A DNA stretch of 63,551 nt from NCBI GenBank assembly GCA_016873215.1, contig VGXU01000008.1:1-63551 (forward strand). Direction: 5' to 3'. Positions 1 through 63,551 of the stretch are shown here, piece after piece. Source of the stretch: Planctomycetota bacterium (lineage in GTDB: Bacteria > Planctomycetota > Phycisphaerae > Sedimentisphaerales > Anaerohalosphaeraceae). How positions within the stretch are numbered: the first letter of the stretch is position 1; the number at the start of each line of letters is the position of its first letter. The notes beneath the pieces are model-generated. The model saw only the letters and a list, made by a program, of their open reading frames with translations. It ran no database searches and was not told the DNA's origin. The position numbers were made by a program, and so were the translations under genes.

Positions 1-136
1 GTTGTTCCATAACACAGGTTTCCTGCCAGGACATCGTTGAGGCCCTCCGCTTTTTGAGGACCATTTTATTCCATTGTGTTACCCATGTCCTTAGCATAAT
101 ATGTTACCTATGTTATCAGTTTGTACCTTCGGGCCA

Positions 137-156
137 CCTCCCCTTAAAAGGGGAGG
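137..156. repeat. Perfect 7-bp hairpin, intergenic
   Basis: The arms CCTCCCC (137-143) and GGGGAGG (150-156) pair perfectly around a TTAAAA loop. It is the first of three GC-rich palindromes packed into the 240 bp left of folP. There is no U-tract on either strand, so a simple intrinsic terminator is not supported. I see no gene in positions 1-241. Confidence 0.5.
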
Positions 157-184
157 AATCATAAGAAGGGGATCGCTCTTTATT

Positions 185-204
185 CCACGCCCTTACGGGC
201 GTGG
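185..204. repeat. Perfect 8-bp hairpin, intergenic
   Basis: The arms CCACGCCC (185-192) and GGGCGTGG (197-204) pair perfectly around a TTAC loop. It lies between the 137-156 hairpin and the folP stop. It may be a dispersed palindrome or help end folP transcription; no U-run is visible. Confidence 0.5.
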
Positions 205-217
205 CTATAACATATCA

Positions 218-230
218 CCCCCTGCGGGGG
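218..230. repeat. CCCCC-TGC-GGGGG hairpin behind folP
   Basis: A five-pair GC stem with a TGC loop lies 11 bp past the folP stop on the minus strand. A very similar CAGCCC-TGC-GGGCTG hairpin lies just past the pdxB stop at 1161-1175. The placement suggests a role at 3' ends, but neither has a U-tract. Confidence 0.4.
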
Positions 231-241
231 CTGAGAAAATT

Positions 242-1102
242 TCACTTATCACCAATGACGGCGCTGGCGATTTTGACAACATCGGTCATCTGGGCGACAT
301 CGTGGACGCGGACGATGGATGCGCCTTTGGCGACGGCCATGGCGACGGTCGCGGCCGTGCCGAAAATGCGGTCGGCGGGGACGTCTTTGGCGGTAATCTG
401 GCCGATAAAGCGTTTTCGGCTGGTACCGGCCAGGACGCGATAGCCGGTATTTACAAATTCGTCGAGATGGCGCAGCAGCGAGAGGTTATGCTCGGTCGTT
501 TTTCCAAAGCCGAAGCCGGGGTCGATGAAAATACGCTCTTTTGGGATGCCGGCCTGTTCGGCGAAGGCGGCCCGCCGGAGGAGATAATCTTTGACTTCGG
601 CGACGACGTTTTTGTAGTGCGGATTCTGCTGCATTGTCGCGGGCGTTCCCTGGATGTGCATCAGAATCACGGGGAGCTGCTTTTCGGCGGCGAGTTTTGC
701 CATTTTCGCATCCGACAGGGCGGTGATGTCGTTGATGATATTTGCCCCGCCGGCGACAGCGGCGGCGGCGACGGTCGGATTGAAAGTGTCGATGCTGATG
801 GGAATATCCGATTGCTTTCGCAGGGCCTCGACAGCCGGGACGACGCGGCGGATTTGTTCTTCGGCAGCGATGGGTTGAGCGCCGGGGCGTGTGGATTCGG
901 CGCCAATATCGATAATTGCGGCGCCGGCGTGCAGCATTTCAAGGCCGTGCGAAACCGCTTTTTCGGCGGAGTCGTATAGGCCGCCGTCGCTGAACGAATC
1001 GGGCGTGATATTTAAAATGCCCATGATGAGGCAGCCGGGGGAGAAGTCCAGCTTGCCTGTCGGCCAAGTGATCGTGTTTTGGAGCGATTGTCGATTTATC
1101 AT
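242..1102 (-). CDS. folP: Dihydropteroate synthase
   Basis: Cytosolic folate-synthesis enzyme joining the pterin pyrophosphate to p-aminobenzoate. The 286-residue product has the full length of the TIM-barrel family. The family motifs are all visible in order: MGILNITPDSFSDGG from residue 27, IDIGAESTRPGA, NDITAL, DPGFGFGKTTEHN, GTSRKRFI and a C-terminal RVHDV. The start at 1102 has no Shine-Dalgarno sequence; a TATACA box ends only 8 nt upstream, so the message could be nearly leaderless. No other folate gene is adjacent. pdxB lies upstream on the same strand, 75 bp away. The identification is secure. Confidence 0.96.
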   Translation of the reverse strand: MINRQSLQNTITWPTGKLDFSPGCLIMGILNITPDSFSDGGLYDSAEKAVSHGLEMLHAGAAIIDIGAESTRPGAQPIAAEEQIRRVVPAVEALRKQSDIPISIDTFNPTVAAAAVAGGANIINDITALSDAKMAKLAAEKQLPVILMHIQGTPATMQQNPHYKNVVAEVKDYLLRRAAFAEQAGIPKERIFIDPGFGFGKTTEHNLSLLRHLDEFVNTGYRVLAGTSRKRFIGQITAKDVPADRIFGTAATVAMAVAKGASIVRVHDVAQMTDVVKIASAVIGDK

Positions 1103-1160
1103 ATCAACACTGTATAAGAGACAAAGTTAAAAGTAAAAAGGTAAAAGGCAAAATTAAGGA

Positions 1161-1175
1161 CAGCCCTGCGGGCTG
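1161..1175. repeat. CAGCCC-TGC-GGGCTG hairpin behind pdxB
   Basis: A six-pair stem with a TGC loop begins 3 bp beyond the pdxB stop codon, between pdxB and folP. It resembles the hairpin behind folP in sequence and placement. It may stabilise the pdxB 3' end or be a dispersed repeat. Confidence 0.4.
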
Positions 1176-1177
1176 AA

Positions 1178-2335
1178 CTATTCTCTATTTATCTGGAAGC
1201 CGAGGCCGGACAATTTTTTCGCTAACGTCGAGTTTGCATCCGGCAGAAAAACTTTTGTATTTTGAAATTCGCGCCGCTGGGGATAATTTTTGCGCAGGAA
1301 GTCGAAAAATTCGCCGCGTTTACCGGGTTCCTGCAGGAGGATTTCGCGGGTGTTGAAATCATCGCGATTGATGACGTACACGGCCTGAACGGTGTTATGA
1401 ATGACCTGTTCTTCGCTGAGGGCGAGGTCTTCGTGGGTGATGTGGATTTCGGCGACCTTCGGGGGCGGCAGAAAATCGGCGGCGGTATGTTCCGGCCGGA
1501 GCTTGAAATAATCGCAGAGGGCGTTGTAAATCATAATCATTCCTGCGACTTTACCGTCGAAGGAATAGCCCGCGATGTGCGGCGTGGACAAATCCACATT
1601 TTGCAGGAGTTCGGGGTCGATATTGGGTTCGTTTTCCCATACGTCGAGGGCGACGCCGGCGAGTTTTTTGTCCTGCATTGCCTGTTTGAGTGCGGCGGTT
1701 TCCATTACGGAACCGCGTGAGGTATTAAGGAAAAAGGCACCTTTTTTGAGGCGGGCGAAAAACGCCGCGTCGGCCAGATGATACGTTTTATCGGGGCCGG
1801 TTTTGGTCAGGGGCGTATGCAGGGTGACGAAATCGCAGGCGAAGACTTCATCGAGCGGGCGATATTTGGCATCCCCTGTCTTGCGGGCCAGAGGCGGATC
1901 GTTGAGGACGTATTTCATTCCGAGGGCGGCGCATTTGACGGCAACCCTGGAGCCGACGTTGCCGACTCCGACGATGCCGATGGAAAGGCCAGCCAGTTCG
2001 AATTTGTATTTTTTGCCGAGAGCCAGCAGGGCGGCAACGATGTATTCGGCGACGCTGTTGGCGTTTGAGCCGGGGGCGGAGGCGAAGCCGATATTTTTTC
2101 GGGCGAGGTAATCGCGGTCGATGTGTTCGAAGCCGATGGTGGCGGTGGCGACGAATTTTACGGGGCCGGCGGTCAGCAGGTTCTCGTTAACTTTGGTGAC
2201 GCTGCGTACCAGCAGGGCGTCGGCATCGGCGAGGATTTCGGGCGTGATTTGTCTGCCGGAGCACAGCGTGACATCGCCGGTGTGGGCGAAACATTCCTGC
2301 ACGAACGGGATATTCTGGTCAGCGATAATTTTCAT
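1178..2335 (-). CDS. pdxB: 4-phosphoerythronate dehydrogenase (PdxB)
   Basis: NAD-dependent 2-hydroxyacid dehydrogenase that oxidises 4-phospho-D-erythronate in the DXP-dependent route to pyridoxal phosphate. The 385-residue protein begins MKIIADQNIPFVQE and carries the PdxB-typical stretches RSVTKVNENLL, ATIGFEHID and APGSNANSVAEYI. It then has a GIVGVGNVGSRV dinucleotide site, the NTSRGSVM arginine loop, a WENEP glutamate and the TPHIAGYSFDGK histidine motif. The last 90 residues match the PdxB dimerisation region in length. SerA or another hydroxyacid dehydrogenase is the alternative, but the N-terminus and HIAG...DGK favour PdxB. The start has AAGGA upstream and a good promoter. Confidence 0.88.
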   Translation of the reverse strand: MKIIADQNIPFVQECFAHTGDVTLCSGRQITPEILADADALLVRSVTKVNENLLTAGPVKFVATATIGFEHIDRDYLARKNIGFASAPGSNANSVAEYIVAALLALGKKYKFELAGLSIGIVGVGNVGSRVAVKCAALGMKYVLNDPPLARKTGDAKYRPLDEVFACDFVTLHTPLTKTGPDKTYHLADAAFFARLKKGAFFLNTSRGSVMETAALKQAMQDKKLAGVALDVWENEPNIDPELLQNVDLSTPHIAGYSFDGKVAGMIMIYNALCDYFKLRPEHTAADFLPPPKVAEIHITHEDLALSEEQVIHNTVQAVYVINRDDFNTREILLQEPGKRGEFFDFLRKNYPQRREFQNTKVFLPDANSTLAKKLSGLGFQINRE

Positions 2336-2367
2336 ACGGTTTCCTTACGGTATATTTGTACGGGGGT

Positions 2368-2396
2368 ATTGTATTGGCAATCGGTCGGCACGTCAA
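2368..2396 (-). promoter_or_regulatory. Promoter for pdxB
   Basis: Read on the minus strand: TTGACG (-35), a 17-nt spacer, then TACAAT (-10). The -10 box ends about 32 nt before the pdxB start, leaving a short leader with an AAGGA ribosome site. Confidence 0.65.
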
Positions 2397-2418
2397 TTTT
2401 CTTGTTGGGCGTCGTCTC

Positions 2419-2447
2419 TTGCCAAAACGGGGCAAACGCCGTACACT
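2419..2447 (+). promoter_or_regulatory. Promoter for the MATE exporter gene
   Basis: TTGCCA (-35), a 17-nt spacer and TACACT (-10) lie 31 bp before the ATG at 2479. This supports the 2479 start over the longer reading frame that begins at 2356, which would precede the promoter. Confidence 0.55.
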
Positions 2448-2478
2448 GGTTCGCTTTCGATGTGGAATTATCGTTTTT

Positions 2479-3897
2479 ATGCAAAAACAAAATAAAGATA
2501 TTAACATCCCAGGGCCAAAACGGCTGAATCTGGAATTGCGGGATTTGAATAAGACGCTGGCGGCGCTGGCACTGCCGTCCATCGTGGAAAACAGTCTGTA
2601 TTCGCTGGTTTTTTTCAGCGATACGCTGATTGTCGGCTGGCTGCGGAATGAGGATTACCTGGCGGCGGCGGCTCTGGCTGGGATTATGATGTTCCTGTTC
2701 AACGCGCCGTTTATCGCGTTGTCGCTGTCGGCGACATCGATTGTCTCACGCAGTTGGGGTGAAGCCGCTTATGAAACGGCGAGGAAACACGCCGGCTGCG
2801 CGATGACGATTGGGTTTGTGCTGGCGGTTTTGCTGCTGGCGGCGGGGCTGCCCTTTGCCCGGCAGATTATCGTGTTTTTCGGAGCTTCCGAACAGGTGGC
2901 CGGGGTGGGGGAACATTATCTGCAAATCCTGCTGTTTTCCTGTCTGGGCGGGCTGCCGATGATGGTCAGCAATGGAATGCTGCGCGGGATGGGGAATACC
3001 TACGGGCCGATGCTGATTACGGCGGTGATGAACGTCATCAATATCATCGTCAGTATTATGCTGGCGTTCGGCATCTTTGCGCCGAAGCTGGGCTTTTACG
3101 GCGTGGCATGGGGGACGGTCATCGCCCGGTCGGTGGGGGTATTTCTGTCGATGGCGTTGCTGATCCGGCAGACGGGGCTGGGACTGCGATGGAGACATTT
3201 TTGGATGCTGAAAAAAAATGTGCTGGGGCGTATCTGGTATTTGGCGATGCCGGCGCTGGCGGAACGTGGACTTGGTTCGCTGAGTTATATGCTGTTTATG
3301 AAAATGGTGGCTCATCTGGGAATGACGCTGCTGGCGGCGCATAATGTGGCTATGCAGGTGGAAGCGATAGCGTTTATGCCGGCCTGGGGACTGGGGCTGG
3401 CGGCGACGACCATTACGGGACAATCCATCGGCGCGGGCCGAAAACGCATTGCCAAAATCGCCGTACGACGCATTTTAATCGCCGCCGGCATACTGACGGT
3501 TACCATAGGAATCTTTTTCGTGTCGTTCGGGCCGCAGATCGCGTCGATTTTCAAGGCTACGGAACAGGTCGTTCAATTGGCCGGGTTTGCCATTCGACTG
3601 GCGGCGCTGGAATTGCCGTTTCTGGCTGTCACGTTCATCTTCATCGGCGCCCTGCGCGGAGCGGGGGATACGAAATCGCCTTTGTATGTCTCTACTGTGA
3701 GCACGGCTATGTTTCGCTTAGGCGGGGTGTACCTGTTGTGTTATGTGTTTGGTCTTGGGCTGGCGGGGGTTTGGCTGGCGACAGCGGCGGACTGGGCGGC
3801 GCGATCGCTGGGATTAGGATGGGTTTTCAAACGTGAAGCGTGGGCTTTGCTGCATCAGAAAGAAAAAGCGCGGTTTGAGCCTCTGCGGAAAAGATAG
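2479..3897 (+). CDS. MATE family multidrug/cation efflux protein
   Basis: Inner-membrane exporter of the MATE (MatE/NorM) superfamily, which uses a Na+ or H+ gradient to expel cationic compounds. With the start at 2479 it is 472 residues, typical for the family, with about 12 hydrophobic segments in two halves. Conserved MATE-like stretches are visible: ALPSIVENSLYSLVFFSDTL near the start, SNGMLRGMGNTYGPM, and GALRGAGDTKSPL in the second half. A frame open back to 2356 adds 41 basic residues that precede the apparent promoter, so I reject that start. It stands alone and converges with the phosphoesterase gene. The substrate cannot be inferred. Confidence 0.92.
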   Translation: MQKQNKDINIPGPKRLNLELRDLNKTLAALALPSIVENSLYSLVFFSDTLIVGWLRNEDYLAAAALAGIMMFLFNAPFIALSLSATSIVSRSWGEAAYETARKHAGCAMTIGFVLAVLLLAAGLPFARQIIVFFGASEQVAGVGEHYLQILLFSCLGGLPMMVSNGMLRGMGNTYGPMLITAVMNVINIIVSIMLAFGIFAPKLGFYGVAWGTVIARSVGVFLSMALLIRQTGLGLRWRHFWMLKKNVLGRIWYLAMPALAERGLGSLSYMLFMKMVAHLGMTLLAAHNVAMQVEAIAFMPAWGLGLAATTITGQSIGAGRKRIAKIAVRRILIAAGILTVTIGIFFVSFGPQIASIFKATEQVVQLAGFAIRLAALELPFLAVTFIFIGALRGAGDTKSPLYVSTVSTAMFRLGGVYLLCYVFGLGLAGVWLATAADWAARSLGLGWVFKREAWALLHQKEKARFEPLRKR

Positions 3898-3918
3898 ATT
3901 CAAAAGCAACCGTGCCGG

Positions 3919-4857
3919 TCAGGGCGCTGCTTTGGGGATGATTTCAAAAACGGCGATTTCCGGCCGGGACAGAAATCGTATCCGAGGGCCATAGCCGGTC
4001 ATGCCGATACCGCGATTGGTATAGACCGGAATGCCATAATAGTCATGTAAACCCTGCACATATTCACCGCCGATATTTGGACTGACAACAGAACCGACAA
4101 AAGGCAGCGCAACCTGGCCGCCGTGGGTATGGCCGCACAGGTACAGGTCAACCGGAAGGCCTTTGAGCCAATAGACAAAATCCGGTGTGTGAAATAAAAA
4201 CACGGTAAAAGATGCGGGTTTAAGTTGTTTAATCACAGGCCAACTGTGCGGGCCCTGCAGATAATCCAGCCCGGCGATGCAGAACGGTTGGCCGTCCTTT
4301 TCGAGAAACCGCACATCCTGATTTAAGACATCAAACCCCGTCCCTGTGAAGCGGTCGAGGCTGGTCATGCGCTGAGTATCCCAGTTGCCGGTGACGGCGA
4401 ACTTGCCGATAGAGGCGTGAAGGCCTGTCATCGTGCTGCGAAATAGTTCCAGGCCGGCGGGAGAATTAATAGCGTCGCCGGTAAAGACGATAATATCCGG
4501 ATTAAGCGGATTGATGAATTCAGCCAGCAGGGGCTCAAGACGGGGGGTTTTGTCGCAGTGCAGGTCGGAAATCTGCACAATTCGAAGCGAGGTATTTTTC
4601 AGCTTATCGGTTTCAATGCGAATGGTATTAATTTGAATATTGTAGGGTTCAATCAGATAACCGTAACAGGCACAGGCGATTCCCGCAATCGCAACAATGT
4701 GAATAATTATCATACAAGGGCTGGTCAGGAGATGTACCGCCTGCGGATGGCGGCGGCGCTGAAAATACCGGATAATTCGATAAATTTCAACGAAATAGAC
4801 AGCGATGATAACCAGGGCAAACAGCCGTGCGGGCCAAATCATAGAGAGCATATCCAT
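3919..4857 (-). CDS. Membrane-anchored calcineurin-like metallophosphoesterase
   Basis: A predicted binuclear-metal phosphoesterase tethered to the membrane. Two hydrophobic segments (about residues 8-28 and 48-68) precede a calcineurin-fold domain. That domain has the metal-ligand motifs in order: ISDLHCD, FTGDAIN, GNWDTQ (a GNHD variant with Trp for His), FHTPD and GHTHGGQ. The layout resembles YkuE-type enzymes, some of which act on lipid pyrophosphates; the substrate here is unknown. It starts 3 bp after the DUF1638 gene and is surely co-transcribed with it. Confidence 0.88.
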   Translation of the reverse strand: MDMLSMIWPARLFALVIIAVYFVEIYRIIRYFQRRRHPQAVHLLTSPCMIIIHIVAIAGIACACYGYLIEPYNIQINTIRIETDKLKNTSLRIVQISDLHCDKTPRLEPLLAEFINPLNPDIIVFTGDAINSPAGLELFRSTMTGLHASIGKFAVTGNWDTQRMTSLDRFTGTGFDVLNQDVRFLEKDGQPFCIAGLDYLQGPHSWPVIKQLKPASFTVFLFHTPDFVYWLKGLPVDLYLCGHTHGGQVALPFVGSVVSPNIGGEYVQGLHDYYGIPVYTNRGIGMTGYGPRIRFLSRPEIAVFEIIPKAAP

Positions 4858-4860
4858 CGC

Positions 4861-5577
4861 TTACATTGCCTTGATGATGTCAGGTTGGGTCAGGTCTTCA
4901 CAAATCACTTCACCGGGCTGTACGATGAGAAAATCCTGCTCGTTCCAAAGGCCATCCGCCAGCCGCTGCATGAGGCTGGAGTTGCCGGCAACACAATCAT
5001 ATTGCCAGCCCAGGTAGTCGGCGCATTGGCGCGTATAGTCTTTCTGCTGAGCCGCCTCGGACATATCCCAGTCCACATAGACTGCCCAGTTGTACTCCTT
5101 CATCCAGCCTTGCTCCATCTCCAGCAGGTAGGCGGCATTGTCAGAGCCGAATTTTTCAGTGTATTCTGCAAGCAAGGCTTCATAACGTTCTTTGCCGGGC
5201 ATGGTCTTAGTTCGAATCCAGCCGTCACTGTACCAATAGACTCCGCGATGGGTGTCAATATAGCGCTGGTATGCGTCTTTAGAACCCAGCAGCAGTGTAA
5301 TGCAATCGTGAGCTTTGGGAACGACCATCTTGATTTTCGATGTCAGCCCGAGGATGCCGTTGCCGCACAGACCATAACCCAGCAAAATGGCATCATAAGG
5401 ATTGCCCTGAGCATCAACGGTTTTGTTAAGTTCACTTTGGACTTCGGCACACAGGATTTGCGGCGTATTATGCAAACCCTGCTGCATCAGCACCACATCG
5501 ACAATATGCGGGCTGCGTGACGCGCAAAAATACGCTTCTTTTTCCACGACCTTACAGATAATCCATTTGAATCGCAT
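4861..5577 (-). CDS. DUF1638 family protein
   Basis: A 238-residue cytosolic protein matching the DUF1638 family, known mostly from methanogens and other anaerobes near corrinoid or methyltransferase genes. The recognisable features are a CKVVEKEAYFCA-like opening, the glycine/cysteine turn ILLGYGLCGNGI near residue 65-80, and VVPKAHDCITLLLGS. The activity is unknown. Downstream, with a 3-bp gap, is the phosphoesterase gene. There is no Shine-Dalgarno sequence; a perfect TATAAT ends 7 nt before the ATG, suggesting a leaderless mRNA. Confidence 0.85.
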   Translation of the reverse strand: MRFKWIICKVVEKEAYFCASRSPHIVDVVLMQQGLHNTPQILCAEVQSELNKTVDAQGNPYDAILLGYGLCGNGILGLTSKIKMVVPKAHDCITLLLGSKDAYQRYIDTHRGVYWYSDGWIRTKTMPGKERYEALLAEYTEKFGSDNAAYLLEMEQGWMKEYNWAVYVDWDMSEAAQQKDYTRQCADYLGWQYDCVAGNSSLMQRLADGLWNEQDFLIVQPGEVICEDLTQPDIIKAM

Positions 5578-5584
5578 GGCAGGT

Positions 5585-5590
5585 ATTATA
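5585..5590 (-). promoter_or_regulatory. TATAAT -10 box directly before the DUF1638 start
   Basis: A perfect TATAAT on the minus strand ends 7 nt before the ATG at 5577, so initiation would fall at or next to the start codon. A TGTTGA-like -35 can be placed 17 nt upstream. The box overlaps the spacer after the upstream gene's terminator. Confidence 0.55.
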
Positions 5591-5614
5591 ATGGAATCCC
5601 GGCTTTTTCAACAG

Positions 5615-5653
5615 AAAAAAAAGGCCGGGGTTTAAGAGCCCAACCCCGACCTT
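5615..5653 (-). terminator. Rho-independent terminator of the 5678-6361 gene
   Basis: On the minus strand a 12-pair stem (one G-U pair) with a 9-nt loop is followed by eight U residues. Arms are 5642-5653 and 5621-5632. It lies 25 bp beyond the stop at 5678 and separates that gene from the DUF1638 operon. Confidence 0.88.
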
Positions 5654-5677
5654 ATATCAGACAGGCAATGACGAAAA

Positions 5678-6361
5678 TCAGTGTTTTTGGATGTATTCTC
5701 TGGCGGGAACGAGACTGTCCACCAGCTTGTGAAAATCTTCCTCAGAGACCGGGCCATTGATCGCCAGAGCCATATAGGTGTCCGAGGGTGTTTTGATGAT
5801 GACACCACAGCGATTTTCCACAGGTTCAAATCCGCTGGCCTTGATGGAAAATTCAGTCCACCATTTTTCACTTTCACCGGTATGATACATTTCAAATCCC
5901 CGGACAGAACTATAACTGGCCGGCCAGTGCTGTCCGTTTTCTTCCATTTTTTTTACTATCCCGGTATGGTAACGGGTCAAACTGGGCATCTGAGACAAAA
6001 TGATGTTTCGGCTATCCTTTGCCGGATAGATGGTATTGAACATCAGACTTGTGCTGCTGCCTTCATCAGGGCCGCTGCTGATTTGACCATCCGAGGTCCA
6101 GGCCGGATTGATGGAGAAGATATAGGTTTCAAAGTCCGCCGTGCGAACCATCTGTTCAACGGAGATGTTGGCGCTAAACATATCCGAACGGATCAATACA
6201 GATGCCGAAACAGCAGGCGTCTTTTTTTCTTCCACCTCTTTCAAATCCCACGACAAAGCGGCGGTAGTGACAGTCTGCATTGAAACCCGTTTGATATTCA
6301 TTGTGGGCTGATTTTCGACGACACATTGAATTTCATAGATGATGTTGTCCTCAATGCCCAC
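5678..6361 (-). CDS. Hypothetical protein, probably missing its natural N-terminus
   Basis: I do not recognise a family for this 227-residue protein. The only start available in frame is a GTG at 6361 with no ribosome site. Directly upstream in another frame is a short reading frame with a good ribosome site that looks like the missing amino end. The body is soluble-looking, beta-rich and Ser/Thr-rich, with a Trp-rich region in its C-terminal half. A strong terminator follows the stop. Most likely this is the extracytoplasmic part of a membrane-anchored protein broken by a frameshift near 6361, or a sequencing error there. If translated alone its level should be low. Confidence 0.5.
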   Translation of the reverse strand: MGIEDNIIYEIQCVVENQPTMNIKRVSMQTVTTAALSWDLKEVEEKKTPAVSASVLIRSDMFSANISVEQMVRTADFETYIFSINPAWTSDGQISSGPDEGSSTSLMFNTIYPAKDSRNIILSQMPSLTRYHTGIVKKMEENGQHWPASYSSVRGFEMYHTGESEKWWTEFSIKASGFEPVENRCGVIIKTPSDTYMALAINGPVSEEDFHKLVDSLVPAREYIQKH

Positions 6362-6491
6362 TTGCCGCGATTGCGGCCGGTGCTATTTTATTTTTCATTA
6401 TTATTCTCCACGGATTTTGTCGAACAGTTCGAGCGGCAAACTTCTGATTGTCCATGACTGCGAAGCAATCGTCCATTGTCCGCTGATCCAT
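6351..6491 (-). pseudogene. N-terminal fragment with NPWRIIMKN pre-membrane motif, out of frame with 5678-6361
   Basis: A 46-codon frame starts at ATG 6491 (MDQRTMDDCF...), passes through NPWRIIMKNKIAPAAIAA and stops at 6351 after overlapping the next frame. An alternative ATG at 6398 has GGAG well placed upstream. The pattern 'short acidic segment, then WRIIMK, then an Ala/Ile-rich membrane helix' is one I associate with planctomycete membrane-anchored proteins. Joining it with a one-base shift to the 5678-6361 frame gives one continuous protein. The membrane helix is unusually short, so a small deletion is also possible. Confidence 0.5.
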
Positions 6492-6601
6492 TCGGTCGGA
6501 AATGTTGGGGTTTAACTCTTTAATCTGTTTAACAATCTTTTAAAAGACTTCTCAACCGGTCTATGATATGACGGACAATCGCAAAATTTAATATAAATCA
6601 G

Positions 6602-6630
6602 TTGACTAAATTATTTGGTAAATATATAAT
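6602..6630 (+). promoter_or_regulatory. Promoter for the IclR regulator and probably the uronate cluster
   Basis: TTGACT (-35), a 17-nt spacer and a perfect TATAAT (-10). Transcription would start near 6637, about 23 nt before the regulator's ATG. No other comparable promoter is visible between here and eda. Confidence 0.65.
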
Positions 6631-6650
6631 TATCCACATTAGAATATAGA

Positions 6651-6666
6651 GTTTCATATATGGAAC
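6651..6666. promoter_or_regulatory. Candidate operator over the regulator's start codon
   Basis: GTTTC-ATATAT-GGAAC is an imperfect 16-bp palindrome (one mismatched pair) sitting on the ATG at 6660, about 14 bp after the expected transcription start. Its TTTCA half resembles KdgR-type operators. It may mediate autoregulation; this is inference. Confidence 0.35.
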
Positions 6667-7415
6667 AATATCTGACGCCCAACTTGGTTAAGGCACTTGA
6701 TGTCCTTAAATTGCTTGCTGAAAATGAGCAGGGACTGAGCTCATCCGACATTGAAAAACGGATATCAATAGCAAGAACGACGGCATTTCGCATTCTTAAA
6801 TCCCTATGTCATAAAGAGATGGCACAAAAACGAGGGGGTCTTTATTTTGCCGGGCCTATGCTTTATGAGGTCGGTTTACAGGCATTAAGCAGGTTGCCTT
6901 TAAGACAGCGTGCGGTTCCAGTGTTGCAGGAATTAACCCGCCGGACGGGCCATACGTCGCATTTGGCCGTGCCAAGCGGGTGGCATTCGCTGATTCTGGA
7001 GGTCTGCGACAGTTCGGCTCCGATTCGTGTGGCGTCGCGGTCGGGAACACTGGCGGATTTGCATCGTTCGGCTACGGGCAAGATTTTTCTGAGTTATCTG
7101 TACCGCGACAGACTCGATGAATTTTATGCCGAAGTCAAGCCGCAGGCCCGGACGGGAAAAACCATCATTAATATTGCGTCGTTAAGGAAAATGACGGGGG
7201 AAGTGCCCGAACAGGGTTTTGCAATAGATAATGAGGAATACCACGCCGGGGTACGCTGCGTGGCGGCGCCGGTTTTTGATATGCAAAAACAGGTTATCGC
7301 CGCGATCGGAATTACCGGGCCGGCGATAGAGATTTCATTTGAGATGATTCCGTCTTTGAGTAAAATTGTCATTGCCTCCGCGACGGACCTTTCGCGGTCG
7401 CTTGGCAAAGAGTAA
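6660..7415 (+). CDS. IclR family transcriptional regulator of uronate catabolism (KdgR-like)
   Basis: A 251-residue IclR-type DNA-binding protein. Residues 8-65 form the winged helix-turn-helix (LKLLAENEQGLSSSDIEKR...ARTTAFRILKSL), and residues 75-245 the effector-binding IclR domain with the usual conserved end (GVRCVAAPVFD, IGITGPA). It stands 46 bp before the GH105 gene and in the same direction as kduI, kduD, kdgK and eda. It is therefore probably their repressor, relieved by 2-keto-3-deoxygluconate as in enterobacterial KdgR. There is no clear ribosome site. The target assignment rests on context only. Confidence 0.88.
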   Translation: MEQYLTPNLVKALDVLKLLAENEQGLSSSDIEKRISIARTTAFRILKSLCHKEMAQKRGGLYFAGPMLYEVGLQALSRLPLRQRAVPVLQELTRRTGHTSHLAVPSGWHSLILEVCDSSAPIRVASRSGTLADLHRSATGKIFLSYLYRDRLDEFYAEVKPQARTGKTIINIASLRKMTGEVPEQGFAIDNEEYHAGVRCVAAPVFDMQKQVIAAIGITGPAIEISFEMIPSLSKIVIASATDLSRSLGKE

Positions 7416-7461
7416 ATGGCTGACATAAAAGGATTTATTGACCTATTACAGGGAGACAGGC

Positions 7462-9678
7462 ATGAAGTGTTTGTGGATACTAATAATTTTTGCGGCCTGG
7501 TTTGTCCATGGATGTTCGACGGTCAACTCGCAAACCGCATGGTCTCAGGAAACCAAACCCCAGTCTATTCGTGAAGTCATGGCCAAAGTGGCCGACTGGC
7601 AGATTGCCAATCCGAGCAAACATCATCCCGCCGATTGGACTCATGGGGCTTTGTATGCGGGAATGGCGGCCTGGGCAAAGATGTCGGATGATGATAAATA
7701 TATGAATTGGCTCCGGCAGCGCGGGGAAGAACTCAAATGGCAGCCATATAAACGGATTTATCATGCGGACGACCACTGTGTGGGCTGGATGTATCTGGAA
7801 CTGTACAGCCTGTATAAAGACCCGCAAATGATGCAGCCGATCCAGGAGCGTTTTGATTATATCCTGGCTAATCCTTCGGATGTCACCTTGAAAACCGGTC
7901 AGCAGCAGAAAAAAGACCGCTGGTGGTGGTGTGATGCCCTGTTTATGGCTCCGCCGGTCCTGGCCAAGCTGTCTGCTCTGACGGGCGACAGGAAATATCT
8001 TGATTTCATGCATCGCGAATTTATGGCGACGACGGAGTATCTCTATGACAAAGAAGAGCATTTATATTTTCGTGACGATACATATTTCGATAAGCGCGAG
8101 GCAAATAACAAAAAAATCTTCTGGTCTCGCGGCAACGGCTGGGTATTTGCGGGATTGGCACGCATTTTAGAAAGCATGCCGGCCGATTATCCGGGCCGGG
8201 AGAAGTATATTGAAATATATAAACAGATGGCGGCCAAATTGATTTCAATCCAGGGAGCCGATGGTTTGTGGCGAGCCAGCCTGCTTGACCCGGCCAGCTA
8301 CACGGAAAAAGAAACCAGCGGTACGGGGTTTTACTGTTATGGCCTGGCCTGGGGGGTCAACCGGGGTATTCTGGATGAAAAGACCTATCTGCCGGCAATC
8401 GTCAAGGCATGGAATGGGCTTGTGGGCTGTGTGCATCCGGACGGCAAACTGGGTTATGTTCAGCCTGTCGGAGCCGCCCCGAAAACGGTTTCGTCGGACC
8501 AGACGGAAGTATATGGAGTCGGGGCGTTTTTATATGCGGGCAGCGAAGTCTATAAACTTGCGGTTGACAGAGGCGCGGCGACAACGCTGGTGCACCTGAC
8601 AAATCCCGCAGCGATGTTCCGAGATGCTGAGACAGTCAGTCTGAACTGGAATGAATTAGTCAGTAAAAATCCCTCATTGACTGCTGCCAATGCGGCGGTT
8701 TTTGATTTTTATTCCAATCGATTTGTTGTAACGCAGGCAGTGGATAATGATGGCGATTGCAAGACGGATGAACTGCTGTTCCAGACGGACCTTGCGCCGG
8801 GTCAGCAGAAATGGTTTTGGGTGATGGCTCTGCCGCAGGGTGTGTCGCGTCCCGAGACAAAGGATTGTGTTTATGGACGACATGTGCCGGAACGATACGG
8901 GGATTTCGGATGGGAAAGCGACCGCATCGCGTTTCGGATGTACGGCAAAGAACTGGAGTGGGAAACTATTAGTCCCGGCATTGACGTCTGGGTCAAAAAA
9001 GTACGCACTCCGATGATTGACCATTTATATAAAAACGCGAAAGAAAAGAAATCCTACCATGCCGACAGAGGCGAAGGGCTGGATTGCTACAAAGTCGGGC
9101 CGACGCTGGGCTGCGGCGGGCTGGGGATTCTGGACGGTGACAAACTGATTTTATCGAAGAATTTCCGTTCGTGGAAAGTCCTTGCCAACGGGCCTATCCG
9201 GCTTATCTTTGAATTAGTCTATGAGCCGTGGAAAGCCGGGGGCGCCAAAGTCAGCGAAGTCAAACGCATTAGTCTTGACAAAGGCTCCAATCTGAACCGG
9301 ATTGAAAGCCGGATGACCTGCCAGGGACAGAATACACTTGCCTTGGCGGCGGGGATTGTCGTTCGCGGCGGACAGGGTGAGCAGAAGAAGTTCAATGCCG
9401 ATGAAAAGTGGATTTCGTACTGGTTTGCCCCGGATGACAAAAACGGAATGACCGGCTGCGGCGTGGTTCTGACCGCCGATACCAACGCTCAATTTGAGGA
9501 ACGCAATGACCATTTGCTGGCGATTGTCAATCAGCCTTGCGGAAAGCCGTTTGTGTATTATGCCGGGGCCTGCTGGGATAAAGGACTGGATTTCAAGACG
9601 GCCGGGGACTGGCAGGCGTACCTGTCGGATTTTGCGTGTCGGCTTGAGCATCCCGTTAACGTGGTTTTGGAAAAGTAA
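7462..9678 (+). CDS. GH105 unsaturated uronyl hydrolase fused to DUF4861, lipoprotein
   Basis: Predicted to remove the terminal unsaturated uronic acid left by pectate, rhamnogalacturonan or similar lyases. I place the start at 7462 because GGGAGA precedes it; an ATG 24 bp earlier has none. The first 18 residues are hydrophobic and end in VHGC, a lipobox, so the 738-residue enzyme should be lipid-anchored. Residues about 35-365 are a GH88/105 alpha6/alpha6 barrel: HADDHCVGWMYLE, WWWCDALFMAPP with the catalytic-type Asp, and WSRGNGWVFAGLAR. Residues about 380-735 match DUF4861, of unknown function, including GDFGWESDRIAFR and YKVGPTLGCGG. The joining of both domains in one chain is unusual. 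Confidence 0.88.
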   Translation: MKCLWILIIFAAWFVHGCSTVNSQTAWSQETKPQSIREVMAKVADWQIANPSKHHPADWTHGALYAGMAAWAKMSDDDKYMNWLRQRGEELKWQPYKRIYHADDHCVGWMYLELYSLYKDPQMMQPIQERFDYILANPSDVTLKTGQQQKKDRWWWCDALFMAPPVLAKLSALTGDRKYLDFMHREFMATTEYLYDKEEHLYFRDDTYFDKREANNKKIFWSRGNGWVFAGLARILESMPADYPGREKYIEIYKQMAAKLISIQGADGLWRASLLDPASYTEKETSGTGFYCYGLAWGVNRGILDEKTYLPAIVKAWNGLVGCVHPDGKLGYVQPVGAAPKTVSSDQTEVYGVGAFLYAGSEVYKLAVDRGAATTLVHLTNPAAMFRDAETVSLNWNELVSKNPSLTAANAAVFDFYSNRFVVTQAVDNDGDCKTDELLFQTDLAPGQQKWFWVMALPQGVSRPETKDCVYGRHVPERYGDFGWESDRIAFRMYGKELEWETISPGIDVWVKKVRTPMIDHLYKNAKEKKSYHADRGEGLDCYKVGPTLGCGGLGILDGDKLILSKNFRSWKVLANGPIRLIFELVYEPWKAGGAKVSEVKRISLDKGSNLNRIESRMTCQGQNTLALAAGIVVRGGQGEQKKFNADEKWISYWFAPDDKNGMTGCGVVLTADTNAQFEERNDHLLAIVNQPCGKPFVYYAGACWDKGLDFKTAGDWQAYLSDFACRLEHPVNVVLEK

Positions 9679-9690
9679 GGGAGAATAAAA

Positions 9691-10521
9691 ATGGAAGTAC
9701 GCTACAGTCCCGACCCGATTCGTTTTGAACGGATGACAACCGAAGAGACCCGGCATCATTTCCTGGTCGAATCTTTGTTTGGGTCAGACGAGATACAGAT
9801 GATTTACATTGATGTTGACCGTGTTATCGCCGGTTCCGTCGTGCCGGTTAAACAGAGCCTTGCGCTGACCAGCGCCGCCGAGCTGCGGGCGGATTTTTTC
9901 TGCCAGCGGCGGGAACTGGGCGTTCTTAATATCGGCCAGGCCGGGGTGGTGACCGTTGATGGCAAGCGTTTTTCACTGTCAAACCGTGATGCGATGTATA
10001 TCGGCCGCGGCTCCAAGGACATTACTTTTGAAAGCGACGACTCGGACAACCCGGCGATGTTTTACTTAGTCAGCTACCCGGCTCATGCGTCCTATCCGAC
10101 GATGCATATTTCGAAGGCGCAGTCCACGGCGGTAAATTTAGGTTCAACCGCACAGGCCAATAAACGGACGATTTTTAAATATATACATCCGGGAGGTGTG
10201 CAAAGCTGCCAATTAGTGATGGGATTTACGGAACTGGCGGAAGGCTGTGTCTGGAATACCATGCCTCCGCATACGCACGAACGGCGTATGGAAGTGTATC
10301 TGTATTTTGATTTTCCCGATACGGCCCGCGTATTTCATTTGATGGGCAAAGCTGACCAGACACGGCATATTGTCGTCGCTCCAAAGCAGGGCGTGATTTC
10401 GCCGAGCTGGTCGCTTCACAGCGGCGTCGGCACACAGGCTTATTCATTCTGCTGGGCGATGGGCGGTGAAAATCAGACATTTGATGATATGGATGGAATT
10501 GCAATTGCAGACTTGAAGTAA
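9691..10521 (+). CDS. kduI: 5-dehydro-4-deoxy-D-glucuronate isomerase
   Basis: Converts 5-keto-4-deoxyuronate, formed spontaneously after the GH105 step, to 2,5-diketo-3-deoxygluconate in the cytosol. At 276 residues it is exactly of family length. It opens MEVRYSPDPIRFERM and holds the cupin metal site PPHTHERRMEVY plus the later LHSGVGT histidine. It begins 12 bp after the GH105 stop with GGGAGAA as ribosome site and is clearly in the same operon. The next gene is kduD. Confidence 0.96.
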   Translation: MEVRYSPDPIRFERMTTEETRHHFLVESLFGSDEIQMIYIDVDRVIAGSVVPVKQSLALTSAAELRADFFCQRRELGVLNIGQAGVVTVDGKRFSLSNRDAMYIGRGSKDITFESDDSDNPAMFYLVSYPAHASYPTMHISKAQSTAVNLGSTAQANKRTIFKYIHPGGVQSCQLVMGFTELAEGCVWNTMPPHTHERRMEVYLYFDFPDTARVFHLMGKADQTRHIVVAPKQGVISPSWSLHSGVGTQAYSFCWAMGGENQTFDDMDGIAIADLK

Positions 10522-10522
10522 A

Positions 10523-10562
10523 AATCCGAAATCCGAAGCACGAAATTCGAAACAAATTCGAA
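10523..10562. repeat. Short degenerate tandem repeat (ATCCGAA-like)
   Basis: Directly after the kduI stop, about five imperfect 7-8 bp units follow each other (ATCCGAA, ATCCGAA, CACGAA, ATTCGAA, ATTCGAA). It is not a CRISPR: the units are tiny and without spacers. Confidence 0.45.
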
Positions 10563-10590
10563 ATACAAAAATTAAAATAAAAAGCAAACT

Positions 10591-10617
10591 GGATTCCCGC
10601 CTTTGCGGGAATGACAG
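10591..10617. repeat. GGATTCCCGC...GCGGGAATGACA palindromic repeat, copy 1
   Basis: ATTCCCGC and GCGGGAAT pair over a CTTT loop, between kduI and kduD. It belongs to the widespread TGTCATTCC...GGAATCCA class of intergenic palindromes; related copies lie at 30717-30743 and 30881-30909. The hairpin could lower read-through between kduI and kduD. Confidence 0.6.
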
Positions 10618-10648
10618 AATAATTGGAAAATTGCGGGAGAATTAAATT

Positions 10649-11410
10649 ATGATTCTGGACAAATTTAAACTCGACGGCAAGGCAGCGATTGTGACCGGCG
10701 CGGCACGCGGACTGGGGCAGGCGATGGCATTAGGGCTTGCCGAAGCCGGGGCGGATATCGCCGCAGTGGATGTGCTGGACACGGCCGATACCGAAGCACA
10801 AGTGGAAAAACTCGGACGCCGCTGCATCGGCATCAATGCGGATTTGATGAAAAAAGAAGCCGCCGATGTGGTCGTCGAAGCAACGGTGAAAAAGCTGGGT
10901 GGAATTGATATTCTATTTAACAACGCAGGCATCATCCGCCGGGCGCCGTTTACAGACTTTACCGAAAAAGACTGGGATGATGTGATGAATCTCAATATCC
11001 GGGGCGTGTTTTTCTTAAGCCAGGCGGTTGTCAAACAGATGATTGCCCAGAGACGCGGCGGCAAGATTATCAACACCGCCTCGATGCTCAGCTTCCAGGG
11101 CGGCATCCTCGTACCGTCTTATACCGCATCCAAAAGCGCCGTGATGGGCCTGACTCGTCTGATGGCCTGCGAATTAGCCAAGCATAATATTAATACCAAT
11201 GCCATCGCTCCGGGCTATATGGCTACCGATAACACCAAGGCATTGCGTGAAGATGTAGCCCGCAACAAGGCGATTCTGGACCGTATTCCCGCAGGACGCT
11301 GGGGAACGCCGGACGACCTGAAGGGCGTGGCCGTATTTCTGGCTTCCGCCGCGTCGGATTATATGAATGGATATACCGTTGCTGTCGATGGCGGCTGGCT
11401 GGCAAGATAA
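10649..11410 (+). CDS. kduD: 2-dehydro-3-deoxy-D-gluconate 5-dehydrogenase
   Basis: Short-chain dehydrogenase that reduces 2,5-diketo-3-deoxygluconate to 2-keto-3-deoxygluconate (KDG). The 253-residue chain has the NAD-binding TGAARGLGQA near residue 16, NNAGII, and the catalytic serine/tyrosine set: S in NTASMLSFQ, YTASKSAVMG. It ends in the KduD-like NGYTVAVDGGW. GCGGGAGAA stands before the ATG. It follows kduI after 127 bp that contain two repeats, and precedes kdgK by 9 bp. Confidence 0.93.
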   Translation: MILDKFKLDGKAAIVTGAARGLGQAMALGLAEAGADIAAVDVLDTADTEAQVEKLGRRCIGINADLMKKEAADVVVEATVKKLGGIDILFNNAGIIRRAPFTDFTEKDWDDVMNLNIRGVFFLSQAVVKQMIAQRRGGKIINTASMLSFQGGILVPSYTASKSAVMGLTRLMACELAKHNINTNAIAPGYMATDNTKALREDVARNKAILDRIPAGRWGTPDDLKGVAVFLASAASDYMNGYTVAVDGGWLAR

Positions 11411-11419
11411 GGAAAAATT

Positions 11420-12520
11420 ATGAGTGCAATCCAATTGAGATCTGCAAAGCAATGCAAATATGATATTCTGTCGTTTGGGGAGATTATGCTGCGTTTGGAT
11501 CCCGGCGAGGAACGGATTCATACGACGCGTATGTTTCGCGTCTGTGAAGGTGGAGGGGAATATAATGTCGCCCGCGGTTTGAAGCGGTGTTTCGGCAAAC
11601 GTGCGGCTGTGGCGACGGCAATTGTAGATAATCCCGTCGGCCGGCTGCTGGAGGATTTTATCATGCAGGGCGGTGTAGCCACCGAATACATCCGCTGGGT
11701 TCCTTTTGACGGTATCGGTAGAAAATCCCGCGTGGGTCTGAATTTTACCGAGCGGGGCTACGGTGTTCGCGCCGCCATCGGCTGTTCCGACCGCGCCAAC
11801 AGCGCTGCGTCGCAGATTAAAAAGGGCGATTTCGACTGGGACGCAATATTCGGCAAAGACGGTGTCCGCTGGCTGCATACCGGCGGCATTTTCGCCGCGC
11901 TTTCGGGTTCAACGCCGGATGCGATTATTGAGGCGGTCGCCATCGCCAGGAAATACGGCACAATTGTGTCGTATGATTTGAACTATCGCGCATCGCTGTG
12001 GAAAGACTTTGGCGGTCAGGACAAGGCCCGGCAGGTCAACCGCGAAATCGCCAAATATGTCGATGTAATGCTCGGCAACGAGGAAGATTTCACCGCGGCG
12101 CTGGGCTTTGCCGTGGAAGGGCTGGACGAGCGTTGCTCTAAACTCGACCCGTCGAATTTCAAGAAGATGATTCAAAAGGCCGTGGCGGAATTTCCAAACT
12201 TCAAAGCCGTGGCCACCACGCTGCGCAACGCCAAAACCGCCACACGAAACGATTGGGGGGCGATTCTATATACGGACGGGAAATTTCACGAAGCCGTTCT
12301 GCGTCCCGACCTTGAGATTCTTGACCGTGTTGGCGGCGGAGACAGTTTTGCATCCGGCCTGATTTACGGTCTGATGGAAGGCAAGCCCGCCGAACAGGCG
12401 GTTAATTACGGGGCCGCGCATGGCGCGCTGGCGATGACCACGCCGGGCGATACCTCGATGGCGACGCTCAAAGAAGTGGAATCCGTGATGAAGGGCGCCT
12501 CGGCTCGTATCAGCCGATAA
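11420..12520 (+). CDS. kdgK: 2-keto-3-deoxygluconate kinase (PfkB family)
   Basis: Phosphorylates KDG to KDPG with ATP. The 366-residue protein is a PfkB/ribokinase fold: SFGEIMLRLDPG at the start, YNVARGLKRCFG (sugar-binding), LNYRASLW, LGNEEDF, and the C-terminal ATP/catalytic motif DRVGGGDSFASGLIYG with the general-base Asp. It is somewhat longer than E. coli KdgK because of an insert before the last motif. The position between kduD and eda settles the substrate with good confidence. Confidence 0.9.
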   Translation: MSAIQLRSAKQCKYDILSFGEIMLRLDPGEERIHTTRMFRVCEGGGEYNVARGLKRCFGKRAAVATAIVDNPVGRLLEDFIMQGGVATEYIRWVPFDGIGRKSRVGLNFTERGYGVRAAIGCSDRANSAASQIKKGDFDWDAIFGKDGVRWLHTGGIFAALSGSTPDAIIEAVAIARKYGTIVSYDLNYRASLWKDFGGQDKARQVNREIAKYVDVMLGNEEDFTAALGFAVEGLDERCSKLDPSNFKKMIQKAVAEFPNFKAVATTLRNAKTATRNDWGAILYTDGKFHEAVLRPDLEILDRVGGGDSFASGLIYGLMEGKPAEQAVNYGAAHGALAMTTPGDTSMATLKEVESVMKGASARISR

Positions 12521-12574
12521 CCGGCGAAGAAATTCGTTACGAAAAGTTTTTGGAAATTTATTTGGAGAATTATT

Positions 12575-13252
12575 ATGGCTCGACACAGTCGTTTGCAGGT
12601 TTTGTGTGCGATGAAGGAAACAGGGCTTGTTCCGGTTTTTTATAATGCCGACGTGGAGGCGGCATGGAAGATCGTCTGTGCCTGTGCCGACGGCGGGGCG
12701 AAAATTGTCGAGTTCACAAACCGCGGCGATCGAGCGATTGGTGTTTTCACCCAATTGGCCGAACGTCGCGATAAACAGCGTCCGGAGCTGATGCTCGGCG
12801 TCGGTTCTATCTGTGACGCCCCCACGGCGGCCCTGTATATCGCGGCGGGTGCGGATTTTGTCGTCGGGCCGCTGCTGGATGAAGAGACGGCCAAAGTATG
12901 CAACCGTCGCAAAATTCCCTATCTGCCCGGCTGCGGCTCGCTGACGGAAATTCATCAGGCCCATATTCTAGGCGTCGAAATCTGTAAAGTCTTTCCGGGC
13001 AAGGAGGTGGGCGGTCCCGGTTTTGTCAAATCCGTCAAAGGCCCCTGTCCGTGGACGGAAATTATGCCCACCGGCGGCGTTGAGCCTACGGAAGAAAGTC
13101 TGTCGGCGTGGTTTAAGGCAGGTATCGCCTGTGCCGGCATCGGGTCGAACCTGATTACGAAAGACCTGGTTGCCGCCGGCGACTTCACGAGCCTGACAAA
13201 AAAGGTGCAGGTAACGCTTGCCCTGATTCGGAAAGTCCGTCAAAACAACTAA
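12575..13252 (+). CDS. eda: KDPG aldolase
   Basis: Class I aldolase cleaving 2-keto-3-deoxy-6-phosphogluconate to pyruvate and glyceraldehyde-3-phosphate, the last step of the cluster. The 225-residue TIM barrel contains IVEFTNRG with the catalytic Glu, GVGSICDAP, FVVGPLLDEE and the Schiff-base lysine region ICKVFPGKEVGGPGFVKS, then MPTGGVEPTEE. TTTGGAG precedes the ATG. It starts 54 bp after kdgK. A hairpin follows its stop, so this is probably the operon's end. Confidence 0.94.
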   Translation: MARHSRLQVLCAMKETGLVPVFYNADVEAAWKIVCACADGGAKIVEFTNRGDRAIGVFTQLAERRDKQRPELMLGVGSICDAPTAALYIAAGADFVVGPLLDEETAKVCNRRKIPYLPGCGSLTEIHQAHILGVEICKVFPGKEVGGPGFVKSVKGPCPWTEIMPTGGVEPTEESLSAWFKAGIACAGIGSNLITKDLVAAGDFTSLTKKVQVTLALIRKVRQNN

Positions 13253-13261
13253 AAACACGGG

Positions 13262-13289
13262 CGGGCAATTCCACCATGGAAAATGCCCG
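13262..13289 (+). terminator. Hairpin after eda, probable weak terminator
   Basis: CGGGCA (13262-13267) pairs with TGCCCG (13284-13289), with an inner TTCCA-CCA-TGGAA stem. A moderately U-rich run follows (TCTGTTCTTTGCTTT). It lies 10 bp after the eda stop. Confidence 0.5.
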
Positions 13290-13394
13290 TCTGTTCTTTG
13301 CTTTACTATCCGGTTTTTTCTGGTATTATATCTTCTTTCTTTTTCCCTTGTTGTAATACGCAACAGACGCATCGAATGGAGTGCCTGAAAAGAT

Positions 13395-14609
13395 ATGGAT
13401 GTGTATTTTTGGATTGCTATAGCACTGCTGATTGGACATTTGTTGTTCACCGTGAAGATTATCTTCAACGTGCGGTATGCTTACAAAAAGTCTCGAAAAG
13501 TGCGGGATTGGTATTTTCCTGAAGCGGTGGTCATTGTCCCCTGCAAAGGGCTGGATGAAACATTTGAGCAAAATGTTTTTTCTTTTTTCCGGCAGGATTA
13601 TAAATCGTATCGTTTATGGTTTGTTGTGGAAGACGCATCCGACCCGGCCTATATAGCTTTGCAGGACATTATTGCCCGCTATTCCTTACAGGCAACCGCC
13701 GTGGAAATACAGCTGTTTGTTGCGGGAAAGGCCTCCCAATCCAGCCAAAAACTGCATAATATTTTGTATTGCTATCGCCAGATTCCGCCGCAAACCGAGG
13801 CGATGGTATTTGCGGATTCCGACGCCTGCGTAAACGATCAATGGCTGGGACATATTGTTTATTCGCTGCACAGTAAGAAAACCGGCGCAACCAGCGGATA
13901 TCGCTGGTTTGTTCCAAAAACGTACAATCCGGCGTCACTGGCCCTGTCCTGTCTCAACGCCGCCGTGGCACAGATACTCGGCAACGGTCGGTTTAATCAC
14001 GCATGGGGCGGCTCGATGGCGATTCTGGTCAGTACGTTTCGCGAAGTGGGACTGGAAGTCATCTGGTCCCGGTCCATCTGTGACGACCTGACGCTGAGTG
14101 GCGCTGTCCGCCAGGCCGGCAAGAAAATGGTTTACGTACCGCCCTGTATGGCGGCGTCTTATGAATCCACGACGTGGCTGAAATTATTTGAGTTTGTCCG
14201 CAGGCAATTTATCATTACCCGTGTTTATGCTCCCCGAACATGGTTGTTTGGGTTGCTGGCGATGCTGTTCAGCGCGGGCGGTTTATGGTGTACCGCGGGA
14301 TTTGCCGCGGCGGCATGGCAGGCGGGACACAGAAACGCCGTGTTCTTTACCATCGCTGCGTTTTTCATTTTCCTGAATCAGGCGATAAGAGCGGTTCTGC
14401 GGCAGAGGATGGTTTCCCGTTTTCTGCTTGTCAAAGACAGAAAGGCTCTGCTGCCCGCCGCTATCGCCGACATTACTTTGTTTTGGGTATGGGGTGTTCT
14501 TTTACTGGCACTGATTATCAGTTCGGCATTCGGCAAGACGATTCGCTGGCGGGGGATTCGATATCGTATAAAAGGTCCGCAGAATGTGGAGATCGAACCG
14601 ACAGGCTAA
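13395..14609 (+). CDS. Membrane glycosyltransferase, GT2/GT21 ceramide-glucosyltransferase-like
   Basis: A 404-residue inner-membrane glycosyltransferase. An N-terminal membrane helix (about residues 4-25) precedes a GT-A catalytic domain: VVIVPCKGLDE, the acidic VVEDASD, FADSDACVNDQW and the late acceptor-site DDLTLSGAVRQ followed by RRQF. Two or three membrane helices end the chain. The layout is that of ceramide glucosyltransferase/HpnI-type enzymes acting on lipid acceptors. The natural donor and acceptor are unknown. It converges with lpxI, 8 bp away, and its link to the uronate genes upstream is doubtful. Confidence 0.8.
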   Translation: MDVYFWIAIALLIGHLLFTVKIIFNVRYAYKKSRKVRDWYFPEAVVIVPCKGLDETFEQNVFSFFRQDYKSYRLWFVVEDASDPAYIALQDIIARYSLQATAVEIQLFVAGKASQSSQKLHNILYCYRQIPPQTEAMVFADSDACVNDQWLGHIVYSLHSKKTGATSGYRWFVPKTYNPASLALSCLNAAVAQILGNGRFNHAWGGSMAILVSTFREVGLEVIWSRSICDDLTLSGAVRQAGKKMVYVPPCMAASYESTTWLKLFEFVRRQFIITRVYAPRTWLFGLLAMLFSAGGLWCTAGFAAAAWQAGHRNAVFFTIAAFFIFLNQAIRAVLRQRMVSRFLLVKDRKALLPAAIADITLFWVWGVLLLALIISSAFGKTIRWRGIRYRIKGPQNVEIEPTG

Positions 14610-14617
14610 ACGTGTCT

Positions 14618-15460
14618 TTATCGGCCGACAACGGCGATGCCGAGACGGTCGGCCAATTCCAATGTTTGCGGTTTGTCGATAATGATGGTTTTATCTTTTT
14701 CAATCACGACACAACAGGCTTTGCTGCGGGCCAGGCTTTCAATCGTATCGATGCCGATGCAGGGCACATCAAACCGCATATCCTGATTGGGTTTGGCGGC
14801 CTTGAGCAGTGTCCAGCCGCCTTTTTTGCACAGTTGGCCGGCCCGCTCAATCATTTTTGCAGTGCCTTCAATGGCCTCGACAGCAATGATTTCCCTTTCC
14901 TTGACGGCGAGGGCCTGACCGATGTCCAGCCTGCCGATTTCTTTGACCATCGGCCAGCCGAACTCGATATCCGTCCATACGGACGCCGGGGGCTGTGTTT
15001 GCGTCAGCACGCCTTCGGTCGCCATGTGGTCTTTGCAGTACTGTGTCGAATCCATGAGGATAATACCTCCGCTTGCCAGTTCGTCGGCGATTGCGTTCAA
15101 GACCGTGTCGTTGCGTTTGTCCTTATGGCGCAGCCGCCAATACCAGATTCGCAATGCCCGCCAGTCCGGCAGATATTTTACAATTCTCCACGGCGTATAG
15201 ATATTGGCCTTAACGACCCGTCCGACCATAATCGTTTGTTTGGCGCCGTAACGGCGAAGGTTTCGCATCCAGCCGCCGGGGCGGGCGATGGCGCCATAGA
15301 AAAACACGTCCACGTATTTCGCCAGCTCCGGGTCCGCGTTATCGGCAAGACCCGCACAAATAATTTTCAGTCCGGCCTTTTTGGCGCCCTGAGCGACCAG
15401 AAACGGCAGCCGTCCCTGGCCGGCGATTAATCCTAAAACAGGAGGGTTTGTTTCACTCAT
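14618..15460 (-). CDS. lpxI: UDP-2,3-diacylglucosamine pyrophosphatase LpxI
   Basis: Lipid A enzyme that hydrolyses UDP-2,3-diacylglucosamine to lipid X, replacing LpxH in many bacteria. The 280-residue protein (formerly DUF1009) shows GLIAGQGRLPFLVAQGAKKAG at the start, MVGRVVKAN, LMDSTQYCKDHMATEGVLT and a C-terminal FDVPCIGIDTIESLARSKA. It overlaps the end of lpxD by 8 bp and is the last gene of the long minus-strand run. Together with lpxD it argues for a lipid A outer membrane. Confidence 0.93.
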   Translation of the reverse strand: MSETNPPVLGLIAGQGRLPFLVAQGAKKAGLKIICAGLADNADPELAKYVDVFFYGAIARPGGWMRNLRRYGAKQTIMVGRVVKANIYTPWRIVKYLPDWRALRIWYWRLRHKDKRNDTVLNAIADELASGGIILMDSTQYCKDHMATEGVLTQTQPPASVWTDIEFGWPMVKEIGRLDIGQALAVKEREIIAVEAIEGTAKMIERAGQLCKKGGWTLLKAAKPNQDMRFDVPCIGIDTIESLARSKACCVVIEKDKTIIIDKPQTLELADRLGIAVVGR

Positions 15461-16505
15461 CTGTGTTGCCTGTTTTATCCATCCGCCGTTGGATTTCTTT
15501 AATTTTCTTTTTCATTTCCGGCAGATATTCAATCAAACTATAGGCGCGTCTGGCCTTGCCGGCGTCGATGGCCGGCGTTCCGACAATTGTCGCGCCGTCG
15601 GGGACATCGCCGATGACGCCGGCTTTGGCACCGATTTTGACGAGATTTCCGATTTTGATATGGCCGACGACGCCGACCTGTCCGGCAAGAACGCAATGAT
15701 GTCCCATCGTAACCGACCCGGCCACTCCGACCTGCGGCACAAGCAGGCAATGCGCGCCGATTTTTGTGCCGTGACCGATAGCCACCATATCGCCGATTTT
15801 GCTGCCTTTGCCGATGACGGTATCGTCGAGCGTTCCACGTTCAATTGCGCACGCAGAGCCGATTTCCACGTCGTCTTCGAGAATCACTCTGCCGATTTGC
15901 GGAATTTTGTGATGAGCGCCTTTGTGCGTGGCAAAACCGAAGCCATCCTGCCCGACGGCGGCGCTGGATTGCACGATAACCCGATTGCCGACGACACAGC
16001 CGTCATAAATCACGGCGTTGGGATAGAAAATACAATTGTCGCCGACACTGACGTTGGGGCCGATGAAAACGCCGGGATATATCTGGCAGTTTTTGCCGAC
16101 GACGGCGTTTTCACAAACCACGGCGAAAGGATGGACATTACATCCCGCCCCCAGTTTGGCCGTGGCGGCAACGGAGGCCTGTGGACTGACACCCGTCTGC
16201 GGGTGCTGTCGGTGGCCGTGCAAAAGCACCACAATCTGCATGAAAGCGTAATACGGGTCTTCGACAACGAGCAGCGAGGCCCGGCTGTCTATTGCCTCAG
16301 CCACGATTACAGCGCCGGCGCTGGTATCCTTAACCTGTGGAACATACTTTTTATTGCTGAGAAAAGTAATTTCGCCGGGGCCTGCTTTGTCGAGCGTCGA
16401 AGCGGACTTGATTTGGATCGACGCGTCGCCGATGACCGTGCCGCCGACGTGGGCCGCCAATTCGCCTAACGTTTTTGTCTGCATTAATTTATCTTTCGTT
16501 TTCAT
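15453..16505 (-). CDS. lpxD: UDP-3-O-acylglucosamine N-acyltransferase
   Basis: Third committed lipid A step: adds the N-linked hydroxyacyl chain from acyl-ACP. The 350-residue product has the uridine-binding N-terminal domain (residues 8-105, including LSNKKYVPQV), then a left-handed beta-helix of hexapeptide repeats and a C-terminal helix. The catalytic histidine region AIGHGTKIGAHC is present, as are DGFGFA and GVAGSVTMGHHC. The start at 16505 has a TATAAT box 7 nt before it; an alternative ATG lies at 16484. The GT9 gene stops 8 bp upstream. lpxI follows. Confidence 0.94.
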   Translation of the reverse strand: MKTKDKLMQTKTLGELAAHVGGTVIGDASIQIKSASTLDKAGPGEITFLSNKKYVPQVKDTSAGAVIVAEAIDSRASLLVVEDPYYAFMQIVVLLHGHRQHPQTGVSPQASVAATAKLGAGCNVHPFAVVCENAVVGKNCQIYPGVFIGPNVSVGDNCIFYPNAVIYDGCVVGNRVIVQSSAAVGQDGFGFATHKGAHHKIPQIGRVILEDDVEIGSACAIERGTLDDTVIGKGSKIGDMVAIGHGTKIGAHCLLVPQVGVAGSVTMGHHCVLAGQVGVVGHIKIGNLVKIGAKAGVIGDVPDGATIVGTPAIDAGKARRAYSLIEYLPEMKKKIKEIQRRMDKTGNTDE

Positions 16506-16512
16506 CGCATGG

Positions 16513-16540
16513 ATTATAGTGTTTTATCCGTCCGCGTCAA
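16513..16540 (-). promoter_or_regulatory. Internal promoter for lpxD-lpxI
   Basis: On the minus strand TTGACG, a 16-nt spacer and TATAAT lie in the last codons of the upstream glycosyltransferase gene. The -10 ends 7 nt before the lpxD ATG, giving an apparently leaderless message for the lipid A genes. Confidence 0.6.
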
Positions 16541-17566
16541 ATGTTTCTGCCCCGACGCTCCGCTCAGGATGCCTTCGATACATTGTTCGACCCATTTACG
16601 GGTATCCTGGGAGGGATTTGTAAAATCGGCGTTGATTGTCTGGATGACATAGACATTTGGCCCCAGCGGCCTGTATAGGGACGGGTTGGTAGGGCCGAAA
16701 AGAACGATGGTTTTTTTGCCCATCGCCCCGGCCACATGGCTGATGCCGCTGTCATTACCCAAAAAGCAATCTGCGCAGCTCAAAATGCTTAGTACGTTTT
16801 CGAGATTCATATCTGACAGCAGGGGGGCGGCAGTTTGTATTTTTTGTTTGTCCTGCTCGGACAAACGTTCCATCTCCGCCGGGCCGAGCAAAAACACCGG
16901 CTCCAGCGATTGGCTTCGGGCGATTTCCGCGATGGCGGAGAAATGCTCTACCGGCCAGCATTTACCGCGTGAACCACTGCCGGGATGAATCAGACAAACA
17001 GAATCCTGCGGGCCGATGCCGCACCTCCACAAAATGTCCATCCCTGCCGCCATATCCTGCGGCAGGGCCGAAATCCAGGCATTCGTCAATGTGGTTTGTT
17101 CCGGCGTTTCGAGATGATTTTGCCGGGCAAATTCACGAATATAAAAAAGACTTGTGTGTTCATCAGCCGGCCCGGACAGCGGCATCATTGTCGTCTCGCC
17201 TGAATGACTGCAATGAATCGCAAATAACAGATTTTGCTCAAAATGCTCATTTTCAGCGCCGAGAAAACTCACGACATATTCATATCCCGCAAACGCCTCA
17301 ATCAGAGGGTCTTTTTGCTCCACCGCAAATTCATCGACTGCCGTAAAAAGACGGTGCAGCGGCAGCGACTCGATGGCACGCACCTTGTCGATACAGGTTC
17401 TGCCGGGATAGAAACCGACGTATTCGGTATGAGCAATCAGCTCGATAAGACTGCAGCCGAGCGATTCTTTCAGAAATTTAGCCAGCGGCAACAGCAGGAC
17501 ACAGTCGCCAATGGCGCCGGGATGAAGAATCGCCGCTTTTTTTATGTTGGTTTCTATGCGTTTCAT
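16514..17566 (-). CDS. Glycosyltransferase family 9 (heptosyltransferase-like)
   Basis: A 350-residue GT-B glycosyltransferase of the ADP-heptose:LPS family, presumably adding a core sugar to lipid A on the cytoplasmic face of the inner membrane. Evidence: the opening AAILHPGAIGDCVLLLPLAK, LIHPGSGSRGKCWPVEHF, VFLLGPAE and the donor-site stretch FLGNDSGISHVAGAMGKKTIVLFGPTNP. The position, 8 bp after mnmA and 8 bp before lpxD, supports a surface lipid role. The exact sugar and acceptor are not predictable. Confidence 0.85.
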   Translation of the reverse strand: MKRIETNIKKAAILHPGAIGDCVLLLPLAKFLKESLGCSLIELIAHTEYVGFYPGRTCIDKVRAIESLPLHRLFTAVDEFAVEQKDPLIEAFAGYEYVVSFLGAENEHFEQNLLFAIHCSHSGETTMMPLSGPADEHTSLFYIREFARQNHLETPEQTTLTNAWISALPQDMAAGMDILWRCGIGPQDSVCLIHPGSGSRGKCWPVEHFSAIAEIARSQSLEPVFLLGPAEMERLSEQDKQKIQTAAPLLSDMNLENVLSILSCADCFLGNDSGISHVAGAMGKKTIVLFGPTNPSLYRPLGPNVYVIQTINADFTNPSQDTRKWVEQCIEGILSGASGQKHLTRTDKTL

Positions 17567-17574
17567 TGAATTCG

Positions 17575-18642
17575 TTATTTTTCCATCATTGCCTTTTCAA
17601 TCCAGCCGCCACCGGCGACCTGCATCCCCCTGTCGGTCGTAATAAACATCACCGCCGCCTGACCCGGCGTAATCGCCGAGACGGCCCGACCGAATCGAAT
17701 TTCAACGCTGTCATTTTCTTTTGGATACACCGTTGCCGGGGCGCCGGCGTGATTATACCGGATTTTGACCACGGCTTCAAACGGTGCAGCCGGCGTATCT
17801 ATCAGCCAGTTGACTTGTTTGGCGACAAGGCCGCTGGTGAGCAGGTCTTCTTTGGAGCCGAGGATGACTGTGTGCGTGTCGGCATCCAGGCCGACGACAT
17901 AAACCGGCGTTCCCATCGCAATCCGCAGGCCGCGTCGCTGGCCGATGGTAAAACGAAAAATGCCGTCGTGTTTGCCGACGATTTTGCCACTTTTGTCCAC
18001 GACGTCGCCGGGCTGCTGAAGCTGCGGGCATCGCCGCAGGAGTAATCCGACATAATCATCGTTTGGAATAAAGCAAATCTCCTGCGAATCTTTTTTCTGC
18101 GTGAGATGCAGTCCGAAATTCGCCGCCAGTTTTCGCGTCTGGTCTTTGGTCAGTTCCGCCATCGGGAATAAAACAGAGTTGAGCATTTCCCGGCGAATCA
18201 TCGACAAGACGTAGGACTGGTCTTTCTTTTTATCCTGCGCCTGAAAGAGGCCGGCGAACGACCCGTCGCGGATGACGCGAACATAATGGCCCGTGGCGAT
18301 ATAATCGGCTCCGTGCTGCCGGGCGTATTGCCAGAGTCTGCCGAATTTCATTTGCCGATTGCATAATACACAGGGATTGGGCGTCCTGGCCCGGCGATAT
18401 TCCTCGGTGAAGTAATCAAGGATTTCTTCAAATTCCCCGCGAAAGTCCAGAATATGCAATTCAATGCCAAGCGTCCGGCAGACTTTTTCGGCGTCTTCCA
18501 TCGCGGCTGCCGCGGCATCGTGCGTAATCATAAATACACCCTCGCACGAATATCCCTGTTTGCACAACAACGCGGCGGTGGTGGCGCTATCGACGCCTCC
18601 GCTGACGGCCACAAAAACTCTGCTCATACGGTCTGCGATCAA
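17575..18642 (-). CDS. mnmA: tRNA-specific 2-thiouridylase MnmA
   Basis: Makes 2-thiouridine at the wobble base of Lys, Glu and Gln tRNAs, using ATP and a persulfide relay. The 355-residue chain shows the PP-loop FVAVSGGVDSATTAALL at residue 9-25, the catalytic cysteine in NPCVLCNRQMKFG, ATGHYVR, and the second cysteine in DSQEICFIPNDDY. These are followed by the RNA-binding domains with FTIGQRRGLRIA. It overlaps the preceding AsmA-like gene by ATGA. It is a housekeeping gene inside an envelope operon. Confidence 0.95.
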   Translation of the reverse strand: MIADRMSRVFVAVSGGVDSATTAALLCKQGYSCEGVFMITHDAAAAAMEDAEKVCRTLGIELHILDFRGEFEEILDYFTEEYRRARTPNPCVLCNRQMKFGRLWQYARQHGADYIATGHYVRVIRDGSFAGLFQAQDKKKDQSYVLSMIRREMLNSVLFPMAELTKDQTRKLAANFGLHLTQKKDSQEICFIPNDDYVGLLLRRCPQLQQPGDVVDKSGKIVGKHDGIFRFTIGQRRGLRIAMGTPVYVVGLDADTHTVILGSKEDLLTSGLVAKQVNWLIDTPAAPFEAVVKIRYNHAGAPATVYPKENDSVEIRFGRAVSAITPGQAAVMFITTDRGMQVAGGGWIEKAMMEK

Positions 18643-19457
18643 TCTTTTTTCTGGATGATGCCCTTCAGAGCGTCCGAGGCTCCTTTGCCGACATCTCCGG
18701 CGCCTTTCAGAATGCCTTCTCCGGCCTGGCCGGCTGTTTCGAGAATCTTTTTGCCCTGCTCGGCCAGTCCTGAACCGATGGAATTAATCATATCCAGCGG
18801 CAGCAGGTCCTTGCCCTGTTCGGCGATGCCGCCGGCGATGGCCTTGAGAATCTGTGCGGTCAGTTCCGCGATATTGATGGGCCTGTCGCTGCCAAGGTCT
18901 TTAAGAACAATCGGATTCAGCCGCAGGGTGGGCAGAAGTTTAACCTTGACCTCGACGCCGTTGATGACCAGTTCACGGATGAGCATTTTTTTTCCGGCCT
19001 TTTCTTCAGCCTTTGGCGCGGCTTCGGGCTGCGGCGCCTTTTCTTCGGATTTCGGCAGCGCGCTGAGAATTTCCTGAAGGTTATTGGTGGTCACACCTTT
19101 TTGTTCGAGGGTCAGTTGAATATTATCCATTTGAATTTTCTCAATCTCAATCGTATCGCTCAGAAGGCTGCTCATCTTCAGGGCGACCGTTACTTTGTCC
19201 AGCGTCAGAAATTCCGTGTGCTGGTAGCCGGCGGGATTTTCAATTTTCAGACCGGCCAGTTCAAACTTTCCCCCGAAGAGGGATAAATTCACATCCTTTA
19301 CGCTGACGCCGACCTTCAGGGCCATTGTCGCGCCGGTTTCGATGCCGACTTTGATGGCCTGGTTGCCGAACATCGTGAATAAAATCAAAATCAGCGCCAG
19401 GATGGCAAGGATGACAATTCCCGCGATAGATAATGTTTTTTTTACGATCTTTTTCAT
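18639..19457 (-). CDS. AsmA-like membrane-anchored protein
   Basis: A 272-residue protein with one N-terminal membrane helix (about residues 10-33). A beta-rich periplasmic part follows, with AsmA-type alternation (VGVSVKDVNLSLFGGKFELAGLKIENPAGY, IEIEKIQMDNIQLTLEQKG). A low-complexity Glu/Pro/Ala/Lys linker (about residues 135-155) splits it, and the end is Gly/Lys-rich. Related large AsmA proteins move or organise envelope phospholipids; this one is much smaller. Its place between a periplasmic TPR protein and GT9/lpxD suggests envelope work. The family call is from pattern only. Confidence 0.6.
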   Translation of the reverse strand: MKKIVKKTLSIAGIVILAILALILILFTMFGNQAIKVGIETGATMALKVGVSVKDVNLSLFGGKFELAGLKIENPAGYQHTEFLTLDKVTVALKMSSLLSDTIEIEKIQMDNIQLTLEQKGVTTNNLQEILSALPKSEEKAPQPEAAPKAEEKAGKKMLIRELVINGVEVKVKLLPTLRLNPIVLKDLGSDRPINIAELTAQILKAIAGGIAEQGKDLLPLDMINSIGSGLAEQGKKILETAGQAGEGILKGAGDVGKGASDALKGIIQKKD

Positions 19458-19480
19458 AATTTTCCTTCCTAAAATTAAAA

Positions 19481-21175
19481 TTAGTTTTTCAGCAATTCCT
19501 TTTGAACGTCCTGGCCGAGCTGCTGAGCGCGCAGCGCATGTGTACGTGAAGCTTTTTTATCATCGGTCAAATAATAACAAATGGCAAGTCCGTTATGGGC
19601 CGCGCCGTGATCAGGATTTATCGAAAGAACCTTTTTATAGGATTCGACGGCCTTGTCATACTGTTTCAGGCCGGCGTAGGCCACGCCCAGATTATAAAGC
19701 AAATCTTCGCTGCGGGGTTCCCGCTGAATAGCCTGCAGATAACACGAAATGGCCGATTCCGCTTTCTTCTGTTTGAGGTAGGCGTTACCCATATTTTGCA
19801 AAGCCCCGGTCTGTGCCGGGTCAATCGCCAAGACCTGCTGATAAGCCTGGATTTCTTCATCGGTTCGATTGAGGTAGTGCAGCGCCACTGCCCGCCCAAA
19901 CCAGGCCTCGACATTTTTGGGCTGCATAGTGATTGCCTGTCTGAATAAATCAAGGGCTGAGGCGTAATCCTGCTGGTCCAGATACAGATTTCCGATTCCG
20001 GTCACCGCGTCGGCCAGGTTGGCGTTTTGTTTCAGCGCTTTCTGGAACGCTCTTTGGGCCAACTGCGGGTTGCCCGCTTTGCGGTACAATTGTCCCATGT
20101 AAAGCCAGTTCTGCGCATCCTGCGGTTTGAGGATGACCAGCGCTTCCATCTGTGAGATGGCCTTGCCCAACTGCCCCATAGATTGATATGTCCCGGCCAG
20201 ATTGCGATAGGCGTCGAAGAAATCTTTCTTTAATTCAATCGCGCGAAGGTACAGGTCTTTGGCCTGTTCATATCGGCCGACCGCCTGATAAGCGTTGCCC
20301 ATATTGTTGTAAGTTGTCGCGTCCGGTCCAACCATAGAAAGCGCCCATTCATACTGGGTTACCGCCTCGGCGGGCCGATTAAGCCGCAGCAGCACATTGC
20401 CTAAGTTGGTGCGGGCCTCGCCCAGCGACGGATTGACTTGTATCGCCGCCGTCAGATACTCATACGCCGTATCGAGCTGCTCCCGCTGGATATAACAATT
20501 GCCCAGGTTGTTGAAAAAACAACCGAGCGATTGCTTTTTGGTCAAATTTTTGAAATAAACCGTTCTGTCACCGGCGGGCGGCTTGAATTCTTCCTGATAA
20601 TGTTTATCATCGACAATTGCGCCGCCGGAAGTGGTTTCGATATTATATCTTTGTTTCCCGTCGTCATATCGGACGAAAAAATGCCCCGGAACAACCACGC
20701 CGTAAACAGGCATCCCGATGCGTTCGGCGATGGACAGGTACAGCATGGAAAGACTCAGGCAGTATCCGCGTTTGCGATCCAATACAACATGCAAAAACAA
20801 ATCGTCAGGGTCGTCCGCATCATGGACGGAGTGAAAGCCGAGTTCTTTAAACAGATATTCATTGATGACTTCGATGGCGCGATAGTCGGCAATAAGATGT
20901 TTATTTTCCAAACGGTTGAGGATTTCTTCGGCCATTTCGTCAATCTTCCGCCGATAGACGAACAGGGCCTTGTCCGTCCCCCATTCCCGCGACAGCACCA
21001 ATGCGGCAGTGGCCAAATCCACTTCCTCTTCCGGAAGACGAAACACGCCATCGATGGCGGTAATCCGCAACCCCCGCTTGTCTTCGTTAGCCAGCGAAGC
21101 AAACGACAGGGCCGGCGCGGCAAGTGCAGCCATCAACCCGATATAGAAGAATTTACGAATACTCGCTCTTGTCAT
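19481..21175 (-). CDS. Exported SirB1/transglutaminase-like protein with TPR repeats
   Basis: A 564-residue protein with a signal peptide (hydrophobic residues 10-28). A transglutaminase-like SirB1 domain covers about residues 45-210: LDRKRGYCLSLSMLYLSIAERIG with the cysteine and PGHFFVRYDD with the histidine. About nine TPR repeats follow to the C-terminus, with typical spacing (AYEYLTAAIQVNPSLGEA..., LYNLGVAYAGLKQYDKAVE...). It probably acts as a periplasmic scaffold. Whether the papain-like site is active is unknown. It begins inside the yggU stop (ATGA) and is followed by the AsmA-like gene after 23 bp. Confidence 0.82.
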   Translation of the reverse strand: MTRASIRKFFYIGLMAALAAPALSFASLANEDKRGLRITAIDGVFRLPEEEVDLATAALVLSREWGTDKALFVYRRKIDEMAEEILNRLENKHLIADYRAIEVINEYLFKELGFHSVHDADDPDDLFLHVVLDRKRGYCLSLSMLYLSIAERIGMPVYGVVVPGHFFVRYDDGKQRYNIETTSGGAIVDDKHYQEEFKPPAGDRTVYFKNLTKKQSLGCFFNNLGNCYIQREQLDTAYEYLTAAIQVNPSLGEARTNLGNVLLRLNRPAEAVTQYEWALSMVGPDATTYNNMGNAYQAVGRYEQAKDLYLRAIELKKDFFDAYRNLAGTYQSMGQLGKAISQMEALVILKPQDAQNWLYMGQLYRKAGNPQLAQRAFQKALKQNANLADAVTGIGNLYLDQQDYASALDLFRQAITMQPKNVEAWFGRAVALHYLNRTDEEIQAYQQVLAIDPAQTGALQNMGNAYLKQKKAESAISCYLQAIQREPRSEDLLYNLGVAYAGLKQYDKAVESYKKVLSINPDHGAAHNGLAICYYLTDDKKASRTHALRAQQLGQDVQKELLKN

Positions 21176-21477
21176 TTCTTCTTCCGTGCTGCTGAACTCA
21201 AAATCTGCTGTAAGGTATCCGCCGTTATCCCGGCCGCCCGGATTTGTTTAGCCGGGCTGGTTCGGCCGGAAAGAATCGTTATCGCGTTTTTGCGAATGCC
21301 CAGCAGTCCGGCCAGATATTCGGTCAGACATTCGTTGGCTTTCCCCTTTTCCGGCACGGCAGCGACGTTGACTTTCAGCATAGACCCCATCTCGCCGGCA
21401 CACCGGGTTCTGGAGCTTCCCGGCACCACTTTTACGCTGAAAATCACCCCTTCGGCGGTATCGGTCAAGGAAATCAT
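21172..21477 (-). CDS. DUF167/YggU family protein
   Basis: A 101-residue protein of the YggU (DUF167) family of small alpha/beta proteins of unresolved function. I use the ATG at 21477 because homology begins there (FSVKVVPGSSRTRCAGEM, VNVAAVPEKGKANECLTEYLAGLLG, ITILSGRTSPAKQI). A longer frame to 21588 would overlap the preceding gene by 98 bp. It overlaps the TPR protein gene by ATGA, so the two are translationally coupled. Confidence 0.85.
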   Translation of the reverse strand: MISLTDTAEGVIFSVKVVPGSSRTRCAGEMGSMLKVNVAAVPEKGKANECLTEYLAGLLGIRKNAITILSGRTSPAKQIRAAGITADTLQQILSSAARKKK

Positions 21478-21490
21478 ACGTTGGCTTTGG

Positions 21491-21790
21491 TTAAACGTTC
21501 TCCCGAAGATTTTGTCCGACGGCAAACTGGATATACCGTTCAATCTGATTAGCCAGTTCGCCGACGGATTCCAGTTTAAAATCCTCATAATGGCCGGGGA
21601 TAAAATCTCCGTTGAGAGTTTTTTTGAATACCCGAACCCTGATTACGGGCGTATTTTTCCCTGTGCCGGAATAGCAGGTGTTCTTTTGCTCCTTTAACTC
21701 AACCCGCCATTCCTCGCTGATGAAAATGAGGCTTTTGCCGGTATTGACGGCCGTCGGGAAATAATCATAGAGGAGCTTCAGTGTATCCAT
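21491..21790 (-). CDS. Small hypothetical protein
   Basis: A 99-residue protein I do not recognise (MDTLKLLYDYFP...). The start at 21790 is the ATG closest to a conserved-looking body; a frame open to 21853 adds a low-complexity stretch. It has no membrane segment or signal, is slightly charged, and contains a SGTGKNTPVIRVRVF strand region. It sits between pyrD (83 bp upstream) and yggU (13 bp downstream) and is probably co-transcribed. Confidence 0.6.
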   Translation of the reverse strand: MDTLKLLYDYFPTAVNTGKSLIFISEEWRVELKEQKNTCYSGTGKNTPVIRVRVFKKTLNGDFIPGHYEDFKLESVGELANQIERYIQFAVGQNLRENV

Positions 21791-21873
21791 ATCAGTCCGA
21801 TTCCTATTTGTCTGTATTTGATTATCGGCAGACAAGGCCGCGGTTTTGCACATATTGTACCCGAATCAGCGGT

Positions 21874-22809
21874 CTATCGCAAGCTGCCGGTTAATTCCGA
21901 CACCCTGCGGATACCGTGGCTGCGGCAGAATTCCCGGATTCCGTCGGCTATTTTTACCGCACAGGACGGGTCGGCAAAGGTCGCGGTTCCCACCGCCACC
22001 GCCGCAGCCCCGGCAATTAGAAATTCGATGGCGTCCGAGGCGGTGCGGATACCCCCCATGCCCAGAATCGGGATGTTGTTGGAACACCCCACCTCCTGAT
22101 AGACGCGGCTGACTAAATACACCGCGACGGGTTTAATCGCCGGCCCGCTCAGTCCGCCCGTACGGTTGTACAAAACCGGTTTTCGGGTCTCGATATCGAT
22201 GACCATCGCCGTGAACGTGTTAATCAGACTCAGTGCGTCCGCTCCGCCGTTGACGGCGGCCCGGGCGGTCGCGGTAATATCCGTCACCGTGGGGGTTAAT
22301 TTCACCATCAAAGGCTTTGAACCGCATACCGCCTTGACTTTTTGTGTGATTTGTTCCACTACGAGTGGGTCTGTGCCGAAAGTAATGCCGCCTTGCTTGA
22401 CGTTTGGGCAGCTGATATTGAGTTCAAAGCCGGCAATTCCTTTGACCCCGCTGAGTTTTTCGGCAACGGCCACATAGTCGTCAATCGTTTGCCCGGCAAC
22501 GTTGACAAAAACAGCCGTTTTGAGCCGCTGGATTAGGGGCAATTTTTCTTCGATAAACCGTTCCAGTCCCACATTAGCCAGACCGATGGCGTTGAGCATT
22601 CCGGAGTTGGTCTCCACAATGCGAGGCGTGGGGTTTCCCTTTCGCGGCAGGGGAGTAATGCTTTTGGTGATGAAACCGCCTATCGCATTGATGTCCATAA
22701 AATCAGCCAGTTCGTCCGCATAGCCGCAGGTTCCCGATGCGGTAAAAATCGGACTGGACAGTTTAAGTGCGGCAAAATTTATGCTCAGATCCACCGTCTG
22801 TTCCATCAT
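21874..22809 (-). CDS. pyrD: Dihydroorotate dehydrogenase B, catalytic subunit
   Basis: Fourth step of pyrimidine synthesis, oxidising dihydroorotate to orotate, class 1B (NAD-linked). The 311-residue FMN barrel shows PIFTASGTCGYADE, the active-site cysteine motif ELNISCPNVKQGG, VKLTPTVTDI, GGLSGPAIKPVAV and the phosphate-binding GMGGIRTASDA. It starts in an ATGATG overlapping the pyrK stop, so the two subunits are coupled. Class 1B enzymes need PyrK to pass electrons to NAD+, and pyrK is present here. Confidence 0.95.
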   Translation of the reverse strand: MMEQTVDLSINFAALKLSSPIFTASGTCGYADELADFMDINAIGGFITKSITPLPRKGNPTPRIVETNSGMLNAIGLANVGLERFIEEKLPLIQRLKTAVFVNVAGQTIDDYVAVAEKLSGVKGIAGFELNISCPNVKQGGITFGTDPLVVEQITQKVKAVCGSKPLMVKLTPTVTDITATARAAVNGGADALSLINTFTAMVIDIETRKPVLYNRTGGLSGPAIKPVAVYLVSRVYQEVGCSNNIPILGMGGIRTASDAIEFLIAGAAAVAVGTATFADPSCAVKIADGIREFCRSHGIRRVSELTGSLR

Positions 22810-23774
22810 TTATGCTCATTGTTGAAAATCACATTCGTCGCATCGAACACCGGGCCATCCTGACAGCATAGCCGATATTCCGTTTGCCCTTCGGTGCCGC
22901 TTTTATGCTCCACCGCGCAGCTTTGGCACAGCCCGATACCGCAGGCCATCATTCGTTCCATACTCACCTGGCAATCGACGTGGTGTTTTCGGGCCAGCCC
23001 GGCGGCGGCGGCCAGCATTGCTTCCGGCCCGCAGGCGTAAAAAACAGTCTTGTCTGCCGTCCATTTGTTTTCCGCCAGCCAGCCTTCCACACAGCCGGAG
23101 ATATAGCCCTTAAATCCAGCCGACCCGTCGTCGGTGGCAACGTAGCAGCTTACCACATTTAACTGTTGAAATTCCTCAAGGACAAGGCCTGTTTTATTGC
23201 CAATATGAAGCGTAAAGGGGAGATTTTCGCAGGTTTTCGCCCCGACAAAAATGACCACTCTCATCGCCGGGAAGCGAGTTTTTAGAACGCCGGCCAGGTG
23301 TACAAGAGGCGGGGCACCCATACCGCCGGCAATTAATATCGCCAGTTCTTTTTGCGGCTGAATTTGGAACCCGTTTCCCAGCGGCCCCAAAAGACTGATT
23401 TTGTCGCCTTTGGACAAGCCCGTCATCCGCACTGTGGCGGGACCGAGCACGCAGTACATAATTTCCAGTTGTACCACTGCCCCGGCCGGTCCCTGGCGGA
23501 TGGAAACATCCGAAAAACTGAAAGGTCTGCGGAGAATAAGCTGCCTTTTGGCGGTATCTTTGAGAGGGTTGGGGATACTTTCCGCACAGGGCAGAGAGGC
23601 TTCGGTTAGGTCCAGCATCGCGAACTGGCCGGGGTTCACGGAACCGAAAACCCCCGTTGCGGCGGGTTCCAGTGCCACAATCAGGCGGTAGAAGCAATCC
23701 CTGATTTGCTGGTTGCTTAGAACCGTCGCCTCAAAATCGCCTTTCGGGTGGGATGGCTTTGCAACTGAATTCAT
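22806..23774 (-). CDS. pyrK: Dihydroorotate dehydrogenase B, electron-transfer subunit
   Basis: FAD/[2Fe-2S] subunit passing electrons from PyrD to NAD+. The 322 residues are longer than the usual 250-290 because of an N-terminal extension and a loop. A ferredoxin-reductase fold is visible: LRRPFSFSDV for FAD, LGPLGNGFQI, AGGMGAPPLVHLA for NAD, and YACGPEAML. It then has the Fe-S cysteine cluster ACGIGLCQSC...YRLCCQDGPVF. The ATG overlaps the stop of a 37-codon leader frame; there is no good Shine-Dalgarno sequence, so expression probably depends on that leader. Confidence 0.93.
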   Translation of the reverse strand: MNSVAKPSHPKGDFEATVLSNQQIRDCFYRLIVALEPAATGVFGSVNPGQFAMLDLTEASLPCAESIPNPLKDTAKRQLILRRPFSFSDVSIRQGPAGAVVQLEIMYCVLGPATVRMTGLSKGDKISLLGPLGNGFQIQPQKELAILIAGGMGAPPLVHLAGVLKTRFPAMRVVIFVGAKTCENLPFTLHIGNKTGLVLEEFQQLNVVSCYVATDDGSAGFKGYISGCVEGWLAENKWTADKTVFYACGPEAMLAAAAGLARKHHVDCQVSMERMMACGIGLCQSCAVEHKSGTEGQTEYRLCCQDGPVFDATNVIFNNEHK

Positions 23775-23884
23775 AAGTTATTTACCAAAAATGACTTATC
23801 AACAAAAAAGCTTCCGGAACATTCATCCACTGACATTCCGGAAGCCGCCACGGCAAAGAGTGCCGCCAAAATTCCATTTTTCAT
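23771..23884 (-). CDS. 37-residue leader peptide before pyrK
   Basis: An uninterrupted 37-codon frame begins at ATG 23884 (MKNGILAALFAVAASGMSVD...) and ends in TTATGA, where its stop overlaps the pyrK start. Its codons 13-25 encode both arms of a perfect terminator hairpin, and codons 25-29 read through the U-tract. A ribosome following closely behind polymerase would block the hairpin. The amino end looks like a weak signal peptide, so a small membrane product cannot be excluded. The ATG lacks a Shine-Dalgarno sequence. I infer a regulatory leader peptide. Confidence 0.55.
   Translation of the reverse strand: MKNGILAALFAVAASGMSVDECSGSFFVDKSFLVNNL
23801..23845 (-). terminator. Attenuator-type terminator in the pyrKD leader
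   Basis: On the minus strand GCTTCCGGAA (23845-23836) pairs perfectly with TTCCGGAAGC (23819-23810) across a 16-nt loop. Six U residues follow, then GUUG. It lies 27 nt before the pyrK start and downstream of a good promoter, with no other minus-strand gene ahead of it. Its only plausible job is to control entry into pyrKD. Confidence 0.8.
23851..23865 (-). promoter_or_regulatory. Candidate pause hairpin in the pyrKD leader
   Basis: CGGCA (23865-23861 on the minus strand reads the paired arm) and TGCCG close a five-pair stem with a 5-nt loop, just upstream of the terminator and after U-rich stretches. It resembles the pause site of pyrimidine attenuators. Confidence 0.4.
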
Positions 23885-23957
23885 AAAATAACGAAAAATT
23901 TTTTGTCAATCCTTATCATGCCCGTACAAAAATACACTTTTTCCAATATTTTCAAGG

Positions 23958-23985
23958 AGTATAACAACCCTCTGATTATTGTCAA
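23958..23985 (-). promoter_or_regulatory. Promoter of the pyrK-pyrD transcription unit
   Basis: On the minus strand TTGACA, a 16-nt spacer and TATACT. Transcription would begin near 23951, giving about 65 nt before the leader ATG. A second TTGACA at 23909-23904 lacks a fitting -10 box. Confidence 0.65.
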
Positions 23986-24097
23986 TAAAGCGATTCATCA
24001 GATTTTTGAAAAATGACGGAAAAACCCTGCAAAAAATTTACAACTCCTTTTTTTATAATGACTTAAAGAGATATAAAAAAGAATAACACAAAAAATC

Positions 24098-24127
24098 TTG
24101 ACATCCTGTTTCCCAAATGTAGGATGT
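24098..24127 (+). promoter_or_regulatory. Promoter with overlapping inverted repeat before the response regulator
   Basis: TTGACA (24098-24103), a 16-nt spacer and TAGGAT (24120-24125) form a fair promoter. The same stretch holds ACATCCT (24101-24107) and AGGATGT (24121-24127), a perfect 7-bp inverted repeat with a 13-nt spacer covering both boxes, the position of an operator. Confidence 0.5.
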
Positions 24128-24238
24128 TTATAAATTCATTTTTTCTTTGCAATCATCTTATATGCGGCTCTGAGCAAACGTTTCTTATGTTTTTGGCAGA
24201 AGGAAATTAAGAAAGCGTTTATTGGAAAGGGGTCGGCT

Positions 24239-24703
24239 ATGAATGAGGACGCCATTCTTTTGATAGCGGAGGATGAGGATGGGCATTTCGCTCTGATTCG
24301 CAAAAATTTGCGGCGGGCCGGACTGCAAAATCACATCCGTCGATTCACCGATGGTCAGCAGGTTTTGGATTTCTTCAGGGGCGCCGATAATCCATCGCAA
24401 AATGAATACATTCTCCTGTTGGATTTGCGGCTGCCTAAAGTCAGCGGGATGGAAATACTGGAGTTTTTGAAATCGCATTCCGAATGGAAAAAAATTCTCA
24501 CCATTGTTTTAACAACCGCCAACACGCCTCAGGATATTGAGCGATGTCACGAATTGGGCTGCGCTCTGTATATCGTCAAGCCGATAGAATATGACGCGTT
24601 TGTCGAGGCGATTCGCCGGATTGGGGCATTTCTGAACGTAATCACGGTCCCGCAGGTGGCTGTCAGTAATCACGAAAAACAGAATAATGCGCATCATGGA
24701 TGA
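24239..24703 (+). CDS. Single-domain response regulator
   Basis: A 154-residue CheY-like receiver without output domain. The acidic pocket EDED (residues 11-14), the phosphoacceptor Asp62 in LLLDLRLP, the switch threonine in VLTTA (92-93) and Lys114 in VKP are all in place. The type resembles the Rcp1-like receivers often paired with phytochrome-like or other soluble kinases. No kinase is adjacent; the nearest is 5.2 kb away at 29.9-30.7 kb. GGAAAGGGG precedes the ATG. It may be a phosphorelay intermediate; the partner is unknown. Confidence 0.92.
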   Translation: MNEDAILLIAEDEDGHFALIRKNLRRAGLQNHIRRFTDGQQVLDFFRGADNPSQNEYILLLDLRLPKVSGMEILEFLKSHSEWKKILTIVLTTANTPQDIERCHELGCALYIVKPIEYDAFVEAIRRIGAFLNVITVPQVAVSNHEKQNNAHHG

Positions 24704-24811
24704 GCGGCGCGAGTCGTTTTATCCCGCTGCGCAATGAAATTTTTCACCGGATGCAAGGTAAATTTTGCCTGCCCTCTTGAAGAAGTTTTTCTTCTGTGGT
24801 AAATAGTTCCC

Positions 24812-26206
24812 ATGCGCAAATTTCAAAAAGTGAGTTTGATTTTATGTCTGAGTGTTTTATCGGCGATTGGCGTCGGCGCCGAGAACATCGGCTCTATTCT
24901 GCGTAATACTAAAAATCAGAAAGCGAAATTCGCCATTTACGCAGTGCGGGCCTCGGACGGCAAGGAGTTATACTCTTACAATGCCGCCGAGGCGATGATG
25001 CCGGCGTCCAATATGAAGCTGATTACCACCGCCGCGGCGGTTCATTATCTCAACGCGGACTATGTCTTTCGCACCGAAGTGGGATTGTGGAACGGCAATC
25101 TGGTGGTCATCGGGCAGGGTGACCCGCTTTTTGGGGATGCACAGACCGATCAGAATTATAACCGCCGGCCCGGCTGGATTTTTGATACGATTATTTCCGC
25201 CCTGAAACAGAATAAAATTCAATCCATCAGCGATATTGTCGTGGACGCCAGTTTTTTTGATAATAACCGGGTTCATTCCGCCTGGCCGGTGGAGCAATTA
25301 AATCAGCCGTACGCCTGCGAAATCAGCGGGCTGAATTACAACAACAACTGCATTCATGTCGCAGCTAAAAAACAAAACGGCAGGCCGTTGCTGGAGATAA
25401 CCCCTTCGACATCATATATTACGCTGATTAACCAGATTCGTTCCGTCGGCAGCGGCGGCAGTGCCGTGGGGGCGTATCGCAATTCCAGGCCGAACGTGAT
25501 GATTGTAAAAGGCAATCTCAACAAACAAACCGAATTTGACGTGACGATTGAAAAGCCGTCGGCATTTTTTGCATGGCTGCTGAAAGAACGTCTGACACAG
25601 GCGGGGATTGAAGTGCGGGGTAATTTATTGCAGCAGTACGTCAAGAAAGAACCGGGAATACGAACTCTTCATACGTTCGAGACGCCGCTGTCGGATGTCC
25701 TGGGCCGCTGCAACAAGGACAGCCTGGGGCTTGCCGCGGAATCGCTGGTAAAAACCATCTCCGCGGAAAATACGGAAGGGCGAATCAACGGCGAATGGCC
25801 GCACGGACTGAAACGGGTGGGGCGGTATCTGCAATCGCTGGGTGCCGACCCGAACTTGTTTAACCTGGATGACGGGTCGGGCCTGAGCCGGAATAACCGC
25901 CTGACGCCGCGGATTATCGTTTCCGTGCTGCGGGATGTGTATGGCAGTCCGAATTGGAAAATGTTTGAAGCCAGCCTGTCCGTCGGCGGTGAAGACGGCA
26001 CGACGGTCAAGTACTTCCATGATCCGCCATACAAAGGCAATATCCTCGGCAAAACAGGCTATATCTCCGGCGTCCGGGCATTCAGCGGCATCTGTAAAAC
26101 GCCTGAGGGCGACATCCTTTTCAGTATCCTGACCGAAAAAGGCGGCAGTTCCGTACGCAAGGCCATCAATGACATTACGGAAGCCATCTTCGACTGTCGA
26201 TTTTAA
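24812..26206 (+). CDS. dacB: D-alanyl-D-alanine carboxypeptidase/endopeptidase (PBP4 type)
   Basis: Periplasmic class C low-molecular-weight penicillin-binding protein that trims or cuts peptidoglycan cross-links. The 464 residues start with a signal peptide (1-22). The active-site set is complete: MPASNMKLIT (SxxK, near residue 70), GSGLSRNNRLTP (SxN) and LGKTGYISG (KTG). The PBP4 inserts between SxxK and SxN are present. Active peptidoglycan enzymes here, in the amidase and VanY gene as well, show that the organism makes peptidoglycan. Confidence 0.93.
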   Translation: MRKFQKVSLILCLSVLSAIGVGAENIGSILRNTKNQKAKFAIYAVRASDGKELYSYNAAEAMMPASNMKLITTAAAVHYLNADYVFRTEVGLWNGNLVVIGQGDPLFGDAQTDQNYNRRPGWIFDTIISALKQNKIQSISDIVVDASFFDNNRVHSAWPVEQLNQPYACEISGLNYNNNCIHVAAKKQNGRPLLEITPSTSYITLINQIRSVGSGGSAVGAYRNSRPNVMIVKGNLNKQTEFDVTIEKPSAFFAWLLKERLTQAGIEVRGNLLQQYVKKEPGIRTLHTFETPLSDVLGRCNKDSLGLAAESLVKTISAENTEGRINGEWPHGLKRVGRYLQSLGADPNLFNLDDGSGLSRNNRLTPRIIVSVLRDVYGSPNWKMFEASLSVGGEDGTTVKYFHDPPYKGNILGKTGYISGVRAFSGICKTPEGDILFSILTEKGGSSVRKAINDITEAIFDCRF

Positions 26207-26223
26207 CAGAGTCGATAGTCGAA
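26189..26223. terminator. Bidirectional hairpin between dacB and the cystathionine synthase gene
   Basis: A 12-pair stem (one mismatch) with an 11-nt loop spans the dacB stop and the gap between two converging genes. There is no strong U-tract. It probably separates the two transcription units. Confidence 0.5.
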
Positions 26224-26232
26224 AAGGCGTAA

Positions 26233-27438
26233 TTAGAGTTTATGAAGGCCGCGTTCGAGGTCTTCGATGATGTCTCCGGCGTCTTCGATGCCGACGGCCA
26301 GCCGGAACAGCGTGTCGGTAATGCCCAATTGATATCGCTGTTTGCGGGTATAATCATAATAGCTGACGAGGGCCGGGTGCGTGATGAGTGTTTCGACGCC
26401 TCCGAGGCTGGGGCCGATGAAGCAGAGTTTGAGAGCGTCCATAAATTTTTTGGCGTCATTGAGCGTGCCTTTAGTTTCAAACGTAACGACACCGCCGCCG
26501 CCGGTCATTTGAGAGGTAGCGATTTTATAGTGCGGATGGCTTTCAAGGAAGGGATAATAGACGCGCTTGATTCGGGGATGTTTTTCGAGATGCCGGGCGA
26601 TGGCCAATGCGGTCTCGTTTTGCCGGGCAACGCGAAGAGGGAATGTTTTGAGGCCGCGCAGCAGCAGATAGCAGCAGTGGGGGTCGATGGTTCCGCCCAT
26701 GGATTTGTGGAGGTCGCGGATTTTGTCCACAAGAGCGGTCCTTCCGAGGACGGCCCCGGCAAGAATGTCGTTATGGCCGGCCAGATATTTTGTGCAGCTC
26801 TGAAGTACCAGATCGATGCCGAACTCGAGCGGCCGCTGATTGAGAGGCGTTGCGAAGGTACTGTCGATGAGGGTCAGAACACCGTGACGGTCGGCTATTT
26901 TTTTGAGTTTTTCAAGGTCGAAGATGTTCAGGTAGGGGTTAGTCGGCGATTCGGAAAAGATAAAACGGGTATTTTTTTTGATGGCTTTTTCGAGGCCTTT
27001 ATAGTCCCCGAATGGAAGAATGGTGCACTCGACGGCGAACTGTTTTAGATAAGACCGGCAGAATTCGAGGGTTTTTTTGTAGCTGTCGTCGGTGATGATA
27101 ATGTGGTCGCCGGAGTGTACGAGCGAAAGAATGGTAGTCGTGATTGCGCTCATACCGGAGGAAAAAACGACACAGTCCTGTGCCCCTTCAAGGTCGGCGA
27201 GACGTTTTTCGGCGATGGTGGCGGTGGGGTTTCCATACCGGCCGTATTCATAACGCAGCTTGCCTTTATGGGTGAAGTTTTCTATTTCATCGCTGCCGGA
27301 AAAGACAAAGGTTGAGGTTTGCACGATGGGGGTGGTGATGGAATCGGCATAGCGTTCTCTCGGTTCACCCGCGTGGATTGCCCGAGTGGCAATCGCAGGC
27401 TTGCGTTTTTGTTTATTTCGCGAATTTTTCAGGGCCAT
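26233..27438 (-). CDS. Cystathionine gamma-synthase / gamma-lyase family PLP enzyme
   Basis: A cytosolic PLP enzyme of methionine or cysteine metabolism. The 401 residues are of family length. After a basic N-terminus come TRAIHAGE, YEYGRYGNPT, FSSGMSAIT, SPTNPYLNIFD, the PLP lysine in QSCTKYLAGHNDILAG, and the C-terminal GVETLITHPA and RLAVGIED. The overall look is that of plant-type cystathionine gamma-synthase, but lyase or O-acetylhomoserine sulfhydrylase activity cannot be told apart by eye. It is monocistronic, and I see no SAM riboswitch upstream. Confidence 0.88.
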   Translation of the reverse strand: MALKNSRNKQKRKPAIATRAIHAGEPRERYADSITTPIVQTSTFVFSGSDEIENFTHKGKLRYEYGRYGNPTATIAEKRLADLEGAQDCVVFSSGMSAITTTILSLVHSGDHIIITDDSYKKTLEFCRSYLKQFAVECTILPFGDYKGLEKAIKKNTRFIFSESPTNPYLNIFDLEKLKKIADRHGVLTLIDSTFATPLNQRPLEFGIDLVLQSCTKYLAGHNDILAGAVLGRTALVDKIRDLHKSMGGTIDPHCCYLLLRGLKTFPLRVARQNETALAIARHLEKHPRIKRVYYPFLESHPHYKIATSQMTGGGGVVTFETKGTLNDAKKFMDALKLCFIGPSLGGVETLITHPALVSYYDYTRKQRYQLGITDTLFRLAVGIEDAGDIIEDLERGLHKL

Positions 27439-27541
27439 ATCAAATCCTTTTTCTGATGCGCGCGATATTTCATTTTCTTAATTTTCAATATTGACCGAAA
27501 AAGACGGATTTTGCAAGGGTTTTTTGTTGGGACTGTTTGCG

Positions 27542-28558
27542 TTAATGAGCGGTCAATTCGCCGGTCAGTTCTTCGACCAGGTCTTTGAGGGTGAGAATGC
27601 CGAGGATTTTTTTTGTTTCGGGACGGCCGTCAGGGCTGTCGGCCGTGACAGCGGCGATAGAGTGATTTCCCTTGCGGAGGATGGAAATCGCATCGAGAAC
27701 CGAGGTGGAAACGTTTAATCGGACAACGGGAATCAAAAACGCCCGCAAGTCCGTGAATTTATTTTCCGTCGTCAATGTCTGCTCAATGTCGACGCAGCCG
27801 AGGATATTGTTTCGGTCTTTTTCATAAACGGGGATTCGGCGGTGGGGGCAGCGGGCGAGAATCTGCAGCAATTCGCGTCGTCCGCTGTGGAGTTCGGCCA
27901 TTTCGACTTTTGGGATGGGGACGAGGATTGAGCCGATGGAAACTTCGGGGATGTTGGCCAGCCGCTGCATCATATCTTTTTGGAGGGAGCTGAGCAGGCC
28001 TTCATCACGGGTTTCCTGAAGGAGTTGCCGGACCTGGCTTCGCTGGGTGACATCGACGGCGGCGGTGGTATCGACGGGCACGCCGAGAATTTTTGAAAAC
28101 AGCCGAAGCAGCCAGCGCAGGAATCGGATTATGCCGCTTGCGGTAAAGATACGCCATGTTCCCCAGATGACGGGTGCGAGCATTCCCACGAGCATATCGG
28201 TACGATAAAAGAAAACGCTTTTCGGGATAATTTCACCGAAGATGAACAGCGTCGGGGTAATGATGACGGCGGTAAGGATTTCCGTGCGGTGTTCACTGTG
28301 CGTCAGTCGCATTAATATCCAGGTGGCAAACAGCGTCGCCAGATAGTTGACCATATTGTTGCCGAGCAGCAGCGACAAAATCAGCCCCTGGCCGTCCCGG
28401 ACGGCGTGAGAAAGTTTTTTATAGAAAGGCTTGTGCTGTTCGACACCGAGACGCAGACGGAACCGGCTCAGACGGTAAATGCCTATTTCAGTCCCTGAAA
28501 AAAAGGCACTGCAAACATAAAAAATAAGTATGAATGTCAGAAGTATTAAATTCGTCAT
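27542..28558 (-). CDS. CNNM/CBS-pair membrane protein, paralogue 1 (HlyC/CorC family)
   Basis: A 338-residue inner-membrane protein. Residues about 1-170 are a CNNM (DUF21) transmembrane domain (FFSGTEIGIYRLSRFR, GNNMVNYLAT, FGEIIPKSVFF). A CBS pair follows (VPIPKVEMAELHSGRRELLQIL..., ILGILTLKDLVEELTGEL). Related proteins move Mg2+ or Co2+. It is shorter than its neighbour and lacks the C-terminal CorC/HlyC domain. Its start overlaps the neighbour's stop by ATGA, so they are translated together. Confidence 0.88.
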   Translation of the reverse strand: MTNLILLTFILIFYVCSAFFSGTEIGIYRLSRFRLRLGVEQHKPFYKKLSHAVRDGQGLILSLLLGNNMVNYLATLFATWILMRLTHSEHRTEILTAVIITPTLFIFGEIIPKSVFFYRTDMLVGMLAPVIWGTWRIFTASGIIRFLRWLLRLFSKILGVPVDTTAAVDVTQRSQVRQLLQETRDEGLLSSLQKDMMQRLANIPEVSIGSILVPIPKVEMAELHSGRRELLQILARCPHRRIPVYEKDRNNILGCVDIEQTLTTENKFTDLRAFLIPVVRLNVSTSVLDAISILRKGNHSIAAVTADSPDGRPETKKILGILTLKDLVEELTGELTAH

Positions 28559-29913
28559 GGTTTCGGCACCAGGGGGTCGAGCGAAAGAATCAGGGATTCG
28601 ATACGATTTTTACGGACGGATTCGACGGTAAAGCTCATATTTCGCCAGTGGGCAACGTCTCCGTTTTTCGGGATTCTCCCCAGCAGGGCGGTGACAAGAC
28701 CGCCCAGCGTTGTCATCCGGATTTGTTCCGGCTCGACGCCAAATGCCTCGGCCCAGTCGTGAATGGAAAGCTGTGCGGCTAATCGATAGGTCATCGGGCC
28801 GACCTGCTGAATCGGTTCGATGGGGAAGTCCCGCATTTCAGTTCCCATCAATTGACTGACAATATCGTCCTGGGAGACGAGTCCCGCGGTGCCGCCATAT
28901 TCATCCACCACAATGGCAATGTCCGTTTTTGTTTTTTGAAAGAATTCAATCAGCGATTCGATGGTCTTTTGTTCGGGAACAAACGCGACGGGCCGGACAA
29001 GCTTCTCAACGGACTCATCCTGCGGATGCAGCAGCAAATCCCGCAAATAAACAAGGCCGAAAACGGAATCGATGGAATCTTTATAAACAGGAATGTGCCG
29101 CAACTGATGCATCTGCATCATGGCCCGCATTTGGATAAGATCTGTCTTGACCGAGCAGGCATAGACCTCAACGCGAGGCTTCATCACGTGGCGGACTTTG
29201 AGAAATCCAAGCTCAAGCACCTCCAGCAGCAGCATATTTTCATCCTGCGAGAGAAGGCCTTTGCTCGCGGAATTTTCAAGAAGGATACGAAGCTGATTGA
29301 TAGAGACCGGCCTCGATTGGGACGGGACCGCCGCCGGCCCGGCGGCCAGACGCACGGCAGGTTTGACGATGACGGTTTCCATCGCCGCAAGGAAGGGGTT
29401 GAGAATTTTTCGCAGGAGATACAAGGGAATGGCGGCAATGACACAGATAGCATAGGTGTTGGCATAAGCGAGAGCTTTAGGCAGCATTTCGCCGAAGAGA
29501 ACGAGGGTGACAAAAATCGCCACCGCCCAGACGCTGGCGGCAACGGGGTTGAACTGACGTTCGACTTGGATGGTAAGAACGCCGGCGATGGAAAAAAATG
29601 AAATATTGACGAGCATATTGCCGAATAAGAGGCTGGTCAGCAGGCGATTCGGATTTTGCAGCAGGAGATGGATCAGTTTTTCAATGCGGTTGGATGAATG
29701 CGAAAAACCGCCGAGTTTGCGGGGGGACAAATGAAAGAACGCGGTTTCCGAGGCTGAGAAAAAAGCGGAACAGCCCAGCAGACCGGCCATCCATACAAAC
29801 CGCCATACATTTTCGATCAAAAAGCCCACAGACAGTTTCCATCTTCCGGACATTTCATTACAGCACGAAGAGCGTCTAAGGGAAAATGTCGTCGAAATGC
29901 CGCGTTCTGTCAA
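28555..29913 (-). CDS. CNNM/CBS/CorC membrane protein, paralogue 2 (HlyC/CorC family)
   Basis: A 452-residue inner-membrane protein, probably a divalent-cation transporter or sensor. The CNNM domain (FFSASETAFFHLS, GNMLVNISF, FGEMLPKALAYAN) is followed by a CBS pair (ACSVKTDLIQMRAMMQMHQLRHIPVYKDS..., DIAIVVDEYGGTAGLVSQDDI). It ends in a CorC/HlyC domain (GLVTALLGRIPKNGDVAHW). I use the start at 29913 because it overlaps the kinase stop by ATGA. A second ATG at 29853 lies closer to the conserved region and is possible. Confidence 0.88.
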   Translation of the reverse strand: MTERGISTTFSLRRSSCCNEMSGRWKLSVGFLIENVWRFVWMAGLLGCSAFFSASETAFFHLSPRKLGGFSHSSNRIEKLIHLLLQNPNRLLTSLLFGNMLVNISFFSIAGVLTIQVERQFNPVAASVWAVAIFVTLVLFGEMLPKALAYANTYAICVIAAIPLYLLRKILNPFLAAMETVIVKPAVRLAAGPAAVPSQSRPVSINQLRILLENSASKGLLSQDENMLLLEVLELGFLKVRHVMKPRVEVYACSVKTDLIQMRAMMQMHQLRHIPVYKDSIDSVFGLVYLRDLLLHPQDESVEKLVRPVAFVPEQKTIESLIEFFQKTKTDIAIVVDEYGGTAGLVSQDDIVSQLMGTEMRDFPIEPIQQVGPMTYRLAAQLSIHDWAEAFGVEPEQIRMTTLGGLVTALLGRIPKNGDVAHWRNMSFTVESVRKNRIESLILSLDPLVPKP

Positions 29914-30686
29914 GGCCTGTTTTGCCGGGGCAGACGAATCTTGAAGCAGGACCCATGGCCCGCCTGGGATTCGACGGAAATCAGGCCATCGTGTTTATCG
30001 ATGATTTGTTTGCAGAAGGCCAGCCCGATGCCGTTGTTGGGGCCGTCGGGACAATCGGTTTTGGTGGAATAGAACGGGTCGAATATCTTTCGCATTGCGG
30101 CCGGCGGGATGCCTCCGCCGGTGTCGGTGATTTCGACCCAGACGGCTTCGGTTGTCTGATAGGCGCGAACGCGAAGCTCACCGCCCTGGCCGAGCATTGA
30201 TTGACGGGCGTTGAGAATCAGATTCATCAGCACCTGCCGAATGGCCGGGCCATCGCTGAAAATCACGATGTCGTCGGGAATCAGCACTTCCACGTCGATA
30301 TTGTCTTTTCGAAAATCCCTGCCGATGCAGGCGAAAACGTCTTCGGCCAGCGACTTGACGGCAAATTCGCGTTTCTCCATATCTTTCTGCCCGGCCAGCG
30401 TCATTACCCGTTCGAGCATTTCGGCGACTTTTTCGGTCAGCAGGATTGTTTTGTTCAGGGCCTTTTCGGTCAGCGCCGCATCCTCCGGATGGGCAAGGGC
30501 GAACCGGGCATAGTTGACTAAGGGCGTCAGGAGGTTATTGATTTCGTGGGCGGTCATCGTCCATGCCATCCCCACGGCCGCAAGGCTGTGGAGGTGGTCC
30601 ACCTGACGGGAAAGGAGAGAATTTTGCTCCTGCGACGTTTTTAACTGCCGATGCAAAGCCTGTCGTTTTTGTACCACGCCGTTCAT
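29910..30686 (-). CDS. Soluble sensor histidine kinase
   Basis: A 258-residue kinase without membrane segments. A short coiled-coil-like start (residues 5-35) precedes the phosphoacceptor H47 in TAHEINNLLTPL, followed by the ATPase domain: N box MNLILNARQSM, G1 ITDTGGGIPPAAM, F box IFDPFYSTK and G2 NNGIGLAFCKQI. There is no sensor domain, so the signal must come from a partner. It is coupled by ATGA to the first of two CNNM/CBS genes, which makes them candidate sensors. No response regulator is adjacent. Confidence 0.9.
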   Translation of the reverse strand: MNGVVQKRQALHRQLKTSQEQNSLLSRQVDHLHSLAAVGMAWTMTAHEINNLLTPLVNYARFALAHPEDAALTEKALNKTILLTEKVAEMLERVMTLAGQKDMEKREFAVKSLAEDVFACIGRDFRKDNIDVEVLIPDDIVIFSDGPAIRQVLMNLILNARQSMLGQGGELRVRAYQTTEAVWVEITDTGGGIPPAAMRKIFDPFYSTKTDCPDGPNNGIGLAFCKQIIDKHDGLISVESQAGHGSCFKIRLPRQNRP

Positions 30687-30716
30687 TCAAAAACCCTCTT
30701 TTGCCTGTTATTTACT

Positions 30717-30743
30717 TTGTCATTCCCGCGAAGGCGGGAATTC
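30717..30743. repeat. TGTCATTCCCGC palindromic repeat, copy 2
   Basis: ATTCCCGC and GCGGGAAT pair over a GAAG loop (30722-30741), with TTTGTC in front as in the first copy in the opposite direction. It lies 30 bp beyond the kinase start. Confidence 0.6.
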
Positions 30744-31128
30744 AGTATTTATAAGGACTTATGTTTGGCTATCTTTTCAATCGTCAATGTCAAAGTTCAG
30801 ACTCCTGATTTCTGCGTTCTTTTCCCAATTATCGACATTTTCGGAGTAAATTCTTGAAAGTTATGAATTTTCCTTTTCGCTGTCATTCCGGGATTGACCC
30901 GGAATCCAGAATAGCCTCTTTCTTTAATTCCACAATTCCCCCCAAAACCGTTGTATTTGCCGCAGGGAAAATGGCATAATTTATCCGCTTTGCACCTTGA
31001 CGGGGATCTTCGACGCAAAACGTTGACAAAGGAAGGGGAAAGGCGAGGGTAATGCAATTCGATGCTTCACGTCTGTTTTTTCTTCCAAAAAATATAAACA
31101 CACACTCTGTTTTTGAAGGGACAGGATT
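30744..31128. other. Gene-free stretch
   Basis: About 390 bp with no credible reading frame on either strand. It is AT-richer than its surroundings and contains only the third palindromic repeat. It begins a nearly 1-kb gene-poor region between the kinase and alaS. Confidence 0.5.
30881..30909. repeat. TGTCATTCCGGG palindromic repeat, copy 3
   Basis: A close relative of the other two copies: ATTCCGGG and CCCGGAAT pair over ATTGA, flanked by TGTC and CCAG. This class of short palindromes is widespread in bacterial intergenic DNA. Confidence 0.6.
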
Positions 31129-31200
31129 ATGAAAAGGGTATTTACGCCAATTTCATTTTTAACCATTCTATGCGTATTTGTCTTGGCTGATTCAGCATAA
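31129..31200 (+). pseudogene. Truncated signal-peptide frame (23 codons)
   Basis: ATG at 31129 has a good AAGGGA ribosome site. The frame encodes MKRVFTPISFLTILCVFVLADSA, a convincing export signal, and then stops. It may be the remnant of an exported-protein gene or a decoy. The next start, of another truncated exported protein, follows 11 bp later. Confidence 0.35.
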
Positions 31201-31211
31201 ATTGAGGAGTA

Positions 31212-31355
31212 ATGGAAGTGAGAAGATTGCTTTTTAGCTTGGTTTTCATCTCAGAATTGATTATCTGTCCACGACTATTTGCATCAACAAATGTTAGCGG
31301 GCATATTGAAGATACAACTTGGGATATTTCAGGATCACCTTATATCTTGTTATAA
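31212..31355 (+). pseudogene. Truncated start of an exported beta-helix-type protein (47 codons)
   Basis: A signal-peptide-like beginning (MEVRRLLFSLVFISEL...) runs into ASTNVSGHIEDTTWDISGSP and then stops. The 'VSG...TTW..SGSPYI' pattern is typical of the start of large secreted right-handed beta-helix proteins, whose hundreds of further residues are missing here. GGAG stands before the start. It looks like a gene cut at about 31350. Confidence 0.45.
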
Positions 31356-31455
31356 AATCGTTGTGTCTGATTTGTTCAAATGCAGCCAGAATCAGCAAAA
31401 CCAGCGATGCCGAGATTCGAATAATTTGTCGTTTTGACGTTTTCTGTTCCGGCAT
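31294..31455 (-). pseudogene. Small or truncated membrane-protein start
   Basis: On the minus strand an ATG at 31455 with GGGA upstream begins a basic segment (MPEQKTSKRQII) and one membrane helix (ISASLVLLILAAF). It runs on for about 25 unremarkable residues into the plus-strand fragment. It may be a genuine 53-residue membrane peptide or the 5' end of a lost gene. Both fragments point into the same spot near 31355. Confidence 0.35.
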
Positions 31456-31586
31456 AACAATCCCATGAAGTCCATTTTTTGACACGGGAATAATTTTATG
31501 AAAAAGCCGAATTAGTCAAACGAAATAAGGATATTGCCTGCAGGAAATTGCCAATCCGGCCTGAATATGAACAAGCAGGATTTTGA

Positions 31587-31615
31587 TTGGACATTTTATG
31601 GGCGTTTTATATAAT
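31587..31615 (+). promoter_or_regulatory. Promoter for alaS
   Basis: TTGGAC (-35), a 17-nt spacer and a perfect TATAAT (-10), about 56 bp before the alaS ATG at 31672. The -10 lies in an AT-rich tract. Confidence 0.6.
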
Positions 31616-31671
31616 ATCCCCTTAATTTATCGGGATTTTTGCGGTCAGATTACTTTTCAAAGAAAGACGCT

Positions 31672-34386
31672 ATGCTTTCGTCCAGAGAGATTCGCGGTTC
31701 GTTTATTGAGTTTTTCAAGCAGCACGGCCATACGTTCGTACCAAGCTGGCCGGTGGTGCCCATCGGCGATGAAACGCTGTTATTTACCAACGCGGGGATG
31801 AACCAGTTCAAGGATATCTTCCTCGGCCATTCGCAGCCTCAATGGAAACGTGCCGCCAACAGCCAGAAGTGCATCCGTGTCAGCGGCAAACATAACGACC
31901 TTGAAGAAGTCGGTTTGGATACCTATCACCACACGTTTTTTGAAATGCTCGGCAACTGGTCGTTCGGCGACTACTTCAAGGCCGAATCCATCGAATGGGC
32001 GTGGAAACTTTTGACGGAAGTCTATGGCATTGATTCAAACCGGCTCTGGGCGACGGTCTTTGGCGGCGATAAGCAGGATAAGTCAACACCCGATTCTGAG
32101 GCGGCTGAATTGTGGGCGAAGCTGACACCGCTCCCGAAAGAAAAAATTTTGGCCTGCGGCAGGAAGGACAATTTCTGGGAAATGGGCAATACCGGGCCGT
32201 GCGGTCCGTGCAGTGAAATTCATATCGACCTCGGCCCCGACCGCTGCGATATGAAACATATTCCCGGCCATATCTGCAAAGTCAACGGCGGATGCAGCCG
32301 CTTTATGGAATTGTGGAACCTGGTCTTTATCCAGTTCAACCGCAAGACCGACGGAACGCTCGAACGGCTGCGTGCCAATTATGTCGATACCGGCGCAGGC
32401 CTCGAACGGTTCTGTTCCGTCCTGCAGAAAAAAACCAGCAATTACGACACGGATTTATTTATGCCGATTATTTCGGCGGCACAGGATTTAACCGGCAAAA
32501 AATACACATCGCAATTGGGCAACAAGACCGACAATGCCTTTCGTGTTATCGCCGACCATATCCGCACATTGACGTTTGCGATTACGGATGGCGTGTCGCC
32601 TTCTAATGACGGTCGCGGCTATGTGATTCGCCGCCTGCTTCGCCGGGCGGCGCGATTTGGACGCACCCTTGGCGTCCATGAGCCGTTTATGTATAAACTT
32701 ATGCCGGTTGTGGCCAGCGAAATGGGCGACGCCTTTCCGGAATTGAAAGGGCGGGCGGAATTTGTCGGCCAGGTGATTCAATCGGAAGAAACTTCTTTCG
32801 GCAGAACGCTTGACAGGGGTCTGGAACTATTCTCCGTCGCCGCCGACAAGGCCGAAAAAACCACTGGAAAAATCATTTCCGGCGACGATGCCTTCCAGCT
32901 TTACGATACCTTTGGTTTTCCGCTGGACTTAACGGAACTGATGGCCCGCGAACGGGGCTTGAAGGTTGATACCGATGTGTTTATGAAACTGATGGATCAG
33001 CAGAGGGAACGCGCCCGCGCCGCTCAAAAAAGCGTTTCGCTGACCGCCGGGCTTTCCAATGTCCAGCTTCCCGCCACCGATGATGCCGCCAAGTACGAAA
33101 CGCTTGTATGCCGGGCCAAAGTGGTGGGCTGGGTGACGCAGGAAGGATTCGTACAGGAAGGCTCGTTTGAGGACACCAACAAAATTGCCGCCGTGATTTT
33201 GGACAAGACCTGTTTCTACGCCGAGTCCGGCGGACAGACCGGCGATATCGGACATATCACCGGCGATGGGTGGGAATTTATTGTCGAAAATACCGAAAAG
33301 GCCGGCAATTGCGTCCTGCATAAAGGCCGGCTTCATACCGGCTGTTTAAATATTGGCGATATGGCCGAGTTGTCGGTCAGCAAAGATCGCCGGGCCTCGA
33401 TGAAAAATCACACGGCCACGCACCTGCTGCAATGGGCGCTGCAAAAAACACTGGGCGATTCGGTCAAGCAGCAGGGCAGCTCAGTTTGTCCGGATTATCT
33501 GCGGTTTGATTTCACCTGGCCTAAAGCCCTGACGAAAGAACAATTGACGCAGGTGCAAAAATTAGTCAATGAGAAAATCGCCGCCGCTGAAACGGTGACT
33601 CATGTGACTCTGCCGATTGAGCAGGCCAAAAAACTGGGCGCGATGGCATTGTTTGGTGAAAAATACGGCGATACCGTCCGCGTCATTGCCGCCGGGGCAT
33701 CCGACAAAGACCATCTCAATGATGCTTTCAGCAAGGAATTCTGCGGCGGAACGCACGTTTCCAACACTTCTGAAATCGGCGGTTTTGCGGTACTCAAGGA
33801 AGAAAGCGTTTCTGCCGGCGTAAGGCGAATTACAGGATTAACAGGGCCTAAGCTGATAGAGCATCTGCTGGGTCGCAGCGACATCGTGGATGAATTGGTA
33901 GGGGCATTAAAAGTTCCCGCTGACCAGATTACAATTCGCGTCAATAAAATTCTCGAGGACAATAAATCTCTGGCCAAACAACTCAAAAGCGGCGCGACAG
34001 CGGCCGCTGCGGCACAGGTATCCGCCGATGACCTGCTGGCCAAATCGCAGAAAATCGGCGCCATAGCAGTGATTGCCGAGCAGATTCCGCCGGTGGGTCA
34101 GGACCAGGCGCGAGGTCTGATTGACAGTCTCCGTGCCAAGGCCGGCTCGGTGGTTGTCGTGCTGGCTATGGCCGAAAGCGACGACAAAGTAATGCTGTTT
34201 GCCGGCGTGACGGATGACCTGATTAAGAAAGTCTCGTCGGGCGATATTGTCAAAAGTATCGCTCCTATAGTCGGCGGCGGCGGCGGCGGACGCCCGCAAT
34301 TCGCCCAGGCCGGCGGCAAAGACCCCTCCAAAATCGCCGACGCGCTCGATGCGGCAAAGAAATTCATCTCAGGTAAACTTGGATAG
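31672..34386 (+). CDS. alaS: Alanyl-tRNA synthetase
   Basis: Charges tRNA-Ala and edits mischarged Ser or Gly. From the ATG at 31672 the product is 904 residues, in the upper range for bacteria. The catalytic domain has REIRGSFIEFFKQHGH, TNAGMNQFKDIFLG and SGKHNDLEEVG. The tRNA-recognition and editing domains follow, with NHTATHLLQWAL (zinc histidines) and CGGTHVSNTSEIG. The C-terminal glycine-rich end (VGGGGGGRPQFAQAGG) is the usual C-Ala hallmark. I reject a start 33 bp earlier: it adds residues before the conserved opening. A UAP1-like gene follows after 19 bp. Confidence 0.97.
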   Translation: MLSSREIRGSFIEFFKQHGHTFVPSWPVVPIGDETLLFTNAGMNQFKDIFLGHSQPQWKRAANSQKCIRVSGKHNDLEEVGLDTYHHTFFEMLGNWSFGDYFKAESIEWAWKLLTEVYGIDSNRLWATVFGGDKQDKSTPDSEAAELWAKLTPLPKEKILACGRKDNFWEMGNTGPCGPCSEIHIDLGPDRCDMKHIPGHICKVNGGCSRFMELWNLVFIQFNRKTDGTLERLRANYVDTGAGLERFCSVLQKKTSNYDTDLFMPIISAAQDLTGKKYTSQLGNKTDNAFRVIADHIRTLTFAITDGVSPSNDGRGYVIRRLLRRAARFGRTLGVHEPFMYKLMPVVASEMGDAFPELKGRAEFVGQVIQSEETSFGRTLDRGLELFSVAADKAEKTTGKIISGDDAFQLYDTFGFPLDLTELMARERGLKVDTDVFMKLMDQQRERARAAQKSVSLTAGLSNVQLPATDDAAKYETLVCRAKVVGWVTQEGFVQEGSFEDTNKIAAVILDKTCFYAESGGQTGDIGHITGDGWEFIVENTEKAGNCVLHKGRLHTGCLNIGDMAELSVSKDRRASMKNHTATHLLQWALQKTLGDSVKQQGSSVCPDYLRFDFTWPKALTKEQLTQVQKLVNEKIAAAETVTHVTLPIEQAKKLGAMALFGEKYGDTVRVIAAGASDKDHLNDAFSKEFCGGTHVSNTSEIGGFAVLKEESVSAGVRRITGLTGPKLIEHLLGRSDIVDELVGALKVPADQITIRVNKILEDNKSLAKQLKSGATAAAAAQVSADDLLAKSQKIGAIAVIAEQIPPVGQDQARGLIDSLRAKAGSVVVVLAMAESDDKVMLFAGVTDDLIKKVSSGDIVKSIAPIVGGGGGGRPQFAQAGGKDPSKIADALDAAKKFISGKLG

Positions 34387-34405
34387 CCAATAAGGAAAGA
34401 ACACA

Positions 34406-35836
34406 ATGTCAGACAAAACAAGATTTGAAAGGGTTTCGGCCCTTTGTAAGAAATATCAACAGGAGCATTTATTAGCGTTTTACAATCAACTGAACACCAA
34501 TCAACAAAAATCGCTGTTGAATCAGATTGAGAAGCTGGATTTTAAACGTCTCCCCGGCTGGATTGAGCAGTATATCAAAAAAGACGGCGCATTGGCCATT
34601 CCAACACATTTCGACCCGGCGCCGGCCTATCCGCCTGTCCCCAAAACCATCGAACAAAAAGCCAAATATGCCAAAGCGTATCAATTGGGCGAAGACCTGC
34701 TCAAACAGGGCAAAGTCGCCGGTTTTGTTGTTGCCGGCGGTCAGGGTACCCGTCTCGGATTTGACGGCCCCAAGGGTAATTTTTCCGTTAGTCCTATCAA
34801 GAAAAAAACGTTGTTCACTATTTTTGGCGAATCCATCCTTGCCGCGTCCAAAAAATACGGCGCGGATATCCCCTGGTATATAATGACCAGCCCACTGAAC
34901 GATAACGCGACCAAAGAAACTTTTGAAAAGGCCAATTACTTCGGTCTGAAGAAGAAAAACGTGATTATCTTCCAGCAGGGCACAACGCCCAATTTCACCT
35001 TTGACGGCAAAATCCTGATGGCTGATAAAGGGACGCTGGCGACTGGTCCCGACGGCCACGGCGGAAGTCTCAAGGCCCTGGCCGACAGCGGAGCGCTTGC
35101 GGATATTAAAAAACGCGGCATCGAGTATCTGTCCTATTGGCAGGTGGACAATCCGCTGGTCTATGTACTGGACCCGTTGTTTATTGGACTGCACGCGGCC
35201 GACGGAGCCGAGATGTCCTCCAAGGCCCTGATTAAGGCCGGCCCGCTCGAAAAAGTCGGCAATTTCTGCCTCGTGGACGGCAAAGTGACAGTCATCGAAT
35301 ACAGCGACCTGCCGGACAAGCAGGCCCATCGCAAAAATTTGGACGGCTCGCTTGTGTTTGAATTGGGCTCGATTGGAATCCATATTATTTCCATATCGTT
35401 TATCGAAAAGCTCAACATTGGCGGCGGTTTTGCTCTGCCGTTCCACCGCGCGGTCAAAAAAATCCCGCATATCGACGCCGCGGGCAATCCCGTCAATCCG
35501 GATAAACCCAACGGCGTCAAACTCGAGACATTTGTGTTCGACGCTTTACCGATGGCGAAAAAATCCGTCATTCTGCAAACCCTGCGAGCCGAAGAATTTG
35601 CTCCTGTTAAAAACGCCACGGGTGTTGACAGTGCCGAGGTGACGCATCAGATGATGATTGACAGGGCGGCCAGTTGGCTGGAATCAGCCGGTGTCAAAGT
35701 GCCGTACAAGGCCGACGGAAAACCCGACTGTGTACTGGAAATCGCGCCAAGTTTTGCCCTGTTCAAAGAAGATATAAAAGACAAAGCCGATAAAATTCAG
35801 ACCCTCAAACCCCAGTCGTCCGTATATCTTGGATAG
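34406..35836 (+). CDS. UDPGP-type uridylyltransferase (UAP1-like)
   Basis: Makes a UDP-sugar from UTP and a sugar-1-phosphate, probably GlcNAc-1-P. The 476 residues follow the eukaryote-type UDPGP fold: FVVAGGQGTRLGFDGPKG (nucleotide loop, residue ~110), PWYIMTSPLND, FQQGTTPNFTFDGKI, APDG-like TGPDGHGGSLKAL, YWQVDNPLV and EYSDLP. It matches human UAP1 better than bacterial GalU or GlmU by eye. If so it would supply UDP-GlcNAc for peptidoglycan and lipid A in place of, or besides, GlmU. It is co-directional with alaS and gpmI. Confidence 0.88.
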   Translation: MSDKTRFERVSALCKKYQQEHLLAFYNQLNTNQQKSLLNQIEKLDFKRLPGWIEQYIKKDGALAIPTHFDPAPAYPPVPKTIEQKAKYAKAYQLGEDLLKQGKVAGFVVAGGQGTRLGFDGPKGNFSVSPIKKKTLFTIFGESILAASKKYGADIPWYIMTSPLNDNATKETFEKANYFGLKKKNVIIFQQGTTPNFTFDGKILMADKGTLATGPDGHGGSLKALADSGALADIKKRGIEYLSYWQVDNPLVYVLDPLFIGLHAADGAEMSSKALIKAGPLEKVGNFCLVDGKVTVIEYSDLPDKQAHRKNLDGSLVFELGSIGIHIISISFIEKLNIGGGFALPFHRAVKKIPHIDAAGNPVNPDKPNGVKLETFVFDALPMAKKSVILQTLRAEEFAPVKNATGVDSAEVTHQMMIDRAASWLESAGVKVPYKADGKPDCVLEIAPSFALFKEDIKDKADKIQTLKPQSSVYLG

Positions 35837-35886
35837 CAATATCATAAGCCATTGAGGTAACTCTTCAGAAAGGGACAAAAAGCGGT

Positions 35887-37461
35887 ATGGCACAGCCAAA
35901 AGTCAAATTAAGAACAAGACCTTGTGTGATGATTATCCGGGATGGGTGGGGTTTTAATCCCAGCCCGGCGGAGGATAAATTCAACGCTGTCAAGCAGTCT
36001 AAGGTGTCTGTGGATGCGATGCTGATGAAGGAGTATCCCAACTGTTTAATTCGCACCTATGGCGAAGACGTGGGGCTTCCCGAAGGCACGATGGGCAACA
36101 GCGAGGTCGGCCATCAGAATATCGGCGCCGGCCGGATTGTTTATCAGGATTCGGTGCGGATTACCGTGGCCATCCGCGAGGGCGATTTTTTCAAAAATGA
36201 AGTCCTCCTCTCGGCCATAACAAACGCCAAAACAAACGGGCGAAAACTTCATCTGATGGGACTGTGCAGCGACATCGGCGTACATTCTCTGCTGGGGCAT
36301 CTGTACGCCTTGCTGGAAATGGCTAAACGTAATGGCCTGAAGGATGTTTTTCTGCACGCCTTTACCGACGGGCGTGATTCACCGCCGACCAGCGGGGCGG
36401 GATATCTGGCAGATATTGAAAAAAAGATGGCCAAAATCGGCGTTGGTAAAGTCGCCTCGGTCATGGGGCGGTTTTACGGGATGGACCGCGATAAACGATG
36501 GGAACGCGTTGAGACGGCATACAGATGCCTGACCGAAGGCGTCGGACGCAGCGCACCTTCCATTGCCGCGGCGATACGGGACAGCTACGCCCGCGAAGTC
36601 ACGGATGAATTTATCGAGCCGACGGCTGTCACCGGTGCCGACGGCAAACCGCTGGCTCTGGTGAAAGACGGCGACAGCGTTATCTTCTTCAACTTCCGCG
36701 GCGACCGCCCCAGAGAGCTGACCCGCGCGTTTGTGGATACGGAGTTTTCCGGCTTCCAGCGCAAAGTCTGGCCGAAAGTGGGCAAGTATGTCTGTATGAC
36801 CGAATATGACGCGACGATTAAAACGCCGGCGGCATTCCCGCCAAATCGGGAGATGCAAAATATTACGGCAGAATACCTTAGCAAGCTGGGCCTGACGCAG
36901 TTTCATTGCGCCGAGACGGAAAAATACGCCCATGTCACGTTCTTTTTCAACGGCGGCCAGGAAAAACCATTCGAGGGCGAAGAACGACAAATTGTGCCGT
37001 CGCCCAAAGTCAGGACGTATGATATGAAACCCGAGATGAGCGCCAACGAGGTCTGTGAAGTGATTCTCGAAAAACTTGGCAGCAATAAGTTCGACGTTAT
37101 TATCTGCAACTTTGCCAACCCGGATATGGTGGGGCACACCGGCGTTCTGGCCGCGGCAATCAAGGCCGCCGAGACGGTGGACAAATGCGTCGGGCGGATT
37201 CTCGATAAAGTCAAACAAATGGGCGGCAGCGCCATCATTCTTGCCGACCACGGCAACTTCGAGAAAATGTGGGATTTCGAAAATAATATGCCGCACACCG
37301 CGCATACCGTCGGCGATGTGCCGTTCATTGTTTTTGACGAAAAATTCAAAAATCGTAAAATGGCCTCCGGCGGCAGACTTGCCGACGTTGCGCCGACGTT
37401 TCTGGAAGTGATGGGATTACCTAAGCCTGCGGAAATGACCGGCAGAAGCCTCTTGATATAA
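35887..37461 (+). CDS. gpmI: 2,3-bisphosphoglycerate-independent phosphoglycerate mutase
   Basis: Glycolytic Mn2+ enzyme interconverting 3- and 2-phosphoglycerate. The 524-residue chain is of family length and has the alkaline-phosphatase-like metal sites: IIRDGWG, the serine in MGNSEVGHQNIGAGR, HAFTDGRDSPP, FFNFRGDRPRELTRAF, NPDMVGHTG and ILADHGNFEKM. It sits between the uridylyltransferase gene and mutL, in the same direction. The product of the eda pathway feeds the same part of glycolysis. Confidence 0.97.
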   Translation: MAQPKVKLRTRPCVMIIRDGWGFNPSPAEDKFNAVKQSKVSVDAMLMKEYPNCLIRTYGEDVGLPEGTMGNSEVGHQNIGAGRIVYQDSVRITVAIREGDFFKNEVLLSAITNAKTNGRKLHLMGLCSDIGVHSLLGHLYALLEMAKRNGLKDVFLHAFTDGRDSPPTSGAGYLADIEKKMAKIGVGKVASVMGRFYGMDRDKRWERVETAYRCLTEGVGRSAPSIAAAIRDSYAREVTDEFIEPTAVTGADGKPLALVKDGDSVIFFNFRGDRPRELTRAFVDTEFSGFQRKVWPKVGKYVCMTEYDATIKTPAAFPPNREMQNITAEYLSKLGLTQFHCAETEKYAHVTFFFNGGQEKPFEGEERQIVPSPKVRTYDMKPEMSANEVCEVILEKLGSNKFDVIICNFANPDMVGHTGVLAAAIKAAETVDKCVGRILDKVKQMGGSAIILADHGNFEKMWDFENNMPHTAHTVGDVPFIVFDEKFKNRKMASGGRLADVAPTFLEVMGLPKPAEMTGRSLLI

Positions 37462-37491
37462 AACGCCGATTTCGGCGGAAAGACGGAGCGT

Positions 37492-39318
37492 ATGGGTAGA
37501 ATAGCCGTTCTCGACGACAATATGATCAATATGATCGCGGCAGGGGAGGTCATCGAACGTCCCGCCAGTGTCGTCAAGGAACTGCTGGAAAACAGCATCG
37601 ACGCCGGAGCGACGAAAATTGTTGTGCAGATTGAAGACGGCGGGCGAAAACGCATCGCCGTCATTGATAACGGCTGCGGAATGGATGCCTCGGATTTACA
37701 GTTGGCGCTGGAACCTCACGCAACCAGCAAGATTCGCACCGCAGACGATTTACACGCCATTCAAACCATGGGCTTCCGGGGAGAGGCCTTGGCCAGCATC
37801 GCCTCAGTCGCCCATGTTTCCATCGTGAGCCGAACCGCCGATTCGATTGAAGCCGGCCGGCTCGTTTCCGATTGCGGGCAAAAAGAGCCGGTGTCTCCGA
37901 CCAGCGCCGACGTTGGTACGACGATTGATGTCCGGAATCTGTTTTATAAACTGCCGGCCCGCAGAAAATTTCTCCGCACCGCCAATACGGAAATGACGCA
38001 TATCACAGAGCATTTCACTCGAATCGCTCTGGCCAACCTCTCGCTCGATTTAACGTTGACGCACAACGGCCGGCAGATTCATCATCTGCCCGGCGGACAG
38101 ACTTTGGCCGAGCGGGTGAGAATTTTATTCGGCAGCGACCTGGCCGAAACGCTGATGGAAATCCGCAAGCCGGAAAAAGGGATGGAAATTACCGGACTGA
38201 TCGGCAAACCCGCCGCCGCCCGCACCAGCGGCGCTTATCAATACGTATTTCTCAACTGTCGGTTCATCCGCGATAAATTCATTCAGCACGCCGTCCGGCA
38301 GGCCTATCAGGGATTGACCGAGCCAAACCGTTTCCCGGTGGTGTTTCTATTTTTGCAGGCATCGCCGGAATCGTTCGACGTCAATGTCCACCCGACAAAA
38401 ATAGAAGTTCGTTTCGACAACCCCAACCTCGTGCATTCGCAGGTTTTGTCGGCCCTGCGGGATAAACTGCTCAGTACGCCGCTGGATGTACCCGGCCGGG
38501 TGCCTAAGATGGAATTTCCTCCCTTGCCCGAGACCTCCCCAAATGCCGAATCGCAGCGAAAACAGCGGATTATGCATGCGGTAGAGGATTTCTTTAAAGC
38601 GCCGCCGTCTTCACAGCGGAGATTTGATTTTCGTCCGGCTCGTGCCGAACCATTGCCGGATTTGTCGCAAAGGCAGCCGCAAAGTTCAATAAACGGGTCT
38701 TATCCCGATACGTATTTTTCTGAAACGCTGAATCGTTCTGCGATAAAAGAATTTCTGCAGATTCATAACAGCTATCTTCTTCTGCCGACGGAACAGGGAT
38801 TTGAAGTTATCGACCAGCACGCGCTGCATGAACGCATCTTGTTTGAAAAACTTTGCGAAAGAGTACGCCAGGGCAAACTGACTTCCCAGCGGCTTCTCGT
38901 CCCGGCGGTAGTGCAGATGACGCCGTCGCATGAGCAAACGGCGGCACTGCACGCTGATATTTTTGAAAAACTCGGTATTGAACTTGGCTCTTTCGGCCTC
39001 GGCGCCGTTGCGATACAATCCTTTCCCATGCTGCTGGATAAAATCGACCCTGTGGTGTTTGTGCGAGATGTGCTGGATATTCTGGTTGCAAGTGAAAATA
39101 CGCAGGAGCCGGAAAAATTACTGCAGGATATCCTCGAACGGGCGGCCTGTTCAGCAGCGGTCAAGGCGGGCCAGTCTTTGACCGACGAAGAAATCGCCCA
39201 GTTGCTGACCGACCGGCAAAAGTATCCTGGAGCCTGCCGATGTCCGCACGGCAGACCGACGGTGATTACATTTTCTCTGGCTCAACTGGAAAAACAATTC
39301 AAGCGGACGGGCTTTTGA
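37492..39318 (+). CDS. mutL: DNA mismatch repair protein MutL
   Basis: Couples mismatch recognition by MutS to strand cutting. The 608 residues show the GHKL ATPase (AAGEVIERPASVVKELLENS, DNGCGMD, TMGFRGEALASI) and the MutL transducer with FLNCRFIRDK and VNVHPTKIEVRF. The C-terminal endonuclease motif DQHALHERILFEKL is present, plus a CPHGRPT zinc element. Presence of that motif means a nicking MutL, as in bacteria without MutH. mutS is not in the window. It starts 30 bp after gpmI. Confidence 0.97.
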   Translation: MGRIAVLDDNMINMIAAGEVIERPASVVKELLENSIDAGATKIVVQIEDGGRKRIAVIDNGCGMDASDLQLALEPHATSKIRTADDLHAIQTMGFRGEALASIASVAHVSIVSRTADSIEAGRLVSDCGQKEPVSPTSADVGTTIDVRNLFYKLPARRKFLRTANTEMTHITEHFTRIALANLSLDLTLTHNGRQIHHLPGGQTLAERVRILFGSDLAETLMEIRKPEKGMEITGLIGKPAAARTSGAYQYVFLNCRFIRDKFIQHAVRQAYQGLTEPNRFPVVFLFLQASPESFDVNVHPTKIEVRFDNPNLVHSQVLSALRDKLLSTPLDVPGRVPKMEFPPLPETSPNAESQRKQRIMHAVEDFFKAPPSSQRRFDFRPARAEPLPDLSQRQPQSSINGSYPDTYFSETLNRSAIKEFLQIHNSYLLLPTEQGFEVIDQHALHERILFEKLCERVRQGKLTSQRLLVPAVVQMTPSHEQTAALHADIFEKLGIELGSFGLGAVAIQSFPMLLDKIDPVVFVRDVLDILVASENTQEPEKLLQDILERAACSAAVKAGQSLTDEEIAQLLTDRQKYPGACRCPHGRPTVITFSLAQLEKQFKRTGF

Positions 39319-39411
39319 AAAGAACAACAAGCCCGGAGCGTCAGGACGGGATAAAAAAAGGTTTTTTGAAAAAAGATTCTTGTAATTATTGCAAAGGCGT
39401 AAAACAAGACG

Positions 39412-40344
39412 ATGAAGAAGACAACATTGATAACATTGCTGGCGATAGACGCGGTCATTCTGGCGGGAATTATTTTCCTTGTCGGGCATTCTTGGAATCG
39501 GTATCGCGCCAAGCCGTCGATTGCGGAAGTTAACACGGTGACGCCGGCATTGCCGAAAGAACTGCGTATCGTTTCGATGGCGCCGAATCTGACGGAAATT
39601 CTGTTTGCGCTGGGATTGAATCAAGAAATTGCGGCCGTCACCTCCGACAGCGATTATCCATCGCAGGCGCAATCGCTGCCCAAAGTCGGGACATTCTGGC
39701 AGCCGGATATGGAGGCAATTATGAAGGCGAAACCAACCCATGTCTTTGCGCTGGGATTTAAACAACAGGCTTCTCTGGCGGAACGGCTCAGAAGTATGGG
39801 TTGCAAGTCTCTATCGCTTAATATAGAATCTTTTCCGGAATTGTTCAGCGGGATAAGGGCTATTGGTAAAACGGTTGGAAAACAGGAGCAGGCCGACAGA
39901 CTGATTTATCGCATTCAAAATACACAGAATACCCTGAAACGGCGTTTCGCCGGAAGAGGTGACCCCAAAGTTCTGTGGGTGATTCAGCGAGAGCCGCTGC
40001 GAGTGGCCGGGCAGGATACGTTCGTGGATGAAATGATTCGCACCTGCGGCGGCCAAAACGCAATTGAAAAAACACTGCATCAATATCCGCCCATCAGCCA
40101 GGAATCTCTTCTGGCGGCGGCGCCGGATATTATTATTGAGCCGGCTGATTCCGCAAAGGATTATGAACGGCTCAGCCGAACCGCCGGGGAATTTTATGGC
40201 CGATATCCAAGCCTGCCGGCGGTGCGCGACAAACGCATTTATGTTCTGGACGGCGACCTGGTCAGCCGGCTTGGACCGCGAATTGAAAAAGGCCTCCAGG
40301 AAGTTGCCCGATGTCTTTGGCCGCAGGAGAAATTCGAAGAATGA
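39412..40344 (+). CDS. Cobalamin-type ABC importer, substrate-binding protein (BtuF-like)
   Basis: Binds the ligand outside the inner membrane and delivers it to the FecCD-type permease that follows. The 310 residues have an N-terminal uncleaved-looking helix (residues 4-26) instead of a lipobox. A class III periplasmic-binding fold follows: LRIVSMAPNLTEILFALGL, AAVTSDSDYP, IMKAKPTHVFALGF, VDEMIRTCGGQNA and RDKRIYVLDGDLVSRLGPRI. BtuF is the nearest match by eye; a siderophore or other tetrapyrrole ligand is possible. I see no cobalamin riboswitch in the 93 bp upstream. Confidence 0.82.
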   Translation: MKKTTLITLLAIDAVILAGIIFLVGHSWNRYRAKPSIAEVNTVTPALPKELRIVSMAPNLTEILFALGLNQEIAAVTSDSDYPSQAQSLPKVGTFWQPDMEAIMKAKPTHVFALGFKQQASLAERLRSMGCKSLSLNIESFPELFSGIRAIGKTVGKQEQADRLIYRIQNTQNTLKRRFAGRGDPKVLWVIQREPLRVAGQDTFVDEMIRTCGGQNAIEKTLHQYPPISQESLLAAAPDIIIEPADSAKDYERLSRTAGEFYGRYPSLPAVRDKRIYVLDGDLVSRLGPRIEKGLQEVARCLWPQEKFEE

Positions 40345-41381
40345 ATCCGGTGCTGACGCCTAAAAAACTGATGTTTCGAATCGCCGTGGCCGCAGGAATT
40401 CTGCTGCTATTGATGTTTTTGTGTTCTCTGATTGGCTCAAAAACGATTCATTTGGGCGTGGTTTTGCAGGGACCGCGGCTGGAATCAGGCCAGGCAAATG
40501 TGGATTATGAAATTTATATGCACGTTCGCATACCGCAGATTTTTCTGGCGGCGATTGTCGGAGCGGCGCTGGCCTGTGCGGGGGTGGTCTTGCAGGCGAT
40601 TTTACGAAACCCGCTGGCCGACCCGTATTTGCTGGGCATTTCCAGCGGGGCGGGACTGGGGACAATGCTGGCGGTGGTGGTGGCCGGTGTTTCATGGTCA
40701 TTTTGGGGAATTTCCTCTATCACGCTTTCAGCGTTTGTCTGCGCACTGGCGACCGTCTGGGTCGTCTGGCTCTTAGGCGGCGGCGGACGACGAGGCGGTA
40801 TGTCCGGCCTGCTTTTGGCCGGCGTGGTGGTCAATGCGTTTTTGTCGGCGGTCATTATGTTCTTAAACTCCATCGCCCAGGCCGGGCAGATTCAAACCAC
40901 GATTTTTTGGCTAATGGGAAATATCACGGCGCTGGAAAACTATGGTTTGTTATGGATTAGCGGCGGGATTGTGACGGCGGGGGTGTTGATTTTATTGCGG
41001 TTGTCCGTCTCTTTGAATCTGCTGAGTCTCAGTCCGGAAGAGGCCCGTACGGCCGGAGTCAATGTCAAATGGGTATATCAGGGATGTTTTGCCATTTCGG
41101 CTTTGATTACGGCCGTGGCCGTCAGTCTCAGCGGGCTGGTGGGATTTGTCGGACTCATCGTGCCTCATGCCGTAAGACTCTTCATTGGGCCGGATCATCG
41201 TCAACTAATTCCTCTCAGCGCCTTGGCCGGGGCGGGTTTTGTGGTTCTGGCCGATGCCGTATCCCGAACGGTTGTTGCCCCGGCGGTAATGCCGGTTGGC
41301 GTTGTGACGGCTCTGGCAGGGGGACCATTCTTTTTATTCCTTTTAGTTCGCCGCGGCGGAAAACTTTATACGGAGAGATAA
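40341..41381 (+). CDS. FecCD/BtuC family ABC permease
   Basis: Inner-membrane permease of a vitamin B12 or siderophore importer, 346 residues with about ten membrane helices. The start at 40341 overlaps the binding-protein stop by ATGA; an ATG 30 bp earlier would lie inside that gene. Conserved FecCD stretches: RIPQIFLAAIVGAALACAGVVLQAILRNPLADPYLLGISSGAGLG-like region near residue 65-110, and GLVGFVGLIVPHAVRLFIGPDHR near residue 275. The ATPase gene starts directly at its stop. Confidence 0.92.
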   Translation: MNPVLTPKKLMFRIAVAAGILLLLMFLCSLIGSKTIHLGVVLQGPRLESGQANVDYEIYMHVRIPQIFLAAIVGAALACAGVVLQAILRNPLADPYLLGISSGAGLGTMLAVVVAGVSWSFWGISSITLSAFVCALATVWVVWLLGGGGRRGGMSGLLLAGVVVNAFLSAVIMFLNSIAQAGQIQTTIFWLMGNITALENYGLLWISGGIVTAGVLILLRLSVSLNLLSLSPEEARTAGVNVKWVYQGCFAISALITAVAVSLSGLVGFVGLIVPHAVRLFIGPDHRQLIPLSALAGAGFVVLADAVSRTVVAPAVMPVGVVTALAGGPFFLFLLVRRGGKLYTER

Positions 41382-42179
41382 ATGGCCGTTATAGAAGTTG
41401 AACATCTTCGTTTTGGTTATACACAGACTTCAATCCTGACGGATTTGTCCTTTTCCGTCAACGAGGGGGCTTTCTGCGCAATTGCAGGTCCCAATGGGGC
41501 GGGGAAAACCACGCTGGTTCGGCTTCTGGCGGGATTGTTGAAACCTGCCGGAGGGACTATCCGGCTCAACGGAGAAAAATTGAGTTCTTATGCCCCAAAA
41601 TCACTTGCCCGGCAGATTGCCGTTGTATGCCAGGAATATGTGCCGGTGTTTGATTTCACAGTATTGGAAATGGTAATGATGGTTCGTCTGAACCGGCGCG
41701 ATTTTGTGTTGTTTGAAGATGAGAGCGACAGGCATATTGTCGCAGAGGCTCTCGAACAGACTGAAATCGTTCATCTGGCGGGACGAAAACTGAATGAACT
41801 CAGCGGAGGGGAGCGTCAACGGGTTTTCATCGCGCGGGCCCTGGCCCAGAAGACGCCGATTTTGCTGTTGGATGAGCCGACGAATCATCTGGATATGAAA
41901 CACCAAATTCGGATATTTGATTTGCTCAAAAAACTTCAAACCGAACAGCAAAAAACCATCCTTGCGGTGACTCACGACATCAACATGGCCTGCCAGTATT
42001 GCGACCATGCGATGCTTCTGGCCGGCGGTGAAATGGCCTGGGGAAATCCGTCCGAAGTATTCGCCGTTGAAAGACTCAAATGTGTTTTTGAGGTTGATGG
42101 ATTTCAGGGCAGCTTCCGAAGTAAACCCTTTTTTATTCCTCTGAGCGGGCGGAAAAAAGATACGGCCGGACGGGAATAA
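41382..42179 (+). CDS. ABC importer ATPase (BtuD/FecE family)
   Basis: Energises the BtuC-like permease. The 265 residues carry Walker A GPNGAGKTTLVRLL (residue ~35), the Q-loop VCQEYVPVF, the signature LSGGERQRVFIARAL, Walker B ILLLDEPTNHLD and the switch histidine VTHDINMA. It follows the permease gene without a gap, completing a three-gene importer (binding protein, permease, ATPase). This is the last gene of the run; a promoter for the next gene follows. Confidence 0.92.
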   Translation: MAVIEVEHLRFGYTQTSILTDLSFSVNEGAFCAIAGPNGAGKTTLVRLLAGLLKPAGGTIRLNGEKLSSYAPKSLARQIAVVCQEYVPVFDFTVLEMVMMVRLNRRDFVLFEDESDRHIVAEALEQTEIVHLAGRKLNELSGGERQRVFIARALAQKTPILLLDEPTNHLDMKHQIRIFDLLKKLQTEQQKTILAVTHDINMACQYCDHAMLLAGGEMAWGNPSEVFAVERLKCVFEVDGFQGSFRSKPFFIPLSGRKKDTAGRE

Positions 42180-42229
42180 ACAATATAACGTCTTTTAGGG
42201 AAAGAGGTTATAAACTTCTATGTTTTTAC

Positions 42230-42257
42230 TTGATAATTTTTCATAAGAAATTATACT
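42230..42257 (+). promoter_or_regulatory. Promoter for the DksA-like gene
   Basis: TTGATA (-35), a 16-nt spacer and TATACT (-10), about 91 bp before the GTG start. The spacing and -10 match those found before pyrK and thrS. Confidence 0.6.
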
Positions 42258-42348
42258 TTTGCCTTCACGAATTGCCGACAATGATAAGACGGCGATGTAA
42301 CTTCAGTGTGACGGGGCTGTTATGAGTGCTATGAAAGGTGCATAGATT

Positions 42349-43173
42349 GTGGCAAAGAAGGCAAAAAAAACAGCGAAGAAATCAGCCTTGAAGATAACCG
42401 CAAAGACCACTGCAAATAAGAAACCTGCAGCAGTGAAAACCCCAGTGTCTTTGTCAGCAAAGAACACCAAAAAAGGCGGTGCGGCTGCTCCTAAAAGCAG
42501 TGCTGTGGGGAAAAACGCCGCTATCCGCGCCGGCTTGACAGCCTCTTCTTCTTCCGAAACAAAACCCAAAGCGGTACAAGTATTGACCAAGACGTATTTA
42601 ACGGATGCGGAACTGGAACATTTCAAGCAGGTTCTTCTGGAAAAATTGCACCAGCTCGCCGGCGATGTGGATTCGATTGAAAGTGAAGCGTTGCGGAAAA
42701 ACCGCGCGGACGCCACAGGCGACCTTTCGTCGATGCCGATTCACATGGCGGATATCGGTTCCGATACGTTCGAGCAGGATTTTACGCTGGGACTTATGAG
42801 CAGCGAGCGTAAAATCGTCGCCGAGATTATCGCGGCGCTGAAGCGCATTCAAAACGGCACTTACGGCGTCTGTGAAGGAACGGGAAGACCCATTCCCAAG
42901 GCCCGGCTGGAGGCCAATCCATGGGCGCGATATTGTGTGGAATACGCCACCCGGCTGGAAAAAGGGCAGTTGACCAAACAGGAAGAGTCCCGCCGATGGG
43001 CGCATCGACACGAAGCTGAGAGCGACGAATCAGAGGATGAGGTCGAGACAGAAGAAGAGGATGAGGAAGAAGATGAAAACGAATTTGAGCCGATAGAGAC
43101 GGACCCTGATCTCGACGACCTGTATGAAATAGAAGAGGATGATAGCGAACCGTCGTCGGATGAGAAAGACTAA
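42349..43173 (+). CDS. DksA/TraR-like protein with basic N-tail and acidic C-tail
   Basis: A 274-residue protein in three parts. Residues 1-65 are Lys/Ala-rich and histone-like. Residues about 80-205 are DksA/TraR-like: a coiled coil (ELEHFKQVLLEKLHQLAGDV...) and finger region (NGTYGVCEGTGRPIPKARLEANPWARYCVEYA). Residues 215-274 are almost wholly acidic. In classical DksA the finger has four cysteines; here each half keeps one Cys, so zinc binding is doubtful. DksA binds the RNA-polymerase secondary channel and works with ppGpp. The start is GTG, with AAAGGT upstream and no in-frame ATG. Confidence 0.85.
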   Translation: MAKKAKKTAKKSALKITAKTTANKKPAAVKTPVSLSAKNTKKGGAAAPKSSAVGKNAAIRAGLTASSSSETKPKAVQVLTKTYLTDAELEHFKQVLLEKLHQLAGDVDSIESEALRKNRADATGDLSSMPIHMADIGSDTFEQDFTLGLMSSERKIVAEIIAALKRIQNGTYGVCEGTGRPIPKARLEANPWARYCVEYATRLEKGQLTKQEESRRWAHRHEAESDESEDEVETEEEDEEEDENEFEPIETDPDLDDLYEIEEDDSEPSSDEKD

Positions 43174-43218
43174 GACACGTCGGCGGCTGTTCTTTTGCGT
43201 AATTTGTGTCATATACGT

Positions 43219-43410
43219 ATGAAATGTCCTGTCTGTAAATCCCAGGTGGCGAGCACAAGCCAAAACGAAGCTTATTTTCCCTTCTGCAGTCGGCGATGTT
43301 GTCTGATTGATTTGGGCAAATGGCTGGATGGAGAGTATCGTATTCCTGTCAGTCCGGAACAGCCGGAGGACGAGGATTCACAGCCGGCACAGGAAAAAGA
43401 CAACGATTAA
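43219..43410 (+). CDS. yacG: YacG-type zinc protein (DNA gyrase inhibitor family)
   Basis: A 63-residue zinc-finger protein: KCPVCKSQ at residues 2-9, then FCSRRCCLIDLGKWLDGEYRIP, the YacG pattern, and an acidic tail. E. coli YacG binds GyrB and blocks gyrase; the role here is inferred. The ATG at 43219 starts the conserved region; another 24 bp upstream adds eight unrelated residues. It lies 45 bp after the DksA-like gene. Confidence 0.86.
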   Translation: MKCPVCKSQVASTSQNEAYFPFCSRRCCLIDLGKWLDGEYRIPVSPEQPEDEDSQPAQEKDND

Positions 43411-43473
43411 AAGCTCTTGAAAGACCGTTAGCATCCACAAGCCTTAGCCAATAAAGGCGAAGTAAATATAACA

Positions 43474-44268
43474 ATGGGAATTAAGACATTAAAAATAGTC
43501 TGTCTGGGGTTGCTGGGAACAGGAGTGTTGTTCGTTGCCGGCTGCGGCGGCAGTAATATCAATGTCGCCAGGCTTTCCGATGCGGACAGGGCGGTGGTGG
43601 AGCAGGTGGTCAAGAAGCTGGAGCCGATGATTGCGCAGCGGCGGAGCCAGGGCGATATTGCGGCGCTGAGTTTTGAAGAATTGTATTTGCCGCTGAATGG
43701 CGAAGAACGGGCCTTCTTGCGGCAGTTTCAGAATCTTGATACGAGATTGCTGAATATCACCATTCCCTATCAGGGCATCCCTTCAAAAACGCCCGATCTT
43801 GTTGTCATCAAAGGCCAGATGATGAAACTGGCGGAAAATAAGACGCAGGAAATTCCTCCGCAGTTTTTGCCGCGAGATGTGTATAACGCCTATATGGCGA
43901 TGACGGCGGCAATGAAAAAAGATATTGGCAGGATGCTGTATGTCGAGTCGGGATACCGGTCAGCGGCATATCAGCTTTATCTGTTTGTTTTTTATCTCAA
44001 GAATCACGATTATTCCATTCGCGAGACGGCGAGGTTTGCGGCGTGGCCGGGGTATAGCGAACACGGTCAGCCGATACATCAGGCCGTTGATTTTGTTAAT
44101 GAGCGGGGCATCGACGGCCAGAACGACCCTGCTGCATTTGAGGCACTGGAGGAATATCAATGGATGCTGCGTCACGCGGAGCGATATGGGTTCAAACTGT
44201 CATACCCGCACGGCTCAAAGATGGCATTTGAGCCGTGGCATTGGCATTACAGTTCCGTGTCGCAATAG
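43474..44268 (+). CDS. VanY-type D-alanyl-D-alanine carboxypeptidase, lipoprotein
   Basis: A 264-residue zinc peptidase of the VanY/DacY class, predicted to trim peptidoglycan stem peptides. A signal segment ends in the lipobox FVAGC (residue ~24), so it is lipid-anchored. The catalytic domain has VESGYRSAAYQLYLF, YSEHGQPIHQAVDF (a variant of the SxHxxGxAxD zinc motif) and EPWHWHY at the end, with the third zinc histidine. A variant at the first zinc motif is the only oddity. It converges with the small membrane-protein gene. Confidence 0.85.
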   Translation: MGIKTLKIVCLGLLGTGVLFVAGCGGSNINVARLSDADRAVVEQVVKKLEPMIAQRRSQGDIAALSFEELYLPLNGEERAFLRQFQNLDTRLLNITIPYQGIPSKTPDLVVIKGQMMKLAENKTQEIPPQFLPRDVYNAYMAMTAAMKKDIGRMLYVESGYRSAAYQLYLFVFYLKNHDYSIRETARFAAWPGYSEHGQPIHQAVDFVNERGIDGQNDPAAFEALEEYQWMLRHAERYGFKLSYPHGSKMAFEPWHWHYSSVSQ

Positions 44269-44297
44269 TACGACTCGTCAATCGCTGCATCAATCTA

Positions 44298-44672
44298 TTA
44301 TTTTGGCCAGCCGGCCCAGATGACGAGCAGTCCGAAGATGGCGGCAACGATTCCCCAGAGACGATGAATCCATAAAGGCCGGGCGAGAAACCACTGGATC
44401 ATTTTTTGTGTTTGGCTTCTGGGAGCGACAATCATAAAAACGCCTCCGGCAATCGCCAGGATGCCGATGACGACGATGATGACGGGGCGATTGCACGAGC
44501 GTGCCCAGACGAGCATAATGACGCCGATGGCGGCCCTGAGTAGGGCCATGATGGAAAAGACAACTTCATTCTTGGCCTGCTGAAGAAGCCAGGTCAGAGG
44601 TTTTGGCCGCCAGACGATCCAGCCGCCCAATCCCGCAATCAACAATCCTGTCAGCCAGATAAGGGATACCAT
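44298..44672 (-). CDS. Small integral membrane protein of unknown function
   Basis: A 124-residue protein with about four hydrophobic segments (residues 3-20, 36-56, 62-80 and 101-120) separated by short charged loops. I do not recognise the family. CAGGAG stands well placed before the ATG at 44672, which I prefer to an upstream ATG inside the NusG-like gene. It follows that gene after 19 bp and is probably co-transcribed with it. Confidence 0.65.
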   Translation of the reverse strand: MVSLIWLTGLLIAGLGGWIVWRPKPLTWLLQQAKNEVVFSIMALLRAAIGVIMLVWARSCNRPVIIVVIGILAIAGGVFMIVAPRSQTQKMIQWFLARPLWIHRLWGIVAAIFGLLVIWAGWPK

Positions 44673-44691
44673 AGGAATCTCCTGAATAGAA

Positions 44692-45246
44692 TTAATTTTC
44701 CAATGGTTCAATCATATCGGCGTCGATTTCGACGCTGGTGGCCTGGCCGAGCATTTCAACGGCCAGAATGAGCCGAAGATTTTTTCCGCCTTGCCTGGCA
44801 ATCACGCCTTCGGTTCCCATAAGAGGGCCGGCGATGACTTTGCATTTTTGACCGACCTTGATGTATTCATGGGGCAGGAGAGTTTTTCCCGCTCGCAAAG
44901 CTCTTTCAATGGGAAGAAGTTCGGCGACTAATCGGGCCTTGTCAAAAACAGAGATAATCGTCGCGACACGGTTGGTTTTGAGCACTTCCATGCGGTCTTT
45001 TTCCTCTCCGCAGAAAAAAATATAACTGCTGAAAATCGGCAGAAGGGAGCGGATGGTGTGTCCTTTTTTACGGCTGACTTTCCAGCCCATCGGCAGGAAA
45101 TATTGTATTTCCCGTCCTGTCATCGCCCATGCGACGGCTTTTTCATTTCGGCTTCGTGTGTGAGCCACCCACCATGTGCCTTCAAAATCGGCGACAGATT
45201 TTTGTTCAGGCCAGATAATAGGAGGATTTTCAGTTTCTTTCAGCAC
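44692..45246 (-). CDS. NusG/RfaH-like transcription elongation factor paralogue
   Basis: A 184-residue NusG-family protein. The NGN domain spans residues about 22-115 (WWVAHTRSRNEKAVAWAM, LLPIFSSYIFF) and a KOW element residues about 130-165 (VGQKCKVIAGPLMGTEGVIARQGGKNLRL). The usual nusG neighbours, secE and rplK, are absent, so this is a specialised paralogue, as RfaH, LoaP or UpxY are. Such factors usually serve long polysaccharide operons. The rml operon is 15 kb away, and no target is evident. Confidence 0.86.
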   Translation of the reverse strand: MLKETENPPIIWPEQKSVADFEGTWWVAHTRSRNEKAVAWAMTGREIQYFLPMGWKVSRKKGHTIRSLLPIFSSYIFFCGEEKDRMEVLKTNRVATIISVFDKARLVAELLPIERALRAGKTLLPHEYIKVGQKCKVIAGPLMGTEGVIARQGGKNLRLILAVEMLGQATSVEIDADMIEPLEN

Positions 45247-45361
45247 GTTTCAGATTTCCTTTAAGCCGGTTTGTATTTTAAAGCCTGACACTTGTGATTA
45301 TTGTACCAGAGAGAAATAGCGAAATCAATTTTATTCAAAGACGGCGGCGGACGCTTCCTTG

Positions 45362-46327
45362 TTATAGGCGTGCCATTGCTTTTTCGATGCCGTTGGCGAT
45401 GGCCGTGGCGACTTTGTCCTGAAAACTGCTGTCATAAAGCAAACCGGCCTCACGCGGATTGGACAAACATCCGCATTCGACCAGAATAGCCGGGCAGTTG
45501 GTGTTGACCAGCACGACATAATCCCCTCCCTGTACGCCCCGGCTGGGCAGTCCCGTGGCCGTCATCGCATCTTCCACCAGCCCGGCTGCCATCCGCGAAT
45601 TCACACTGGCCGAGCGGCTGGTATAGACGGTATAGCCGCGCATAGTTGATTTAGGCAGTGAATTACAGTGAATGGAGACGAACAAGTCCGGGTCGATCCT
45701 GTTGGTTAATTCGGCCCGCTCAAATCTATTGATGGTGGTGTCCGACGTGCGGGTCATTTTGACGGTAAAACCTTTGGCTTTCAGCTTCGCGACGACTTTA
45801 TTGGCGATACGCAGATTGATACCTTTTTCGTAATGTCCCAGATAGCTGGTGGTGCCGGGGTCATCACCGCCGTGGCCGGGATCGATGACAATCAGGCCGC
45901 CGGCTGCTTTGGTCTTAGGCGGAGTCCACTGCGATTTCGGTGTCACGGGCGCAACGTAAGATGTGGACCTCAGATGCGATCGAATCATACTTTCCAGAAT
46001 CTCAGGCAAATAAAGCGTTCCATTAAGACGGGTCACAGGGCCGGTGCTGCCGATGGGAGTCTGGTTGACGAAAACTCTGCCGCCGTCGTGAATGAAGATA
46101 AGGACGCGGTTGGCTTCATTCTTCATTTCAATATAACGGTCGGTTTCCTCCGTCACATTCAGTCCCAGCCGGCTGGCCAGTTCGAACGGCGAGAGGCGGA
46201 ATGACATTGTCGTTGGGGCCTTGGGGCCGATTTGGCAGCCGACCAATCCTAATATTGCTGCCATAATCAATAGACAATATCTTACTTTGTATAATACCGC
46301 GGGCGATACTTTATCTATTTTTAGCAT
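45362..46327 (-). CDS. N-acetylmuramoyl-L-alanine amidase, lipoprotein
   Basis: A 321-residue zinc amidase that splits septal or side-chain peptides from peptidoglycan. A signal segment ends in LVGC, a lipobox, at about residue 30. An N-terminal AMIN- or SPOR-like beta-rich part precedes the Amidase_3 domain: VIDPGHGGDDPGT (first zinc His), TRTSDTTINRFERAELTNRIDPDLFVSIHCN-type region with the second His, and AILVECGCLSNPREAG with the catalytic Glu. I use the ATG at 46327; an upstream ATG adds 13 residues. Confidence 0.88.
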   Translation of the reverse strand: MLKIDKVSPAVLYKVRYCLLIMAAILGLVGCQIGPKAPTTMSFRLSPFELASRLGLNVTEETDRYIEMKNEANRVLIFIHDGGRVFVNQTPIGSTGPVTRLNGTLYLPEILESMIRSHLRSTSYVAPVTPKSQWTPPKTKAAGGLIVIDPGHGGDDPGTTSYLGHYEKGINLRIANKVVAKLKAKGFTVKMTRTSDTTINRFERAELTNRIDPDLFVSIHCNSLPKSTMRGYTVYTSRSASVNSRMAAGLVEDAMTATGLPSRGVQGGDYVVLVNTNCPAILVECGCLSNPREAGLLYDSSFQDKVATAIANGIEKAMARL

Positions 46328-46481
46328 GATTCGAATCCATTGACGACAGACTGAAACTATAAACATATTTTCTACTTATCGGTTCCAATGACGCAGAGAC
46401 TTAAACATTTATCCATATCGCGGCGAACAATACCCCAAAGCCGGAGAAATTTGCGAAATTATTTCTGCCCGTTCATAAAAC

Positions 46482-46566
46482 TGCCGGAGGAGGGACTTGA
46501 ACCCTCACCGAGTGTAATCTCGACAGGATTTTGAATCCTGCGCGTCTGCCATTCCGCCACTCCGGC
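46482..46566 (-). tRNA. tRNA-Leu (anticodon CAA)
   Basis: An 85-nt cloverleaf with a long variable arm. The acceptor stem GCCGGAG/CTCCGGC is fully paired, the anticodon stem CAGGA/TCCTG encloses TTCAAAA with CAA at 34-36, and the T arm is GAGGG-TTCAAGT-CCCTC. It reads UUG codons. CCA is not encoded. It lies between the amidase and proB genes. Confidence 0.97.
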
Positions 46567-46651
46567 GATAGTTTGCCGTTTATCTTCTTTTATTTTTCCG
46601 CTGAAATTGAGAAATAAAGGCTGGTTAAGATACTGTACACGCCGCCGAGCG

Positions 46652-47770
46652 TCAAGGCAAATCCCCTGCGGGGTTATCGATAAAGACGATATCTTCCGGC
46701 ACGGCGACGACGTCGCGGCGGTCGGGGCTGAGGAGTTTGCGGATTTCGCGGCTGTGTCGGCCGGCGACTTTCCTGATTTCCTCGCTGGACAGGCTGACGA
46801 CGGCCTTGGCGAAGTTGTTAATCATCACCACCGTCCCGGCCTCGAATGTCCCTTCGATGGCCTTGACGCCGCTGGGCAGCAGACTTTTGTGGTTTCGCAG
46901 AGCTTTGAGGGCACCGTCGTCCACAATAATGGTTCCTTCGGGAGAATTATTCAATATCCAGCGGGTGCGGTTGGACAATTTTTGTTTTGGCATAAATAAT
47001 GTGCCGATGTCGTCGCCGGAGATGATTTTTTCGAGGACGTTGGGTTCGTGCCCGTGAGCAAGGATGACCCGGCAGCCGGCATAGGCGGCGATTTTGGCGG
47101 CGGCGATCTTGGTTTTCATCCCGCCGGTCGAATACATCGAGCCTTTGCCGCCCGCGGCCCTGACGATTTTATCCGTGATTTCATAAACGATCTTAATTGG
47201 CTGGGCGTCGGGGTGGTCTTTGGGGTTTTTGTCATATAAAGCGTCAATGTCGGTCAGCAGAATTAAAACATCGGCGTCGATTTTGCTGGCGACCAGCGCA
47301 CTGAGGCGGTCATTGTCACCGAACGCCGTGCCGATTTCGTCGGTGGCGACGCTGTCATTTTCATTCAGAATCGGTACGACACCCAGTTTGAACAGGGCTT
47401 CGATGGCGGTTTTGAGATTCAGATAGCTTTTGCGGCTCTTTAATACTTCCGCCGTCAGCAGTACCTGTGCGACAATCTGTCCGCGATTGGCAAAGGCCCT
47501 GTGGTATTCGTGCATCAGGAGGGGTTGTCCGATAGCGGCGCAGGCCTGGCGGGTTTTCATTTCTTTAACTGGGCCGGTGTGTTGGAGTCTGCGTGCGCCC
47601 ATTCCAATGGCGCCGCTGGTGACCAGCAGAACCTGTTTGCCCTGCTTGACTAAAGCGGCGATTTGTCCGGCCAGACCTTCGATATACTCTGTGTCGATAC
47701 CGTCGCCTTTGGTCAGCGTGTTGGTCCCGACCTTGATAACGATTCGTTTGGTATTGGCAAAGTTACGCAT
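46652..47770 (-). CDS. proB: Glutamate 5-kinase
   Basis: First step of proline synthesis, phosphorylating glutamate. The 372 residues cover the amino-acid-kinase domain (RIVIKVGTNTL, VTSGAIGMGA, ILNENDSVAT, GTAFGDNDRLSALVA, YSTGGMKTKIAAA) and a C-terminal PUA domain (residues ~275-360). The kinase is normally feedback-inhibited by proline. It is the last gene of proA-tlpA-proB, starting 21 bp after tlpA. The overlap of the last codons with a CCCCTGCGGGG palindrome at 46663-46673 is probably chance. Confidence 0.96.
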   Translation of the reverse strand: MRNFANTKRIVIKVGTNTLTKGDGIDTEYIEGLAGQIAALVKQGKQVLLVTSGAIGMGARRLQHTGPVKEMKTRQACAAIGQPLLMHEYHRAFANRGQIVAQVLLTAEVLKSRKSYLNLKTAIEALFKLGVVPILNENDSVATDEIGTAFGDNDRLSALVASKIDADVLILLTDIDALYDKNPKDHPDAQPIKIVYEITDKIVRAAGGKGSMYSTGGMKTKIAAAKIAAYAGCRVILAHGHEPNVLEKIISGDDIGTLFMPKQKLSNRTRWILNNSPEGTIIVDDGALKALRNHKSLLPSGVKAIEGTFEAGTVVMINNFAKAVVSLSSEEIRKVAGRHSREIRKLLSPDRRDVVAVPEDIVFIDNPAGDLP

Positions 47771-47791
47771 ATCTTTTATCGAATCCAGTTT

Positions 47792-48892
47792 TTACTGATT
47801 AGCGATTAATTTTTCAATATCTGATTTAAGGATATCCACTCTGCCGGCAAACTTAACCAAATTTCCTTTCTTGTCAATTAACAAATATTCGGGCAGGCCG
47901 GATATGCCATATCTTTGAGCCAAAGGGTGCATGAAAGATTCTTTTGACGCTTTAGTGTCAATCAGTTGAGTCCATGTCGCCTTGTTATCTTTGAGATACT
48001 CTTTTAATTCATCAATTCGATAGTCGTTAAAAACGCCAAGAACACACAATCCATGATCACTGTATTTTTCGTGCAATTCCTGTATTTTAGGTATTTCCTG
48101 CAGGCAAAATCCACACCAGAGGGCCCAAAAGTCGATAAGGACAACTTTGCCTCTTAAACTCTTTGCAGTGATCACATTGCCGTTGAGATCAGAGCCTTCA
48201 AACTCAAATTGTTTTCCGATGTCTGATTTTTTACGATTTATGGCAGAAAGAAGTTTATATCCTTCACTCTCAGACGACATGTTATCAAATACCCATGTTG
48301 ACCATTTAACTTTCGCATCATAGCCTGGACGAGCCCTATCTATTGCTCGAACCATAAGACGGCCAGCTTCGGGGTTGGTTTTTCGTGACAATTCAAACTC
48401 AGCGATTTGCTGAAGATCTGCTTCGGAGATATGCATTAAATGGGTGTTTATGTGATACAGATTGAGCTTCCAGAAAAGCTCTGTTGACAGAATTTTCCCC
48501 TGAAGTGTACTATTGTCCATCATCGAATATAATTTTGCTTCGTATCGGTTGGCTTCAGAGCGAGCAAAGTGAAAACAACTTTCGATGTCATCAACCTTCA
48601 TTACATAGTATGGTTTTAACTGCTCATCGGAGAGTCCCTGGAGTTCAAGCTTTTCTATGGTCTCAATCCGTTTTTGCCTTATTTTATAATCTTGCATCCG
48701 CCATTCGTCCCGCTCTTTATCAGTTGAACCTGGTGCGGGTTTATCTGGCATGGAATCCGATAGCGATTGGATCTCTTTGGTTAAATTCTCCCAAATACTG
48801 TCTGTCTTTGCTGTGTCTTTGGAAGGTTTGGAAAAGACACACGAAGTAAACAAACACAGAAAAAGAAAACCAGAACATGTTTTTCTGAACAT
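47792..48892 (-). CDS. TlpA-like thiol-disulfide oxidoreductase, lipoprotein
   Basis: A 366-residue exported protein. The signal segment ends in LFTSC, a lipobox, near residue 18. Residues about 30-220 are a helical domain rich in charged residues that I do not recognise. Residues about 230-366 are a thioredoxin fold with FWALWCGFCLQE (CGFC redox site) and the cis-Pro region GLPEYLLID. It is noticeably AT-richer than its neighbours and sits between proA and proB, which usually adjoin. It starts directly at the proA stop. No proline role is evident. Confidence 0.86.
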   Translation of the reverse strand: MFRKTCSGFLFLCLFTSCVFSKPSKDTAKTDSIWENLTKEIQSLSDSMPDKPAPGSTDKERDEWRMQDYKIRQKRIETIEKLELQGLSDEQLKPYYVMKVDDIESCFHFARSEANRYEAKLYSMMDNSTLQGKILSTELFWKLNLYHINTHLMHISEADLQQIAEFELSRKTNPEAGRLMVRAIDRARPGYDAKVKWSTWVFDNMSSESEGYKLLSAINRKKSDIGKQFEFEGSDLNGNVITAKSLRGKVVLIDFWALWCGFCLQEIPKIQELHEKYSDHGLCVLGVFNDYRIDELKEYLKDNKATWTQLIDTKASKESFMHPLAQRYGISGLPEYLLIDKKGNLVKFAGRVDILKSDIEKLIANQ

Positions 48893-50185
48893 TTAATACC
48901 TCCTTTTCAGCGGTTTATGGGTAAACGATTTGCCATCTTTTCCGCCGTAGTCGGCGACGATCTGACCGGTACCTTTCATCAGCCATTTGTAGATAACTAA
49001 ACCTTCCAGCCCCACCGGGCCGCGGGCATGAAGTTTGCTGGTGCTGATACCGACCTCGGCGCCAAGGCCATAACGGTATCCATCGGCAAAGCGGGTGCTG
49101 GCATTCCAGAAGACATCCGCCGAATCCACCCGGCTTAAAAATTTCGCTGCGGCGGATTTATCGCCGGTGACAATCACATCCGTATGGCCAGAGCCGTAAG
49201 TGTTGATATGCTCGATGGCCTGTTCCAGGCTATCCACCGTGCGAATCGACAGAATATAATCGAGATACTCGGTCTTCCAGTCCTGCTCAGTTGCAGGCTT
49301 GATGTCGATGATTGCGCGGGTTTTGTCACAGCCGCAGAGTACGACTTTCTTTTTTTCCAGCGTCGCTTTAATTTTGGGCAGAAAGACCGGTGCAATATCT
49401 TTGTGCACCAGCAATGTCTCGGCGGCGTTGCAGACGGCGACATACTGACATTTGGAATCCACGGTAATATTGACCGCCATATCCACCTCGGCGGATTTAT
49501 CCACATAGACGTGGCAGATGCCGTCGGCGTGTCCCATCACAGGGATGCGCGTATTATCCATAATATGACGGACGAACGCGTTGCTTCCGCGAGGAATAAT
49601 CAGGTCGATATATTCGTCCAGTTCGAGCATCGCGGCGACATCGGCGCGGGTTTCGAGCAGGCCCAGCCAGCCCGAAGGTATTCCCGCCTTAACAGAGGCC
49701 TCCGCGATAACCTTGGCCAGAATTTTATTCGTTCGGGCCGCCTCTGAGCCGCCTTTGAGCAGGATGGCATTGCCGCTTTTAAGGCACAGGGACGAAATCT
49801 GCACCAGCGCATCAGGACGGGATTCAAAAATCACGCCGATAGTGCCGATGGGACAACTGACCTTATAGAGTTCCAGCCCCTTGTCAAGTTCGGTGGCGGA
49901 AATAGTTTTGCCGACAGGGTCGTCCAGCTTAATCAGGCTTTCTATTCCTTTGCAGACCTCGTCGATTTTGACGGCGTCGAATTTGAGACGTTTGAGCAGG
50001 GGCCCGGCCAGCTCATTTTCCTTGGCTTCGGCGATATCCGCGGTATTGGCTTTGATGATTTGTCCGCTTTGTGCAAGCAGGGCCAGACGGATTGCGTCGA
50101 GGGCCTTGTTCTTAATCCCGATGTCAAGAGCCGCCAGTTCAATTGCGGCCTTCCGTGCTGCCTGTGCCAGTGTTTGAATATCCAT
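48893..50185 (-). CDS. proA: Gamma-glutamyl phosphate reductase
   Basis: Second step of proline synthesis, reducing gamma-glutamyl phosphate with NADPH. The 430 residues match the family: CPIGTIGVIFESRPDALVQIS, GNAILLKGGSEAARTN, PRGSNAFVRHIMD, the catalytic cysteine in YVAVCNAAETLLVHK, TRFADGYRYGLGAEVGIST and ARGPVGLEGLVIYKW. A promoter lies just upstream. It heads the proA-tlpA-proB operon. Confidence 0.96.
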   Translation of the reverse strand: MDIQTLAQAARKAAIELAALDIGIKNKALDAIRLALLAQSGQIIKANTADIAEAKENELAGPLLKRLKFDAVKIDEVCKGIESLIKLDDPVGKTISATELDKGLELYKVSCPIGTIGVIFESRPDALVQISSLCLKSGNAILLKGGSEAARTNKILAKVIAEASVKAGIPSGWLGLLETRADVAAMLELDEYIDLIIPRGSNAFVRHIMDNTRIPVMGHADGICHVYVDKSAEVDMAVNITVDSKCQYVAVCNAAETLLVHKDIAPVFLPKIKATLEKKKVVLCGCDKTRAIIDIKPATEQDWKTEYLDYILSIRTVDSLEQAIEHINTYGSGHTDVIVTGDKSAAAKFLSRVDSADVFWNASTRFADGYRYGLGAEVGISTSKLHARGPVGLEGLVIYKWLMKGTGQIVADYGGKDGKSFTHKPLKRRY

Positions 50186-50214
50186 CCTGAATACTCCAAA
50201 ACGAATAAAGGCCC

Positions 50215-50242
50215 ATTATATCGCTTTTGGAAATCTTTTCCA
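50215..50242 (-). promoter_or_regulatory. Promoter for proA-tlpA-proB
   Basis: On the minus strand TGGAAA (-35), a 16-nt spacer and TATAAT (-10), about 30 nt before the proA start. A TGGAAA-AGA-TTTCCA palindrome covers the -35 and could be a regulator site. Confidence 0.5.
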
Positions 50243-50349
50243 GAATTTGCAAAGATTATTTTAACATTCACAAAAACAGGGGGGAATTTGCGATTTGGCG
50301 GGGGTTTTGGTTGACAAAGGAGGCTTTTTCGGTCAATATGGCCTAAATT

Positions 50350-50420
50350 GCGGGCGTAGCTTAGTGGTAAAGCTCCAGCCTTCCAAGCTGGTCATGTCGG
50401 TCCGATTCCGATCGCCCGCT
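50350..50420 (+). tRNA. tRNA-Gly (anticodon TCC)
   Basis: A 71-nt cloverleaf. The acceptor GCGGGCG/CGCCCGC is fully paired, and the anticodon stem CCAGC/GCTGG encloses CTTCCAA with TCC at 34-36. It reads GGA/GGG. CCA is not encoded. TTGACA at 50311-50316, followed by an AT-rich region 17-18 nt later, is the probable promoter. Confidence 0.96.
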
Positions 50421-50426
50421 GTGTTA

Positions 50427-50469
50427 AATCCTTGTTTTGGCTGAGATAGGTTCAAACAAGGATTTTTTT
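50427..50469 (+). terminator. Rho-independent terminator of tRNA-Gly
   Basis: AATCCTTGTTT (50427-50437) pairs perfectly with AAACAAGGATT (50454-50464), followed by a run of seven T residues. It lies 6 bp after the tRNA, so the tRNA is a separate unit. Confidence 0.92.
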
Positions 50470-50510
50470 GCGTACAGGCACAAACCACAGGAAGGTACCG
50501 GGAAGGTACG

Positions 50511-51545
50511 ATGAAAGCACAGGTTTTAACCGGCATTCGTCAGATGGAGATGCGGGAAATCCCCTCGCCGAAAATTACTCGCGATACGGATGTTCTTCTC
50601 AAGATTGAAGCTGTCGGCGTCTGCGGCAGCGATATCCATTATTATGAAACCGGCCGGATCGGCAGTCAGGTGGTGCAGTATCCGTTTGTGGTCGGCCACG
50701 AATGTGCCGGGCGGGTGGTCGAGGTGGGGGCCTCGGTGAAAAATCTTCGCCCCGGGCAGTTGGTTGCCGTGGAGCCGGCGGTGTCGTGTCATCAATGCGA
50801 CCAGTGTCTGGCAGGCCGCCCTCATACCTGCCGCAAGTTGGTTTTTCTGGGCTGTCCGGGACAAATTGCCGGGTGTCTGTGTGAGTATCTGGTAATGCCC
50901 GCCGAATGCTGCTTTCCCATCGACGACAAATTGACCGCAGCACAGGGCATATTATGTGAACCGTTTGCCATCGGTGTGTATGCGGTGAAACAGTCGCAGA
51001 TGCAGCCGGGCACAAAAATTGCCGTTCTGGGTGCCGGGCCGATAGGGTTGAGTGTGATGGCGGCGTCCAAAGCGCTTGGAGTAGCCAAAGTCTATATGAC
51101 CGAAATCATCGAGGAGCGTCTCCGGCTGGCGCAAAACAACGGCGCCGACTGGGTGGGCAATCCGAACAAAGAAAATATTGTCACGGCTATTGGCAGGGCT
51201 GAGCAGGACGGCATTGATATCGTCTATGAATGTGCCGGACAACAGGAAGCACTCGACCAGGGCATCGAACTCCTCAAACCCGGCGGCAAAATGATGCTGG
51301 TCGGCATTCCTCGCGAGACCCGTGTATCGTTCAGTCCCGACCTGATGCGGCGCAAAGAAATTACGCTGATTAACGTCCGCCGGCAAAATCACTGCACGCA
51401 AAAGGCAATTGACTTGCTGGCCGCCGGCAAAGTCAACTTGGATTTTATGGTGACGCATCGGTTTGATTTCTCGCAAACTCAAAAGGCATTCGATTTGGTA
51501 GCCGACTATAAGGATGGCGCAGTGAAAGTGATTGTGAAGCTATGA
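50511..51545 (+). CDS. Zinc-dependent sorbitol/threonine-type dehydrogenase (MDR family)
   Basis: A 344-residue medium-chain NAD(P)-dependent dehydrogenase oxidising polyols or similar secondary alcohols. The catalytic zinc ligands are in VGVCGSDIHYYE (Cys38) and VVGHECAGRVVEVG. The structural zinc cysteines are in CHQCDQCLAGRPHTC, and the Rossmann loop is AVLGAGPIGLSVMAASKALG. The best match by eye is sorbitol (L-iditol)/xylitol dehydrogenase, but substrate prediction in this family is unreliable. It overlaps cinA by ATGA. GAAGGTAC before the ATG may serve as ribosome site. Confidence 0.86.
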   Translation: MKAQVLTGIRQMEMREIPSPKITRDTDVLLKIEAVGVCGSDIHYYETGRIGSQVVQYPFVVGHECAGRVVEVGASVKNLRPGQLVAVEPAVSCHQCDQCLAGRPHTCRKLVFLGCPGQIAGCLCEYLVMPAECCFPIDDKLTAAQGILCEPFAIGVYAVKQSQMQPGTKIAVLGAGPIGLSVMAASKALGVAKVYMTEIIEERLRLAQNNGADWVGNPNKENIVTAIGRAEQDGIDIVYECAGQQEALDQGIELLKPGGKMMLVGIPRETRVSFSPDLMRRKEITLINVRRQNHCTQKAIDLLAAGKVNLDFMVTHRFDFSQTQKAFDLVADYKDGAVKVIVKL

Positions 51546-52783
51546 AGCGGGCCTGCATTGTCAGCATCGGTAACGAATTGCTCAACGGTCGGACGGTGGA
51601 CACCAATGCCCACTGGTTGAGCGGGCAGCTTTTGACATTTGGCATTCCCACCTGCGGCGTCTGGGTGGTCGGCGATGAAATGGACCGCATCGTTTCGTCT
51701 CTGACAGAGGCGGCAAAAGTCGGCGATTTCATTTTTATCACCGGCGGTCTTGGCCCGACGGATGATGATTTGACCCGGCAGGCCATGGCGGATTTTCTGG
51801 GTGTGGAACTGGAATTTCGACAGGAACTGCTTGATATTATTGAAGCGTTTTTCACGTCCCGTAAAATCGTTACGCCTTCAATTAACCGCATGCAGGCAAT
51901 GATTCCCAAAGGCGCCAATGTTATTGATAACCCCATCGGAACGGCGCCGGGGATTTATGCCGTTGCGGCGGGGAAAGAGTATTTTTGTCTGCCCGGCGTG
52001 CCGGTGGAAATGCGGCGGATGTTTGACGATATGATTCGACCGCGACTGAAAAACCGACAGGGAGGGCCGGTGTCGCTGACGGAACGTGTTTCCTGCTACG
52101 GGGCGGGAGAATCCATTATTGCCCAGCAGCTTGGCGATATGATGAAGCGAGGGCGGAATCCATTAGTCAACTGTACAGTCAACGGCGGCGATATTACACT
52201 GCATATTGTCGCCGAGGCGGCCGATTTTGAAACGGCCCGGCAAATGATTGCCGAACGAAAACGGCAAATCGTCGGGATTTTAGGCTCTATTGTCTATAGT
52301 ACGGAAGATAAGACGCTGCCGGAAGTCGTGGGCCAACTGCTGCGGCAAAAGAAGATGACCCTTGCGACGGCGGAATCCTGCACGGGCGGGCTGGTCGGCA
52401 AACTGATTACCGACGTCCCCGGCAGCAGCGGTTATTACCGGGGCGGCTGGGTGACCTACAGCAATGAATTGAAAAATCGGGAGTTGGGTGTTCCCGAAGA
52501 ACGTTTGAAAAAGTATGGGGCGGTCAGTGAGCAGGTGGCCGGGGCGATGGCGCAGGGTGCGGTGCGGAGAACCGGCGCGGACGCAGCTATTGCTATTACA
52601 GGGATCGCCGGCCCCGACGGCGGAACGGAACAAAAGCCGGTGGGATTGGTCTATATCGCCGTGCAAATTGGAAAAAATTTAGAGGTGCGGGAATTTCGTT
52701 TTGCGCCTCTTTCAAGGGAAATGATTCGCCAAAGAGCGGCATTATCGGCCCTGAATTTATTGCGGTTGAAACTGGGGGTTTGA
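51542..52783 (+). CDS. cinA: CinA/PncC family nicotinamide-nucleotide amidase
   Basis: A 413-residue two-domain protein. Residues 1-170 are the MoaB/MogA-like CinA domain (SIGNELLNGRTVDTNAHWLS, FITGGLGPTDDD, NPIGTAPG), an ADP-ribose pyrophosphatase in some members. Residues about 260-413 are the PncC amidase (LATAESCTGGLVGKLITDVPGSS, GAVSEQVAGAMA, AIAITGIAGPDGG) that recycles NMN to NaMN. The start overlaps the dehydrogenase stop by ATGA. The pilB promoter lies over its stop codon. Confidence 0.94.
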   Translation: MKRACIVSIGNELLNGRTVDTNAHWLSGQLLTFGIPTCGVWVVGDEMDRIVSSLTEAAKVGDFIFITGGLGPTDDDLTRQAMADFLGVELEFRQELLDIIEAFFTSRKIVTPSINRMQAMIPKGANVIDNPIGTAPGIYAVAAGKEYFCLPGVPVEMRRMFDDMIRPRLKNRQGGPVSLTERVSCYGAGESIIAQQLGDMMKRGRNPLVNCTVNGGDITLHIVAEAADFETARQMIAERKRQIVGILGSIVYSTEDKTLPEVVGQLLRQKKMTLATAESCTGGLVGKLITDVPGSSGYYRGGWVTYSNELKNRELGVPEERLKKYGAVSEQVAGAMAQGAVRRTGADAAIAITGIAGPDGGTEQKPVGLVYIAVQIGKNLEVREFRFAPLSREMIRQRAALSALNLLRLKLGV

Positions 52784-52808
52784 CGAAGATAACCCATTAT
52801 GCTATAAT
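52780..52808 (+). promoter_or_regulatory. Promoter for pilB
   Basis: TTGACG (-35), a 17-nt spacer and a perfect TATAAT (-10), 45 bp before the pilB ATG. The -35 overlaps the cinA stop codon. It is one of the best promoters in the window. Confidence 0.7.
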
Positions 52809-52853
52809 ACGATATTGTGAATTTCGGGATTGACCTCGCAGAGAAAGGACCGG

Positions 52854-54566
52854 ATGGCACAGAAGCGGAGACATTTAGGCGAGATTTTATATGCCAAAGG
52901 GGTTGTCGATAAAGAAAACCTCGTTAAGGCGATAAAAAAAGGCAAGGAAAGTAATAAGCGCCTTGGCGAAATGCTTATTTCGATGGGTCTGGCCAATGAG
53001 GACCAGGTTTTTGAGGCACTGGCTAAACAGTTCGGCATGGAGTATGTCGATCTGGATAAAGCAAATATTCCCGAAAACGCAAAACAGCTTGTCCCCGAAG
53101 AACTCATCAAGAAACATCGCATTTTGCCGCTGGGCAAGGAAAACGGATACCTCAAATTAGTCATCAAGGATCCGCTGGATTTAGATTTGCTGGACCTGCT
53201 GCGTTTTCGGCTCAACGCGGAATTGCAATGCTGTCTGGCGTCTCCGACCAAGGTTGACAATTATATCAATACGCGTATCGACGAGGTCCGCAACAGTATC
53301 GACGCGACAGCGGCGGAACTGGTTGCGGCGGGCAAAACTTTACAGGCGGAAATCCGCCGGGCCGAGATGTCCGGCGAAGAAGACGACGGTCCGGTCATCC
53401 GGCTGGTCAACCTGATTATCGACGAGGCGGTGCGGACGCGGGCCAGCGATATTCATATTGAACCGATGGCTGACCGCGTTCGCGTACGGTATCGTATTGA
53501 TGGTGTCTGTATTGAACGCGACAACATTCCCAAGAGCATGCAGGCGCCGGTACTGGCCCGCATCAAAATTATGTCCGGAATGGATATCGGCGAACGCCGG
53601 CTTCCGCAGGACGGCCGTATCAAGCGGCTGATTGATACCCAGGACATCGACTTTCGTGTGTCGGCGCTGCCGGCCTATCACGGCGAAAGCATCGTCTTGC
53701 GTATTTTGCGTCCCGAGTCGGTCAATATCGGTATTCAGGCCATTGGCTTTGAACAAGACAACTATGAAGAATTCACCAAAATTATCCGCCGACCCAATGG
53801 TATCTTTCTGGTGACAGGTCCGACGGGCAGCGGTAAAACGACGACACTGTATTCGGCGCTGCAGGAGTTGAACCGGCCGGACAAAAAAATCATCACCGCC
53901 GAAGATCCTGTGGAGTATAACATCAAAGGCATCAATCAATGTCAGGTACGGACGGATATCGGGCTGACATTCGAAAAAATTCTGCGGTCGATGCTGCGTC
54001 AGGCACCCAACATTATTCTCATCGGCGAAATCCGCGATGGCATTGTGGCCGACATTGCCATCCAGGCGGCCCTGACTGGTCACCTCGTGTTCAGCACGCT
54101 GCACACCAATGATGCGCCCAGCGCGATTACACGGCTGATTGATATGGGGGTCAAACCGTTTCTTGTGGCCAGTTCTATTCAGGCGATTATGGCTCAGCGT
54201 CTTGTGCGTGTCCTCTGCAAGGAATGTAAAGCAATTGACACGTCGCCCGACCCGCATTTTCTGCGGCTGTTAAGTATTACTCCGGAAGATATGAAAAAAC
54301 ATCCGATATATAAAGGAGTGGGCTGTCCCCGATGTTCCGGGACGGGGTTTAAGGGGCGTATTGCGATATTTGAAATGATGGAACTGAATAGTCAGATTCG
54401 AGATATGGCGTTCTCCCGCGCGTCAACCAGCGACCTGCGGAAAGCGGCCCGAGCTGGCGGGATGCGAACGCTTCTGGATGACGGCCGAGTCAAGGTTTTC
54501 CGGGGCGTCACTACGCCGGAAGAAATTTCCCGTGTAACGCAGGCGGAAGGTCTGGTCATGGACTAA
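52854..54566 (+). CDS. pilB: Type IV pilus assembly / type II secretion ATPase (PilB/GspE)
   Basis: Cytosolic hexameric ATPase driving pilus extension or pseudopilus growth. The 570 residues have an N1/MshEN domain (LGEILYAKGVVDKENLVKAI, LGEMLISMGLANEDQV) and an N2 region (ASDIHIEP, IKIMSGMDIGERRLPQDGRI). The ATPase follows with Walker A GPTGSGKTTTLYSAL, the Asp box, Walker B-type IILIGEIRDG and the tetracysteine zinc knuckle CKEC...CPRCSGTG. The usual RDxET after Walker B reads RDGIVAD. I choose the ATG at 52854 because AAAGGA precedes it. pilT follows. Confidence 0.93.
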   Translation: MAQKRRHLGEILYAKGVVDKENLVKAIKKGKESNKRLGEMLISMGLANEDQVFEALAKQFGMEYVDLDKANIPENAKQLVPEELIKKHRILPLGKENGYLKLVIKDPLDLDLLDLLRFRLNAELQCCLASPTKVDNYINTRIDEVRNSIDATAAELVAAGKTLQAEIRRAEMSGEEDDGPVIRLVNLIIDEAVRTRASDIHIEPMADRVRVRYRIDGVCIERDNIPKSMQAPVLARIKIMSGMDIGERRLPQDGRIKRLIDTQDIDFRVSALPAYHGESIVLRILRPESVNIGIQAIGFEQDNYEEFTKIIRRPNGIFLVTGPTGSGKTTTLYSALQELNRPDKKIITAEDPVEYNIKGINQCQVRTDIGLTFEKILRSMLRQAPNIILIGEIRDGIVADIAIQAALTGHLVFSTLHTNDAPSAITRLIDMGVKPFLVASSIQAIMAQRLVRVLCKECKAIDTSPDPHFLRLLSITPEDMKKHPIYKGVGCPRCSGTGFKGRIAIFEMMELNSQIRDMAFSRASTSDLRKAARAGGMRTLLDDGRVKVFRGVTTPEEISRVTQAEGLVMD

Positions 54567-54615
54567 CCTGCCTAAAATGAAACAGAAGAAATAATAAATT
54601 TATAGGATTACGGTT

Positions 54616-55752
54616 ATGGCATCCCTACATATTGACCGGTTGCTGGAAGCGTGCATCAAGACGGGTGGTTCTGACATTCATATTGTCGTTGGCCGGCCGC
54701 CGGTTCTGCGCGTCAGCGGGCGTCTGCGTTCTCTGGAGACCAAAGTCCTGGAGCCGGATGATACGGTCGCTTTGATGAAAAGCATCACGCCGGAAAAAAA
54801 TCAGCAGGAACTCCAGGAAGTCGGAGGCACGGACTTTGGTTTTGCCTTCGGGGATGCCGGGCGGTTCAGAACATCGGTGTTTCGTCAAAAGGGCAATATC
54901 TCGATGGTGTTGCGTCTGATCCCTTCAGCACTGCTAAGTTTTGAGCAGATTGGTCTTCCGCGGATTTGTGCGGCGTTGTGCCGGCGCCCCAGAGGACTTT
55001 TTCTGGTGACGGGGCCTACTGGAAGTGGTAAAACCACGACGCTGGCCAGTATGATTAATTATATCAACGAAAACCTGGACCAGCATATTATTACCGTCGA
55101 GGAGCCGATTGAATACTATCATAGCCACAAAAAGTCCGTGATCAACCAGCGGGAAGTGGGTTTGGATGTGCCGACTTTTTCCGAGGCTCTTCGTCGGTCT
55201 TTGCGTATGGACCCGGACGTGATTCTGGTCGGTGAATTGCGAGACCTTGAAACCATCGAAGCGGCCATCACGGCGGCGGAAACCGGGCACCTTGTGTTTG
55301 GAACACTGCACACCACAGGCTGTCAGGGTACGATTAACCGTATCGTAGATGCCTTTCCGGTAAGCCAGCAGGAGCAAATTCGCGTTCAGCTCAGCACCAA
55401 CCTCATCGCGGTACTCAGTCAGATCCTTTGTCCTAAGAAAACAGGCAAAGGACGTGTGGCGGCGTATGAGTTCATGGTGGTTACGTCGGCTATCTCCAAC
55501 CTGATTCGTGAAAATAAAACCTATCGTATCGAGTCCAGTATCCAAATCGGCAAAAAAATGGGGATGCAGCTTCTCGACGACCATTTATGGGAACTTTATG
55601 ATAAAGATTTGATCGCTATAGAAGAAATGCTGGATAAGGGACGTTATCCGGCGGCGCTTTTGGAAAAGGCTGAGAAAAAGATGGGCACCAGTATGGATGT
55701 CTCCACAAAGAAGTCCATCGAAGACGAATACGGGCCTGTTATAGGAGGATAG
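54616..55752 (+). CDS. pilT: Type IV pilus retraction ATPase PilT
   Basis: Hexameric ATPase that disassembles the pilus, powering twitching and DNA uptake. The 378 residues show the PilT N-terminal PAS-like domain (GGSDIHIVVGRPPVLRVSGRL), Walker A GPTGSGKTTTLASMI, ITVEEPIEYYH, the Asp/Walker B stretch LRMDPDVILVGELRDLETI, and ETGHLVFGTLHTT. The AIRNLIRE-like motif reads AISNLIREN. It follows pilB after 49 bp. No pilin or pilC is in the window. Confidence 0.94.
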   Translation: MASLHIDRLLEACIKTGGSDIHIVVGRPPVLRVSGRLRSLETKVLEPDDTVALMKSITPEKNQQELQEVGGTDFGFAFGDAGRFRTSVFRQKGNISMVLRLIPSALLSFEQIGLPRICAALCRRPRGLFLVTGPTGSGKTTTLASMINYINENLDQHIITVEEPIEYYHSHKKSVINQREVGLDVPTFSEALRRSLRMDPDVILVGELRDLETIEAAITAAETGHLVFGTLHTTGCQGTINRIVDAFPVSQQEQIRVQLSTNLIAVLSQILCPKKTGKGRVAAYEFMVVTSAISNLIRENKTYRIESSIQIGKKMGMQLLDDHLWELYDKDLIAIEEMLDKGRYPAALLEKAEKKMGTSMDVSTKKSIEDEYGPVIGG

Positions 55753-55927
55753 GAATTGGTTTTATTAACGCCTTGGAATAAAAATACCATAAGAAACAGA
55801 GTATAGTGCGCCGGGTATTTATCTTTATGAATATTTCCTGTTTTACATCGGTGGGTATGACGTCTCCTGTGTTTTCTCTGCGGAGGGGCCAATCCCGATG
55901 GGCTTTTAATTGAGGCATAAATTCGGC

Positions 55928-55955
55928 TTGACATTTTGGACGATGTTTCTATACT
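55928..55955 (+). promoter_or_regulatory. Promoter for thrS and the translation-gene block
   Basis: TTGACA (-35), a 16-nt spacer and TATACT (-10), about 65 bp before the thrS ATG. The remaining gap from pilT (55753-55927) holds no gene that I can see. Confidence 0.7.
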
Positions 55956-56020
55956 ATTCTATCAAGGTTTAGGATTCAGCGTCTGTTTTACGTGTAACGA
56001 CAAAAGTTTTGGAAAGGTCA

Positions 56021-57946
56021 ATGGCAAAGGTCAAACTGCCCGACGGGTCGATTATGGAAGGCCCTGACGGTTCAACAGCGTATCAATTCGCACATCGCAT
56101 CGGGGCCGGGCTTGCCCGTTCGGCCATCGCGGCGAAAATCGACGGCAGGCTGGTTGACTTATCCTGTCCGATTCAGGGTGAAATGTCCTTCCAGATTATC
56201 ACTTCCAAAGATAACGATGGTCTTGAAATCCTCCGGCACAGTTGCGCCCACATTATGGCCGAAGCGATATGCTCTCTTTGGCCCGCGGCCAAATTAGTCT
56301 ATGGGCCGACGGTGGCCGATGGATTTTATTACGATATTGACCTTGACGAGCCGATTCGCCCGGAAGACTTTGGCCGCATTGAAGCCCGGATGGCGGAGAT
56401 TGTCAAAGCGGACAGACCTTTTGTGCGGGTTGAAATTACCCGTCAGCAGGCCAAAGAAAAAATGGCGGGGGATAAATATAAACTGGACAATATTAACCGG
56501 GCCGAAGGGGATATCATCAGTTTTTACTCGCATGGCGACGGTTTTACGGACTTGTGTCGCGGGCCGCATATTCCCCGCACCGGTTCGATTGAAGTCGGGG
56601 CGTTTAAAATCATGTCGGTAGCCGGAGCCTATTGGCACGGTGACGCATCCCAGAAAATGCTCCAGCGTGTTTATGGCACGGCCTGGCGGAATAAAAAAGA
56701 CCTTGATGAGTATATCAATCGTCTGGAAGAGGCTCGCAAACGCGACCATCGTGTTATTGGAAAGCAGATGGATTTATTCAGCTTCCAGGACGAAGGTCCC
56801 GGATTTGCTTTCCTGCATCCGCGGGGAATGGTCGTCTGGAATGAAATCATTGATTTCTGGCGCAGTGTCCACAAGAAGTATGAGTATCAGGAAGTCAAAA
56901 CGCCGATTATGCTCAACGAGTCGCTGTGGCATCGCAGCGGCCACTGGGATCACTATAAGCAGAATATGTATTTTACCAAAGTGGACGAAGTGACCTATGC
57001 CGTCAAGCCGATGAACTGTCCCGGCGGACTGCTGATTTTCAAATCGTCCAAACATTCGTATCGGGAATTTCCAATGCGTGTGGCCGAGCTGGGGCTGGTT
57101 CATCGCTACGAGGCCAGCGGGCAGATGCACGGTCTGGTGCGTGTCCGGCAGTTCACCCAGGATGACGCCCATATCTTCTGCACACCCGAACAGATTGAAG
57201 GCGAAATCATTGGCGTCATCAACCTGGTGCAGGAACTCTATGCGGCATTTGGTTTTAAGGATTACCATATTGAGCTTTCGACCAAGCCGGTTGACCACAT
57301 CGGTTCGGATGAAATATGGGAAACCGCAACCAACGCGCTGGCAGGCGCGCTGAAACACAAGGGCATGGAATACAAAATCAACGCCGGCGACGGTGCGTTT
57401 TACGGGCCGAAGATTGACTTTCATATCAGCGACTGCATCGGCCGGTCGTGGCAGCTGGGAACGATTCAACTGGATTTCTCGATGCCGATGCGGTTTGAGC
57501 TGGTCTATACCGATAAGGACAATTTGGAAAAAACGCCGGTGATGATTCACCGGGCTATATTGGGTTCCATCGAGCGGTTTTTGGGGATTCTGATTGAGCA
57601 TTACGCGGGTCATTTTCCGCTGTGGCTGGCTCCGGAGCAGGTACGCATCATGCCGATCAGTGAAAAAACGAACGCTTACGCCGAGCAGTTGCTGAAAAAA
57701 CTCAAGGCTGGCGGCCTGCGGGCAACGATAGATATTTCCGATGACAAAATCGGGGCCAAAATTGCCCGTGCGCATGCCGACCGCGTGCCTTATATGCTGG
57801 TCGTCGGCCCCAAAGAAGCCGAGCAGAACGCGGTCAATATACGTGTTCGGCAAAGTCAATCTCAGCACAGCCTGTCTGCGGAGGCATTTATTGGGCAGGC
57901 CCAGGAAAAAATCGCGCGAAAAACCGCGGATTTGAATTTAGAATAA
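56021..57946 (+). CDS. thrS: Threonyl-tRNA synthetase
   Basis: Charges tRNA-Thr and edits Ser-tRNA. The 641 residues contain the TGS domain (1-60), the editing domain with the zinc set HSCAHIMAEA...GPHIP, the class II core (HRSGHWDHYK, AVKPMNCPGG, VHRYEASGQMHGLVRVRQFTQDDAHIF-type region, GDGAFYGPKID, HRAILGSIERF) and the anticodon-binding domain. GGAAAGG stands before the ATG at 56021; an ATG 12 bp earlier is too close to that site. It leads thrS-infC-rpmI-rplT-pheS, the order known from E. coli. Confidence 0.97.
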   Translation: MAKVKLPDGSIMEGPDGSTAYQFAHRIGAGLARSAIAAKIDGRLVDLSCPIQGEMSFQIITSKDNDGLEILRHSCAHIMAEAICSLWPAAKLVYGPTVADGFYYDIDLDEPIRPEDFGRIEARMAEIVKADRPFVRVEITRQQAKEKMAGDKYKLDNINRAEGDIISFYSHGDGFTDLCRGPHIPRTGSIEVGAFKIMSVAGAYWHGDASQKMLQRVYGTAWRNKKDLDEYINRLEEARKRDHRVIGKQMDLFSFQDEGPGFAFLHPRGMVVWNEIIDFWRSVHKKYEYQEVKTPIMLNESLWHRSGHWDHYKQNMYFTKVDEVTYAVKPMNCPGGLLIFKSSKHSYREFPMRVAELGLVHRYEASGQMHGLVRVRQFTQDDAHIFCTPEQIEGEIIGVINLVQELYAAFGFKDYHIELSTKPVDHIGSDEIWETATNALAGALKHKGMEYKINAGDGAFYGPKIDFHISDCIGRSWQLGTIQLDFSMPMRFELVYTDKDNLEKTPVMIHRAILGSIERFLGILIEHYAGHFPLWLAPEQVRIMPISEKTNAYAEQLLKKLKAGGLRATIDISDDKIGAKIARAHADRVPYMLVVGPKEAEQNAVNIRVRQSQSQHSLSAEAFIGQAQEKIARKTADLNLE

Positions 57947-57949
57947 ATC

Positions 57950-57967
57950 CCATTCGACGGCGAATGG
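57950..57967 (+). promoter_or_regulatory. Small hairpin between thrS and infC
   Basis: CCATTCG and CGAATGG pair over an ACGG loop, 3 bp after the thrS stop. There is no U-tract, so it is not a terminator; it could set infC mRNA stability or mediate autoregulation. Confidence 0.35.
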
Positions 57968-58003
57968 AACAAATAAAACCCCGCTTATGGAAAGGTAAAG
58001 ACT

Positions 58004-58546
58004 ATCGGCACGGAAGGATTTCGTATTAATGAAAAGATTCGCGTCAGCCCGGTACGGCTGATTGACGAATCGAACGCTCAAATCGGCGTGGTTGCGGTTC
58101 AAGAGGCCTTGGACAGGGCGCGTGAAGCGGGACTGGACCTGGTGGAAGTTTCGCCGAATTCAGAACCGCCGGTCTGCCGGATTATGGACTACGGCAAATT
58201 TCTGTATCAGCAGAAGCGAAAAGCCAAGCTGAGCCAGAAAAAACAGCACGTGATGACGCTCAAGGAAATCCGGATGCGTCCAAAGATTGGCAATCATGAC
58301 CGTGACATCAAGATTAAACACGCGGCGGAATTTCTGGAACGCGGCGACAAGGTGCAGTTCACGATGATGTTCCGCGGTCGGGAAATGATGTATGTGGACC
58401 ATGCCAACGAGGTCATGAAAGAGATTGTCCAGACCCTTCAGGAAATCGCCAGGGTGGAACGCCCTGCGGAACTGCTTGGAAAACGGATGAACATGATTCT
58501 GGTTCCGGTCAAAGTGAGCGGTTCCAAGCCGGCCGAGCAATCCTGA
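58004..58546 (+). CDS. infC: Translation initiation factor IF-3, apparent AUC start
   Basis: Keeps ribosomal subunits apart and checks the start codon. The conserved protein begins RINEKIRVSPVRLIDES, so translation must start before 58022. The frame is open back to 57977 and has no ATG, GTG or TTG. The only well-placed codon is ATC at 58004, with GGAAAGG 8 nt upstream, giving 180 residues. IF-3 itself discriminates against such codons, which in E. coli (AUU) gives autoregulation. The rest is typical: VSPNSEPPVCRIMDYGKF, KEIRMRPKIGNHD, MMFRGREM. A GTG at 58088 would lose 28 conserved residues. Confidence 0.93.
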   Translation: MGTEGFRINEKIRVSPVRLIDESNAQIGVVAVQEALDRAREAGLDLVEVSPNSEPPVCRIMDYGKFLYQQKRKAKLSQKKQHVMTLKEIRMRPKIGNHDRDIKIKHAAEFLERGDKVQFTMMFRGREMMYVDHANEVMKEIVQTLQEIARVERPAELLGKRMNMILVPVKVSGSKPAEQS

Positions 58547-58619
58547 TATTGCAGAACGAGCCAATGGGAGTGCCGGGAAAGAGCAAAAGACCTTTTTTGT
58601 CTTTTTGAGCGGATTTTTG

Positions 58620-58648
58620 TTGACATTCCGACGGGAAAAAGATACCTT
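58620..58648 (+). promoter_or_regulatory. Possible promoter for rpmI-rplT-pheS
   Basis: TTGACA, a 17-nt spacer and a weak TACCTT, in the 161-bp infC-rpmI gap. An ACGGGAA...TTCCCGT inverted repeat overlaps it and could belong to an L20-type leader. The evidence is modest. Confidence 0.4.
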
Positions 58649-58707
58649 CTCTCCTCTTCCCGTGGGATGGAAGTACGACTAAATAGCCAAAAAGAAAGAG
58701 GAAATAT

Positions 58708-58905
58708 ATGAAAGTAAAGATGAAAACCCATAAAGGGTTGAAAAAACGCGTAAAAATTACCGGCAGCGGCAAGGTGAAACGACATCGCTGTAACGGCAGC
58801 CATCTGCTGAGTAATAAAAGCTCCAAGCGTTTGCGTGCGATTAAAGGCACAGCGATTGTGGAAGGCGCCAAGGCCCAAAAAATTCGGACGCTTTTGGGAG
58901 CATAA
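58708..58905 (+). CDS. rpmI: 50S ribosomal protein L35
   Basis: A 65-residue, very basic ribosomal protein of exact family length: MKTHKGLKKRVKITGSGKVKR, then SHLLSNKSSKRLR. GAAAGAGGAAA precedes the ATG. Upstream is infC and downstream rplT, the standard order, with a 161-bp gap before and 103 bp after. Confidence 0.97.
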   Translation: MKVKMKTHKGLKKRVKITGSGKVKRHRCNGSHLLSNKSSKRLRAIKGTAIVEGAKAQKIRTLLGA

Positions 58906-59008
58906 AATAGTGTAGAAACAGGGCTTATAGCCCTCGAATGCCCGCTTCCCGGCCACATCAGCTGCCGCAGCAGGCTAAAATAATTCGAATCGGAAAGGAA
59001 AAGCTGGT

Positions 59009-59365
59009 ATGCCCAGAGTACGCAGAGGCGCCGCACGGCGTCAATCCAAGAAAAGAGTTTTGAAGGCCGTTAAGGGGTTTTACGGTCCCCGCAAGAATCA
59101 GATTCGTCTGGCCAAAGAGGCGGCGGTTCGCGCAGGGGTCTATGCGCGAGTCGGCCGACGTCAGAAAAAACGCAAATTTCGTGAGATGTGGATCATCCGT
59201 CTCAACGCCGCCTGTCGTCAGCGGGGCGTTCGTTACAGTACGTTCATTAATGGCTGCAAAAAGGCAGGTATTGCGCTGAACCGTAAAATGCTCAGCGAAA
59301 TTGCCATCGCCGATACTGCGGCCTTCGATCTGCTGGTTCAAAAAGCGACGTCCGTTCAGAAATAA
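59009..59365 (+). CDS. rplT: 50S ribosomal protein L20
   Basis: A 118-residue ribosomal protein needed early in large-subunit assembly: MPRVRRGAARRQSKKRVLKAVKG-like opening, GFYGPRKNQIRLAKEA, GRRQKKRKFREMWIIRLNAA. In many bacteria it represses its own mRNA by binding the leader. GGAAAGG stands before the ATG. The pheS ATG follows 28 bp after the stop. Confidence 0.98.
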   Translation: MPRVRRGAARRQSKKRVLKAVKGFYGPRKNQIRLAKEAAVRAGVYARVGRRQKKRKFREMWIIRLNAACRQRGVRYSTFINGCKKAGIALNRKMLSEIAIADTAAFDLLVQKATSVQK

Positions 59366-59393
59366 ACCATCCTGCTTTAGGGGCCGATGCCCA

Positions 59394-60383
59394 ATGTTGG
59401 AGCAGTTTGAACAAATTGCAATTACTGCGATGGCTGAGCTTGAGGCGGTCCGGACAGCCGAGGAACTTGATGCTTTTCGTATCAAGTATCTGGGGCGTAA
59501 AGGTCTTGTGACCAATATGCTCAGCCAGGTCGGGAGTCTGCCCGCCGAACAGAAAAAAGCCGGCGGGCAAACCGCCAATCGTATCAAGCAGCAGGTGACG
59601 GAAGCGTTTGAACAGAAGAAACAAACGCTTGGCACGGGTGTGGCCAAACAGGGTCCGATGATTGACGTAACACTGCCGGGTGCGGCAATACCGCGGGGGC
59701 GCAGCCATATCATCACGCAGACCATCAGCGAACTGCTGGATATTTTCGGTCGAATGGGATTCAATATCGCGTACGGGCCGGAAGTGGAGGACGAGTGGCA
59801 TAATTTCATCGCGTTGAATATCCCGCCGGAACACCCGGCCCGCGACCCGATGGATAATTTTTACGTCAGCGAATCGACGTTGCTGCGCAGCCAGACATCG
59901 ACGATTCAGATTCGCGTGATGGAACATCAGAAACCGCCGATCCGTGTTGTCGCGCCGGGACGGGTGTATCGGCCCGATACAGTTGACGCGACGCACATGT
60001 TTATGTTTCATCAATTGGAGGCGCTGGTGGTCGATGAAGGTGTAACGATGGTCGATTTGAAAACGACCATTAATCAGTTTATCCACGTCTTCTTCGGGCC
60101 TGACACAAAATGGCGTTTTCGGCCAAGCTTTTTCCCGTTCACCGAACCAAGCTGCGAGGTGGATATCCTCTGGGTGGATAAAAGCGGTAAGGAATCCTGG
60201 ATGGAAATCGGCGGCTGCGGCATGGTGGATCCAAATGTCTTTGACGCCGTTGGCATCGACAGTGAAAAATACACCGGCTGGGCATTCGGCTTCGGTATCG
60301 AACGGCTGGCCATGAAAAAATACGGCATTACGGATATTCGGCTGCTGTTTGAAAACGATTTGAGGTTTTTGCGGCAGTTCTAA
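59394..60383 (+). CDS. pheS: Phenylalanyl-tRNA synthetase, alpha subunit
   Basis: Catalytic subunit of the alpha2-beta2 synthetase. From the ATG at 59394 it is 329 residues, the usual size: coiled-coil start (EQFEQIAITAMAELEAV), YLGRKGLVTNML, PRGRSHIITQ, PEVEDEWHNF, THMFMFHQLEALVVDEG (motif 2), WMEIGGCGMV and FGFGIERLAMKKYGI (motif 3). A longer frame to 59301 would overlap rplT and lacks homology. The partner gene pheT, normally next, is absent; rmlA follows instead. Confidence 0.96.
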   Translation: MLEQFEQIAITAMAELEAVRTAEELDAFRIKYLGRKGLVTNMLSQVGSLPAEQKKAGGQTANRIKQQVTEAFEQKKQTLGTGVAKQGPMIDVTLPGAAIPRGRSHIITQTISELLDIFGRMGFNIAYGPEVEDEWHNFIALNIPPEHPARDPMDNFYVSESTLLRSQTSTIQIRVMEHQKPPIRVVAPGRVYRPDTVDATHMFMFHQLEALVVDEGVTMVDLKTTINQFIHVFFGPDTKWRFRPSFFPFTEPSCEVDILWVDKSGKESWMEIGGCGMVDPNVFDAVGIDSEKYTGWAFGFGIERLAMKKYGITDIRLLFENDLRFLRQF

Positions 60384-60416
60384 TCCGTCTTTTTTGGAAG
60401 GCCAATGGAGGCTTCA

Positions 60417-61298
60417 ATGCAACGCAAAGGTATTATTTTGGCCGGGGGCAGCGGCACACGCCTGTATCCGGCGACACAGGCGGTCAGTAAACAGCTTCTG
60501 CCGGTGTACGATAAACCGATGATCTATTATCCCCTGACAACGCTGATGCTGGCCGGTATTCGCCAGATTCTCGTCATTTCTACGCCGCAGGATACGCCGG
60601 TGTTCCGTACGCTGCTGGGGGATGGAAGCCAATGGGGCATATCGCTTGATTATGCGGTACAGCCAAAGCCCGAAGGACTGGCGCAGGCATTTATCATCGG
60701 TAAATCTTTTCTTGGCGTTAAACCCGTGTGTTTAATTCTTGGAGACAATATCTTTCATGGTCACGGCCTGACGCCGTCGCTGCGGGCGGCGGATTCGCAG
60801 ACCGAGGGTGCGACGATTTTCGGCTACTGGGTACGCGACCCCGAACGCTATGGTGTAATTGAACTGGGAAACGGCGGCAGCGTGCTGAGTATTGAAGAAA
60901 AACCCGCGAAACCCAAGTCTAATTACGCGGCGGTGGGGTTGTATTTTTATGATAAACACATCACGGAAATCGCGGCTTCCATCAAACCCTCAGCCAGAGG
61001 GGAACTGGAAATTACCGATGTCAATAAGGAATATCTCAAACAGGGAAAACTGCGGGCGGAATTGCTGAGCCGGGGCATCGCATGGCTGGATACGGGAACC
61101 CACGAGTCCATGCTGCAGGCGGGCAATTTTGTGCAAACCGTTCAGCAGCGGCAGGGGTTAATGATTGCCTGTCCGGAAGAAATCGCGTTTCGTCAGAACT
61201 GGATCGACGCCGAAGCAGTACTTCGACGGGCTGAGCCGCTAAAGAAAAATGAATACGGACAGTATCTTATTCAACTGATACAAGGGGTATCACGATGA
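60417..61298 (+). CDS. rmlA: Glucose-1-phosphate thymidylyltransferase
   Basis: First step to dTDP-L-rhamnose. The 293 residues are of the classical RmlA length: [66 protein letters not shown] and [15 protein letters not shown] lies 6 bp before the ATG at 60417; an in-frame ATG at 60405 also has a ribosome site (GGAAGG) and would add four residues. It heads rmlA-C-D-B, all joined by ATGA overlaps. Confidence 0.95.
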
Positions 61299-61861
61299 AC
61301 CGGCTGGAAACCGCTATTCCCGGCGTGGTTATTCTTGAACCGAAGGTATTCGGCGATGCCCGGGGCTATTTTATGGAAACCTTCAGCGCATCCCGTTACG
61401 AACAGGTCGGCGTCGTCGGGCCATTCGTGCAGGATAATATATCTTTCTCTCAGAAAGGGGTTTTGCGGGGACTTCATTTTCAGTATCCGCACGGACAGGC
61501 TAAATTAGTGCAGGTGATGCAGGGCGAGGTGTTTGATGTGGCGGTGGATATCCGCAAAGGTTCACCGACGTTCGGCCAATGGGTCGGTGCAGTGTTGTCG
61601 GCTGAAAATCATCGTCAGTTCTTTATGCCGGCCGGATTCGCCCATGGATTCTGTGTCCTGAGTGTAACTGCGATGTTTTGTTATAAATGCACGGATTATT
61701 ACGCCCCGGCCTGTGAGGGCGGCATTGCCTGGAACGACCCGGACATTGGAATCGAATGGCCGATTCAAAATCCGCAATTATCCGCCAAAGACGCCGCTTA
61801 CGGCCGACTTAAAGAATATCCGAGTGAAAAACTCCCGGCGTATGACGGAGGCGTTCGATGA
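61295..61861 (+). CDS. rmlC: dTDP-4-dehydrorhamnose 3,5-epimerase
   Basis: Third enzyme of the dTDP-rhamnose route. The 188-residue cupin shows [36 protein letters not shown] with the catalytic histidine, [35 protein letters not shown] and [19 protein letters not shown]. It starts within the rmlA stop (ATGA) and ends within the rmlD start. Confidence 0.96.
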
Positions 61862-62703
61862 ATCTGCCGGTTATTGTTCTTGGCGCAAGAGGAATGCTCG
61901 GTACGGACTTGATGGAGTGCCTCAGACGACGAAATATCCCGGCGCAGGGATATGATTTGCCGGAATTGGATATTACGAATGCAGGGCATGTTGAAAGTGT
62001 TGTTGGACAGGCAAAGCAAATTATTAATTGTGCCGCTTATACGAATGTGGAAAAGGCCGAGAGCGAGGCGGAACTAGCGTTTCGAGTCAACGGCCGGGCG
62101 GTCGGCCAATTAGGGCGGCAGGCGGCCAAACGAAATATACCGGTGCTGCACATCAGTACGGATTTTGTGTTTGATGGAATGCTGGACAGGCCTTATGCGG
62201 AAACCGATGCGGCCAATCCGCTTAGTGCTTACGGAAAAAGTAAATACGAAGGCGAAAAGGCCTTATCGGCGTCTGGCTGTCGTTTCTGCATTGTACGTTT
62301 GCAATGGACGTACGGCAGAGCGGGAACGAATTTTGTTAAAAAACTGCTGGATACGGCGCGGGCCGGAAAACCGCTGCGGGTTGTGGATGACCAGGTTGGT
62401 TCTCCGACAGCAACGAGAGAAGCGGCGGAAATAGTGTGCCGGATGATGGAGCTGCCGATGTCTCCGGAAGGGATATATCATTTGGCGGCCAAAGGTTATG
62501 TAAGCCGGTATGAAATGGCCCAATTTGTTTTTGAGACGCTGAAAGTGGGAGTCAATCTGAATCCCTGTAAAACGAGCGATTTCCCATCGGCGGCTAAGCG
62601 GCCGCTCAACAGCCGGTTTAATTGCGGCAAGCTGGAAAAACTGCTGGGCACGGCAATGCGTCCCTGGCAGGAACCCTTGCGGGAACATCTGGAGCAGGTA
62701 TGA
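61858..62703 (+). CDS. rmlD: dTDP-4-dehydrorhamnose reductase
   Basis: Final NADPH-dependent reduction to dTDP-L-rhamnose. The 281-residue SDR has VLGARGMLGTDLMECL, INCAAYTNVEKAESE, STDFVFDG, the catalytic YGKSKYEGEK and VVDDQVGSPT. It starts in the rmlC stop and overlaps rmlB by ATGA. Confidence 0.96.
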   Translation: MNLPVIVLGARGMLGTDLMECLRRRNIPAQGYDLPELDITNAGHVESVVGQAKQIINCAAYTNVEKAESEAELAFRVNGRAVGQLGRQAAKRNIPVLHISTDFVFDGMLDRPYAETDAANPLSAYGKSKYEGEKALSASGCRFCIVRLQWTYGRAGTNFVKKLLDTARAGKPLRVVDDQVGSPTATREAAEIVCRMMELPMSPEGIYHLAAKGYVSRYEMAQFVFETLKVGVNLNPCKTSDFPSAAKRPLNSRFNCGKLEKLLGTAMRPWQEPLREHLEQV

Positions 62704-63551
62704 GAACGATATTAGTCACAGGCGGTGCCGGGTTTATCGGCAGTAATTTTGTACGGATGGTTCTGGCCGAACATCCGGATGTGCGCATCGTGAATCTGGA
62801 CAAGTTGACTTACGCCGGCAATCTGGAAAATCTGGAAGGTTTTACAAACCATCCGAACTATATATTCGTCAAAGGCGATATCTGCGATGCGGCCCTGGCG
62901 GATGAACTGATAAAGAAGCATAAAATAGATGCAATTGTCAATTTTGCAGCAGAAAGTCATGTGGACCGTTCGCTGGTTGAGCCGGGAATTTTTATTCAGA
63001 CCAACGTTGCCGGTACGCTGACACTGCTCAAAGCGGCTTTAGACCACAAGCTGGAGCGGTTCCTGCAGGTTTCCACCGACGAGGTGTATGGCTCGTTGGG
63101 GCCGGAAGGGTTTTTCAGGGAGACGACGGCGCTGAGTCCCAATTCGCCGTATTCGGCCAGCAAAGCCGCGGCGGATATGCTGGTCCGGGCTTTTGGCCAC
63201 AGTTGGGGCTTGCGTTATAACATTACCCGCTGCTCCAATAATTACGGGCCGTACCAGTTCCCGGAAAAAATGATTCCGCTGATGATTAACAATGCTCTCA
63301 ACGATAAAGAACTGCCGATGTATGGCGACGGGCTGTATATCCGCGACTGGCTATACGTATATGACCATTGTACGGCTATCTGGAAAGTGCTGACCCAAGC
63401 GAAACCCGGCGAGATTTATAATATCGGCGGCAATAACGAAAAGACGAATCTGGAAGTGGTGAGTATTATTCTCGAGCGGCTTGGAAAACCCGAAACACTG
63501 ATTCGGCATGTCAAAGACCGTCCCGGCCATGACCGGCGGTACGCCATTTTT
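62700..63551 (+). CDS. rmlB: dTDP-glucose 4,6-dehydratase, cut by the window edge
   Basis: Second enzyme of the route, dehydrating dTDP-glucose with bound NAD+. 284 codons are visible and the frame is open at the right edge; the family has about 330-350. Motifs: ILVTGGAGFIGSNFVR, LDKLTYAGNLENL, FAAESHVDRS, STDEVYGSLG, SPYSASKAAADM (catalytic Tyr/Lys), SNNYGPYQFPEKMIP, YGDGLYIRDWLYV. It starts in the rmlD stop (ATGA). The strand order A-C-D-B differs from the enterobacterial B-D-A-C order. Confidence 0.95.
   Translation, partial: MRTILVTGGAGFIGSNFVRMVLAEHPDVRIVNLDKLTYAGNLENLEGFTNHPNYIFVKGDICDAALADELIKKHKIDAIVNFAAESHVDRSLVEPGIFIQTNVAGTLTLLKAALDHKLERFLQVSTDEVYGSLGPEGFFRETTALSPNSPYSASKAAADMLVRAFGHSWGLRYNITRCSNNYGPYQFPEKMIPLMINNALNDKELPMYGDGLYIRDWLYVYDHCTAIWKVLTQAKPGEIYNIGGNNEKTNLEVVSIILERLGKPETLIRHVKDRPGHDRRYAIF

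Follow-up and report, generated by a model that had tools for sequence, protein, structure and literature searches.

DksA has mostly been studied as a partner of ppGpp. In the Escherichia coli protein the contacts with that alarmone are reported to be K98, R91, K139, L95, and R129, and the K98A and R129A variants to retain the binding to RNA polymerase (RNAP) with loss of Site 2 (PMC7676912). A DxxDxA motif is described at the coiled-coil tip of DksA, and certain homologues devoid of the C4 finger are stated to work like DksA (PMC9239242); among the forms with fewer cysteines, the Pseudomonas aeruginosa DksA2 has two, is reported not to coordinate zinc, and is made during zinc starvation alongside a four-Cys DksA1 (PMC9213440), while the cysteines of the Salmonella DksA are reported to become oxidized (PMC8262869). 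Within the PVC bacteria, the absence of Rel was reported in 2011 in a study whose table counts one planctomycete taxon (PMC3153485), and Chlamydia is described as keeping DksA without the genes for ppGpp synthesis, the C. trachomatis protein failing to complement an E. coli growth defect (PMC10995303). In the delta subunit of the Bacillus RNAP, for its part, a Lys tract is reported to contact the acidic rest of a disordered region, the breaking of which contact affects transcription (PMC9136928).

The window, by which we mean the whole 63,551-nucleotide stretch of planctomycete DNA analyzed here, contains a gene whose product belongs to the DksA/TraR family. We give slightly better than even credence to the reading that this product is a planctomycete secondary-channel factor of the DksA family, independent of both zinc and ppGpp, whose charged disordered tails would tune its action electrostatically. 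The features on which that reading is built are the following:

42230..42257, + strand: candidate sigma70-like site TTGATA-16-TATACT, a consensus match only, with similar hexamers aligning in two same-genus loci
42349..43173, + strand: DksA/TraR-family gene, 274 aa, GTG start
42349..42588, + strand: Lys/Ala-rich N-terminal tail, residues 1–80 (18 K, 18 A, net +18)
42589..42984, + strand: DksA-like core, residues 81–212, with a two-helix coiled coil, the tip SSMPIHMADIGSDTFEQ, the finger region, and a last helix
42871..42945, + strand: finger region reading C175-x2-T178-x17-C196-x2-Y199 where a zinc DksA has four Cys
42985..43170, + strand: acidic C-terminal tail, residues 213–274 (22 E, 12 D, net −30)
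43219..43410, + strand: YacG-family gene directly downstream (PF03884, 2.6e-19)

Profile matches and the predicted structure assign the core to the DksA/TraR family. The Pfam profile PF01258 (DksA/TraR zinc finger) matched residues 170–198 at 3.2e-11, with 43.5 bits versus a cut-off of 24.9, which score places the protein in the superfamily; the DksA_N match was sub-threshold. All the NCBIfam matches fell under their cut-offs: the best of these, to TIGR02890 (yteA; residues 88–238, 2.4e-27), reached 96 bits versus the 134.4 required, so that the protein is not a YteA member by that model, and the models of the canonical zinc DksA, TIGR02420 and NF033459, gave 56 and 60 bits versus cut-offs of 115.5 and 105. 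The closest PDB chains by sequence were 6ptg (C. trachomatis DksA, 2.4e-16), 4ijj (P. aeruginosa DksA2, 3.3e-10), and 1tjl (E. coli DksA, 1.7e-8). The AlphaFold2 model, built on an alignment of 80 rows, predicts a DksA-like arrangement of two helices (residues 86–123 and 138–169) and a small globular end, with pLDDT values mostly of 84–98 in the core and of 59–60 at the coiled-coil tip. The top fold match was again 4ijj, with a Foldseek E of 2.8e-7 and, in VIA, a Z of 12.3 and an rmsd of 2.8 for 117 aligned residues; the VIA Z values versus 1tjl and 7khi were 12.1 and 11.4. For helical bundles VIA itself notes caution at Z under about 13—the five DksA entries scored 10.8–12.3 and unrelated rows at most 10.0—and, since our best value lies below that level, the assignment of the fold leans on Foldseek and on the sequence.

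The tip is constant across the homologue set, which set comprised 152 loci yielding 152 ORF matches, 135 of them distinct: residues S127, P130, H132, A134, D135, and D139 are invariant in all 135, as is the pattern HxADxG[ST]D. The DxxDxA of the canonical zinc DksA is not found there; instead, HMADIG faces the DEADLA of 4ijj, which would keep D74 as D135, in an alignment from the PDB search that places the tip differently than does the MAFFT alignment against E. coli DksA.

The bounds of the ORF are exact, from the GTG at 42349 to the stop at 43173; an AAAGG precedes the start, and a stop in the same frame lies two codons 5′ of it. GTG was found at a VAKK-like box in 30 of the 31 rows from the same GTDB family—the remaining row, L117, being a wrong pattern match—in a tally that takes in two same-genus loci, L004 and L005, whose likelier start is an ATG two codons downstream of the GTG. 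Over all the main-type rows with such a box the starts were GTG in 47, TTG in 10, and ATG in 8, whereas the paralogues with the box all had ATG (12 of 12); the preference for GTG could mark a translational control. The gene may also have its own promoter, to judge by the consensus match listed above, in a scanned region where three promoter-like sites were seen versus 1.2 expected. With some rows lacking enough flank for the neighbor tallies, the YacG-family gene adjoins in 58 of the 106 main-type rows, or about half, in none of the 16 four-Cys rows, and in none of the 13 paralogues, while the ABC-transporter ATPase gene directly upstream (window 41382–42179) occupies that same position in 54 of the 106 main-type rows.

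A second DksA-like gene is present in the genome (G000:C52; L002, 1231–1806), whose product has the finger C-L-S-Y, an acidic C tail, and hardly any basic tail. Thirteen such paralogues are separated from the remaining rows by a branch with a support of 99, and in every one of these the C tail has a net charge of −18 or stronger; the motif RPIDI[DE]R stands at the start of that tail in 7 of the 13, as counted by eye. The genome also gave one GreA-type match.

With respect to ppGpp, the alignment pairs the E. coli residues R91, K98, R129, K139, and L95 with S152, E159, N190, A200, and I156, and the basic Site-2 residues of a ppGpp-responsive DksA are thus missing. Among the 135 homologues K or R occupies the R91, K98, R129, and K139 columns in 1, 6, 40, and 0 instances, the R91 column lying beside an alignment gap; a second alignment, to 1tjl, is gapless around K98 and again pairs that residue with E159. 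Neither PF04607 (RelA/SpoT synthetase) nor PF13328 (HD_4 hydrolase) had a match in the 99.86%-complete genome, in searches that were positive in 11 and 10, respectively, of 14 control genomes. This genome hence seems unable to make ppGpp, and the protein probably tunes transcription otherwise. The pattern extends to the phylum, where PF04607 occurs in only 16 of 294 sampled genomes (11 of 198 in the class) versus a DksA profile in 263 of the 294. Since two genomes of the same GTDB family, G009 and G015, do hold a RelA/SpoT-type synthetase domain, ppGpp stays possible in the wider family.

The tails, between which the core has a net charge of −4, are the most extreme charged ends of the window: among 53 ORFs—a crude set of non-overlapping frames of at least 100 aa taken longest first and not a gene prediction—the 60-residue ends of this one ranked first on both sides, with +17 at the N terminus (next ORF, +12) and −29 at the C terminus (next, −6). 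The AlphaFold2 model leaves the N tail without secondary structure (pLDDT of 47–64 per block of ten) and predicts for the C tail, at a pLDDT of 55–74, a helix at its start that runs to residue 225. Between L004 and L005 the dN/dS was 0.21 for the N tail, 0.03 for the core, and 0.18 for the C tail, which values show both tails to be translated and under purifying selection. In the main orthologues of the same GTDB family, which tally covers 32 of 35 genomes (G020 had no match, and neither G028 nor G032 had a full main-type copy), the N tail had a net charge of at least +10 in 32/32, and the C tail one of −10 or stronger, and hence both tails were present, in 28/32. The original prediction had singled out a basic and an acidic tail, with the reservation that close relatives might lack them; the charges and their conservation bear out the tails and remove the reservation. 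Because the tails recur in relatives and evolve under purifying selection, we likewise rejected the possibility that they arise from a frameshift or a misassigned start.

Beyond the family the tails come and go. At the same limits the N tail qualified in 12, the C tail in 3, and both in 2 of 23 orthologues from other families of the order, counted at one copy per genome in 23 of 24 genomes (the fragment of G052 was omitted and L130, L132, and L151 were set aside). Among the 100 rows that remained after removal of 13 paralogues, of 19 sequences carrying Cys at the fourth position, and of 3 contig-end rows, 29 had both tails, 26 the Lys-rich tail only, 2 the acidic tail only, and 43 neither, at a limit of at least 15 charged residues; for the dual label, the best tree requires 11 changes, of which the starred branches force 5. 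Because so many orthologues outside the family are short-tailed, the core probably works without tails. The Spearman correlation between the two tails over those 100 rows was 0.15 (p 0.15) and the starred branches offered only 5 independent pairs, for which reasons we do not claim a coevolution of the two.

On the reading that we prefer, the coiled coil of the core would insert into the secondary channel of RNAP, placing the HxADxG[ST]D of its tip close to the active site, while the finger region would hold a DksA2-like fold without zinc. Activity would be set not by ppGpp—because the Site-2 residues are missing and the genome shows no RelA/SpoT domains—but by the amount of the protein and by the two flexible, oppositely charged tails, which may bind to one another, to DNA, or to surfaces of RNAP, and thereby change the lifetime of promoter complexes, in much the way of the Lys tract and the acidic stretch of the Bacillus delta; by analogy with that subunit, the two tails could contact each other just as well as DNA, the nucleoid, or a basic partner.

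Possible, if doubtful, is the alternative that the basic tail tethers the protein to the nucleoid as a histone-like anchor on DNA, contacts of that kind having been suggested in the original prediction, and that the acidic tail binds a separate basic protein, for instance HU or a ribosomal protein: an 80-residue Lys/Ala tail with 18 K, positive in every family orthologue, in a genome with two HU-family matches as possible basic partners fits that proposal, but the N-tail sequence is poorly kept within the genus, with a pN/pS between the window protein and L004 of 0.57 versus 0.19 for the core, so that it is mainly the charge that is conserved, a property compatible with many roles. We consider unlikely an account in which the tails, as almost neutral disordered extensions, serve solubility or stability without a specific partner while the core alone does the work; for, although their lengths vary widely with insertions and deletions, and in the other families of the order the N tail stays below +10 in 11/23 and the C tail is weaker than −10 in 20/23, the purifying selection on both tails, the opposite charges kept in 28 of the 32 family orthologues, and the block TDPDL[DE]DLYEIE conserved within the genus in the acidic tail speak against neutrality. 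(Beyond the genus, no common short motif was seen by eye in the acidic tails of the homologues.) Decidedly unlikely, in our judgment, is a third proposal, in which a polyampholyte switch of basic and acidic disordered tails replaces the alarmone input at the RNAP–DksA interface, in a lineage largely without ppGpp and beside a paralogue with the acidic half only; in such a switch the tails would respond to DNA or to the nucleic-acid or ionic state so as to set the strength of the action on RNAP.

As to the zinc independence contained in our preferred reading, the E. coli zinc positions C114, C117, C135, and C138 align with C175, T178, C196, and Y199, which residues (C-T-C-Y) do not make up the CxxC-x17-CxxC finger of the canonical zinc DksA but do correspond, on a DksA fold, to the reduced set of cysteines of a zinc-independent DksA2-like protein. 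As read from the alignment, the 135 homologues comprise 82 with one Cys per half, 34 with the first only, 3 with three, and 16 with four. A quick tree of 134 rows (L092 was omitted from that tree and from alignment A1) separates, by a branch with a support of 100 (starred), the 16 four-Cys rows—labelled as Pirellulales, Pirellulaceae, Thermoguttaceae, Planctomycetaceae, Planctomycetales, one Kuenenia, or the phylum only—from the other 118, in each of which one or more of the four Cys are missing. The reduced finger thus characterizes the entire remainder of that tree and is, with one Cys per half in 82 of the 135 versus four in 16, the usual state in this planctomycete group; a decay of the finger in this single gene was rejected on the same distribution. 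That the remaining cysteines are a redox switch or a metal site with other ligands, the finger being altered and not lost, we hold to be very improbable, since, though C175 is present in 135/135, even where the other three are lost, and the Salmonella cysteines are reported to be oxidized (PMC8262869), the second retained Cys is missing in 34/135, including 4 of the 32 family members (three Ser, one Thr), so that the Cys pair is not required, and the DksA2 with two Cys is reported not to coordinate zinc (PMC9213440).

The original prediction had proposed a DksA homologue with one Cys per half, which finger it called half-lost, and had named normal zinc binding as what would overturn it. PF01258 above its cut-off and the DksA-like fold by Foldseek and VIA agree with the former, the one-per-half pattern is what the four zinc positions display, and the residues at those positions exclude a normal four-Cys mode of zinc binding. 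The loss of the ppGpp-site residues and the missing RelA/SpoT domains were not part of that prediction. The family, the changed finger, and the conserved tails accordingly stand, whereas the loss of the finger as a peculiarity of this gene does not, for that state is the commonest one and is known from the zinc-free DksA2 (4ijj). The zinc part is, on its own, ordinary.

The wider significance lies elsewhere: the homologues mostly lack the ppGpp contacts, and one family carries strongly charged tails, so that the role of a DksA without ppGpp and the question of whether disordered charge can become a control input are both now testable. Neither the loss of the Site-2 residues nor the charged tails of planctomycete DksA was found in narrow searches of the open-licence literature.

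Among the known systems, the YteA family (TIGR02890) provides the best NCBIfam match, though with a score under the family cut-off. The Bacillus delta resembles our protein in having a folded part and a disordered region with a Lys tract and an acidic stretch (PMC9136928), but carries both charge blocks in one tail. The analogy is accordingly one in working and not one of membership, and we know of no relation of delta to DksA. The E. coli DksA (1tjl, 7khi) shares the two-helix core and the globular end, but has four zinc Cys, the DxxDxA tip, and the basic Site-2 residues, none of which is matched here. The P. aeruginosa DksA2 (4ijj) has the DksA fold and one Cys per half, C-T-C-A versus our C-T-C-Y, in a 136-residue chain without long charged tails; that bacterium, moreover, has the four-Cys DksA1 besides, whereas neither of the two DksA-like copies found in the present genome has four Cys. 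The C. trachomatis DksA (6ptg) is the best PDB match by sequence, with a similar tip (HQADQGTDTF) and the first Cys kept, and its source, a PVC bacterium, is described as lacking ppGpp synthesis (PMC10995303); it differs in being a 132-residue chain without charged tails and in having that first Cys only (C-S-T-S). Given the report of PVC bacteria without Rel (PMC3153485) and that on Chlamydia (PMC10995303), a ppGpp-free DksA is, in outline, already known for PVC bacteria, and the present locus adds the loss of the Site-2 residues and the two charged tails.
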